Positions 1 through 38,987 of a stretch of 38,987 nucleotides of DNA are shown here, in pieces. This stretch comes from Zoogloea sp. Lineage in GTDB: Bacteria; Pseudomonadota; Gammaproteobacteria; Burkholderiales; Rhodocyclaceae. The stretch lies in assembly GCF_030157465.1 (NCBI RefSeq), contig NZ_JAOAUU010000130.1, forward strand, positions 1 to 38,987, written 5' to 3'. Positions within the stretch are counted from its first letter, which is position 1. Each line of letters begins with the position of its first letter. The position numbers and the translations under genes were made by a program. The notes beneath the pieces were generated by a model that was not told the origin of the DNA, made no database searches, and worked only from the letters and a program-made list of their open reading frames with translations.

Positions 1-210
1 ACGATTTTTTTGGTGAATTTCAAAAAAACCATGTCGTTCGAGTGCGATGGCCCTGACCCGTTCGGCCACACGCGCAATCGCCATGTCGGCAGAAGGCAAG
101 GTCAAGAAAAACAGGCTGACGTGATAGCCCAGATTTTTCCATTCTTCGATGTGCCGCAAGTAGGCCAAGCCCGACAAGGTTGTCTCGAATGCAAAGCTCT
201 CGCCGTGCGC
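1..210 (-). pseudogene. zeta-toxin-like protein fragment
   Basis: Reading the minus strand in one open frame from about 210 down to the window edge gives a peptide containing ESFAFETTLSG, then YLRHIEEWKNLGYHVSLFF, then PSADMAIARVAERVR. I recognise this as the middle of a zeta-toxin family (PF06414) P-loop kinase. The N-terminal part with the Walker A motif is missing, and no start codon is present. The frame runs straight into the palindromic repeat at 208-281. After the AERVR motif the sequence no longer resembles the family. It is best read as a decayed remnant whose 5' portion was replaced by the repeat. Family identity is from memory of the motif pattern, so moderately sure; non-functionality is more certain. 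Confidence 0.55.
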
Positions 211-281
211 AGCGCAACCCGACACCAACATGAACATCGATGGACATGTCCGATGTCGGGTTACGCTGCGCTAACCCGACC
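208..281. repeat. palindromic intergenic repeat, family A, copy 1
   Basis: This stretch shares an almost identical core (acccgacaccaacatgaaca, then tcgatgg) and the right end gtcgggttacgctgcgctaa with a second copy at 10121-10212. A shorter third copy lies at 19921-19970. The two ends are inverted relative to each other (gcgcaacccgac against gtcgggttacgc), so the element can fold into a long hairpin. It looks like a non-coding REP- or MITE-like element. It abuts the zeta-toxin-like fragment. Confidence 0.7.
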
Positions 282-583
282 TTGTATTATTTTCCTTATG
301 CACCAGCACCCGATCGCCATCGACCTTGCCTGGCGGTCGGGTGTGCATAGTCGGGGGGCACCCCGACTGAGTGGCTGGATGCCGTACCCGCCCTTGGGCC
401 GCGCGCCCGCATGGTAGATCTTGCAGCGGCCACTCACCCTCACTTAAGAGATCGAACAGTATCTACCCAAGCTGTCCCGCGTTCGCGCTGCACGCTCCCT
501 GTGGGGGCGACTGAAGTCGCCCCCACACAGGCACAACAACGCATCTGCAGCCGGATTTTAATGCTGCATTGCGTCATTTAAAA
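282..583. other. intergenic stretch with two hairpins, no gene recognised
   Basis: No reading frame here resembles a known protein. Two strong inverted repeats are visible. One at 349-368 has arms agtcgggg and ccccgact around a 4-nt loop. The other, at 501-526, has 12-bp arms (gtgggggcgact and agtcgcccccac) around two bases. The second shares the gggcgactgaagtcgccc core with the family B elements at 20623-20696 and 22985-23065. Neither hairpin is followed by a run of T, so a terminator role is not evident. Confidence 0.5.
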
Positions 584-605
584 ATACAAACACTTCTGTT
601 TGTAT
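584..605. promoter_or_regulatory. 22-bp palindromic operator candidate upstream of cluster I
   Basis: Perfect 8-bp arms ATACAAAC and GTTTGTAT are separated by 6 bp, in an AT-rich patch 77 bp before the first gene of the cluster. The geometry fits a dimeric repressor of TetR type, and a TetR gene closes the same cluster at 9438-10109. A second 22-bp palindrome with the same ACAAAC and GTTTGT elements and 8-6-8 architecture precedes catabolic cluster II at 28881-28902. The assignment to the TetR protein is inference. Confidence 0.55.
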
Positions 606-681
606 TGGGTTAATCTCTACGAAAATACATGCCCGGGCGCACCGCAGCCCCGGCGCAATGACCACAAGCGAGGAGACGAGA

Positions 682-1960
682 GTGAACAAACCGGTCGAAC
701 CCCTGGCCCCCGGCGCAGCCCGCTGCCCCGGCCCCAGCACCGCCGAGATCATCCGGGCCGATGGCGACCACCCGCCCGCGCACCTCACCGAGTCGAGCTA
801 CAGTTTCATTGGCGACGCCGACATTCCGTTCAGCCGCTACACCTCCCGCGCCTTCCACGAGCTGGAGAAGGAAAAACTGTGGTCGAAGGTGTGGCAGTGG
901 GCCTGCCGGGTCGATGACATTCCGGCCGCCGGCGACTACTTCGTGTATGAAATCACCGACAAGTCGGTGATCGTCGTGCGCACCGAAAGCGGTGAGATCA
1001 AGGCCTACCCCAACGCCTGCCTGCACCGCGGCACCCAGCTCAAGCCGGCCGGCTCGGCCGGGCGCTCCAAGCAGTTGCGCTGCCCCTTCCACGGCTTTAC
1101 GTGGTCGCTCGAAGGCGCGCTCACCGATGTGCCCTGTCGCTGGGATTTCCCCCACATCAGTGACGACAACTTTCACCTGCCGGAGCTGCGCGTCGACACC
1201 TGGGGCGGCTTTGTCTTCATCAACTTCGACCCGAACGCAGCGCCGCTGGCCGAACACCTGGGCGTGCTGCCAAAGCATTTTGCCAACTGGGATCTCTCCG
1301 CCAAGTTCACCGCCAAACACGTGCGAAAGCTGCTGCCGGCCAACTGGAAGGCCTGCCTCGAAGCCTTTCTCGAGTCCTACCACGTGCTGGAGACACACCC
1401 CCAGGGCGTGCTCACCGTGGGCGACGCCAACAGCCAGTACGACATCTACGGCGACACGGTGTCGCGCTTTGTGCACCTGGTTGGCTACCCCAGCCCGCAC
1501 CTCAAGGAAAGCTTCAGCCAGCAACAACTGCTGGACGCACTGATGGGCGAGGGCGTGGTCGAGGGCATTGCCGATGGCGCCACCAAGCTGCGCGTCCCCG
1601 AGGCCCAACACCTGCCTGTTCCCGTCGCTGCTGTTCCCGATGGTCTATCGCTTCCGGCCCAACGGCAACGACCCGGATTCGTGCATTTTCGATCTGCTGT
1701 TCCTGCAGCCCGTGCCCGATTCCGGCGAGCGCCCGGAGCCGGCCGAAATGGTGGAGCTGGATTTCGAGCAGTCCTTCCATGAAGTGCCGGGCTTCGATCC
1801 GGGCCTCGCCACCATCTACGACCAGGACACCGGCAACCTCATCGGCCAGCAGCGGGGCTTCAAATCGAGCACCAAGCCCGGCCAGACCCTCGGCAACTAC
1901 CAGGAAGTCCGCGTGCGCCAGCTTCACCAGACCATCGACAAGTTCCTGGCACGCGACTGA
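682..1960 (+). pseudogene. Rieske aromatic ring-hydroxylating oxygenase alpha subunit, frameshifted and internally deleted
   Basis: This encodes the large subunit of a Rieske non-haem iron oxygenase. The Rieske [2Fe-2S] ligands are C113, H115, C134 and H137, and the mononuclear iron motif E-x2-H-x4-H is present as ESYHVLETH. I chose GTG at 682 because AGGAG sits 6 nt before it and the N-terminus then matches the paralogue at 3678-5102; an in-frame ATG at 658 lacks such a site. Compared with that paralogue, about 38 residues are missing between KLRVPE and the PNTCLFP/PMVYRF segment, and the frame changes at about 1600-1606. The C-terminal part continues in another frame to 1960. The lost stretch lies in the catalytic domain, so the protein is probably inactive unless the lesion is an assembly error. 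Confidence 0.8.
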
Positions 1961-1997
1961 ACGCGCTGCACCCGAAGAGATAGAGAGACATACCGAC

Positions 1998-2783
1998 ATG
2001 CAAAGACTGAATGGCAAGGTGGCGCTGGTGACCGGCGCCGCATCCGGAATCGGCGCCGGCATCGCGCGCTGTTTCATCGCCGAGGGCGCCCGGGTGCTCC
2101 TCACCGACATCAAGGACGCCCAGGGCGCCGCGCTGGCCGACGAACTCGGCCCCAACGCGGCTTACCTGTCCCTCGACGTGGGCGACGAAGCCGCCTGGCA
2201 GGCCGCCGTGGCCGACGTGGAAAAGCGCTGGGGCCGGCTCGACGTGCTGGTGAATAACGCCGGCATTTCCTACCCCGGCCACATCGAGGCCGCCACGCTC
2301 GACGACTGGAACGCCCACATGCGCGTGCATGGCGTGGGCACTTTTCTTGGCTGCAAATATGGCGTGGGCAGCATGAAGAAAAGCGGCGGCGGCGCAATCG
2401 TCAATATCTCGTCGGTGGAAAGCATCCGTCCGGGGCCGCTGTTCGTCAGCTACGCCGCGGCCAAGGGCGCCCAGGACGCAGTGACCAAAACGGTGGCCCT
2501 GTACTGCGGCGAGCAGAACTACAACATCCGCTGCAACTCGGTGCATCCGGCCGCCACCCGCACCCCCAACCTGCAGCAATACCTCGACGCATCCGACGAC
2601 CCGGCCGGGCTCGAAGCCATCTACGCCGGCATGCAGCCGCTCAGGCGCATTGCCGAGGTGAGCGAGATCGCCGCCGCGGTGCTCTTTTTGGCCAGCGACG
2701 AGGCCAGCTTCATGACCGGCCACCAGATGTACGTGGATGGCGGCGTGCTGGCCAAACCCTATCCGGCCGGGGAGGGCGCCTGA
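1998..2783 (+). CDS. short-chain dehydrogenase/reductase (SDR)
   Basis: A 261-residue classical SDR, expected to interconvert an alcohol and a ketone with NAD(P). The cofactor glycine motif TGAASGIG is at 12-19 and NNAG at 86-89. The active site has Ser near 138-139 and Y152-x3-K156 (YAAAK). Asp at the end of the second strand (LLTD) favours NAD over NADP. The frame stays open upstream, but the ATG at 1998 gives the normal SDR N-terminus and follows the purine-rich sequence gatagagaga. It lies 37 bp after the damaged oxygenase gene and 1 bp before the next gene, so it is part of the same operon. A likely role is dehydrogenation of a hydroxylated or cis-diol intermediate; the substrate is unknown. 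Confidence 0.88.
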   Translation: MQRLNGKVALVTGAASGIGAGIARCFIAEGARVLLTDIKDAQGAALADELGPNAAYLSLDVGDEAAWQAAVADVEKRWGRLDVLVNNAGISYPGHIEAATLDDWNAHMRVHGVGTFLGCKYGVGSMKKSGGGAIVNISSVESIRPGPLFVSYAAAKGAQDAVTKTVALYCGEQNYNIRCNSVHPAATRTPNLQQYLDASDDPAGLEAIYAGMQPLRRIAEVSEIAAAVLFLASDEASFMTGHQMYVDGGVLAKPYPAGEGA

Positions 2784-2784
2784 G

Positions 2785-3324
2785 ATGACCCTCGAACAAC
2801 TCGAAAAGACCGTTGCCGAACTGCAGGCCAAGCAGGATCTGCACGAACTCAACGTGCGCTACGCCAACGGCGTGGACCGCCGCGACCGGGCGCTGCTCGA
2901 AACCTTGTGGTGGCCTGATTCGGTCATCGACTTCGGGCTCTTCGTGGGCAGCGGCGCGCAGTTTGCCGAGGTGATCAGCGCCCCCAATCCGGCGGTGGAG
3001 ATCACCACCCACTTTGCCTCCAACGAACTCTTTGAGCTGGACGGCGACCGTGCCACCGGCCGCAGCTACGTGATCGGCACCAGCGTCAGCGTTGCCGCCG
3101 ACGGCAGCAAGACCGACCAGATGGTCAGCGGGCGCTACCTCGACAAGTACGAACGGCGCGGCGGGGTGTGGAAATTCACCCACCGGCTGTTCGTGGTGGA
3201 CTGGATCGTCACCCAGCCCAGTTCGGCCATCTGGGATGCCGGCATCGGCGCCGCCGCCAAGCGTGGCCGGCCGGGGCCGGACGACGTGTCCCATGAATTC
3301 TTCAAAGCGGAGAAAGAAGCATGA
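2785..3324 (+). CDS. SnoaL-like (NTF2-fold) protein
   Basis: A 179-residue protein of the SnoaL_4/NTF2-like superfamily, which includes dehydratases, dehydrochlorinases such as LinA, and isomerases; the beta subunits of ring-hydroxylating oxygenases share this fold. The family's N-terminal helix with the Asp-containing motif GVDRRD and a central His (TTHF) are visible, matching the Asp-His dyad of LinA and scytalone dehydratase. The ATG at 2785 follows the previous stop by one base, with GGGGAGGG just upstream. The last 4 bases overlap the ferredoxin gene. It may act as a dehydratase on a pathway intermediate, or as a small-subunit-like partner of the adjacent oxygenase; neither is proven. 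Confidence 0.8.
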   Translation: MTLEQLEKTVAELQAKQDLHELNVRYANGVDRRDRALLETLWWPDSVIDFGLFVGSGAQFAEVISAPNPAVEITTHFASNELFELDGDRATGRSYVIGTSVSVAADGSKTDQMVSGRYLDKYERRGGVWKFTHRLFVVDWIVTQPSSAIWDAGIGAAAKRGRPGPDDVSHEFFKAEKEA

Positions 3325-3653
3325 GTACCGAATTCCACCCCGTTCTGAATGCCGCCGAACTGCCTGCCGGCGCCAGCAAGGCCGTGCATATCGACGGCCA
3401 CGACATTCTCGTCGGCAACGCCGCCGGCGAGTTCTTTGCCGTGCAGAACCGCTGCACCCACCAGGATTCGCCCCTCGAAGGCGGACGCATCCGCAACGGC
3501 CTCATCGCCTGCCCGCTGCACGGCGTGATGTTCGACGTGCGCACCGGCTGCGGCCGTGGCCAGATGGGCCGCGTGCCCCTGCGCACCTTCGCCCTGCGCG
3601 TGGTGGAAGGCCGCATCGAGGTATCGCTGGCCGCGCCAGTGGCCGCGGCTTGA
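3321..3653 (+). CDS. Rieske [2Fe-2S] ferredoxin
   Basis: A 110-residue Rieske-type ferredoxin, the soluble electron carrier between a reductase and the terminal oxygenase. The cluster ligands are seen as C45-T-H47 and C64-P-L-H67-G, the usual CxH...CxxH pattern. The length and the absence of a signal peptide or membrane segment fit a cytoplasmic oxygenase ferredoxin such as the BphA3/NdoA type. It is translationally coupled (ATGA overlap) to the SnoaL-like gene and lies 24 bp before the intact oxygenase alpha subunit, its presumed partner. No ferredoxin reductase is found in the window, so the reductase is probably encoded elsewhere. Confidence 0.9.
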   Translation: MSTEFHPVLNAAELPAGASKAVHIDGHDILVGNAAGEFFAVQNRCTHQDSPLEGGRIRNGLIACPLHGVMFDVRTGCGRGQMGRVPLRTFALRVVEGRIEVSLAAPVAAA

Positions 3654-3677
3654 ACGAGGACACAGCGAGGAAAAAAC

Positions 3678-5102
3678 ATGAACGACCGTATTTCCATGCC
3701 CCTGATTCCCGGCGACTACGCCGGCCTGCCCCCCGGCGCGGCGCGCTGCCCCGGCCCCAGCGCCCAGGACATCGTGGCCCGGGACGAAAACCCGCCGCCG
3801 CCGGTCCTGCGGGAGTCCCGCTACGAGTTTCTCGGCGACGCGGACATCGACTACCGCCGCTACACCTCCCGCGAGCATTACGAGCAGGAAATGACCCACG
3901 TCTGGGCCAAAACCTGGCAATGGGCCTGCCGCGAAGAACACATTCCCCAGGTGGGCGATTACTACGTGTATGAGGTGGGCCCCCATTCGGTGCTGGTGGT
4001 ACGCACCGAAAGCGGCATCAAGGCCTATTACAACTCGTGCCTGCACCGGGGCACCAAGCTGCGCCCGGAAGAGGGCATGGGCTCGGCCCAGGAACTCCGC
4101 TGCCCCTATCACGGCTGGACCTGGAGCCTCGAAGGGCGCCTCAAAAGCGTGCCCTGCGCGTGGGATTTTCCGCATGTGAAGCCCGAGGCCTACAGCCTGC
4201 CGGAAGTGAAGGTGGGCCTGTGGGGCGGCTTCGTGTTCATCAACCTGGATGAAAACGCCCCGTCGCTGGAGAGCTACCTCGAAGTGCTGCCCGAGCATTT
4301 TCGCGACTGGGATCTAGGCCAGCGTTACACCGAGCTGCACATGGGCAAAGTATTGCCTTGCAACTGGAAGACCGGGCTGGAAGCCTTCATCGAGTCCTAT
4401 CACGTGCTCGAAACCCACCCGCAACTGCTCCACGGCACCGGCGACGCCAACGTGCAGTACGACCTCTACGGCGATCACGTCACCCGCTTCTACGCCGTGG
4501 GCGGGGTGAATAGCCCCCACCTCGACAAACCCCTCGGCGAGCAGGAGCTGGTCAACACCATGCTGATCGGCGACCGCTCGGTGGTCAGCGACGATCTGGT
4601 GGTGGGCGAGGGCGAAACCGCCCGCATCGTGATGGCCCGCTTCCTGCGCAAGATTCTTGGCGAGAAGTACGCCACCGATCTTTCCGGCGTGTCGGATGCC
4701 GAGATGATCGACACCATCGAGTACCACCTCTTTCCGAACATGATCCTGTTCCCTGGCGTATCGCTGCCGATGGTGTATCGCTTCCGCCCGCTGGGCATGG
4801 AGCCGGAGCGCTGCCTGTTCGAGATCCTGTTCTTGCGCCCGGTGCCGGATTCGGGCCAGCAGCCGGATCCGCCCGAGATGGTTCTGGTTGGCGAGGAGGA
4901 GTCCTACTCGGTGGTGCCCGGCCTCGACCCGGTGCTGGCCCGCGTGTATGACCAGGACACCGCCAATCTGCGCTCCCAGCAACTGGGCTTCAAGGCCTCG
5001 AAAAAAGCCGGCCAGACCCTCGGCAACTACCAGGAAGCGCGCATCCGCCACTTCGAGCGGACGGTCGATCGCTACCTGGCCCGCGCCGCGGCGGCGAAGT
5101 AG
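3678..5102 (+). CDS. Rieske aromatic ring-hydroxylating oxygenase alpha subunit
   Basis: A 474-residue terminal oxygenase subunit that would use O2 and electrons from the neighbouring ferredoxin to hydroxylate a ring or aliphatic substrate. The Rieske ligands are C121, H123, C142 and H145 (CLHRG...CPYHG). The catalytic iron motif is E239-x2-H242-x4-H247 (ESYHVLETH). It is a clear paralogue of the damaged gene at 682-1960, sharing the N-terminal GAARCPGPS motif and the C-terminal AGQTLGNYQE-like segment. No classical beta-subunit gene follows; the SnoaL-like proteins are the only NTF2-fold candidates nearby. The purine-rich sequence gaggaaaaaac precedes the ATG. Substrate not assignable. Confidence 0.9.
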   Translation: MNDRISMPLIPGDYAGLPPGAARCPGPSAQDIVARDENPPPPVLRESRYEFLGDADIDYRRYTSREHYEQEMTHVWAKTWQWACREEHIPQVGDYYVYEVGPHSVLVVRTESGIKAYYNSCLHRGTKLRPEEGMGSAQELRCPYHGWTWSLEGRLKSVPCAWDFPHVKPEAYSLPEVKVGLWGGFVFINLDENAPSLESYLEVLPEHFRDWDLGQRYTELHMGKVLPCNWKTGLEAFIESYHVLETHPQLLHGTGDANVQYDLYGDHVTRFYAVGGVNSPHLDKPLGEQELVNTMLIGDRSVVSDDLVVGEGETARIVMARFLRKILGEKYATDLSGVSDAEMIDTIEYHLFPNMILFPGVSLPMVYRFRPLGMEPERCLFEILFLRPVPDSGQQPDPPEMVLVGEEESYSVVPGLDPVLARVYDQDTANLRSQQLGFKASKKAGQTLGNYQEARIRHFERTVDRYLARAAAAK

Positions 5103-5108
5103 GCGGCC

Positions 5109-5798
5109 ATGGATGCCCTCAAGGTTGTCAGCTTCCTGAAGCGCCGGGCCGATTTCAGCCTGGCCGAATTCAGCCAGTACTGGCGCAGCACCCACAAGGC
5201 CCACGCGCTGAAGCTGGTCGAGGCCGGCTTCTTCAGCGGCTACATCCAGAACCATGCGCTGGAGCCGGCGCTGGAAGGCCTCGAAGCGATGGCCGACGGC
5301 TCGCCGGAACTGTGGATCGACGAGGTGGCGGCCCTCACGCGCCTCGTCGAAAGCCGCGAATACAAGGAAGGCGCCGGGCCCGACGAAGCCTGCTTCATGA
5401 CGCCACCGTCCATCGCCTGCGTGGCCCGCGAGCGGGTGGTGGATGGAATCGCCCGCGGGCCGGCGCTGGAAGGCGCGGTAAAGCTGATGCTGGTGGTGCG
5501 GCGCGACCCGGCGCTGGGCCGGGAGGCCTTCACGCGTTGCTGGCTGGCCGGCGACGGCCCGCTGCTGATGCCGGCCGCCCGACCCCTGCGCCTGACCCGT
5601 CAGGCGGTGGAAGCCGGCCCTGATGACGAAACGCCTTTTGACGGCGTCGAATGCAGCTGGTGGCTTGATGCTGCCAGCGCCCGCACGGCATGGGCCGCTC
5701 GCGAAGCCCGCGCCGGCCAGGGCCTGGCAGACCTGCGCAGCCTGCGCGGGCTGCTGGTTCGCGAAGAAGTGGTGCGGGCGCCCGCCGTCACTGCCTGA
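5109..5798 (+). CDS. EthD-domain protein (two EthD-like repeats)
   Basis: A 229-residue protein with two dimeric alpha-beta barrel (EthD, PF07110-like) halves. The first is marked by FLKRRADFSLAEFSQYWRS near the N-terminus and the second by LMLVVRRDPALGREAFTRCW from about residue 120. The family is named after EthD of the ethyl-tert-butyl-ether P450 system; related proteins act as small auxiliary factors, dehalogenases or cyclases. It starts 6 bp after the oxygenase stop, so co-translation is likely. Its role here is probably auxiliary to the oxygenase or conversion of an unstable product; no catalytic residue can be named. Confidence 0.7.
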   Translation: MDALKVVSFLKRRADFSLAEFSQYWRSTHKAHALKLVEAGFFSGYIQNHALEPALEGLEAMADGSPELWIDEVAALTRLVESREYKEGAGPDEACFMTPPSIACVARERVVDGIARGPALEGAVKLMLVVRRDPALGREAFTRCWLAGDGPLLMPAARPLRLTRQAVEAGPDDETPFDGVECSWWLDAASARTAWAAREARAGQGLADLRSLRGLLVREEVVRAPAVTA

Positions 5799-5829
5799 AT
5801 CCACACACTGAACCCATGAAGGACAGCAA

Positions 5830-6600
5830 ATGATCGGACCGATTCTGAAAGACAAGGTAGCCATCGTTACCGGCGGTGCCCAGGGCATGGGGGCAGCCAC
5901 GGCGATCCTGTTTGCCGAGGCCGGCGCCCGCGTGGTGGTGGCCGACATGAACGAAAGCGACGGCCGCGCTGTGGTGGCCGGGATCGAAAAGGCCGGCGGC
6001 ACCGCCATGTTCCACAAGGTGAATGTCTCCATCGGCGCCGAGGTGGACGCCCTCGTCCGCGCCACGGTCGAGTGCTACGGGCGGCTCGATGTGGCGGTGA
6101 ATAACGCCGCCGTCACCCCCGACACCAGGCTGCTGTCGGAGATGGACGAAAGCCAGTTCGACCGGGTCATCGCGGTCGACCTGAAAGGCGTCGCCCTGTG
6201 CCTCAAGTACCAGCTCTCTCAGATGATCCGCCAGGGGCAGGGCGGCTCCATCGTCAATATCGGCTCGGTCAGCTCTTTCCGCCCCCAGCCCAACAACGCC
6301 GCCTACGTGGCCGCCAAGCACGGAGTCATCGGCCTGACCAAGGTTGCCGCGCTGGAAAACGGCGCGCACAAGATTCGCGTCAACGCCGTGGCGCCGGGCG
6401 CCATCGACACCCCGATGCTGCGCAACGCCCTCGCCGCAATGGGCGCGTCCGAGGCCGATTTTGCGCCGGCCCTGAGCCTGCTCGGCCGCTTTGGCGACGC
6501 GCGGGAAGTGGCCCAGGCCAGCCTGTGGCTGGCGTCCGACCTGGCCTCGTATGTCACCGGCACCACCATCAACGTGGATGCCGGCTACGCCAATCGCTGA
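5830..6600 (+). CDS. short-chain dehydrogenase/reductase (SDR)
   Basis: A 256-residue classical SDR with TGGAQGMG at 14-21, NNAA at 91-94 in place of the common NNAG, and catalytic S146, Y159 and K163 (YVAAK). Asp in VVVADM suggests NAD. The C-terminal VTGTTINVDAG segment is typical of the FabG/BphB-like group. The ATG at 5830 has AAGGA upstream. It is the second of three dehydrogenases in cluster I, which implies several separate alcohol or diol oxidations in the pathway. Confidence 0.88.
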   Translation: MIGPILKDKVAIVTGGAQGMGAATAILFAEAGARVVVADMNESDGRAVVAGIEKAGGTAMFHKVNVSIGAEVDALVRATVECYGRLDVAVNNAAVTPDTRLLSEMDESQFDRVIAVDLKGVALCLKYQLSQMIRQGQGGSIVNIGSVSSFRPQPNNAAYVAAKHGVIGLTKVAALENGAHKIRVNAVAPGAIDTPMLRNALAAMGASEADFAPALSLLGRFGDAREVAQASLWLASDLASYVTGTTINVDAGYANR

Positions 6601-6651
6601 TTTTCACCCCCTGAAGTACGCACCACCCCACCACGGAACGGAGACATAAGA

Positions 6652-7182
6652 ATGAGCAATAACAACGAACTGGCCCTGCTGCAGGAACTTGAAGACAAAC
6701 AGGCTTTGCGTGAAGTGAGCACCCTGTTCGCCCGCGCCCTCGACCGTGCCGACGGCCCGCTGCTGGCCAGCCTGTTTGCCGACGGTGCCCAGGTGAGCAT
6801 CGGCGCCTTCAGCGGCCCGGCCAGTGAATTCGTCGCCGGCGGCATCAGCCCGGCCGGCCTCGAGCGCAGCTTCCATTCGGTGTCCAACGAGTTCTACCAG
6901 ATCGATGGCGACAGCGCCCGGGGCGAGATCTACGTGATCGACGTGGCCACCTGGAACACCGACGGCGGCAAGACCGACACCCTGATCGGCGGCCGCTACG
7001 TGGACGCGTACAGCAAGGTGGGCGGCGCCTGGAAGATTGCCCGCCGCACCTTCGTGCACGAATGGAACATGAGCTTCCCGACCACCACCGTGTGGGACGA
7101 AGGCCTGTTCGGCATGATCAAGCTGCGCGGCACCCGCGGCAAGGACGACCCGATCTACACCATCCTCGGAGGCCAGGCATGA
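6652..7182 (+). CDS. SnoaL-like (NTF2-fold) protein
   Basis: A 176-residue SnoaL_4-type protein, clearly related to the one at 2785-3324: both share the N-terminal helix, the LDRAD motif, a His in SFHSVSNEF, and the C-terminal WKIARRTFVHEWN-like strand. The Asp-His pair matches the catalytic dyad of LinA and scytalone dehydratase. Good GGAGA ribosome site upstream. Its stop overlaps the start of another SnoaL-like gene by 4 bases, so the two are probably made together and could form a hetero-oligomer; that is inference. Predicted dehydratase or isomerase role. Confidence 0.8.
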   Translation: MSNNNELALLQELEDKQALREVSTLFARALDRADGPLLASLFADGAQVSIGAFSGPASEFVAGGISPAGLERSFHSVSNEFYQIDGDSARGEIYVIDVATWNTDGGKTDTLIGGRYVDAYSKVGGAWKIARRTFVHEWNMSFPTTTVWDEGLFGMIKLRGTRGKDDPIYTILGGQA

Positions 7183-7703
7183 GCACGTCCGCCCGCATCC
7201 GTGCCCTGGCGGACAAGCAGGCCATCTACGACCAGATGTGCCGTTACATCCAGGCGGTCGATCGTTGCGACCTCGAATTGCTCAAATCCACCTTCCACCA
7301 CGACGGTTCGGTGATTTTTGGCATCTTCGACGGCAACGCCCACGATTTTTGCGACTACGACATCCCCTTCATCAAGGACAACCTGGTGTGGGCCTACCAC
7401 CGCATCGCCAACGTGGTGATCGAACTGGACGGCAACCGGGCCACCGCCGAGTCCTACATGCTCGGCAACGCGGCGGCGGCGCTGCCCGACGGCAACAAGA
7501 TCAACTGCCCCGACAACATGCGTTACCGCGACGTGTGGGAGAAGCGCGATGGCGTATGGCGCATGTGGAAGCGCGACCTGGTGATGGACTGGAACGCCTG
7601 CTGGGCCTACGCCGGCCGCAGTGACGGCCGGTTTGCCGACTACCGCGTGCAGGGCACCCGTGGTCGCGAGGATCTGACCTACCGGATGAAGCTCATCCCC
7701 TGA
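7179..7703 (+). CDS. SnoaL-like (NTF2-fold) protein
   Basis: A 174-residue SnoaL_4-type protein starting within the stop codon of the previous SnoaL-like gene (ATGA), with GGAGG just upstream. The motif AVDRCD near the N-terminus and the His in WAYHRIAN correspond to the family's Asp-His dyad, and VWRMWKRDLVMDWN is the typical last strand. The open frame extends upstream to 7062, but that part overlaps the preceding gene and does not fit the family. Likely a dehydratase or isomerase paired with its neighbour. Confidence 0.8.
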   Translation: MSTSARIRALADKQAIYDQMCRYIQAVDRCDLELLKSTFHHDGSVIFGIFDGNAHDFCDYDIPFIKDNLVWAYHRIANVVIELDGNRATAESYMLGNAAAALPDGNKINCPDNMRYRDVWEKRDGVWRMWKRDLVMDWNACWAYAGRSDGRFADYRVQGTRGREDLTYRMKLIP

Positions 7704-7761
7704 CTCATACCGCGGCGCGGGTTCGGCTGACGCCGCCCGCGCCGCGCCACGGAGAACCCCC

Positions 7762-8082
7762 ATGACCATCGCCGTTTCCGCCCGCATCGAAGTCGCTCCC
7801 GCCCACCTTGCCGCCTTCATGGAGGCCGCGGCCCCGGCCATCAGCGCCACCCGCCAGGAGCCGGGCTGCCGCCTTTACGCCTTTGCCCGTGATTTTCAGC
7901 AGGACAACCTGATCTGGGTGTCCGAGGAATGGACATCCGACGCGGCGCTCACCGAACACCTGGCCACGCCGCACATCGGCGAGTTTCTGTCCCGCATTTC
8001 AAAGCTGAGCCTGCTCAGCATGGAAGCCCGCAAATACGAAGTCAGCCACGTGGGCACGATAACGCCGCCACCCGCGGCATGA
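7762..8082 (+). CDS. antibiotic biosynthesis monooxygenase (ABM) domain protein
   Basis: A 106-residue single-domain protein with the dimeric alpha-beta barrel pattern of the ABM family (PF03992): an N-terminal strand TIAVSARIEVAP, a helix with AFMEAAAPAI, then TRQEPGCRLYAFARD and the WVSEEWTSDAALTEHLATPH segment. Members include cofactor-free quinone-forming monooxygenases (ActVA-Orf6, YgiN) and uncharacterised small enzymes. The ribosome site GGAGA lies before the ATG. It could oxidise a phenolic intermediate or act as a detoxifying quinol monooxygenase. Confidence 0.78.
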   Translation: MTIAVSARIEVAPAHLAAFMEAAAPAISATRQEPGCRLYAFARDFQQDNLIWVSEEWTSDAALTEHLATPHIGEFLSRISKLSLLSMEARKYEVSHVGTITPPPAA

Positions 8083-8097
8083 ACCGGAGCAAACCCC

Positions 8098-8883
8098 ATG
8101 AGCCAGCGTTTTGAGAACAAGACCGTCCTGATCACCGGCGCCGCCTCCGGGCTGGGCCTTGCCAGCGCCATCCAGCTTGCCCGGGAAGGCGCCCGGCTGG
8201 CCCTGGTGGACATCAACCGCGCCAGCCTGGACGACGCCGGGCAGGCCATTCTGTGCGCTGCGCCCAGGGCCGATCTGCTGCTGATCGCCGCCAGCGTGAC
8301 CGACGAAGCCGCCGTGCAGGACTTTGTCCGGGCCACCGTGGACAGGTTCACAAGCCTCGACGGCTTCCTGAACAACGCCGGCATCGAAGGCAAGCAGAAC
8401 CCCACTGCCGATTACCCCAGCAGCGAATTCCAGCGCGTGATCGACGTGAACCTCAACGGCGTGTTCTACGGCCTCAAGCACGTGCTGACCGTGATGAAGG
8501 CGCAGGGCTTTGGTTCCATCGTCAATATGGCCTCGGTGGGCGGCTTGCGCGGGGTGGGCAATCAGGCCGGCTACTCGGCCAGCAAGCACGGCGTGGTCGG
8601 GCTGACGCGCAACGCGGGCGTGGAATACGGGCAGTACGGTATCCGCATCAACGCGGTGGCGCCCGGCGCAATCATGACCCCGATGGTGGAAGGCTCGCTC
8701 AGGCAGATGGGCGGCGAGCGCTGGCAGGAGGTTGGCCAGGAGTTCGTCAGCGTCAACCCCATGAAGCGCTTCGGAAAGCCCGAAGAAGTGGCCCACCTGG
8801 TGGCATTTTTGTTGTCGGACGAATCCACCTTCATCAACGCCACGGCCATTCCGATCGACGGCGGCCAGTCCTTCAAATATTGA
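8098..8883 (+). CDS. short-chain dehydrogenase/reductase (SDR)
   Basis: A 261-residue classical SDR with TGAASGLG at 13-20, NNAG at 92-95, and catalytic S146, Y159 and K163 (YSASK). ALVDIN after the second strand places an Asp suited to NAD. The start follows GGAGC by a few bases, 15 bp after the ABM gene. Third dehydrogenase of cluster I; likely acts on a secondary alcohol formed by the oxygenase or by a SnoaL-like hydratase or dehydratase. Confidence 0.88.
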   Translation: MSQRFENKTVLITGAASGLGLASAIQLAREGARLALVDINRASLDDAGQAILCAAPRADLLLIAASVTDEAAVQDFVRATVDRFTSLDGFLNNAGIEGKQNPTADYPSSEFQRVIDVNLNGVFYGLKHVLTVMKAQGFGSIVNMASVGGLRGVGNQAGYSASKHGVVGLTRNAGVEYGQYGIRINAVAPGAIMTPMVEGSLRQMGGERWQEVGQEFVSVNPMKRFGKPEEVAHLVAFLLSDESTFINATAIPIDGGQSFKY

Positions 8884-8901
8884 GATCAACCGGTAACCAA
8901 C

Positions 8902-9336
8902 ATGATCAGAGCCATTCACCATGTCGCGCTCTCCACCGCGAACCTTGCGCGCCTGCAGGCGTTTTACTGCGGGCTCCTGGGCTTCACGGAGCTGTCACGC
9001 ACCACCTGGAAGGGCGACCAGCACAAGATCGACCTTGTGATGGCGCTCCCCGGAACCGCGGCCACCACCGTGATGCTCCAGCTCGGCGCCACCTGCGTGG
9101 AGCTGTTCCAGTTCGAGGCGCCGGCCCAGCCCTTGCCCGCCGAGGGCGATCGCCCGGTGCACAAGCACGGCATCACCCACTTGTGCTTCGATGTGGATGA
9201 CGTGGAGGCCGAATACCAGCGCCTGCTCGCCGCCGGCGTGCGCTTTCATACGCCGCCCCAGGATTTTGGCACTGCCCGCGCCACCTACGGGCGCGACCCG
9301 GACGGCAATGTCTTCGAATTGCAGCAGTTGATGTAA
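8902..9336 (+). CDS. VOC-family (glyoxalase/dioxygenase fold) protein
   Basis: A 144-residue vicinal-oxygen-chelate protein made of two beta-alpha-beta-beta-beta modules. Candidate metal ligands are the His in IHHVAL, the Glu in CVELFQF, the His in GITHLCF and the Glu in NVFELQQ, which is the usual H-E-H-E set of glyoxalase I and methylmalonyl-CoA epimerase relatives. It is shorter than a ring-cleaving extradiol dioxygenase, so isomerase, epimerase or lyase chemistry is more likely. It lies 18 bp after the SDR and is the last enzyme gene of cluster I. Confidence 0.8.
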   Translation: MIRAIHHVALSTANLARLQAFYCGLLGFTELSRTTWKGDQHKIDLVMALPGTAATTVMLQLGATCVELFQFEAPAQPLPAEGDRPVHKHGITHLCFDVDDVEAEYQRLLAAGVRFHTPPQDFGTARATYGRDPDGNVFELQQLM

Positions 9337-9401
9337 CAAACGCCCGGCCGGAGGCAGCCAGGGGGCCATACAGGTCCACCAATGCCTCCGCGCCATGGCA
9401 T

Positions 9402-9414
9402 TGTTCAGGGAACA
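9402..9414. promoter_or_regulatory. small palindrome upstream of the TetR gene
   Basis: TGTTC and GAACA flank 3 bp, ending 23 bp before the regulator's ATG. Just upstream, 9381-9402 is another inverted repeat (AATGCC and GGCATT, 10-bp loop). The spacing would suit autoregulation, but the motif differs from the ACAAAC palindromes at 584 and 28881, so this is tentative. Confidence 0.3.
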
Positions 9415-9437
9415 TTCAAGGTTTCCCGAAACGCCCG

Positions 9438-10109
9438 ATGACCGACTCCGTTATTTCAGACCTGCGCCCGGACGAGCATGACGCACCCGTGCCGCAGGGC
9501 AAAAGCCAGCGCACCCGTCAGCAGATCCTCGAAGCAACGCTCCATTGCCTCGCCGACTGGGGCTACAGCCACACCACCAACGAGTCGATCGCCATGCGGG
9601 CCAAAGTGTCCCGCGGGGCGGTGACCCACCATTTTCCGTCGCGTATTGCGTTGTTCCGGGAGTTTGCTGTTTACCTGATGGAGTTGCGGGTTGCCGAATA
9701 CACCGACATGGTCCGCCGCATTGCCAGCGGCCTCGAGGGCGGCCCCACCTTCGAGGCCATGCGCCTGACCCTCGACCTGATGCACCATGACTATTCAACC
9801 AGCGCCTGCTTTCACGCCCTGCAGGAGTTCATGCGCGGCACCCGCGGAATCCGCACCCTGGGCAAGCTCGCCGCCACGCTGGCCAAGGATATCGACACCC
9901 GCGAACTGCAGATTCGCGCCGAGCTGCTGCCCGTGTGGAAAGAGTTTCCTGAAACCAGCGAGGTGCTGCGCGACCTGACCGTTTATGTGCTTGCCAGTGT
10001 CTCCATGACCCCCGGGCCCTGTGCCGACCCGGCGCGTCGGGACCGGCTGTTCAGGCTCGTCGCCCTGGCGGCAATGACCGAACTCGAACGCGCGCAGCAA
10101 TCCCGCTGA
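9438..10109 (+). CDS. TetR/AcrR-family transcriptional regulator
   Basis: A 223-residue TetR-type regulator. The N-terminal helix-turn-helix occupies about residues 25-75, with RQQILEATLHCLADWG, the recognition part AKVSRGAVTHHFPSR, and LFREFAVYL. The remaining, mostly helical part is the ligand-binding and dimerisation domain and is not conserved. It sits in the same direction at the end of catabolic cluster I, 101 bp after the VOC gene. By position it is the candidate repressor of the cluster, with an aromatic or terpenoid intermediate as possible inducer; the palindromes at 584-605 and 28881-28902 are candidate targets. A run of acidic and polar residues precedes the DNA-binding domain. 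Confidence 0.9.
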   Translation: MTDSVISDLRPDEHDAPVPQGKSQRTRQQILEATLHCLADWGYSHTTNESIAMRAKVSRGAVTHHFPSRIALFREFAVYLMELRVAEYTDMVRRIASGLEGGPTFEAMRLTLDLMHHDYSTSACFHALQEFMRGTRGIRTLGKLAATLAKDIDTRELQIRAELLPVWKEFPETSEVLRDLTVYVLASVSMTPGPCADPARRDRLFRLVALAAMTELERAQQSR

Positions 10110-10120
10110 AGCAGCCCCCT

Positions 10121-10212
10121 GTAGGTCAGGTTAGCCCGCAGGGCGTAACCCGACACCAACATGAACATCGATGGGCACGTCCGATGTCGGGTTACGCTGC
10201 GCTAACCCGACC
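10121..10212. repeat. palindromic intergenic repeat, family A, copy 2
   Basis: This is the longest copy of the repeat also seen at 208-281 and, in part, at 19921-19970. The left part (ggtcaggttagcccgcaggg) and the right part (gggttacgctgcgctaaccc) are imperfect inverted complements, around an internal segment acaccaacatgaacatcgat. It lies between the TetR stop and the convergent katG stop and might serve as a bidirectional transcript end, although no T-run is present. Confidence 0.7.
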
Positions 10213-10277
10213 CAAGCTGGCTCTGCCTTTCGACGAGTCAATGGCCGGGTTGGGTCAATAAGATCGATGTGCCGGGA

Positions 10278-12515
<2,238 letters not shown>

Positions 12516-12771
12516 TCAGTGTAGGGCTTGGGCAAGGATCGACCCAATTGGTTTTAGCAATGCGATTCATAGTTTGATTCTGATCGCTTAGCGGGCCTGC
12601 CCCGTGTCGGGTGCCGCCTGGAAAACCCGGGCCGCATCCCATAGAATTCGGGCCGCGGTTCGACCGCAGTTCAAACGCTGTTCAATGTTTCCGCGCATCG
12701 GGGCCAGCCACGACGGTTGGCCTTTTTGTTGCCGGATCGATTTCTTATAGCTCATCCGTACGCCATCCCCC

Positions 12772-13692
12772 ATGCAAGCCTTGCTCGACGCCATCGCAAC
12801 AATGACCCTTCCCACCGATGCCGGGCGCGTGTTTCACGGGCGAGGGGGGCTTTACCCCGGCTGCGAACACTGGACGCTGGACGCGTTTCCGCCGGTCTGG
12901 GTGGTGACCAGCTTTCTGCCGGTGACGGATGCCGAACTCGCCACACTCCATGCCGCCTTGGCGGAACGCTGGGCACAGCTCACCCCCGAAGCGCCCCTGA
13001 ACTGGGTCTTTCAGTACCGCTGCGAAGCCCGGGCCGAAACACGCCTGATGGCCGGGAGCGTTCCCGAGCCCCACGTGGTTACAGAAAACGGAACGCATTT
13101 TCGGGTTCATCTGCTCAAGGGGCTGAACCACGGCTTCTTTCTCGACATGGCCGAGGGCAGGCGTTGGGTGCGCGAGCATGCGGCAGCCCGCCCGGGGCTG
13201 AAGGTGCTCAATCTGTTTGCCTACAGTTGCGCTTTTTCGGTTGTTGCGTTGCAGGCCGGCGCCGGGCAGGTGATCAACATGGACATGAGCGACGGCGCGC
13301 TGGCCATCGGCAAGCGCAACCACCTGCTCAACGGCCTCACGCTCGGCGCCCGCTTTCTGCCTCACGACATCTTCAGCTCGTGGGGCAAGATCGGTCGCGA
13401 CGGCCCTTACGACTTGATCATTCTCGATCCGCCCAGCTACCAGAAAGGCAGCTTCATCGCCGAAAAGGATTACGCCCGCCTGATGCGCCGCCTGCCAGAT
13501 CTGCTGGCCCCCGGCGGGCATGCGCTGCTGTGCCTTAATTCGCCGAAGCTGGGCGTCGCCTTTTTAACGGATCAGATGCAGGCGCTGGCGCCCCAATTAA
13601 GCTTCGAGCAGCGCCTGCCCAATCCGCCGGAGTTTGCCGATGTTTCCAGCGAGCGCTCGCTGAAGGTGCTCGTATACAAGTCGCCGGATTGA
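12772..13692 (+). CDS. class I SAM-dependent methyltransferase, RlmI/RlmK-like
   Basis: A 306-residue protein with the Methyltrans_SAM (PF10672-type) catalytic fold found in 23S rRNA cytosine/guanine methyltransferases such as RlmI and RlmL/K. The SAM-binding motif I is LNLFAYSCAFS (about 147-157), followed by an acidic residue in INMDMS, and motif IV is DPPSY at 219-223. There is no PUA or THUMP domain of the longer family members, only a shorter N-terminal region, so the exact RNA target cannot be given. It is convergent with the CheB-CheR gene, with 38 bp between the stops. A ribosome site is weak. Confidence 0.8.
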   Translation: MQALLDAIATMTLPTDAGRVFHGRGGLYPGCEHWTLDAFPPVWVVTSFLPVTDAELATLHAALAERWAQLTPEAPLNWVFQYRCEARAETRLMAGSVPEPHVVTENGTHFRVHLLKGLNHGFFLDMAEGRRWVREHAAARPGLKVLNLFAYSCAFSVVALQAGAGQVINMDMSDGALAIGKRNHLLNGLTLGARFLPHDIFSSWGKIGRDGPYDLIILDPPSYQKGSFIAEKDYARLMRRLPDLLAPGGHALLCLNSPKLGVAFLTDQMQALAPQLSFEQRLPNPPEFADVSSERSLKVLVYKSPD

Positions 13693-13730
13693 TCCGGCTG
13701 ATACCGCCGAAAACCAGCGTCTCGCATGCG

Positions 13731-16505
13731 TCAGCTCCGGGATCGGCCCGGCGCCTGACCCGCAACGCAGTTCTCCAGCACGGCCCGGCTTGTTTTAACC
13801 AGGCGCTGCAGCTGGGCTTCGTGTTCAGGCGCCCCGACTTGTTCGGTAGCGCCCTGCAGCACGCCCAGGGCCTCGCGCAGGGCCGCTTCGAGCTTCTTGC
13901 TCGCGGTAATGTCGACGAAGGTCATCACCACGCCGTCGATACGGTTGTCCTGGGTGCGGTAGGGCATGATGCGCGCCGTGAACCAGCGCCCGTCGCGGCT
14001 GGCAACCTGGTGTTCCTGGAACACCAGCGAGCGTAATACCTCGCGTACATCCTCGGCCATCGCCGGATAGTCCAGCTGGGTGACAAGATCGGTGACCAGC
14101 CGCCCGGCGTCGCCCGGAATCAGCTTGATGATGCTGGCTGTCCTGGGGGTGAAGCGGCGCACCCGGAGGGCGTCGTCGAGAAAGAGGGTGGCGATGTCGG
14201 TGCTGTTGAGGAGGTTTTTCATGTCGTCACTGGTGCGCGACAACTCGTCCAGCCGGGCCTGCAATTCGTGATTGACCGTTTGCAGTTCCTCGTTCATCGA
14301 CTGCATTTCTTCCCGCGAGGTGGTCAGCTCTTCATTGGTGCTCTGGAGTTCCTCGTTGGTGGATTGCAGCTCTTCGTTGGCGGATTTCAATTCCTCCTGA
14401 GAGCTTTGCATTTCTTCACGGGTGGCCTGCAGCTCTTCGTGGGCGTGCTGCAGTTCCTGCTGCACGGCGGCCAGCCGGCTGCCGGGAACGGTGGCTTTCT
14501 GGAGGCCGTGGTTCACGGCGATTGCCGGTGCGGGCGCTGCCTGAACCGGCGTCACGCTGGAAAAGACAATCAGCACCATGCCCCGCATCGCCGCCGGTTC
14601 GCTCAGGGGATGGACGGTGACATCCACGAACTGGGTGCCGCCGTTTGATCCCACCTCGAGCGCTTTCAGCTTGACGATCTCGTTGCTGCGCAGGGCCTGG
14701 GCGAAGGCGATGTTCAGCGGCGCGGCCAGGCCCTCGCGGGCCATTGCAAAGATGTTCAGGTTGGCTTTTCCGACGGCAGGCTCAAGGTATTGGCCGGTCT
14801 TGCCACTCAGATAGACCAGATCACCGGTGCTGGCAGTGAGCACGGCCACCGGACAATATTGCTGCAGCAGCAGTCCTTCGATGCAGTCCTGCAGGCTGGG
14901 CGGGTTGGTGGTTGGCGAAAGCTGCTGCGCGGCGCCTATCGCAACGCTGCTGCGGCCGGGCGAGCCCGAAAACCCGGTCAGCCTGGCCCGCACGGCTACG
15001 TCCCGACGCTGGTAAATGCGGTTCCTGCCCGGCAGGAGCATGAACAGATCGGCAGCCTGGCCCGCCGTTTCCGAGCTTCCCAGCACCAGGACACCACCGG
15101 GGTTGAGGCAGTAATGGAAGATCGGCAGAAGCCGGCTCTGCAGGCTGGCATCCAGGTAAATCAGCAGGTTGCGGCACACAAGCAGATCAAGCTTGGTAAA
15201 GGGCGGATCCGTGATGACGTTCTGGGTGGCGAAGATCACCATCTCACGGACGCTCTTGCTCACTTTGTAGCCGTACTCATCCTGCACGAAAAACCGGCGC
15301 AGGCGTTCTTCCGTGACATCGGCGGCGATGCTCTGCGGATAGACGCCGCTGCGCGCCTGCTCGATCACATCGGGCTGTATGTCCGAGGCGAAGATCTGCA
15401 GCGAATACCGGGCCACAGGTTTCAGCTCATCCAGCGCCTCGCGGAACACCATGGCCAGCGAATAGGCCTCTTCGCCGGTTGCGCAGCCCGCGCTCCAGGC
15501 CCGCAGCACGCCGCCATCCGGATGGGCCGCCATCAGCGCCGGGATGACATCGGTCTTGATGTGCTCCCACACCGCCGGATCACGGAAGAAGTGGGTCACG
15601 CTGATCAGGAGTTCGTTGAACAGGAGGTCCGCCTCATGGGGGTTTTCGCGCAGGTAATGCACGTAGTCGTCGGTGCCGGACAGTTGGTGCAGGCCGATCC
15701 GCCGTTCGATCCGGCGGTAAAGGGTGCTCTTTTTGTAAGCGGAAAAATCGTGGCCGGTCTGGGCGCGCAGCAGGAGCAGCACCTTTTCGAGGCTGTCCGG
15801 GTCGGTGCTGCTCAGGGGCGTGGAGGCCGGCTCGGAGTCGCCGGAGCCCCGCGGCATGTGCTGCACATAGGTGGCAATCCGGCTTGCCAGTTCTTCGGCA
15901 GGCGCCACCACGTCGGCCAGTCCGGCCTCGATGACGCTGCGCGGCATGCCATCGAACTTGGCTGAATCGACACTCTGCACAAAGGCCGCACCGCCTTTTT
16001 CCTTGATGGCGCGCAGCCCCAGCGTGCCGTCCGAGCCCATGCCCGAGAGCACGACGCCAATGCTGCGCCCCTGCTGGTCATCGGCCAGCGCCCGGAAAAA
16101 ATGGTCGATGGGCAATCTCAGCCCGTGGGGCGCGATCGGGTCGAGCAGATGCAGCACCCCGTGCAGGATCGACAGATCACGGTTGGGAGGAATCACATAG
16201 ACGGCGTTCGGCACAACCCGCATCCGGTCTTCGATCTGCCGAACCGGCATGACGGTGCTGCGCTGCAACAGCTCCACCATCATGCCCTTGTAGTTCGGGT
16301 CCAGGTGCTGCACCACGACGAAGGCCAGGCCACAGCCCATCGTGGCGTGCCCGAGGAGGCCTTCGAGTGCTTCCAGCCCACCGGCCGAGGCACCGACGCC
16401 TACGATGGTCACGCACTCTACCGGGGCATTGTCGCCATTCGCTTGATTCGTTGCCTTCGAGTTGGAAAGGGGGCGGGTCTTCCGGGGGGCTTTGCTTTTT
16501 TTCAT
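13731..16505 (-). CDS. CheB-CheR-PAS hybrid chemosensory-type protein
   Basis: A 924-residue multidomain protein. Residues about 30-215 are a CheB methylesterase domain with the S40-H67-D159 triad (GASAGG, QHLDP, GMGSDG) but no receiver domain. Residues about 235-500 are a CheR methyltransferase, with RRIERRIG in the N-terminal helix, WSAGCATGEE as the SAM site, and DLLVCRNLLIYL. A PAS-like region follows. Then comes a striking heptad-rich coiled coil, repeating EELQSTNEE, at about 690-770, and a C-terminal PAS domain. Relatives often continue into a histidine kinase; this one ends after the PAS, so it has no kinase output of its own. I chose ATG at 16505; an in-frame GTG at 16538 is possible. 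It is divergent from the PAS-LuxR gene. Confidence 0.9.
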   Translation of the reverse strand: MKKSKAPRKTRPLSNSKATNQANGDNAPVECVTIVGVGASAGGLEALEGLLGHATMGCGLAFVVVQHLDPNYKGMMVELLQRSTVMPVRQIEDRMRVVPNAVYVIPPNRDLSILHGVLHLLDPIAPHGLRLPIDHFFRALADDQQGRSIGVVLSGMGSDGTLGLRAIKEKGGAAFVQSVDSAKFDGMPRSVIEAGLADVVAPAEELASRIATYVQHMPRGSGDSEPASTPLSSTDPDSLEKVLLLLRAQTGHDFSAYKKSTLYRRIERRIGLHQLSGTDDYVHYLRENPHEADLLFNELLISVTHFFRDPAVWEHIKTDVIPALMAAHPDGGVLRAWSAGCATGEEAYSLAMVFREALDELKPVARYSLQIFASDIQPDVIEQARSGVYPQSIAADVTEERLRRFFVQDEYGYKVSKSVREMVIFATQNVITDPPFTKLDLLVCRNLLIYLDASLQSRLLPIFHYCLNPGGVLVLGSSETAGQAADLFMLLPGRNRIYQRRDVAVRARLTGFSGSPGRSSVAIGAAQQLSPTTNPPSLQDCIEGLLLQQYCPVAVLTASTGDLVYLSGKTGQYLEPAVGKANLNIFAMAREGLAAPLNIAFAQALRSNEIVKLKALEVGSNGGTQFVDVTVHPLSEPAAMRGMVLIVFSSVTPVQAAPAPAIAVNHGLQKATVPGSRLAAVQQELQHAHEELQATREEMQSSQEELKSANEELQSTNEELQSTNEELTTSREEMQSMNEELQTVNHELQARLDELSRTSDDMKNLLNSTDIATLFLDDALRVRRFTPRTASIIKLIPGDAGRLVTDLVTQLDYPAMAEDVREVLRSLVFQEHQVASRDGRWFTARIMPYRTQDNRIDGVVMTFVDITASKKLEAALREALGVLQGATEQVGAPEHEAQLQRLVKTSRAVLENCVAGQAPGRSRS

Positions 16506-16769
16506 GGTCTGCTCACGGCATCCAGATTGGTCAGGCACGGTAACAAATCAGCATGGTACAGATCAGGACCACCCCATCGCCCCGCCAGCCTGGACCCACG
16601 GCGGGCATGTCTGCTCAAAAAGGGCCGGAGGCTGGAGATTTTTATATGTGGCAATTTATCAAATATATAGTTTTAATGTGATTTCTGATTTTGAAGTACG
16701 CCAAAAAACGCTTTGTAACGTTTCACACGGAGCTTGAGCGCAATAATCGGCAAAAATGCCAAATAAATC

Positions 16770-18011
16770 ATGACTTCCGGTTCCACCCCTGACGACGACC
16801 TGCGCCGATCCGCCGAGAGCCGCCTGAATGGCATATCGCAGCCGGCTTTGCCCCTGCAGGCTGCGCTTGACGCTCAGCGGCTCGTCCATGAGCTGCAGGT
16901 TCATCAGATCGAACTCGAATTGCAGAACGAGGAACTGCGGGCCTCGCGGGCACAGCGCGAAGCCCTGCTGGCGCGCTACACCGAACTCTACGACTTTGCG
17001 CCGGTGGGCTATTTCACCCTGGCACGCGACGGCACGATCCTGCAAACCAACCTGCTTGGCGCGAGCCTGCTGGGAATCGAGCGTTCAAACCAGCAGGGCA
17101 GGCGCTTCGGCCTGTTTGTCGAAGCGGCCCAGCGGCCGTGCTTCAACCTCTTCATGGAGCAGGTCTTTACCGGCCAGCCAAGGCTGCCCTGCGAATTGCA
17201 GCTTGGCGCGGAAGGTAACGCGCCACTGGTGGTGGACATGAAGGCCACGCTGGCGCCCGACGGCCAGACATGTCACGCGGTAGCGGTGGACATCACCGCG
17301 CGCAAGCTCGCCGAGGCCGAGTTGCGCATCAGCGAAGAGCGGCTGGCCATGGCCCTGGCCGGCTCGGGGCTGGGCTTGTGGGATTGGGAGGTGAAGTCCG
17401 ATCGTGTCGTGTGCGACGAGCGGTGGCCGGCGACGCTCGGCTACGCCGCCGGCGAACTGCCTTCCAGCCTGAGTGACTGGAAACTGCGCGTGCACCCCGA
17501 TGACCTTGCCGCCGCGACGGCGGCCCTGGGGGCTCACCTGAATGGCGACACCGGCGAATACGAATCGGAACACCGTGTGCGCCACAAGAACGGCCACTGG
17601 ATCTGGTTGCTGGCCCGGGGCAAGGTGATTGCCCGCAATGCGGCGGGCGAGCCGCTGCGCATGGCCGGCACCTTTCTCGATATCAGTCACAACAAGCGGC
17701 TGGCGCGCGAATCGTCCGGCCTGCTTCAGAAAATCGAAGGCCTTTTGCACGACGCGGCACGGGTTTCCAAGCCCGACGCGTCTACCGGCACTCCGCCGCC
17801 GGGCAAGCCGAGTGACGCGCTCAGTCGCCGGCAGAAGCAGATCCTCAAGCTCATCGCCTCCGGATGCACGTCGGCCGACATTGCCGTGAAGCTGGAGATC
17901 GCCCCGCTGACGGTGGCCGCGCACCGGCGCGAGCTGATGCGCAAGCTGGATCTGCACAGCGTCGCGGACCTGACCCGCTTCGCGATCCAGGAGCGGCTGC
18001 TCGACGATTGA
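16770..18011 (+). CDS. PAS-PAS-LuxR transcriptional regulator
   Basis: A 413-residue protein with an N-terminal helical, coiled-coil-like segment (VHELQVHQIELELQNEELRA, about 40-60). Two PAS domains follow, at about 70-180 (LYDFAPVGYFTLARDGTI) and 190-315 (the second with the PAS_3/PAC signature HRVRHKNGHWIWLLARG). A LuxR/GerE helix-turn-helix ends the protein (about 350-413: LSRRQKQILKLIASG, then LTVAAHRRELMRKLDLHS). There is no receiver domain, so the signal is expected to reach it through the PAS domains. The divergent CheB-CheR-PAS gene, 264 bp away, is the natural functional partner. Target genes unknown. Confidence 0.88.
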   Translation: MTSGSTPDDDLRRSAESRLNGISQPALPLQAALDAQRLVHELQVHQIELELQNEELRASRAQREALLARYTELYDFAPVGYFTLARDGTILQTNLLGASLLGIERSNQQGRRFGLFVEAAQRPCFNLFMEQVFTGQPRLPCELQLGAEGNAPLVVDMKATLAPDGQTCHAVAVDITARKLAEAELRISEERLAMALAGSGLGLWDWEVKSDRVVCDERWPATLGYAAGELPSSLSDWKLRVHPDDLAAATAALGAHLNGDTGEYESEHRVRHKNGHWIWLLARGKVIARNAAGEPLRMAGTFLDISHNKRLARESSGLLQKIEGLLHDAARVSKPDASTGTPPPGKPSDALSRRQKQILKLIASGCTSADIAVKLEIAPLTVAAHRRELMRKLDLHSVADLTRFAIQERLLDD

Positions 18012-18300
18012 GCACGCCGCCGCGCCAAACCGCACGGCAACAAATCCATTGATAGTAGTTTCAGGAGGGTAGTTTTCTACTCCCCCCCGGTGATTACCCA
18101 CGCCATGCCCAGGGGCTATATTTGAACTGCAGCGCAGGTGGATTGCCGTTTGCAAGCACCGCAAGGGCAACGCCTTGATGCACCGATGTGAGCGGCATAT
18201 TCCGCCAGGGGCAGCGTCAAAAATAACCGGAACAACTGCTGAATGAATGCATTGAGTGGTGGTGTCCCTTTCCATGCCCATGACTATCGCGGAGCCCATC

Positions 18301-19170
18301 ATGCCGCTGGCTGATCTCATACGCTATTTCAATATGCAGCTCCACCGGCCCCCGCACACCAAGGAGGGCGGCTATTTCGCCCTTGCCGGGGGGCAGGTGC
18401 AAGCCCATTTCAAGGGGCGTGTTTTTGGCACGCTGTTTCAGCCCCAGGTCAGGCGCGGGGGCCACATCGTTTGCCATGAAGCCTTCCTTCGCGAGCTGAC
18501 CCCCGACGGGGAGGGGCTGTCGACGCAGATGCTCTTCGAGCAGTCTCCCGAACACGAGCTGATCCAGCTGGACCGCATGGCCCATGACCTTCACGCACTC
18601 AACTTCGTGCTGCAGCACGGCCAGCAAAACAGTTTTCTCGCGCTCAACTTCAGTCCCGAATCCCTGCTGGCGCTCCAGGGCGACGAGGGCAAGGTCTTCG
18701 ATGCGGTGCTCTCCAGTTGCGGCCTGAAGGCCGAGCGCGTGGTGCTGGAAATGATCGATACCGGTTTTGGCGACTGTGCCGAGGTGGCCGCCGCGATCGC
18801 CCGCTACCGCACGAAGGGCTACCAGGTCGCACTCGACAATTTCGGCCGCTATTCCTGGGATCTCGAACGCCTCAAGACGCTCGCCCCGGACATTGTCAAG
18901 CTCGATCGCTGCCTGATCGGCCATGCGGGCCACCTGAGCCTCGCCAAGCAGGTACTGGTGGAATTGACCTCCGAGATCCAGGGCCTCGGGATGGTGGTGG
19001 TCAGCCAGTGCATCGAAAACGCGCAGCAGCTTCAGGCCGCCATGGAAAGCAGCGCAGACTGGTTCCAGGGCTATTTCATCGCACGTCCGGCACTGACCTG
19101 CCAGCCCTCGGTGGGCCTGGCTTATTCGTGTCCCGAAAGCCCGGCCCTGCCGATGATGATTCAAGCCTGA
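18301..19170 (+). CDS. degenerate EAL-domain protein, probably without phosphodiesterase activity
   Basis: A 289-residue protein that is essentially one EAL domain, the fold that hydrolyses cyclic di-GMP. Several motifs remain: E60-A-F-L-R64, N116 (NFSPESL), E150, K200 (VKLDR) and Q256 (QGYFIARP). Key metal-binding positions are changed: the DD pair reads D179-N180 (LDNFG) and the Glu of AEGVE is Q236 (VSQCIE). I therefore expect binding or signalling rather than hydrolysis. I chose ATG at 18301 because GGAG lies 6 nt upstream; the frame is open from a GTG at 18256 and other ATGs at 18274 and 18280. It lies between two regulators of the same signalling block. Confidence 0.8.
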   Translation: MPLADLIRYFNMQLHRPPHTKEGGYFALAGGQVQAHFKGRVFGTLFQPQVRRGGHIVCHEAFLRELTPDGEGLSTQMLFEQSPEHELIQLDRMAHDLHALNFVLQHGQQNSFLALNFSPESLLALQGDEGKVFDAVLSSCGLKAERVVLEMIDTGFGDCAEVAAAIARYRTKGYQVALDNFGRYSWDLERLKTLAPDIVKLDRCLIGHAGHLSLAKQVLVELTSEIQGLGMVVVSQCIENAQQLQAAMESSADWFQGYFIARPALTCQPSVGLAYSCPESPALPMMIQA

Positions 19171-19239
19171 AGCGCCCCGAGCTTGGCGCGGGGCAGGGGA
19201 TGGTGGTGTGTGGAAATCAGGTCTGGGTAAAAGAAAATC

Positions 19240-19860
19240 GTGAATATGGCAGATGTCCTGGTTGCAGATCATCACGCTGTAGTTCGAAGCGGAATCAAGG
19301 AGTTCTTGGGGGCGACCAAGGATCTACACCTCGTTGGAGAGGCCGGCACGGCCTGCGAGCTTTTCGAATTGCTGAAGCGTGTTGCGTGCGACGTGGTGCT
19401 GCTCGAGATCAACTTGCCGGACATGAATGGGCTGGAGGTTCTCAAACGCATCAAGCGGGAGAGATCCGATCTGCCGGTATTGTTTTTCAGCATCTTTTCC
19501 GAAGACGACTTCGCCATTCCGGCAATCAACGACGGCGCGTCAGGCTATCTGACAAAGGATTGCCCGCCTGAGCAAATTCTGATGGCGCTCCGCACCATAG
19601 CCACCGGCGCCCGCTACTTCTCTCCCCGACTAACGGAAAAGCTGCTCGCCGGAACGGTGAATACGGGCAGGAAGATGCCGTATGAAACGCTTTCACAGAA
19701 GGAAAGGGATCTTCTGCTGCTGCTCAGCGAAGGCATGGCAACCAAGAAAATTGCCAGCAGCATGAATTTGAGCGTGAAAACGATCAACACCTACCGATCA
19801 CGTCTTCTGAAAAAAACTTGGCCTGGATTCGAATGCCGGTGTGACACGCTACGTCATTGA
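19240..19860 (+). CDS. NarL/FixJ-type response regulator with altered phospho-acceptor and frameshifted C-terminus
   Basis: A receiver domain (about 1-120) joined to a LuxR-type helix-turn-helix (LSQKERDLLLLLSEG, then LSVKTINTYRSRLL). The conserved Lys is present in YLTKD, but the usual phospho-acceptor Asp is Glu (E56 in LLEINLP, codon GAG), and the acidic pair reads D10-H11. The C-terminus is broken: after LLKK the frame reads TWPGFECRCDTLRH and stops. Removing one A from the seven-A run at 19810-19816 restores LGLDSNAGVTRYVIEKKLG and a stop at 19876, the normal family ending. The start may be GTG at 19240 or ATG at 19246. It is either an error, a slippage-controlled gene or an early pseudogene. 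Confidence 0.82.
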   Translation: MNMADVLVADHHAVVRSGIKEFLGATKDLHLVGEAGTACELFELLKRVACDVVLLEINLPDMNGLEVLKRIKRERSDLPVLFFSIFSEDDFAIPAINDGASGYLTKDCPPEQILMALRTIATGARYFSPRLTEKLLAGTVNTGRKMPYETLSQKERDLLLLLSEGMATKKIASSMNLSVKTINTYRSRLLKKTWPGFECRCDTLRH

Positions 19861-19920
19861 GAAAAAACTGGGGTGAAGCCTCGGTTTTGGGCCGGCAAGT
19901 CCAATTCAGCAGATCAACGG

Positions 19921-19970
19921 CCATCGATGTTCAGTTCAATGTCGGCTTACGCTGCGCCAACCCGACCTGC
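19921..19970. repeat. palindromic intergenic repeat, family A, partial copy 3
   Basis: Half of the family A element, with catcgatgttcagttcaatg followed by tcggcttacgctgcgccaac and ccgacc; only the right-hand end is well conserved. It lies between the response regulator and the oxidoreductase remnant. Confidence 0.5.
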
Positions 19971-20068
19971 TTGCTTTTTCGTGTGAAAAGGCTTTGTTGG
20001 ACATCGAAATAAAGATGTTTACACACGAACAGCTTTATTCCGGCGTCGAAAGTCTTATCGGTGGCGCA

Positions 20069-20345
20069 GCGGGCCAGGATCTGCCAGCAGTTGCAGGGCC
20101 CGGGGATGGGGCCGGTTTTGGTGTAGGCGCAGATGGCGCCGCAGAAGGCGATGCGGGCGAACATGGCCAGGTTGAGGAGCGCCGCGTCGAGGATTTCGCC
20201 GCCCACGTTGTTGAAGAAGATGTCGAATTCCTTGAAGCGCACGGCGCCCGGCTTGTCCATGTGCTCGATCATCGGCGAGCCGTTGTCGTAGAAGACTTCG
20301 AGCAGGCGGTAGTCGCAGGCCGGCAGGCCGAGGAACGAGCCAGCA
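20069..20345 (-). pseudogene. remnant of a CurA-like NADP-dependent oxidoreductase
   Basis: The minus-strand peptide contains FDIFFNNVGGEILDAALLN, then ARIAFCGAI, then TGPIPGPCNCWQILAR. This is the C-terminal half of the nucleotide-binding domain of a medium-chain, zinc-free reductase of the CurA/PTGR family, the same family as the intact gene at 30583-31584. Neither the N-terminal half nor the C-terminal end is present. The peptide before VRFKEFDIFF (with LPACDYRLLEVFYDNGSP) does not fit this family, so the fragment may be a fusion of two unrelated pieces. It has no plausible start and lies in decayed DNA between repeats. Confidence 0.65.
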
Positions 20346-20410
20346 GGATTTTCTCAATTCCGAATGACGCGCGCTGGCCGGCGCCGAATAATCAATTGAG
20401 GAGACACACG

Positions 20411-20647
20411 ATGACGGATATCACCGGCCTGCCCCGGACCGACAATTACCTGCTTGGCCACGCCCCCATGGACGACACCCACCGGGCGTTCGTCGAAGTG
20501 GTGGATGCCATGCTGAGCTGCGCCGACGAAGACTTTGCCCAGACGCAGCGAGCCTTCATCGTGCATGCCGAAAAGCACCTTGCCGACGAAAAGGCGTGGA
20601 TGGAGGTCAGTGATTTTCCGGCCTTCAGTCGCCCATCCCCGCATTGA
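20411..20647 (+). pseudogene. truncated bacteriohemerythrin
   Basis: A 78-residue product with the start of a bacteriohemerythrin, an oxygen-binding di-iron four-helix protein. The first two helices are normal: H17 and H24 in LGHAPMDDTH, then H52 and H56 with E60 in VHAEKHLADE, ending in WMEVSDFPA. The family then needs two more helices with the CHxxEH-type ligands, but here the frame runs into the family B repeat at 20623 and stops after FSRPSPH. The iron site cannot be completed, so it is a disrupted gene. A good GAGGAGA ribosome site precedes ATG 20411. An open frame reaching upstream to 19994 has no coding character. Confidence 0.8.
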
Positions 20648-20696
20648 ATCAAGGGCAAGCTGTTGATCAAAGTCCGCGGGCGACTGAAGTCGCGCC
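20623..20696. repeat. MITE-like repeat, family B, copy 1
   Basis: Ends are the palindromes cttcagtcgccc and gggcgactgaagtcgc, joined by a segment that matches the copy at 22985-23065 in the same orientation: gtcgcccatcc, gaatca, ggcaagc, gttga, agtccgcgggcgactgaagt. It interrupts the hemerythrin gene. With its twin it brackets the TonB receptor gene as a direct repeat. Confidence 0.7.
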
Positions 20697-20718
20697 TAAG
20701 CCAAGTCGACCCCTGGCT

Positions 20719-22836
20719 TCAAAAACTGGCGCGCAAGCTCAGGCGCAGGGTTTGCGGTTCCAGCGGGTGAACCAGCCGGCCGTCGATGCCGCCGCCGCAG
20801 CTGCCCGACAGTGTTTCGTTGCGGGTACAGGCGCCGCCCCAGTACTCGATGTCGTTGGCCTTGCGCTTGAACAGGTTGAGCACGTCCAGCGTCAGCTGAA
20901 GCCTGGGATCGATGCGATAGCCCAGTTTCAGGTTGGTGAGCAGGAACGGGGTGGATTTTTCCTGGCCGGTTTCCTCCAGCGGATAGGCGCCCAGGTAGCG
21001 CAGGCGCACTCCGCCAAACCATTTGCCGCCGGGGTCGAGCGTGCCGCCAAGCGAGGCTGTAAGGGGTATGGCATTGGGCACACGGGTGCCGCCCGTGTCG
21101 GCGTTGGCCTGCTTGAAGCGGGCGTGGGAAAGGGCCACATCCGCGTCGATGATCACGCCATGGGCGGCGGTGATGTAATTGGACCATTCGAGGCCGTGGC
21201 GGCGTGAGGCGCCTTTGGGCTCGGTGACACCTTCGTCGCCGATGAAGACCAGCTCCGAGGCGAGGTCCATCTGCCACACCGACAGGCTGCTGCTCCAGCC
21301 CGGCAGCGGCATGGTGCGCATGCCGATTTCCGACCCTCTGGCCTTGACCAGCAGCGGAACCCGGCTGATCGCGCTGCCATCGACCGGGTTGACGGTGCTG
21401 GTTGCACCGCGCGCATCGTTGCTGTGAAAGCCGTGCCCCCAGTTGGCGTAGAACTCGGTTGCGCCGAGCAGCTGGAAGGGGCCGAGCACGAGGCCGAGCT
21501 TGGGGCTGGTCTGGCCGGCGCGTGTCTTGCCGCCGTTGCCCAGGTTGAATTCGCCGCCGGTGGCCGTAACCCTGGCGTCCACTTCGTCGTGCCGGAGGCC
21601 GACCGTGCTACGCAGCCACGGTTGCCATTCGGTGCGGGCTTCGAGGAACAGGCTGGCCGATGTCTCGGTGATCCTGTCCTGCCGCACCGTGTCCGTGCGC
21701 AGCCTGTCCTCGGTGCGGTACAGGCCGACCGAACGGATGCGGTCCTGGCGCAACTGGATGCCGGCGCTCAGTTCCGAATCCCTGAATGCCGGCCCTAGAA
21801 ACCAGCTGCGGCTGGCCTGGCCGCCCCACACGGTGCGCGCATCCGCCTGTTCGTGCTGGTCACCCTGCGGGCCGTTGATGAAGCCCGAGGGCGCCGAGAA
21901 CAGGTTCAGGCCGTAGTTGATGACGTAAAAGCCGGCCCTGCTGGCGCCGTCCTGGTCGGGGCGAGCCCATTCACCCGACAGGCTGTAACGGTGGGTCTTG
22001 CCGCCGTCCCTGGGGGAGAGCGCGCCGTAGCGGCCGATTTCTCCGCTGTCGATGGCTCGCTCCGGCACATGTTCGGTGGCCGTCCAGCTGGCCGCGTAGG
22101 CCATGGCGGTGAGTGAGAAACCCTTGGCCGCGGTGCCGTCGGAGAGGCGCAGCACGGCGTTGTGCTTCTTCAGGTTTTCCGGCTGCTGCCACGGGCCGTC
22201 GTTGCCGGCGAGTTCAAGCGCGCCGAGCAGTTGCAGGCCGCCACCGACTTCCCGGCTGCCTGCCGCCAGCGCACGGCGGTAGCCGTTCTGGCCGAGGCTG
22301 ATGTCGGCAAAGGGGCTGGCCAGCTGACGTTGATAGTCGATACGCGCTGAGCCGGTAGTTGCAAAATCCCCGTCCTCGGCGGAGTAAACGCCCTTGCGGT
22401 ATTTGAGGCTGCCAATCAGTTCGGGGATCAGGAAGTTCAGATCCATGTAGCCCTGCCCGTGAGCGTGGCTGACCATGTTCACGGGCATTCCCATGACGTG
22501 GGTGGAAAAATCGCTGCCGTGGTCGAGGTTGAAACCGCGCAGGAAATACTGGTTGGCCTTGCCGTCGCCCGAGTGCTGGGTGACCACCATGCCGGGGATG
22601 GTTTCCATGACTTCGGCAGGCCGCAGCAGCGGGCGATTGGCCAGCTGCCTGGCAGTGACCGTGCCTTCGGTGGCGGAATCGGCGACGCCGATCAGATCCT
22701 GGCTGCGGGTGCTGACCGTGACTTCCTGCAGCGTCGGAACGCCTGCGGCGTGGGCGATGCCCGAGAGCGCACTGGCCAGCAGGGCGGCAATGGCGGAAGC
22801 GTTGCCGCGGGAAAGAGCGAGAACGGTGGCGTGCAA
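20719..22836 (-). CDS. TonB-dependent outer membrane receptor
   Basis: About 705 residues: signal peptide (hydrophobic AIAALLASALSGIAHA, cleavage after AHA), plug domain with LQEVTVSTRSQ, VMETIPGMVVTQH and FLRGFNLDHG, then a 22-strand-type barrel ending in the terminal Phe of LRLSLRASF needed for outer membrane assembly. Its role is energy-dependent uptake of a bound metal complex or nutrient. No ATG gives a sensible N-terminus; I chose TTG at 22836, preceded by CGGAGA at a suitable distance. The frame stays open to 23175, but that part reads through repeats. It follows the CobN-like/ExbB/DUF2149 genes in the same direction, suggesting a corrinoid, cobalt or tetrapyrrole ligand. The ligand is inferred from context only. 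Confidence 0.85.
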   Translation of the reverse strand: MHATVLALSRGNASAIAALLASALSGIAHAAGVPTLQEVTVSTRSQDLIGVADSATEGTVTARQLANRPLLRPAEVMETIPGMVVTQHSGDGKANQYFLRGFNLDHGSDFSTHVMGMPVNMVSHAHGQGYMDLNFLIPELIGSLKYRKGVYSAEDGDFATTGSARIDYQRQLASPFADISLGQNGYRRALAAGSREVGGGLQLLGALELAGNDGPWQQPENLKKHNAVLRLSDGTAAKGFSLTAMAYAASWTATEHVPERAIDSGEIGRYGALSPRDGGKTHRYSLSGEWARPDQDGASRAGFYVINYGLNLFSAPSGFINGPQGDQHEQADARTVWGGQASRSWFLGPAFRDSELSAGIQLRQDRIRSVGLYRTEDRLRTDTVRQDRITETSASLFLEARTEWQPWLRSTVGLRHDEVDARVTATGGEFNLGNGGKTRAGQTSPKLGLVLGPFQLLGATEFYANWGHGFHSNDARGATSTVNPVDGSAISRVPLLVKARGSEIGMRTMPLPGWSSSLSVWQMDLASELVFIGDEGVTEPKGASRRHGLEWSNYITAAHGVIIDADVALSHARFKQANADTGGTRVPNAIPLTASLGGTLDPGGKWFGGVRLRYLGAYPLEETGQEKSTPFLLTNLKLGYRIDPRLQLTLDVLNLFKRKANDIEYWGGACTRNETLSGSCGGGIDGRLVHPLEPQTLRLSLRASF

Positions 22837-22984
22837 GGGGATTCTCCGTACATCTAAGTGCTGTGTGTTGATCGGGCAGCGGCGGTCGGCTTTTCGGTTG
22901 GCTCTGCCATCGTTGTCTGTGGATGACGCACCCTGTGTGATGCAGGGGCCGGATGTGTGGGCTGTATGCCGGGGGCTGGATGTA

Positions 22985-23065
22985 GGGGCGACTTCAGTCG
23001 CCCATCCGTGCGTCGAATCACAGGCAAGCCGTTGACCGGAGTCCGCGGGCGACTGAAGTCGCCCC
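22985..23065. repeat. MITE-like repeat, family B, copy 2
   Basis: The two ends are palindromes, ggggcgacttcagtcgccc and gggcgactgaagtcgcccc, and are also inverted copies of each other, around a 40-bp core shared with the copy at 20623-20696. It is the fuller of the two copies, about 81 bp, and non-coding. Confidence 0.75.
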
Positions 23066-23067
23066 TT

Positions 23068-23132
23068 CACGTCGCCCCTGCACGTCGCTCCTGCACGTCG
23101 CCCCTGCACGTCGCTCCTGCACGTCGCTCCTG
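23068..23132. repeat. five tandem copies of a 13-bp repeat
   Basis: The unit cacgtcgcccctg or cacgtcgctcctg is repeated five times without spacers. The unit resembles the end of the adjacent family B palindrome (gtcgcccct), so the array probably arose by slippage at its edge. It lies between DUF2149 and the TonB receptor. Confidence 0.85.
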
Positions 23133-23189
23133 CAAAGGCATACACCTGCAACCGACACAAAGATTCCACAGGCAATGGCGGACACAGCC

Positions 23190-23522
23190 TTACGGTGTGC
23201 GCGCCTTGCCCGGTTCAACCAGGATCAGCTGGCCGGTCTTCGGGTCGCGAAAGACTTCGCCGACCCGATCGAAGCCGGCGCCGGCCTGGCCCATGCCGTC
23301 GGCGGGGCGTTCGATGGACTGGCCCTTGTCCACGGGTTTCGGCGGCGACAGCGCGCCCTGGGTGCTGGCCGCGAGCGCGGCGAGCAGGCCGCAGGCGAAC
23401 ACCAGCATCACGTCCACCAGATTGACCAGGCTGGCGCGGGGGTCTTCGTCCCGGTCGTCGAAACGGGCGTCGAGGCGGGAATACAGGCGCAGGCGCTTGC
23501 GCGGTGGCGGGGCGGATTTCAT
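23190..23522 (-). CDS. DUF2149 membrane protein
   Basis: A 110-residue protein with one membrane segment (LVNLVDVMLVFACGLLAALA, about 32-51) and a C-terminal domain ending in FRDPKTGQLILVE, the signature of DUF2149. An ExbD/TolR-like topology, with a short cytoplasmic N-terminus and a periplasmic tail, makes it a plausible stand-in for ExbD beside an ExbB-like partner. Its start overlaps the ExbB-like stop by 4 bases. The same family occurs with CobN-like and ExbB-like genes in Bacteroidetes hmu loci. Exact function not known. Confidence 0.85.
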   Translation of the reverse strand: MKSAPPPRKRLRLYSRLDARFDDRDEDPRASLVNLVDVMLVFACGLLAALAASTQGALSPPKPVDKGQSIERPADGMGQAGAGFDRVGEVFRDPKTGQLILVEPGKARTP

Positions 23523-23956
23523 TCGTCACCCTCCAGGGCTTCGAGCATTTCTTCGTACCAGCGGCGCCGCAGCTTGCCGACCACGAGGCCACCGATGCCG
23601 GCGACGAGGCCCAGCACGGTGGCGTCGAAGGCGACCGTCACGGCGCTGGCAAGCTCGGACGGATTGCCCTGACCCAAGGCGGCAAGGCCCGGTCCGAGGG
23701 GAATGATGGTGGCCATCAGGCCAAGCATCGGCGGGATGCGGGCGAGCAGGTCGGCACGTTCAAGACGGTGGCGCGCAACGCGCTGGATGAGCTGCAGATC
23801 GCCCGTTGCGGCGAGACGCTTGAGGCCCCAGAAGCGCTCGCCGAATGCCAGGCCGGCTTCGGCCAGGGCAATGGCGCAGGCCATGATGAGTGCGAAAAGA
23901 GCGGGGGTGAGCAGCCAGGTAACGGCCTGGTGCAGCCAGGAGAGCGCGTCGTTCAT
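23519..23956 (-). CDS. MotA/TolQ/ExbB-type proton channel protein
   Basis: A 145-residue inner membrane protein with an N-terminal membrane helix (LLTPALFALIMACAIALAEA) and two more around ARIPPMLGLMATIIPLGPGL and AFDATVLGLVAGIGGLVVG, the core that forms the proton path in ExbB and TolQ. It is shorter than ExbB of E. coli. It is joined by 4-base overlaps to the CobN-like gene upstream and the DUF2149 gene downstream, so the three are translationally coupled. It is expected to use the proton gradient to energise either the TonB receptor or the exported CobN-like protein. Confidence 0.88.
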   Translation of the reverse strand: MNDALSWLHQAVTWLLTPALFALIMACAIALAEAGLAFGERFWGLKRLAATGDLQLIQRVARHRLERADLLARIPPMLGLMATIIPLGPGLAALGQGNPSELASAVTVAFDATVLGLVAGIGGLVVGKLRRRWYEEMLEALEGDE

Positions 23957-26900
23957 CGGGGTTTTACCGGGTTGTTGCGGGTGGAGGAAAAGCGTCGGCC
24001 ACTCCAGGCGAGGCCGAGCAGGAAAATCAGCGGGGCCAGCGTCAGCGCGGCCGGCGGGATGCCTGTCGCGGCGGGCGCCAGGCTGGGCTTGAGTTCGTAG
24101 TAGCGGTCGGGCGCGGGCGGCGGGGTGTCAGCGGGCGCTTCAGCGGGCGTGTCGACTTTGGCGCCGGCCTGCGCCGGGGCGGGGGCCGACGGCGTGCTGC
24201 CCGATGCCGGCGTTATCAAAGGGGAGGCGGCCACCGGTGCCGCCGGTGCCAGGTTCGCCCCTTGGGCGCGGGCGAGGGTGACGCCCAGGGCTTCGGCATC
24301 GGCCGCATCGATCTGCGGTTTGAGCCAGTTCCACATGGGGTGATTGGGCGCTGCGTGACCACTGCCGGGCAGGCCGTTCCTGGCCACCAGCCGGGCCAGC
24401 TCGCCCCCCATCTGGCGGATGGTGGCTTCGTCGGCTTTCCAGAAACCCTTTTCGGCGGCGACCATGAAGATGGCCAGCATGTGGGCCTTCACGTGGGCGT
24501 TCTGGCCTTGCTCGAGAAAGCGCGGCAGACCGAGCTTCTGCTTGTCGTCGAAGTAGGTTTCCTTGACCTCGTCCCAGGCCCATTGCTTGATCAGGTCGGG
24601 TCGGGTGACCTGCCAGCCCCACAGGTTTTCGAGAAACTCCTGGCCCATCGTGCGGGCGCCGGCGTAGCCGTGCTTCATCAGCGGCTTGAGCCAGGCCGGG
24701 TTGAGGTAGCGGCCGCGGAGTTCGGACAGCAGCGCGGTGGCCAGCGGCTCGACTTCCGGGTGCGCCGCATCGGCGTGCTGCAGGATCAAGGCTTCCGGCG
24801 GCCGTCCGGTGAGGGTTTCGATGCCCACCGACATGCCGCCGAGATAGTCGAAGGCGTCGTTGTTGTCGAGCAGGCCATAGAGGTTGCTGGCCCGCCCGTG
24901 ATAGCTGCGGGTGACGCCGGCCAGGGCTGTCTCGAAGGCCTGATGCGCCGCGTCGCCGCTGGAGTCGAGGCCGTAGGCGTGGCCCATGCGCTTGAGGTAG
25001 ATGCGGCCGAGTTCGTCACGCTCTTTCCACGCGCCGGATCTTTCGGCAAGGCGATTGACGCCGGCGCTGTAGGCGCCCGGTGGGTCACCGAAGATGCGCG
25101 TTGCCGCCGCGCGCCCGGCTTCGGGCAGGCTGAGGCCGGCCTTGGCAAGGATGTCGATGCGCTTCAGCCAGGCCGCGGCAACGAGGTTGTCGGCGAGGGG
25201 CTGACGGCCGTGCTCGATGCCCTTGCCGGCCGGGGCGAGGGCGGCGGCGAGCGCGTCTTTCAGCTCCGGGCGGATGTCGAGCAGCAGGTCGGCGGAGGCG
25301 GCAAGGGCCAGCAGGCCGGCCCGGTCCACCTGCCGGAGCAGGTTGGGGTAAAGGTCGCGGAACAGGCCCGAGGTGGTGACGATCACGTCACGCCGGGGGC
25401 GGCCAGGCAGCAGGCGCACGTCGGTGACGATGCCGCGGGCGTTCCACACCGGTTCGGTGCCCAGCAGCGAGAGGCAGAAGGCGACCATCGCGCCTTCGTC
25501 GCGCACCGCGTCGGAGGCCCACAGGATCACCGCGTCGCTGTCGACGCCGGCGTTTTTCTTGCGCGGGCGGGCCGTGGCCTTGTCGGCCAGTGTCGCCCCG
25601 AGGGCATAGCCGAGGCGGGTGGGCAGCAGGTCGCCGTCCACCGCGTGAAAGTTGCGTCCGGTGGGCAGGGCTTCGGGTGAACGCAGCGGATCGTTACCTT
25701 TGCCCGGCGCCACGAAGCGCCCGGCAAGGCCGGCCAGCAGGCCTTCCATTTCGAGGCGGGGCGAGATCGCCAGCTTTTCGGCGATGGCCGCATCAAAGCC
25801 GCCGGCCACCTGGCTCATGGAGTCGGCCATCAGCTTGAGGGATTCGGCGCTCCAGTCCTGCCCGAAGACATGCAGGCCGTGGGGCATGAACTTCTCTTGC
25901 AGCTTGGTGAGGTAGTGGCCGATCTCGTGGGCGAGGAGGTCGTCGTCGGCGTCCTCGAAACCAATGCCGCGGACCTCGAGCACGTCGGCCATCGAGGCTT
26001 CCAGCTCGGCCTTCAGGTTGAGCGCGATGACTTGCGTGCGCATGGTTTTGGCGGCCTGGGCCTTGAGGCTTTCGCTGTTGGCCGCTTCAAAGCTTTCCAC
26101 AACCTGACGCAATTCCAGCAGCTTGTCGTAGAGGGGCGTGGCAGACAGTGGCGGGGTGAGGTGATCGACGATCACGGCGAGCCCCCGGCGCTTGGCCTGA
26201 ATGCCTTCGCCTACGCCGTCCACGATGTAGGGGTAGACGCCGGGCAGGTCGGCGGCAATCAGGCTGGGGTAGTCGTCGGCAGTGAGGCCGACGGCTTTGC
26301 CGGGCAGGAATTCGTAGGTGGAATGGCGGCCCAGATGCACCACGGCGTCGGCGCGGAAGCGGTCGCGGATCCAGTGATAGAAGGCCAGATATTGATGCGG
26401 TGGCGCCACGCTGGTGTTGGCGTGCAGCAGTTCTTCATCCACCTCCCAGCCCCGTGGTGGCTGGGGGCCGACGAAGACCTTGCCAAAGACGAGGCCCGGC
26501 ACCAGCAGCTTGCCGTCGGCCACCATCACCTTGCCCGGGGTTTGTCCCCAGCCCCGCAGGCCCTCGACGCCGTGGCCGGCGAGGCGCCAGGCCAGGGACG
26601 ACAGGCTGGTGCAGCGACGCCGGGGCTGATCCGCCAGGCAGTCCCGGTAGCCGGCTTCCAGCGCCTTCAAGCCTGTGATGGTTTCCTGGCGCTTCGGGTG
26701 GTCGGCACCTTCGGCCAGGTGGTGGAGTTCCTTCATGACCGATTCGACCCGCTTGCGGCCGACGCTGCGCTCCCCGATCTGCTCGGCTTCCAGCACTTCG
26801 GCGTGCAGCCGGCCCAGGGGGCCGGACACCATCTCGCCCTGCACCCGCTCGGGCAGGGCGGCAAACCAGCGGCGGTAGTCGGCGGCGCTGACGCTGTTCA

Positions 26901-28338
26901 CGTCCAGCGCCAGCTCATGCAGGGCGGTTTTGTCTTCCGGCAGGTTCACGCCCCGCGCCATGATCCGGTCGAGCAGGGCTTCCGGCGAAGCCGGCAGTTC
27001 GCCGGTGTCGTAGCCTTCCGCCTTGAGACGCTGCAGCACGCCGAACAGGGACGCGGGCACGTCCAGGTTGTCGGCGCCGATGTTCTGCCGGCCCGGCGGG
27101 TGGTTGTAGTAGATGATCGCCAGCCGCTTGTCGGCATTGGCTTTGGCCCGCAAGGCCTGCCAGCGGGCGGCGCGGGCCACGAGGCGCTGGATTTCGACCC
27201 CGATGGCCTCGGTGCGGCGCAGCTCGATGCCGGTAAGAGGGTCAATGCGACTGGCGCCGACGGCCGACACGACGATGGGCTGGCCGATGCCCTGGAGTTC
27301 CGGCAGGGCGACCCGGTACTGCACCGAATCCACCGGGAGCCCTTCCGGCGACAGGCGCCATTGGGTCGCGCTGCGGTCGGTCAGGCGGATGGCCTTGAGG
27401 ATGGGGATGTCCAGCTTCTTGAACGCCGCGGTGACGGCCTCGCGGTTTTCGGCCGCGCCGACGACGAAATCCTGCACCACCACCAGCGCGGCCGGCCTGG
27501 CCGGGGCAAGCAGTTCGGGCAGACGCTCGATGGCCTCCCGCGAGACGCTGCCCCAGCGGGTCAGCACTTCGGCGCAAGGCAGGCCCTGGCGGCGGGATTC
27601 ACCACAGATCGCGGCGGCGGTGGCAGATTCGGTGTTGGACAGGTCGAGCACGGCCAGGGCCGGGCCAGCGGGCAGCAGACGGGCATTCCACGCGGCCTCG
27701 TCGAGACGTTCGGTGCCATCGACCCGCAGGCGCAGGACGCTCTCCCGCTGCGCCGGGGGCAGCGGCTTGCCGTCGAGCAGGTGGCCGAACAGGCGCGCCA
27801 CGTTGTTGGCGCCGTCCGCCTGCCACACCCGGCGCGCGGCGAGCCACGCGGATGCGGCCGGGTGCCTTGCGGCGGCTTCGAGGGCGTCGGCCGGGGGCTG
27901 TTCGGCTGTCAGCTGGCGCAGGGTTTCGGCGGGAAAGCCCTCGAGCCGGCCCAGCCGGCTGCGGCTTTGCAGGTTGAGGCGCTGTTCGCCGTTCAGGGCC
28001 AGCACCGTGGCGGCGCGACTGGCGGGAAGGGTGTTGATCAGCCGGCGCGCCGGGTCGCCGAAGGCCGAGGCGATGAACACCGAGTCGGCATCGAGCCACT
28101 GGCGAAGCTGTGCATCGCTGGCCGCCATAATCTGGTTGGGCGTGCGCAGGACGATGCGGTCGCGGGGATGGCTGGCCAGATGCTGACGTGCCGCTTCGAC
28201 GGCAGCGGGAGCGGCACGGTCGGTCATGACACCGAAGAGTGTCGCCGCGCGGGCCGGCACGCTGCCCAGCAGTGCAAACGCTACGAGCAGCCCTGCGCAA
28301 AGGACTGCGTTGCGACCCGTTGATTCCTGTCCTGTCAT
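23953..28338 (-). CDS. exported, membrane-anchored CobN-like chelatase subunit
   Basis: A 1461-residue protein of the CobN/BchH/HmuS family (large subunits of cobalt and magnesium chelatases; HmuS of Bacteroidetes is linked to removing iron from haem). Family motifs are clear: NHPPGRQNIGADNLDVPASL, HLGRHSTYEFLPGKAVGL, YPYIVDGVGEGIQAKRRG and YGGRLDN-like LLDNNDAFDYLGG. Unusually for a biosynthetic CobN, it has a signal peptide (VLCAGLLVAFALLGSVPARA) and a C-terminal membrane helix after a Pro/Ala-rich linker, so the bulk should sit in the periplasm. ATG 28338 has GGAGG upstream; the frame extends to 28572, but that part is the riboswitch. No CobS or CobT gene is present. Confidence 0.9.
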   Translation of the reverse strand: MTGQESTGRNAVLCAGLLVAFALLGSVPARAATLFGVMTDRAAPAAVEAARQHLASHPRDRIVLRTPNQIMAASDAQLRQWLDADSVFIASAFGDPARRLINTLPASRAATVLALNGEQRLNLQSRSRLGRLEGFPAETLRQLTAEQPPADALEAAARHPAASAWLAARRVWQADGANNVARLFGHLLDGKPLPPAQRESVLRLRVDGTERLDEAAWNARLLPAGPALAVLDLSNTESATAAAICGESRRQGLPCAEVLTRWGSVSREAIERLPELLAPARPAALVVVQDFVVGAAENREAVTAAFKKLDIPILKAIRLTDRSATQWRLSPEGLPVDSVQYRVALPELQGIGQPIVVSAVGASRIDPLTGIELRRTEAIGVEIQRLVARAARWQALRAKANADKRLAIIYYNHPPGRQNIGADNLDVPASLFGVLQRLKAEGYDTGELPASPEALLDRIMARGVNLPEDKTALHELALDVNSVSAADYRRWFAALPERVQGEMVSGPLGRLHAEVLEAEQIGERSVGRKRVESVMKELHHLAEGADHPKRQETITGLKALEAGYRDCLADQPRRRCTSLSSLAWRLAGHGVEGLRGWGQTPGKVMVADGKLLVPGLVFGKVFVGPQPPRGWEVDEELLHANTSVAPPHQYLAFYHWIRDRFRADAVVHLGRHSTYEFLPGKAVGLTADDYPSLIAADLPGVYPYIVDGVGEGIQAKRRGLAVIVDHLTPPLSATPLYDKLLELRQVVESFEAANSESLKAQAAKTMRTQVIALNLKAELEASMADVLEVRGIGFEDADDDLLAHEIGHYLTKLQEKFMPHGLHVFGQDWSAESLKLMADSMSQVAGGFDAAIAEKLAISPRLEMEGLLAGLAGRFVAPGKGNDPLRSPEALPTGRNFHAVDGDLLPTRLGYALGATLADKATARPRKKNAGVDSDAVILWASDAVRDEGAMVAFCLSLLGTEPVWNARGIVTDVRLLPGRPRRDVIVTTSGLFRDLYPNLLRQVDRAGLLALAASADLLLDIRPELKDALAAALAPAGKGIEHGRQPLADNLVAAAWLKRIDILAKAGLSLPEAGRAAATRIFGDPPGAYSAGVNRLAERSGAWKERDELGRIYLKRMGHAYGLDSSGDAAHQAFETALAGVTRSYHGRASNLYGLLDNNDAFDYLGGMSVGIETLTGRPPEALILQHADAAHPEVEPLATALLSELRGRYLNPAWLKPLMKHGYAGARTMGQEFLENLWGWQVTRPDLIKQWAWDEVKETYFDDKQKLGLPRFLEQGQNAHVKAHMLAIFMVAAEKGFWKADEATIRQMGGELARLVARNGLPGSGHAAPNHPMWNWLKPQIDAADAEALGVTLARAQGANLAPAAPVAASPLITPASGSTPSAPAPAQAGAKVDTPAEAPADTPPPAPDRYYELKPSLAPAATGIPPAALTLAPLIFLLGLAWSGRRFSSTRNNPVKPR

Positions 28339-28507
28339 TCTGCCTCCACATGCGGGAACATCGGCCGTGGCGCCAGGGCAGGGGGACAAGACGAAACGAA
28401 AGGGCATGCCGGACTTCAGGGGCCCCGGCAGGACGGCGGACAGAAGTCGGACGTTTTCGCTCGCCACGCCCACACCCCGGGGCACAGCCAAACTCATGTC
28501 CTCGGGC

Positions 28508-28696
28508 CGGTCTTCTGGCTCGCCGTCGTTCTTCCCTATCCGCCTTCCCGGGCAAAAATGGCCCAGTGGCATGCATGGATGGAGTCGTCAGGCTTACAGC
28601 AGCGGGGGCTGCGCCGGAATGGTCGGAGAGAGACAACTCGCCGAGGTCACCGGACTTCCCGTTTAGCCCTTCCGCGAAAGCGGATCGGGCACCCGG
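28508..28696 (-). promoter_or_regulatory. cobalamin riboswitch
   Basis: Read on the minus strand, the conserved blocks occur in the right order: gggtgccc (28694-28687), gggaagtccggtg (28660-28648), the core gcagcccccgctgctgta (28612-28595), gccactg (28570-28564), gggaaggcg (28549-28541) and gccagaagaccggcc (28519 to about 28505). This is the AdoCbl-type pattern with the B12 box. The aptamer ends about 165 nt before the CobN-like start, leaving room for an expression platform. It should reduce expression of the downstream operon when cobalamin is plentiful. Confidence 0.9.
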
Positions 28697-28880
28697 AGGA
28701 TCAAGGGCGCGAGGTTACGGGGAAACGGGTGACGACGGCAAGTCGTGGTGAGATCGAGCTGCCCGCTTTCGCCGTCTGGCGCGTGATTGGAGCGGCTCGA
28801 ACACTCGACCTTTGGATAGAGGCAACAAAACCCGGGCAGGGGAATGCTTGGCTTTTTTGCACGAGCGGAGTAGGCTTCAA

Positions 28881-28902
28881 ACAAACAATCAAATTTGTTT
28901 GT
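28881..28902. promoter_or_regulatory. 22-bp palindromic operator candidate upstream of cluster II
   Basis: Perfect 8-bp arms ACAAACAA and TTGTTTGT are separated by 6 bp, 40 bp before the GMC oxidoreductase start; a further ACAAAC follows at 28906-28911. The arm elements and overall size match the palindrome at 584-605 before cluster I. A shared TetR-type regulator is possible but unproven. Confidence 0.5.
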
Positions 28903-28942
28903 AAAACAAACTGCCCGGCACCGCTGGAGGAGAACCGTATTC

Positions 28943-30559
28943 ATGGATAGCTACGACTACATCGTCGTTGGTGCCGGCTCGGCCGGCTGTGTGCTGGCCA
29001 ACCGCCTGTCGGAGGACGGCAAGAGCCAGGTCTTGCTGCTGGAAGCCGGCGGTGACGACAGCAGCCCGCTGATCGGCATGCCCAAGGGCTTCGCCAAGCT
29101 GGTGGCCATGCCCAAGCACGCCTGGCACTTTCCGGTGCAGCAGCCACGCAAGCCGGGTCTGCCGGCGGGTGAAATGTGGGTGCGCGGCAAGGGCCTGGGC
29201 GGCTCCAGCTCGATCAACGGCATGATCTACATCCGCGGCCAGAAGGGTGATTTCGACGACTGGGAGGCCCATGCCGGCGCCAACTGGGGCTGGGACGCCA
29301 TGAAGGCGGCCTTCAAGGCCATCGAAGACCACGAACTGGGCGCCGATGAACTGCGCGGGGCAGGCGGCCCGGTGCACGTGAGCACCGGCAAGTTCCGCTA
29401 CCCGGTCAGCGAGGCGATGATCCGCGCCGGCGAAGAGATGGGCCTCGAGCACAAGGAAGACTTCAACCGCGAAGACAACGAAGGCGTCGGCTACTACGCC
29501 CACACCATCAAGAACGGGCGCCGGGTCAGTTCGGCGGTAGCCTTTCTGAAGCCGGCCATGGCACGCCCCAACCTCAAGGTGCTTACCGGCGTAGCGGTCG
29601 AGCGCGTGCTGTTTGAAGGCAAGCGGGCGGTCGGCGTGGCGGCCCGCTTGAGCGGCGAGGCGGTGACTTTCCGCTGCCGTGGCGAGGTGATCCTGTCCAC
29701 CGGCGCCATCCTGACCCCCAAGATCCTGCAGCTGTCGGGCATCGGGCCGGGCGAGCACCTGCGCGCCAAGGGCATTCCGGTGCTCGCCGACTCGCCCGAC
29801 GTGGGCCGTCGCATGCGCGATCACCTGGGCTTTCTGCTGCCTTTCCGGCTAAAGAACGACAAGGGCCTGAACCATCGCTTCCAGGGCATCGGGCTGGTGA
29901 AGAGCGTGCTGCAGTATTACCTGCTGAAAAGCGGCCCGATGGCCACCGGCCCCTTCGAGGTCGGCGCCTTCTTCCGCACCGCGCCGCAGGTCAGCCGCCC
30001 GGACGCCCAGCTCTATCTGTCGGCCTTCACCTACCCGCGCAGCGAAGACAACTTTCCGGTGCCCGACGGCGTCGAGGACAAGCCCGGCGTCACGGCCTAC
30101 GGCCAGCTGCTGCGCCTGACCAGCGAAGGCTCGGTGATGGTGAGTTCGTCCGACCCGCAGGCCACGCTGGAAGTCACCCCCAACTGGCTGAGTACCGAAG
30201 AGGACTGCCTGGCCGCGGTGAACATGGTCAAGTACATGCGCAGCTACATGCGCCAGCCGGCCCTGGCCAGATTCGTCGGCGAGGAACTGCTGCCCGGCGG
30301 TTGCGAGACCGATGACCAGATCCTCGACGTGTTCCGCCAGGCGTCCCTGTGCGGCACCCACGCGGTGGCCTCGTGCCGCATGGGCAGCGACGCCGCCTCG
30401 GTCGTCGACGAGCGCCTCTGCGTGCGCGGCGTCGAAGGCCTGCGCGCCGCCGACTGCTCGGTGATGCCGGCCCCCATTTCCGGCAACACCAACGGCCCGG
30501 CCATGGCGCTGGGCTGGCGAGCTGCCGACCTCATCCTGGCCGATCGCGCCGGGTGCTGA
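28943..30559 (+). CDS. GMC-family FAD-dependent oxidoreductase
   Basis: A 538-residue flavoenzyme that oxidises alcohols, like choline dehydrogenase and AlkJ-type alcohol dehydrogenases. The FAD-binding GAGSAG motif is at about 10-15. The two GMC signatures are GKGLGGSSSINGMIYIRG and STGAILTPKILQLSGIG. At the C-terminus, the catalytic His in THAVASCRMG and the Asn in SGNTNGP form the usual pair. ATG 28943 has GGAGGAG upstream; an in-frame earlier start at 28895 lies inside the promoter palindrome and is unlikely. It is the first gene of cluster II. Confidence 0.92.
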   Translation: MDSYDYIVVGAGSAGCVLANRLSEDGKSQVLLLEAGGDDSSPLIGMPKGFAKLVAMPKHAWHFPVQQPRKPGLPAGEMWVRGKGLGGSSSINGMIYIRGQKGDFDDWEAHAGANWGWDAMKAAFKAIEDHELGADELRGAGGPVHVSTGKFRYPVSEAMIRAGEEMGLEHKEDFNREDNEGVGYYAHTIKNGRRVSSAVAFLKPAMARPNLKVLTGVAVERVLFEGKRAVGVAARLSGEAVTFRCRGEVILSTGAILTPKILQLSGIGPGEHLRAKGIPVLADSPDVGRRMRDHLGFLLPFRLKNDKGLNHRFQGIGLVKSVLQYYLLKSGPMATGPFEVGAFFRTAPQVSRPDAQLYLSAFTYPRSEDNFPVPDGVEDKPGVTAYGQLLRLTSEGSVMVSSSDPQATLEVTPNWLSTEEDCLAAVNMVKYMRSYMRQPALARFVGEELLPGGCETDDQILDVFRQASLCGTHAVASCRMGSDAASVVDERLCVRGVEGLRAADCSVMPAPISGNTNGPAMALGWRAADLILADRAGC

Positions 30560-30582
30560 ACCCCTTTTCCGAAAGTCGCTCC

Positions 30583-31584
30583 ATGACCGAATCAAACCGC
30601 CAGGTTTTGCTGGCCAGCCGCCCCGAGGGCAAGCCCACGGAATCCAACTTCCGCATCGAAGACGGCCCGGTGCCAAACCCCGGCGAAGGCCAGGTGCTGG
30701 TGCGCAACCAGTGGCTGTCCATCGACCCCTACATGCGCGGCCGCATGATGGATATCCGCACCTACGCCGAGCCGGTGGCGTTGGGCGACGTGATGGTCGG
30801 CGACACCGCCGGCACCGTTGTCGAATCGCGCCACCCGGGTTTTGCGGTGGGTGACGCGGTGGCCGGCCACCTGGGCTGGCAGCGCTTCGGCGTCATCGAC
30901 GGCAGCCTGCTGCGCAAGGTGGATACGACGCGGGTGCCGCTGTCGGCGGGCCTCGGCGTGGCCGGCATGCCGGGCGTGACGGCTTACGTCGGCCTCATCG
31001 ACCTGTGCGCCCCGCAGGCCGGTGAAACGGTGGTTGTGACTGCGGCTTCCGGCGGCGTCGGCAGCGTGGCGGGGCAACTGGCGCGGCTTGCCGGCTGCCG
31101 CGTGGTGGGCGTTGCCGGCGGGGCGGACAAGTGCCGTCACGTGGTGGACGATCTGGGTTTCGACGCCTGCGTCGACTACAAGTCGGCCGATTTCAAGGCC
31201 AGCCTGAAGGCGGCGCTGCCGGACGGCGTGAACTGCATTTTCGACAACGTGGGCGGCGAAGTGCTGGATGCGCTCTTGCCGCGCCTGCGCCCCGGTGCGC
31301 GCATCACCCTGTGCGGCGCCATCTCCGAGGTGGACAACCCCAGCCCCCACGGCATCCGCCGCCTGCTGCCGCTGATCGTCAATCGGGTGAAGGTGCAGGG
31401 CTTCATCGTCGGCGATCACCCGGAGCGCTGGGCGCCGGCCATCGACGAGCTGAGCGGCCACGTGGCCGCCGGCCGCATCCATTTTAGGGAGACGGTGGCC
31501 GAAGGGCTCGAAGCCGCCCCCCGTGCCCTCATCGACCTGCTTGCCGGGCGCAGCCTGGGCAAGCAACTGGTTCGCATCCTCTAA
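30583..31584 (+). CDS. CurA-like NADP-dependent oxidoreductase (MDR superfamily)
   Basis: A 333-residue, zinc-free medium-chain reductase of the CurA/prostaglandin-reductase type, which reduces the C=C bond of alpha,beta-unsaturated ketones with NADPH. Family motifs are IDPYMRGRM, VGDTAGTVVESRHP, the nucleotide motif VTAASGGVGSVAGQLA and CIFDNVGGEVLDALL, then ITLCGAISEV. It starts 23 bp after the GMC gene. The open frame extends upstream to 30349, but it overlaps the GMC gene and is not coding there. A fragment of the same family lies at 20069-20345. Likely reduces an enone made in the pathway. Confidence 0.9.
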   Translation: MTESNRQVLLASRPEGKPTESNFRIEDGPVPNPGEGQVLVRNQWLSIDPYMRGRMMDIRTYAEPVALGDVMVGDTAGTVVESRHPGFAVGDAVAGHLGWQRFGVIDGSLLRKVDTTRVPLSAGLGVAGMPGVTAYVGLIDLCAPQAGETVVVTAASGGVGSVAGQLARLAGCRVVGVAGGADKCRHVVDDLGFDACVDYKSADFKASLKAALPDGVNCIFDNVGGEVLDALLPRLRPGARITLCGAISEVDNPSPHGIRRLLPLIVNRVKVQGFIVGDHPERWAPAIDELSGHVAAGRIHFRETVAEGLEAAPRALIDLLAGRSLGKQLVRIL

Positions 31585-31616
31585 AGCCCGCACCCCAAAC
31601 CGAAAGACCCCACACG

Positions 31617-32765
<1,149 letters not shown>

Positions 32766-32775
32766 GGCTGAAGCC

Positions 32776-33345
32776 ATGAGCGTGCGCGCCCCGACCCACG
32801 ACGAACTGGCCGCCAAGTGGGCCATCACCGAAGTCATCCACCGTTACTGCCGCGGCCTCGACCGCATGGACAAGGCGCTGGCCCTGTCGTGCTGGCACCC
32901 GGGCGGCACTGACGACCACGCCCCGCTGTATGCCGGCCCGGCCGCGGGCTTCATCGAATGGCTGTGGCCGGTGCACGCGGCCATGAACGTCACCCGCCAC
33001 GTGGTCAGCAACACGCTGATCGACCTGCACGCCGACGGCACCACGGCCGGCGCCGAAACCTGCTGGTCGCTGGTGCTGCAAACGCCCCAGGGTGCGCAGA
33101 CCTTCGACATCGTGGCCGGCGGGCGCTACCTCGACCGCTTCGAGTGCATAGCCGGCGTGTGGGCGATCCGCCATCGCCAGTCGGTGGTGGACTGGAACCG
33201 GGTGGACCCGGTGCGCACCACGCTGGCCGACTTTGCCGCCACGCCGCTGATCGACGTGAACAACCCGGAAGTGCCGGCCACCGTGCCGACCCGGGATGGC
33301 TGCGACTTCTCCTATTCCGTGCTCGGGCATATCGAGCGGCACTGA
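32776..33345 (+). CDS. SnoaL-like (NTF2-fold) protein
   Basis: A 189-residue SnoaL_4-type protein. The LDRMD motif and the His in VTRHVVSNTL give the Asp-His pair of LinA/scytalone-dehydratase-like members, and VWAIRHRQSVVDWNRVD is the typical final strand. It begins 10 bp after the OYE gene. Tandem 14-bp repeats start at its stop codon. It resembles the cluster I SnoaL-like proteins, which supports a common pathway. Predicted dehydratase or isomerase. Confidence 0.8.
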   Translation: MSVRAPTHDELAAKWAITEVIHRYCRGLDRMDKALALSCWHPGGTDDHAPLYAGPAAGFIEWLWPVHAAMNVTRHVVSNTLIDLHADGTTAGAETCWSLVLQTPQGAQTFDIVAGGRYLDRFECIAGVWAIRHRQSVVDWNRVDPVRTTLADFAATPLIDVNNPEVPATVPTRDGCDFSYSVLGHIERH

Positions 33346-33376
33346 GCGAGCAGCACTGAGCGAGCAGCACTGAGCG
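33340..33376. repeat. tandem 14-bp repeat at a gene end
   Basis: The unit cactgagcgagcag occurs twice and then in part (cactgagcg). It begins in the last codons of the SnoaL-like gene, so each unit repeats the tga stop. It is likely a local slippage duplication with no evident function. Confidence 0.7.
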
Positions 33377-33399
33377 CCACAGCAAAGGATATCCGCTCC

Positions 33400-34642
33400 A
33401 TGACGACAACACCCGCCATCAGCTTCGCCGATCCTGAGATCCGCCGCTGCCCCCACGCCGCCTACGCGCAGCTGCAGGCCGAGAGCCCGGTGTATTTCGA
33501 CGCCGGCACCGGCTTTCACGTGCTTACCCGCTACGCCGACATCGCCCACGTCAATGCGCGGCCGGAAATCTTCTCCAACATGACCAGCCAGGTCTTCGAC
33601 CGCAGCCACTCGCCGGTGGCCGCCGAAGTGGCCCGGCGTTACACCGAGCACGGTTTTTTGCCGGTGCACACGCTGGTGTCGAACGACCCGCCGTCCCACG
33701 GCCAGTACCGGGCGCTGGTGGATCTGGCCTTTGCGCGCAAGAACGTGATTCCACTGGAGCCCGGCATTCGCGACATCGTCGACGGGCTGATCGACGGCTT
33801 CATCGGCGCCGGACGCATCGAATTCTTCGACGACTTTGCCATCAAGCTGCCGATGTTCGTCATCGCCCGCGAACTCGGCCTGCCGCCCGAAGACTGGCGT
33901 CAGATGAAGCTCTGGTCGGACGCCGCCATCGAGCAGATCAACCCCAACCTGGCCCCCGAACGCGAGCTGGAACTCACCGACCTCTTGATCGGCATGCAGC
34001 AATACCTGCACCGCCACGCCATGGCTTACCGGGCCAATCCGGCGCCATGCCTGCTCAGCGCGGTGGCCAATGCGCAGATCGACGGGCGCCTGCTCACTGA
34101 CAGCGAGCTGATCAACATCGCCACCCAACTGCTGGTGGCCGGCAACGAAACCACCACCAACACCCTCGGCTCGGCGGTGTGGGCGCTGCTCGAAACGCCG
34201 GATCTGCGCCAGCGCCTGAGTGCCGAGCCGGCGCTGATCCCCGGTTTCGTGGAAGAGGTGCTGCGCCTGCACTCGCCCGTGCCCAACATCTACCGGGTGG
34301 TCCGGGAAGACACCGAGCTGGCCGGCGTGGCGCTGGCGAAGGGCGCGGTGCTGATGCTGTCCTACGGCGCCGGCAACCGGGATGAAAACAAGTTTGAATG
34401 CCCGGAGCGCATCGACCTTGAGCGCCGCAACGCCCGCGAACACATGAGCTTCGGCAAGGGCATTCACTTTTGCATCGGCAACATGCTGGCCCGAGCTGCG
34501 CATTGCGCTGGAACGCTTGCTGGTGCGCCTGCCCGACTTCGCCCTCGACCCGGCTGCGCCGCCGCCGCGCTGGTCGGAGAGCTTCCAGGCCCACACGCTG
34601 GAACGCCTCGATCTGGTCTTTACGCCGGGAGGCAAACCATGA
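33400..34642 (+). pseudogene. cytochrome P450, frameshifted near the haem-binding region
   Basis: A bacterial class I P450 monooxygenase of about 410 residues. The I-helix AGNETTT is at 247-253, the ExxR pair is E286 and R289 (EEVLRLHSP), and the haem-binding loop FGKGIHFCIG has the thiolate C358. Shortly after, at NMLAR (about 34491), the frame changes: the family's next helix, ELRIALERLLVRLPDF, is encoded in another frame that runs to a stop at 34642 overlapping the next start. In the original frame the protein would fuse to the following SnoaL-like gene. Either a few bases are lost in the genome or the read is wrong. If real, the product lacks the normal L-helix end and is probably inactive. 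Confidence 0.82.
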
Positions 34643-35106
34643 GCGACACCTACAACCTGATCGCCGACCGCCTCGCCATCAGCGACGTGATCATCAGCTA
34701 CGCCACCGCCCTCGACACCCGCGACTGGGGGCTGCTGCGGTCGATCCTGACCGACCGGGTAGCCATCGACTACACCAGCTTCGACCCTGGTCTCGACCTG
34801 GAAATGGACGCCGCCGAATGGGTGCACCGGGTGCGCGGCCTCGCCGGCTTCGACGCCACCCAGCATCTCAGCACCAACCACCGCCACCGCATCGACGGTG
34901 ATACGGCCACGTGCATCTCGTACATGCACGCCGGCCATTTCCTCAAGCACGAGGGCGAGGACTACGCCTGCTTTCTGTACGGCCACTACACCAGCGAGCT
35001 GGTGCGCAGCGCCGCCGGCTGGAAGGTGTGCAAGGTCAAGCTGAGCATCACCGCCCGCCACGGCGACGCGCGGGTGTTCGAGTGGGCTTTCAGCAAGATT
35101 CCCTGA
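34639..35106 (+). CDS. SnoaL-like (NTF2-fold) protein
   Basis: A 155-residue SnoaL_4-type protein with the LDTRD motif and the His in TQHLSTNHRH matching the family dyad, and a final strand GWKVCKVKLSITAR. Its ATG at 34639 overlaps the true P450 stop by 4 bases, and GGGAGG lies just upstream. Because of the P450 frameshift it also appears as the tail of a 568-residue open frame, but that fusion is not a natural arrangement for either family. Fifth member of the family in the window. Confidence 0.8.
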   Translation: MSDTYNLIADRLAISDVIISYATALDTRDWGLLRSILTDRVAIDYTSFDPGLDLEMDAAEWVHRVRGLAGFDATQHLSTNHRHRIDGDTATCISYMHAGHFLKHEGEDYACFLYGHYTSELVRSAAGWKVCKVKLSITARHGDARVFEWAFSKIP

Positions 35107-35187
35107 AACAGCGGGGCGCCGACGCCCCAGCCTGAACAACGTATCGAGCCGGAATGAAGTCCGGCCCACAAAAAAGAGGAGACAAAC

Positions 35188-36621
35188 ATGGAATGGGATT
35201 ACGACGTGATCATCGTGGGGGGCGGCGGCGCCGGACTGGCTGCCGCCCTGATGGCCCACAAGGAAGGCGCGAGCTGCATGATCATCGAAGCCGACGGCAA
35301 GCTCGGCGGCGCCACGGCCCAGTCGGGCGGGGTGTTCTACGCCTGCGGCACCAGCGTGCAGCGGGCGGCGGGCATCGCCAACGACACGCCGGACGATCTC
35401 TACGATTACCTGATGACGCTCAACCGCTGGAAGCTGCGGCCCGACATCATCCGCTACTACGCGGACAACTGCGGCGCGGCGCTGGAGTGGTTGATCGAGC
35501 TGGGCAGCGAGTTTCCCAAGGAATGGCTGGTCAAGTCCGGCGTCGACACGGTGCCCCGCGGACATTCCAGCCAGGGCGCCGGTTCCGGCATTGCCGATGC
35601 GCTGATCAACGCCACGGGCGCCCGGGGCATCGACACCGCGCTCGGCACCCGCGTCGAGGCACTGATTTTTGAAGACGGCCGCGTGGTGGGCGTGCGCGCC
35701 ATGGGCACCGAACTGCGCGCCCCCACGGTCATCGTTACCACGGGCGGCTTTGGCAACAACCCGGAAATGCTCCAGCGCCTGTACCCCTCGGCCTGCCACG
35801 GGGAGTGGACCTGGGCCGTGCACAAGGATGTGCCCTTCGTGCTCGGCGACGGCATCACCCTCGCCGAAAAGATCGGTGCCGGTGTGGTTGGGTTTGATAC
35901 CGGGCTGGTGCTCGCCACCTCCGGTTTCAGCAAGTCGCTCGAAGCCTTTCTGCCACCGTGGATCATCGCGGTGAACAAGGAAGGGCGGCGCTTCATGTCC
36001 GAACTGTCGCCCTACAGCGTGTGCGGCTACCTGCTCAACGAGCAGACCGACAGGCGCGCCTGGGCCATTTTCGACGAGCAGGCGCTGGTTGAAGCCAGCA
36101 CCAACACCCGCTATCTCGACCCTTACAACGCCGGCATCAGCATTCCCACCTGGGAAGAGCCGACCTTGCGCGAGCAGGTCAAAAAGGGCCGCGTCAAGGT
36201 GGCCGACAACCTGGTGGCGCTTGCCGACCAGGTTGGCATCGACGGCCTGGCGCTGGAGCAAACCGTGGCGCGCTACAACACGGATTGCGATGCCGGCGGT
36301 GATTTCCAGTTCTTCAAGAAGGCACCGGCCTATTTCCCGATCAGGAAAGGGCCGTTCTACGCGGTGGAGATTCGCGCCGCGATCATCGGGCTGACGGCAG
36401 CCGGCCTCGACATCGACCGCCACGCCCGCGTGCTCGATGGGCACCAGCGGCCGATTCCCGGTTTGTATGCGGCGGGCGAGGTGCTCGGCTGCTTCCACGG
36501 CGAACGTTATGGCGGGGGCGGCTTGTCCATCGGCAACGCGGTGGTGTTGGGGCGCCTGGCCGGCACCGAGGCCGGCAAGGCCGCCCTTGCCGCACGCCAA
36601 GCCGAAGAGGTGGCCGCATGA
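35188..36621 (+). CDS. FAD-dependent dehydrogenase, 3-ketosteroid-dehydrogenase/fumarate-reductase-like
   Basis: A 477-residue flavoprotein of the FAD_binding_2 group, which includes 3-ketosteroid delta-1-dehydrogenases, urocanate reductase and soluble fumarate reductases. The FAD motif GGGGAGLAAA is near residue 11, with GGATAQSGGVFYACG following, VTTGGFGNNPEML midway, and the C-terminal GLYAAGEVLGCFHGERYGG that closes the FAD site. No signal peptide or haem motif. A good GAGGAG site precedes the ATG. Next to a P450, an ene reductase and SDRs, desaturation of a cyclic ketone is a reasonable guess; the substrate is not established. Its end overlaps the next SDR by 4 bases. Confidence 0.85.
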   Translation: MEWDYDVIIVGGGGAGLAAALMAHKEGASCMIIEADGKLGGATAQSGGVFYACGTSVQRAAGIANDTPDDLYDYLMTLNRWKLRPDIIRYYADNCGAALEWLIELGSEFPKEWLVKSGVDTVPRGHSSQGAGSGIADALINATGARGIDTALGTRVEALIFEDGRVVGVRAMGTELRAPTVIVTTGGFGNNPEMLQRLYPSACHGEWTWAVHKDVPFVLGDGITLAEKIGAGVVGFDTGLVLATSGFSKSLEAFLPPWIIAVNKEGRRFMSELSPYSVCGYLLNEQTDRRAWAIFDEQALVEASTNTRYLDPYNAGISIPTWEEPTLREQVKKGRVKVADNLVALADQVGIDGLALEQTVARYNTDCDAGGDFQFFKKAPAYFPIRKGPFYAVEIRAAIIGLTAAGLDIDRHARVLDGHQRPIPGLYAAGEVLGCFHGERYGGGGLSIGNAVVLGRLAGTEAGKAALAARQAEEVAA

Positions 36622-37406
36622 AGCGGCTTGCCGGGCGGGTGATTCTGATCACCGGCGCCGCCCGCGGCATGGGCGCCACCATGGCACGCCTGTTTCACGC
36701 CGAGGGCGCCCGCGTGCTCATCGGCGACATCACCCGGCGCGAAGGCGAAGCCCTGGCCGCCGAGCTGGGCGACGGGGCGATCTACCAACACCTGGACGTG
36801 ACCGACGAAGCGAGCTGGCAGCAGACGGTGGCCGCTGCGCGCGAGCGCTGGGGCGGCATCGACGGACTGGTGAACAACGCCGGCATCAATTTTTCCGAAG
36901 CCCTGTCCAGCACGGGCCTGGCCGATTTCAAGCGGGTCATCGACGTGAACCTGGTGGGCCCGTTTCTGGGCCTCAAGCATGTCGGCCCGGTGATGGCTGC
37001 GCAGGGCCGCGGCAGCATCGTCAATATTTCGTCCATCGGAGGCATGACGGCCTGGAACTCCATGGGCGCCTACTGCGCCAGCAAATGGGGCCTCCGGGGC
37101 CTGAGCCGGGTGGCGGCGCTGGAACTGGGCCACAAGGGCGTGCGGGTCAATTCGATCCATCCGGGCGGCGTGGATACGAGCATGGGCACCATGTTCGACG
37201 GCGACACCCGGGCCCTCGACAAGGCCTACCAGGGCCAGCCGGTGCAGCGTATCGGGCAACCCGAGGAAATCGCCCGCATGGCGCTTTTTCTGCTGGGCGA
37301 CGAGGCCTCGTACGTGTGTGGTGCCGAGATGGTGGTGGATGGCGGCAACCTGACCGGTCGCTATTTCGAAGGTTTGCCCGGCGCGCCGGAAACCCCGACT
37401 ACCTGA
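36618..37406 (+). CDS. short-chain dehydrogenase/reductase (SDR)
   Basis: A 262-residue classical SDR with TGAARGMG at 12-19, NNAG near 86-89, Ser at 138-139, and Y152-x3-K156 (YCASK). Asp in LIGDIT suggests NAD. It resembles steroid-type dehydrogenases (3-alpha/20-beta hydroxysteroid dehydrogenase group) in its MGAYCASKWGLRGLSR segment, though such resemblance is common. It is translationally coupled (ATGA) to the flavoprotein gene, so alcohol oxidation and ring desaturation may be consecutive steps. Confidence 0.88.
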   Translation: MKRLAGRVILITGAARGMGATMARLFHAEGARVLIGDITRREGEALAAELGDGAIYQHLDVTDEASWQQTVAAARERWGGIDGLVNNAGINFSEALSSTGLADFKRVIDVNLVGPFLGLKHVGPVMAAQGRGSIVNISSIGGMTAWNSMGAYCASKWGLRGLSRVAALELGHKGVRVNSIHPGGVDTSMGTMFDGDTRALDKAYQGQPVQRIGQPEEIARMALFLLGDEASYVCGAEMVVDGGNLTGRYFEGLPGAPETPTT

Positions 37407-37493
37407 ACCGGTAGTTGTGGGGGAGGGCGGAAGACGGGATACTCTGCACTACATAAAAAAACAAACCAGCCTGATCAAAAAGGAGCGAGACAA

Positions 37494-38702
37494 ATGGAAA
37501 ACCTTAACGTCTATAAAGACCTCATCAAGCGCATGCTGACCATGGTGGATGCCGGCGTTACCGACAGCGCACCGGCCGCCTATCGCCAGCCTTCGTCGGT
37601 GTACACCGACCCCGCACTGTTCGCCCGTGAAAAAGCCACCATCTTCAAGGACGAGCCCCAGCTGGTGTGCTTTTCCAGCGATTTGCCGGAAAAAGGCAGC
37701 TACTTCACCTTTGACGATCTCGACGTGCCGGTGCTGCTGACCCGCGACAACGACGGCAAGGTGCACGCTTTTCTCAATGCCTGTACCCACCGCGCCGCCC
37801 GCCTCAAGGAAGGATGCGGCAAGACGGCCTCGCTCAGCTGCCCCTATCACAACTGGGGCTTCGACCTGAAAGGCAAGCTGCGCGCGGTGTGGGAAGAGAA
37901 GAGCTTCGGCGCTATCGACAAATCCCTCTACGACTTGGTGCGCCTGCCGGTTGAAGAAAAATACGGCATGATCTTCGCCGGCATGCACCCGGACGTGAAG
38001 GTGTCGGTGGACGAGATCCTCGGCCACATGGCACCGGTTTTCGAAAGGTGGGATCTGGGCGCCACCCGCTTCGTGGATCAGCACGAGTGGAAGCTCAAGA
38101 CCAACTGGAAGCTGGCCCTGGACACCTTCTGCGAGGGTTACCACTTTTTGGCGCTGCACAAGAACACCCTGGGCGGCATTTCCATCGGCAACACCTCGGC
38201 CTTCGACACCTTCGGGCCGGAAGGGCGCAACCACCGCCTGGCCTTCCCCAACGAAAGCATCAAGCGCCTCAAGGAGATTCCCGAGGCCGAATGGGGCATG
38301 GATATCTTCAACGACTTCCAGCTGGTGCACTTCATCTACCCCAACATCTCGCTGCTCGTCTCGCCGGTGTCTATCGAGTTCTTCAAGCTCTACCCGGGCG
38401 AAAACCCCGGCGAGCACCGCACCGTCTTCCGCAGCTATGTGCGCAGCACCAACGACGAAAAAGGCTGGGATGGCAATGATCCCCAGGCCCACTTCGAGTT
38501 CATCTGCAAGGTGGTGGACGAGGAGGATTACTGGGTTTCGGCCAACGTCATGAAGAACCTCAACGCCGGCATGATCAACTTCAGCACCTTCGGCGCCAAC
38601 GAACCGGCGCTCCAGAACATGCACAAGGCCTTCCTGCGCGGAATCGGCACCACGCCGGAAGAAGCGCCCCTGGGCAAGGTCGGCGCCGTAGCCAGCTGCT
38701 AA
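37494..38702 (+). CDS. Rieske aromatic ring-hydroxylating oxygenase alpha subunit
   Basis: A 402-residue Rieske oxygenase terminal subunit. Cluster ligands are C97, H99, C116 and H119 (CTHRA...CPYHN); the catalytic iron motif is E214-x2-H217-x4-H222 (EGYHFLALH). It is shorter than, and only distantly related to, the two cluster I subunits, so it is a different oxygenase rather than a third copy. It follows the SDR by 87 bp, with an AAGGAG site and an AT-rich leader that contains one ACAAAC element (37461-37466). No ferredoxin or beta-subunit gene accompanies it; it would have to borrow electrons from the cluster I ferredoxin or from elsewhere. Confidence 0.9.
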   Translation: MENLNVYKDLIKRMLTMVDAGVTDSAPAAYRQPSSVYTDPALFAREKATIFKDEPQLVCFSSDLPEKGSYFTFDDLDVPVLLTRDNDGKVHAFLNACTHRAARLKEGCGKTASLSCPYHNWGFDLKGKLRAVWEEKSFGAIDKSLYDLVRLPVEEKYGMIFAGMHPDVKVSVDEILGHMAPVFERWDLGATRFVDQHEWKLKTNWKLALDTFCEGYHFLALHKNTLGGISIGNTSAFDTFGPEGRNHRLAFPNESIKRLKEIPEAEWGMDIFNDFQLVHFIYPNISLLVSPVSIEFFKLYPGENPGEHRTVFRSYVRSTNDEKGWDGNDPQAHFEFICKVVDEEDYWVSANVMKNLNAGMINFSTFGANEPALQNMHKAFLRGIGTTPEEAPLGKVGAVASC

Positions 38703-38730
38703 GGCGAAGTCCAGCCGCAGCTGAAGTCAC

Positions 38731-38759
38731 AACGCGAAAATAAAGGCTATGTTCGCGTT
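38731..38759. other. hairpin downstream of the last oxygenase gene
   Basis: Arms aacgcgaa and ttcgcgtt enclose 13 bases, 28 bp after the stop. No T-run follows, so it may be an RNA-stabilising hairpin rather than an intrinsic terminator. Confidence 0.35.
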
Positions 38760-38873
38760 AAGTGTGTAATAACTCTCACTGGCCGGCCCGCCGGGCTTGG
38801 AGAGTCTCGCCTGTCGGGTGGAGCGCTTTCCACACGTTGCGCGAACCTTGGTGGTTCATTCCATTCAACTACG

Positions 38874-38910
38874 AACCGGTGAGGCCTTGCGGGACGGCCT
38901 TCCGGTTTTT
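38874..38910 (+). terminator. probable intrinsic terminator
   Basis: Outer arms aaccgg and ccggtt enclose inner arms ggcc and ggcc, and the hairpin is followed directly by a short run of T (five including the arm's end). It lies 171 bp after the oxygenase stop and is the best candidate for ending the cluster II transcript. Confidence 0.5.
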
Positions 38911-38948
38911 GGCGTTACGTTGGCCGGGGACTCGCCCCCGGCGGGCGA

Positions 38949-38980
38949 CCTTCTTTCTTGTTGTACGACAAGAAAGAAGG
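38949..38980. repeat. 13-bp-arm palindrome at the window edge
   Basis: Perfect arms ccttctttcttgt and acaagaaagaagg are separated by 6 bp. The pyrimidine-rich to purine-rich hairpin may be a bidirectional terminator or a dispersed repeat; the window ends too soon to tell. Confidence 0.5.
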
Positions 38981-38987
38981 CAAAGAA

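Follow-up and report, generated by a model that had tools for sequence, protein, structure and literature searches.

The window, i.e., the whole stretch of 38,987 nucleotides of the Zoogloea sp. contig NZ_JAOAUU010000130.1 that was analysed, carries on its minus strand four genes headed by a cobalamin riboswitch aptamer. The covariance model RF00174 locates the aptamer at 28711-28488 (-), slightly off the position 28508-28696 assigned to it in a preliminary description of this DNA, with a score of 104.3 bits (gathering score 31.5) and an E-value of 3e-25 over the full model (1-189). It is the sole Rfam match over the gathering score within the window and one of four RF00174 copies in the host genome. 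About 150 nt separate its 3' end from the ATG of the first gene, and the folding stability of the 166 nt lying 3' of the aptamer is not above that of shuffled sequences (z -0.32).

The first gene (23953-28338, -) codes for a CobN-like protein of the BtuS type of 1461 residues. The frame is open from 23953 to 28572 and matches Pfam CobN-Mg_chel (PF02514) with an E-value of 7.7e-244; the ATG at 28338 is the likely start, judging from the GGAGG ahead of it and from the hydrophobic N-terminus that it gives. The predicted export and membrane anchoring of the protein, already proposed in the preliminary description, agree with the two hydrophobic stretches (residues 11-29 and 1426-1444) found by simple hydropathy. 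The protein contains the motifs HLGRHSTYEF and LDNNDAFDYLGG and is encoded by the only CobN-family gene of the host genome, matched there as three stretches of a single frame.

The second and the third genes code for an ExbB-like proton-channel protein of 145 residues (23519-23956, -; PF01618, 33.3 bits, cut-off 22.9, E 4.8e-8) and a DUF2149 protein of 110 residues (23190-23522, -; PF09919, 37.6 bits, cut-off 27.1, E 2.8e-9), respectively. The 4-base overlaps reported for the first three genes are present, both junctions being ATGA, and no additional long ORF lies inside the four-gene set. The first 43 Foldseek rows for the AlphaFold model of the ExbB-like protein are ExbB or TolQ chains, the best match having a probability near 1 yet an E-value of 0.016. 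The DUF2149 protein is predicted to span the membrane once, and the helix contains Asp37 (NLVDVMLVF), a residue invariant across 54 aligned sequences out of 88 at hand; PF09919 matched all 54 of the members scanned, and no ExbD/TolR model matched any of them. In a weak hhalign comparison with ExbD/TolR (E 0.0016, probability 15.8%, 22 columns) the membrane Asp residues were aligned. A profile search of the PDB retrieved no match for DUF2149, nor did a fold search with its low-confidence predicted structure (pLDDT 69, pTM 0.28).

The fourth gene, expected after the DUF2149 gene on the minus strand, is found there without overlapping it. It codes for a TonB-dependent receptor (20719-22836, -; PF00593/PF07715) within an ORF spanning 20719-23175, the true start probably being the TTG at 22836, as read from the sequence. 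The spacing of about 350 nt from the DUF2149 gene includes a repeat array (22984-23133, -), read from the sequence as GCAGGRGCGACGT units plus a GGGGCGACTTCAGTCGCCC inverted pair; in the close relative L055, only about 60 nt lie between the two genes. The receptor is not BtuB-like; it scores 67.8 bits with TIGR01783, below the cut-off of 223.5, and it resembles the haem receptor model TIGR01785 weakly (30 bits, cut-off 316.85). A sequence search of the PDB gave no match for it at E 0.001.

In order to see whether the B12 control noted in the window is kept among relatives, 92 loci of the BtuS-type clade were surveyed, and it is: in 84 of them, a cobalamin riboswitch is encoded on the same strand no more than 9.5 kb upstream of the CobN-like gene, and 54 of these riboswitches are at most 600 nt from where the longest cobN-like ORF begins. 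The RNA model was built from nine of the loci, without which the count is 75 out of 83. As for the remaining loci, three (L039, L040, and L115) lack the riboswitch despite 4.9-8.9 kb of upstream flank, two (L118 and L129) have a divergent one only, and in three the upstream flank is shorter than 1.2 kb. At least one riboswitch-bearing locus occurs in 38 of the 42 genus-level (where unnamed, coarser) groups of the clade; none of the eight sister-clade loci has a riboswitch. The two partners are equally constant: where the contig reaches, ExbB lies 3' of BtuS in 89/89 loci and DUF2149 in 88/88, as the likening of the set to hmu loci had implied. As an archaeal control, the genome of Methanosarcina acetivorans, which is not known to have an outer membrane, contains DUF2149, MotA_ExbB, and CobN matches, irrespective of position; the other two CobN-bearing archaeal controls have neither a DUF2149 nor a MotA_ExbB match.

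The other genes of the locus are more variable. Among the 92 loci (operon membership is not always established), 33 embed a CobA-like gene, 28 a BtuB-like gene, and 12 a receptor of the window type, with any of the three in 42. According to a Pfam family search, and among the matches listed, TonB is encoded within 10 kb of BtuS in two of 26 genomes and elsewhere in all 26; a scan with a two-sequence TonB profile retrieved its own seeds only. In L041 and L048, TonB is encoded beside BtuB in the BtuS locus.

The comparison of active-site residues proposed in the preliminary description was carried out on clade ORFs taken without preselection by pattern, and the clade motifs turned out to resemble those of CobN, those of HmuS being missing. 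Arg671-His672-Ser673 and Asp1161 are invariant in all 88 full-length sequences; the GRHS context is found in 91/92 ORFs (L043 is truncated ahead of the motif) and DN[ND]DxFDYxGG in 89/92 (two are truncated and L049 deviates). By simple hydropathy, the hydrophobic stretch is present at the N-terminus in 82/88, at the C-terminus in 82/88, and at both in 76/88 full-length sequences. In the alignment, Arg671 of the clade, directly ahead of the catalytic His, corresponds to a Lys in CobN and to a Thr in both HmuS and ChlH; Asp1161 is aligned with an Asp in CobN and with His-1209 in HmuS. The HmuS motif HFG(T/A)HG is absent from the clade, which keeps the equivalent of His-538 in the GRHS context, and so is LSLDHxxEFMGG, an Asp standing at the places of both His-1209 and Glu-1212 in 88/88 full-length sequences. 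Judged by length, the region of the Met-rich insertion (domain IV), delimited by aligned blocks, is short, covering residues 768-856 in the window protein vs. 636-927 in HmuS; the profile alignment to HmuS (9d26) begins at residue 283. In a tree built with a quick method, the 27 clade rows form a single branch (SH-aLRT 100) apart from HmuS and CobN, with HmuS 9d26 pairing with L138. The assignment of the CobN-like protein to the HmuS type was thus not borne out, motifs, length of the Met-rich region, and tree position all differing; motifs, tree, and regulation together are the grounds for rejecting an HmuS/haem reading.

A biosynthetic role for the CobN-like gene is disfavoured as well. The window protein scores 517.5 bits with the CobN equivalog model TIGR02257 (cut-off 822.05), a cut-off exceeded by a protein in only one of 62 host genomes. 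The absence of CobS, stated beforehand, agrees with the lack of any TIGR01650 match in the window's host genome, in which a separate riboswitch-led operon embeds CbiX-, CbiC-, CbiD-, and CobM-type genes. Across the hosts, CobS is over the cut-off of 558.55 in 0/62, a CobS-like protein reaches 490-550 bits in six, and 28 have a match with an E-value of at most 0.001.

The gene content of the 62 hosts, which include drafts and MAGs so that absences may be gaps, bears on the use of the corrinoid. CobJ/CbiH is over the cut-off in 12, the window's host included, and in none of the other 50. Out of these 50, 43 have a CobB-type amidase match and seven do not, and the retention of this amidase points to the salvage of early corrinoids. 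CobB-type proteins pass the TIGR00379 cut-off in 31/62 hosts, the remaining matches scoring 166-261 bits, and CobB lies within 10 kb of BtuS in 23/62; the three neighbouring CobB proteins tested (L042, L046, and L049, all without CobJ/CbiH) pass the NF002204 cut-off. In a class sample, B12-type CobB occurs in five of eight BtuS genomes vs. at most 22 of 320 BtuS-less genomes, all without CobJ/CbiH, the latter figure coming from a hand-split table in which fragments may be counted (Fisher p about 1e-4, relatedness ignored). The raw CobB count of this sample (171/369) mixes two subfamilies, and the B12 type was separated by hand, being recognised by an E-value of about 1e-30 to 1e-100 or as a second match. 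Of the proteins tested, all three from the group with the stronger matches score best with CfbB and all five from the weaker group with CobB.

On these sequence data, a corrinoid rather than a haem role, as previously suggested, is supported, and a corrinoid is very probably the substrate of the BtuS-type protein. We depict the following scenario, which as a whole we favour tentatively, at somewhat less than an even chance: a periplasmic, proton-motive-force-coupled machine processing corrinoids and metallating scavenged corrins. The operon would be expressed when adenosylcobalamin is scarce, giving a salvage machine at the inner membrane; the B12-regulated TonB-dependent receptor would let the corrinoid into the periplasm, where the exported, membrane-anchored BtuS-type protein would hold it in a CobN-type active site. 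ExbB-DUF2149 would form a small proton channel acting on BtuS in place of the CobS/CobT ATPase of cytoplasmic CobN, a proton-driven action whose chances appear evenly balanced. BtuS might then metallate or re-metallate with cobalt scavenged corrins that are incompletely finished or metal-free, before these are imported and completed by CobA, CobB, and CobQ; cobalt insertion is the reaction that we favour, although we hold it to be less likely than not. With regard to this reaction, HmuS, the nearest studied relative, takes metal out, and the scenario presupposes that corrins devoid of metal are freely available where these bacteria live; both points count against insertion. The most specific version, a chelatase in which the ExbB-DUF2149 motor replaces the AAA+ ATPase (CobST/ChlID) and allows B12 auxotrophs with CobA, CobB, and CobQ to finish, outside the cytoplasm, the cobalt-free B12 skeleton of another organism, taken from the environment, is in our view unlikely.

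A different possibility, to which we assign a modest chance, is that ExbB-DUF2149 energises the outer-membrane receptor via TonB, BtuS being a large periplasmic relay that binds corrinoids or strips their ligands (by reduction or decyanation) on the way to BtuF/BtuCD, with neither insertion nor removal of metal. Receptor and BtuC-type genes are frequent in BtuS loci, and the adjacency of TonB and BtuB in L041 and L048 fits a role of ExbB-DUF2149 in uptake. Moreover, the consulted part of PMC10100974 reads HmuU/HmuV as the ExbB/ExbD partners of TonB, and HmuS, according to the excerpt of PMC12583661, has its haem-binding site away from the catalytic cleft and acts on reduced haem. However, the near absence of TonB from the vicinity of BtuS among the matches listed, set against the presence of ExbB and DUF2149 at every assessable locus, does not fit such a relay, nor do the three matches in M. 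acetivorans and the conservation of the catalytic His and of the cleft motifs.

Cobalt harvesting, in which BtuS would strip cobalt from periplasmic corrinoids or other tetrapyrroles to supply B12 synthesis, appears quite improbable. It has a precedent in HmuS, a demonstrated de-chelatase of haem iron (PMC12583661, in part), and agrees with the riboswitch-led CbiX/CbiC/CbiD/CobM-type operon of the window's genome, which in the Zoogloea relatives L052, L054, and L056 lies directly 3' of the BtuS set. The 50 hosts without CobJ/CbiH over the cut-off argue against it, since no use of free cobalt for B12 is known in such hosts; besides, an auxotroph short of B12 would suffer from the destruction of corrinoids, cobalt is hard to remove from corrins without destroying them (PMC6771967, in the portion available), and the clade lacks the HmuS motifs. 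The metal removal entertained in the preliminary description is therefore not upheld as a way of gaining cobalt. Lastly, an hmu system for haem de-chelation incidentally under B12 control is highly improbable: the gene set is hmu-like, apparently minus HmuY and HmuT, and the receptor weakly recalls haem receptors, but the HmuS motifs are absent, the Met-rich region is short, the clade is separate, the two types coexist in Pseudomaricurvus alkylphenolicus, where the HmuS-type gene (L148) lacks a riboswitch and the BtuS gene (L100) is headed by one, and iron regulation is reported for hmu operons (PMC10434189, in part).

The GRHS and DNND motifs provide a sequence signature parting B12-linked CobN-like proteins from the haem de-chelatases. 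Furthermore, many bacteria without corrin-ring synthesis combine a periplasmic chelatase-like protein with an amidase of the CobB type, a pairing that suggests B12 precursor exchange at a level not described before. The locus also allows one to test whether proton motors of the ExbB type may drive enzymes with a chelatase fold; this would matter for HmuS too, whose partners are interpreted as TonB drivers in the excerpt of PMC10100974.

Compared with the ExbB-ExbD, TolQ-TolR, and MotA-MotB motors, the set shares an ExbB-like protein whose model has ExbB and TolQ chains as its top matches and a DUF2149 membrane Asp lying, as in the ExbD-type proteins of the host, within an LVDVMLV stretch; it differs in its constant partner, a chelatase-fold protein rather than TonB, TolA, or the flagellar rotor. 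With biosynthetic CobN, the BtuS-type protein has in common the basic residue ahead of the catalytic His, the Asp of the second motif, and the IV..GEG.QAKRR..AV..DHLTPPL stretch, whereas it is predicted to be exported, is separate in the tree, and belongs to hosts without CobS over the cut-off. The BtuS family (Rodionov et al. 2003, as cited in the excerpt of PMC6460266), which includes BtuS1 and BtuS2 of B. fragilis, is likewise CobN-related (PF02514), and the window protein resembles it in being predicted as exported and membrane-anchored; unlike it, the present clade is mostly proteobacterial with its own signature, BtuS1 being compared by description only. As to the hmu operon of Bacteroidota, given in the consulted part of PMC10434189 as hmuYRSTUV (HmuY, receptor, CobN, hypothetical, MotA/TolQ/ExbB, and DUF2149), with the annotation cobaltochelatase subunit CobN, the likeness covers the exported chelatase-fold protein with its catalytic His, the ExbB-like (HmuU) and DUF2149 (HmuV) proteins, and the TonB receptor. 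The Zoogloea operon, in contrast, has four genes and a B12 riboswitch instead of iron control, with GRHSTYEF vs. GTHGSLEF and DNNDAFDY vs. SLDHVYEF in the chelatase-like protein. It is the proteobacterial counterpart of hmu-like operons with a riboswitch at their head that the excerpt of PMC10100974 notes in Bacteroides, namely in B. fragilis NCTC 9343.

The preliminary description had placed a cobalamin riboswitch at the head of a minus-strand gene set, and a covariance-model match on that strand (28711-28488, 104.3 bits) bore this out. According to Pfam, the set embeds, all on the minus strand, a CobN-like gene (likely start ATG 28338), an ExbB-like gene, a DUF2149 gene and a TonB-dependent receptor gene (likely start TTG 22836); the four-base joins reported for the first three are indeed present, with ATGA at each of the two junctions. 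The CobN-like protein, with a single hydrophobic stretch at either end (simple hydropathy), is 97% identical to that of Zoogloea oleivorans (locus L051), which marks the host as a Zoogloea. The DUF2149 and receptor genes are separated by about 350 nt harboring a repeat array (22984-23133), where the cobalamin riboswitch search retrieved none (best score in 22600-23300, 6.1 bits); in Z. oleivorans, in contrast to this array, the receptor gene comes with a cobalamin riboswitch of its own (14269-14419), and in another relative, L055, the corresponding gap is about 60 nt.

Among 84,980 species genomes scanned, 293 relatives were found; the best 80 of these 293, together with 12 loci of a 369-genome class sample, make up the clade of 92 loci considered here, whose CobN-like protein we call BtuS. 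DUF2149 matched in 21 of the 369 genomes, that is, 12 of this clade, 8 of a sister clade of other CobN-like loci, and G294, whose weak match is a TolR-like protein. A riboswitch model built from 14 sequences was then run over all the loci. The proposed link to B12 regulation is kept among the relatives: 84 of the 92 loci carry a same-strand riboswitch no more than 9.5 kb 5' of the CobN-like gene (54 within 600 nt), or 75 of 83 after dropping the nine loci that gave model sequences. In the remaining eight, the 5' flank is short (L043, L097 and L120), the riboswitch is divergent (L118 and L129), or the search of the upstream flank found none (L039, L040 and L115). Cobalamin riboswitch searches matched none of the eight sister-clade loci, some of which are short, and gave two matches (one of a BtuS gene, one of a canonical CobN) in 15 additional loci that carry other CobN-like genes, 10 of which loci have a flank of only about 1.5 kb. 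Where the contig was long enough, the proposed partners were always there, with ExbB next in 89/89 and DUF2149 in 88/88. The gene set is thus real, conserved and B12-linked.

Two loci show further arrangements. In L040, a TPP riboswitch (10346-10476) lies 5' of a receptor-like ORF directly after the BtuS-ExbB-DUF2149 genes, a set without a cobalamin riboswitch. In L046, a small hydrophobic ORF without Pfam match (3612-4184) sits between BtuB-like and BtuS genes, 3' of two tandem cobalamin riboswitches.

In a tree of 46 sequences, obtained by a quick method with partial reference sequences and a long ChlH branch, the 27 clade members fall on one branch (SH-aLRT 100), separate from HmuS (9d26 and L138 of Pseudomaricurvus), CobN (9uk9 and Azotobacter L131) and a third group. 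GRHS is the first motif in 91 of the 92 ORFs of the clade, the exception being truncated, whereas HmuS has HFGTHGSLEF and CobN HMGKHGNLEW; the second is DN[ND]DxFDYxGG in 89, compared to SLDHVYEFMGG and DSDDYYQFEGG, respectively. Arg671, His672, Ser673, Asp1161, Asp1164, Cys245 and Cys255 are invariant in all 88 full-length sequences, and the cysteine pair would fit an exported protein. Whole-profile scores place the clade at roughly equal distance from HmuS (503 bits), CobN (482) and ChlH (462). Among the features that PMC12583661 gives for the HmuS family are these two motifs, an insertion rich in Met, and the residues Met-79 and His-254; the clade lacks both motifs and the window protein is short where HmuS has the insertion, so the resemblance to hmu loci does not seem to extend to HmuS membership.

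The gammaproteobacterium Pseudomaricurvus alkylphenolicus harbors both an HmuS-motif gene (L148:10036-14796, the same as L138) adjoining receptor-like and ExbB genes and a BtuS operon headed by a riboswitch (L100), which invites comparison of the two within one species. The CobN-like genes of L132-L137, L139, L140, L147, L149-L151 and L031-L038 have receptor, ExbB or DUF2149 genes close by in several cases and often (T/D)DPFQYLGG or DHPFEYLGG as second motif; a search for a cobalamin riboswitch of their own found none.

How the protein might be energized was considered in 62 host genomes, some of them drafts (12 of the class sample and 50 of the best-80 relatives). CobN, as described in PMC7689651, binds hydrogenobyrinic acid a,c-diamide and requires CobS, CobT and ATP. 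Profile searches found CobS over the cut-off in 0/62 hosts; CobS-like proteins scoring 490-550 bits turned up in six, and matches with an E value of 0.001 or lower in 28. For the predicted model of the ExbB-like protein (pLDDT 87), Foldseek ranks ExbB and TolQ chains first, with probability near 1 and an E value of only 0.016. A membrane Asp of DUF2149, invariant in 54 aligned sequences (of 88), lies within LVDVMLV, as in the ExbD-type proteins of the same genome, the profile match being weak. Among the matches listed, TonB genes occur within 10 kb of BtuS in 2 of the 26 genomes tested. Among 14 control genomes, DUF2149 matched only in Methanosarcina acetivorans, which also has MotA_ExbB and CobN matches (genome-wide, irrespective of adjacency); this archaeon has no outer membrane, so TonB-driven uptake would be of no use there. 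The chances that the ExbB-DUF2149 pair acts on the CobN-like protein itself are about even. TonB proteins adjoin BtuB-like genes in two BtuS loci (L041:15685-16491 and L048:6556-7563).

CobJ/CbiH exceeds the cut-off in 12 of the 62 hosts; the other 50, draft gaps allowed for, appear unable to build the corrin ring via known routes. A CobB-type match is nevertheless present in 55 hosts, including 43 of these 50 ring-less ones; it exceeds the TIGR00379 cut-off in 31 and, in 23, is no more than 10 kb away from the CobN-like gene. Among ring-less genomes of the class sample, B12-type CobB (subfamilies split by hand) occurs in 5/8 with the system versus at most 22/320 without it. Since CobB is, by its family name, cobyrinic/hydrogenobyrinic acid a,c-diamide synthase, the hosts look, from their gene content, like salvagers of early corrinoids. 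Cobalt harvesting is disfavored, as free cobalt would be useless for B12 in ring-less hosts; PMC6771967 states that corrins resist cobalt removal short of destruction and that some purple sulfur bacteria form cobalt-free corrinoids under cobalt lack.

As for a chelatase of the host's own pathway, the window protein is the sole CobN family member found by searching its 4.7 Mb genome, which has four cobalamin riboswitches. One heads an operon with CbiX-, CbiC-, CbiD- and CobM-type genes (CbiD and CobM over the model cut-offs, the other two below theirs), which would make the CobN-like gene dispensable in that role. Another two head receptor genes; of these, the second codes for a protein that reaches 453.9 bits with the model for B12 receptors (cut-off 599.7), and BtuC-type and CobA genes come after it. 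In L008, the first gene 3' of the riboswitch of the de novo B12 operon (9213-9942, minus strand) codes for a membrane-type protein, possibly a cobalt transporter; the stretch gave no Pfam/NCBIfam match at E 0.001.

A literature search by title and abstract start, within non-subscription papers, retrieved none on this set in Proteobacteria. BtuS1 and BtuS2 of B. fragilis are the subject of PMC6460266, which refers to Rodionov et al. 2003 for the BtuS family; Methanosarcina barkeri is reported to have two BtuS proteins (PMC10846266). In P. gingivalis, DUF2149 is the last gene of the iron-regulated hmuYRSTUV (PMC10434189). Some hmu-like operons with divergent HmuY/HmuR parts or missing HmuY have a cobalamin riboswitch and perhaps serve cobalamin metabolism, as in B. 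fragilis NCTC 9343 (PMC10100974). The B12-linked BtuS-type operon is of this already known kind, in a proteobacterial form.
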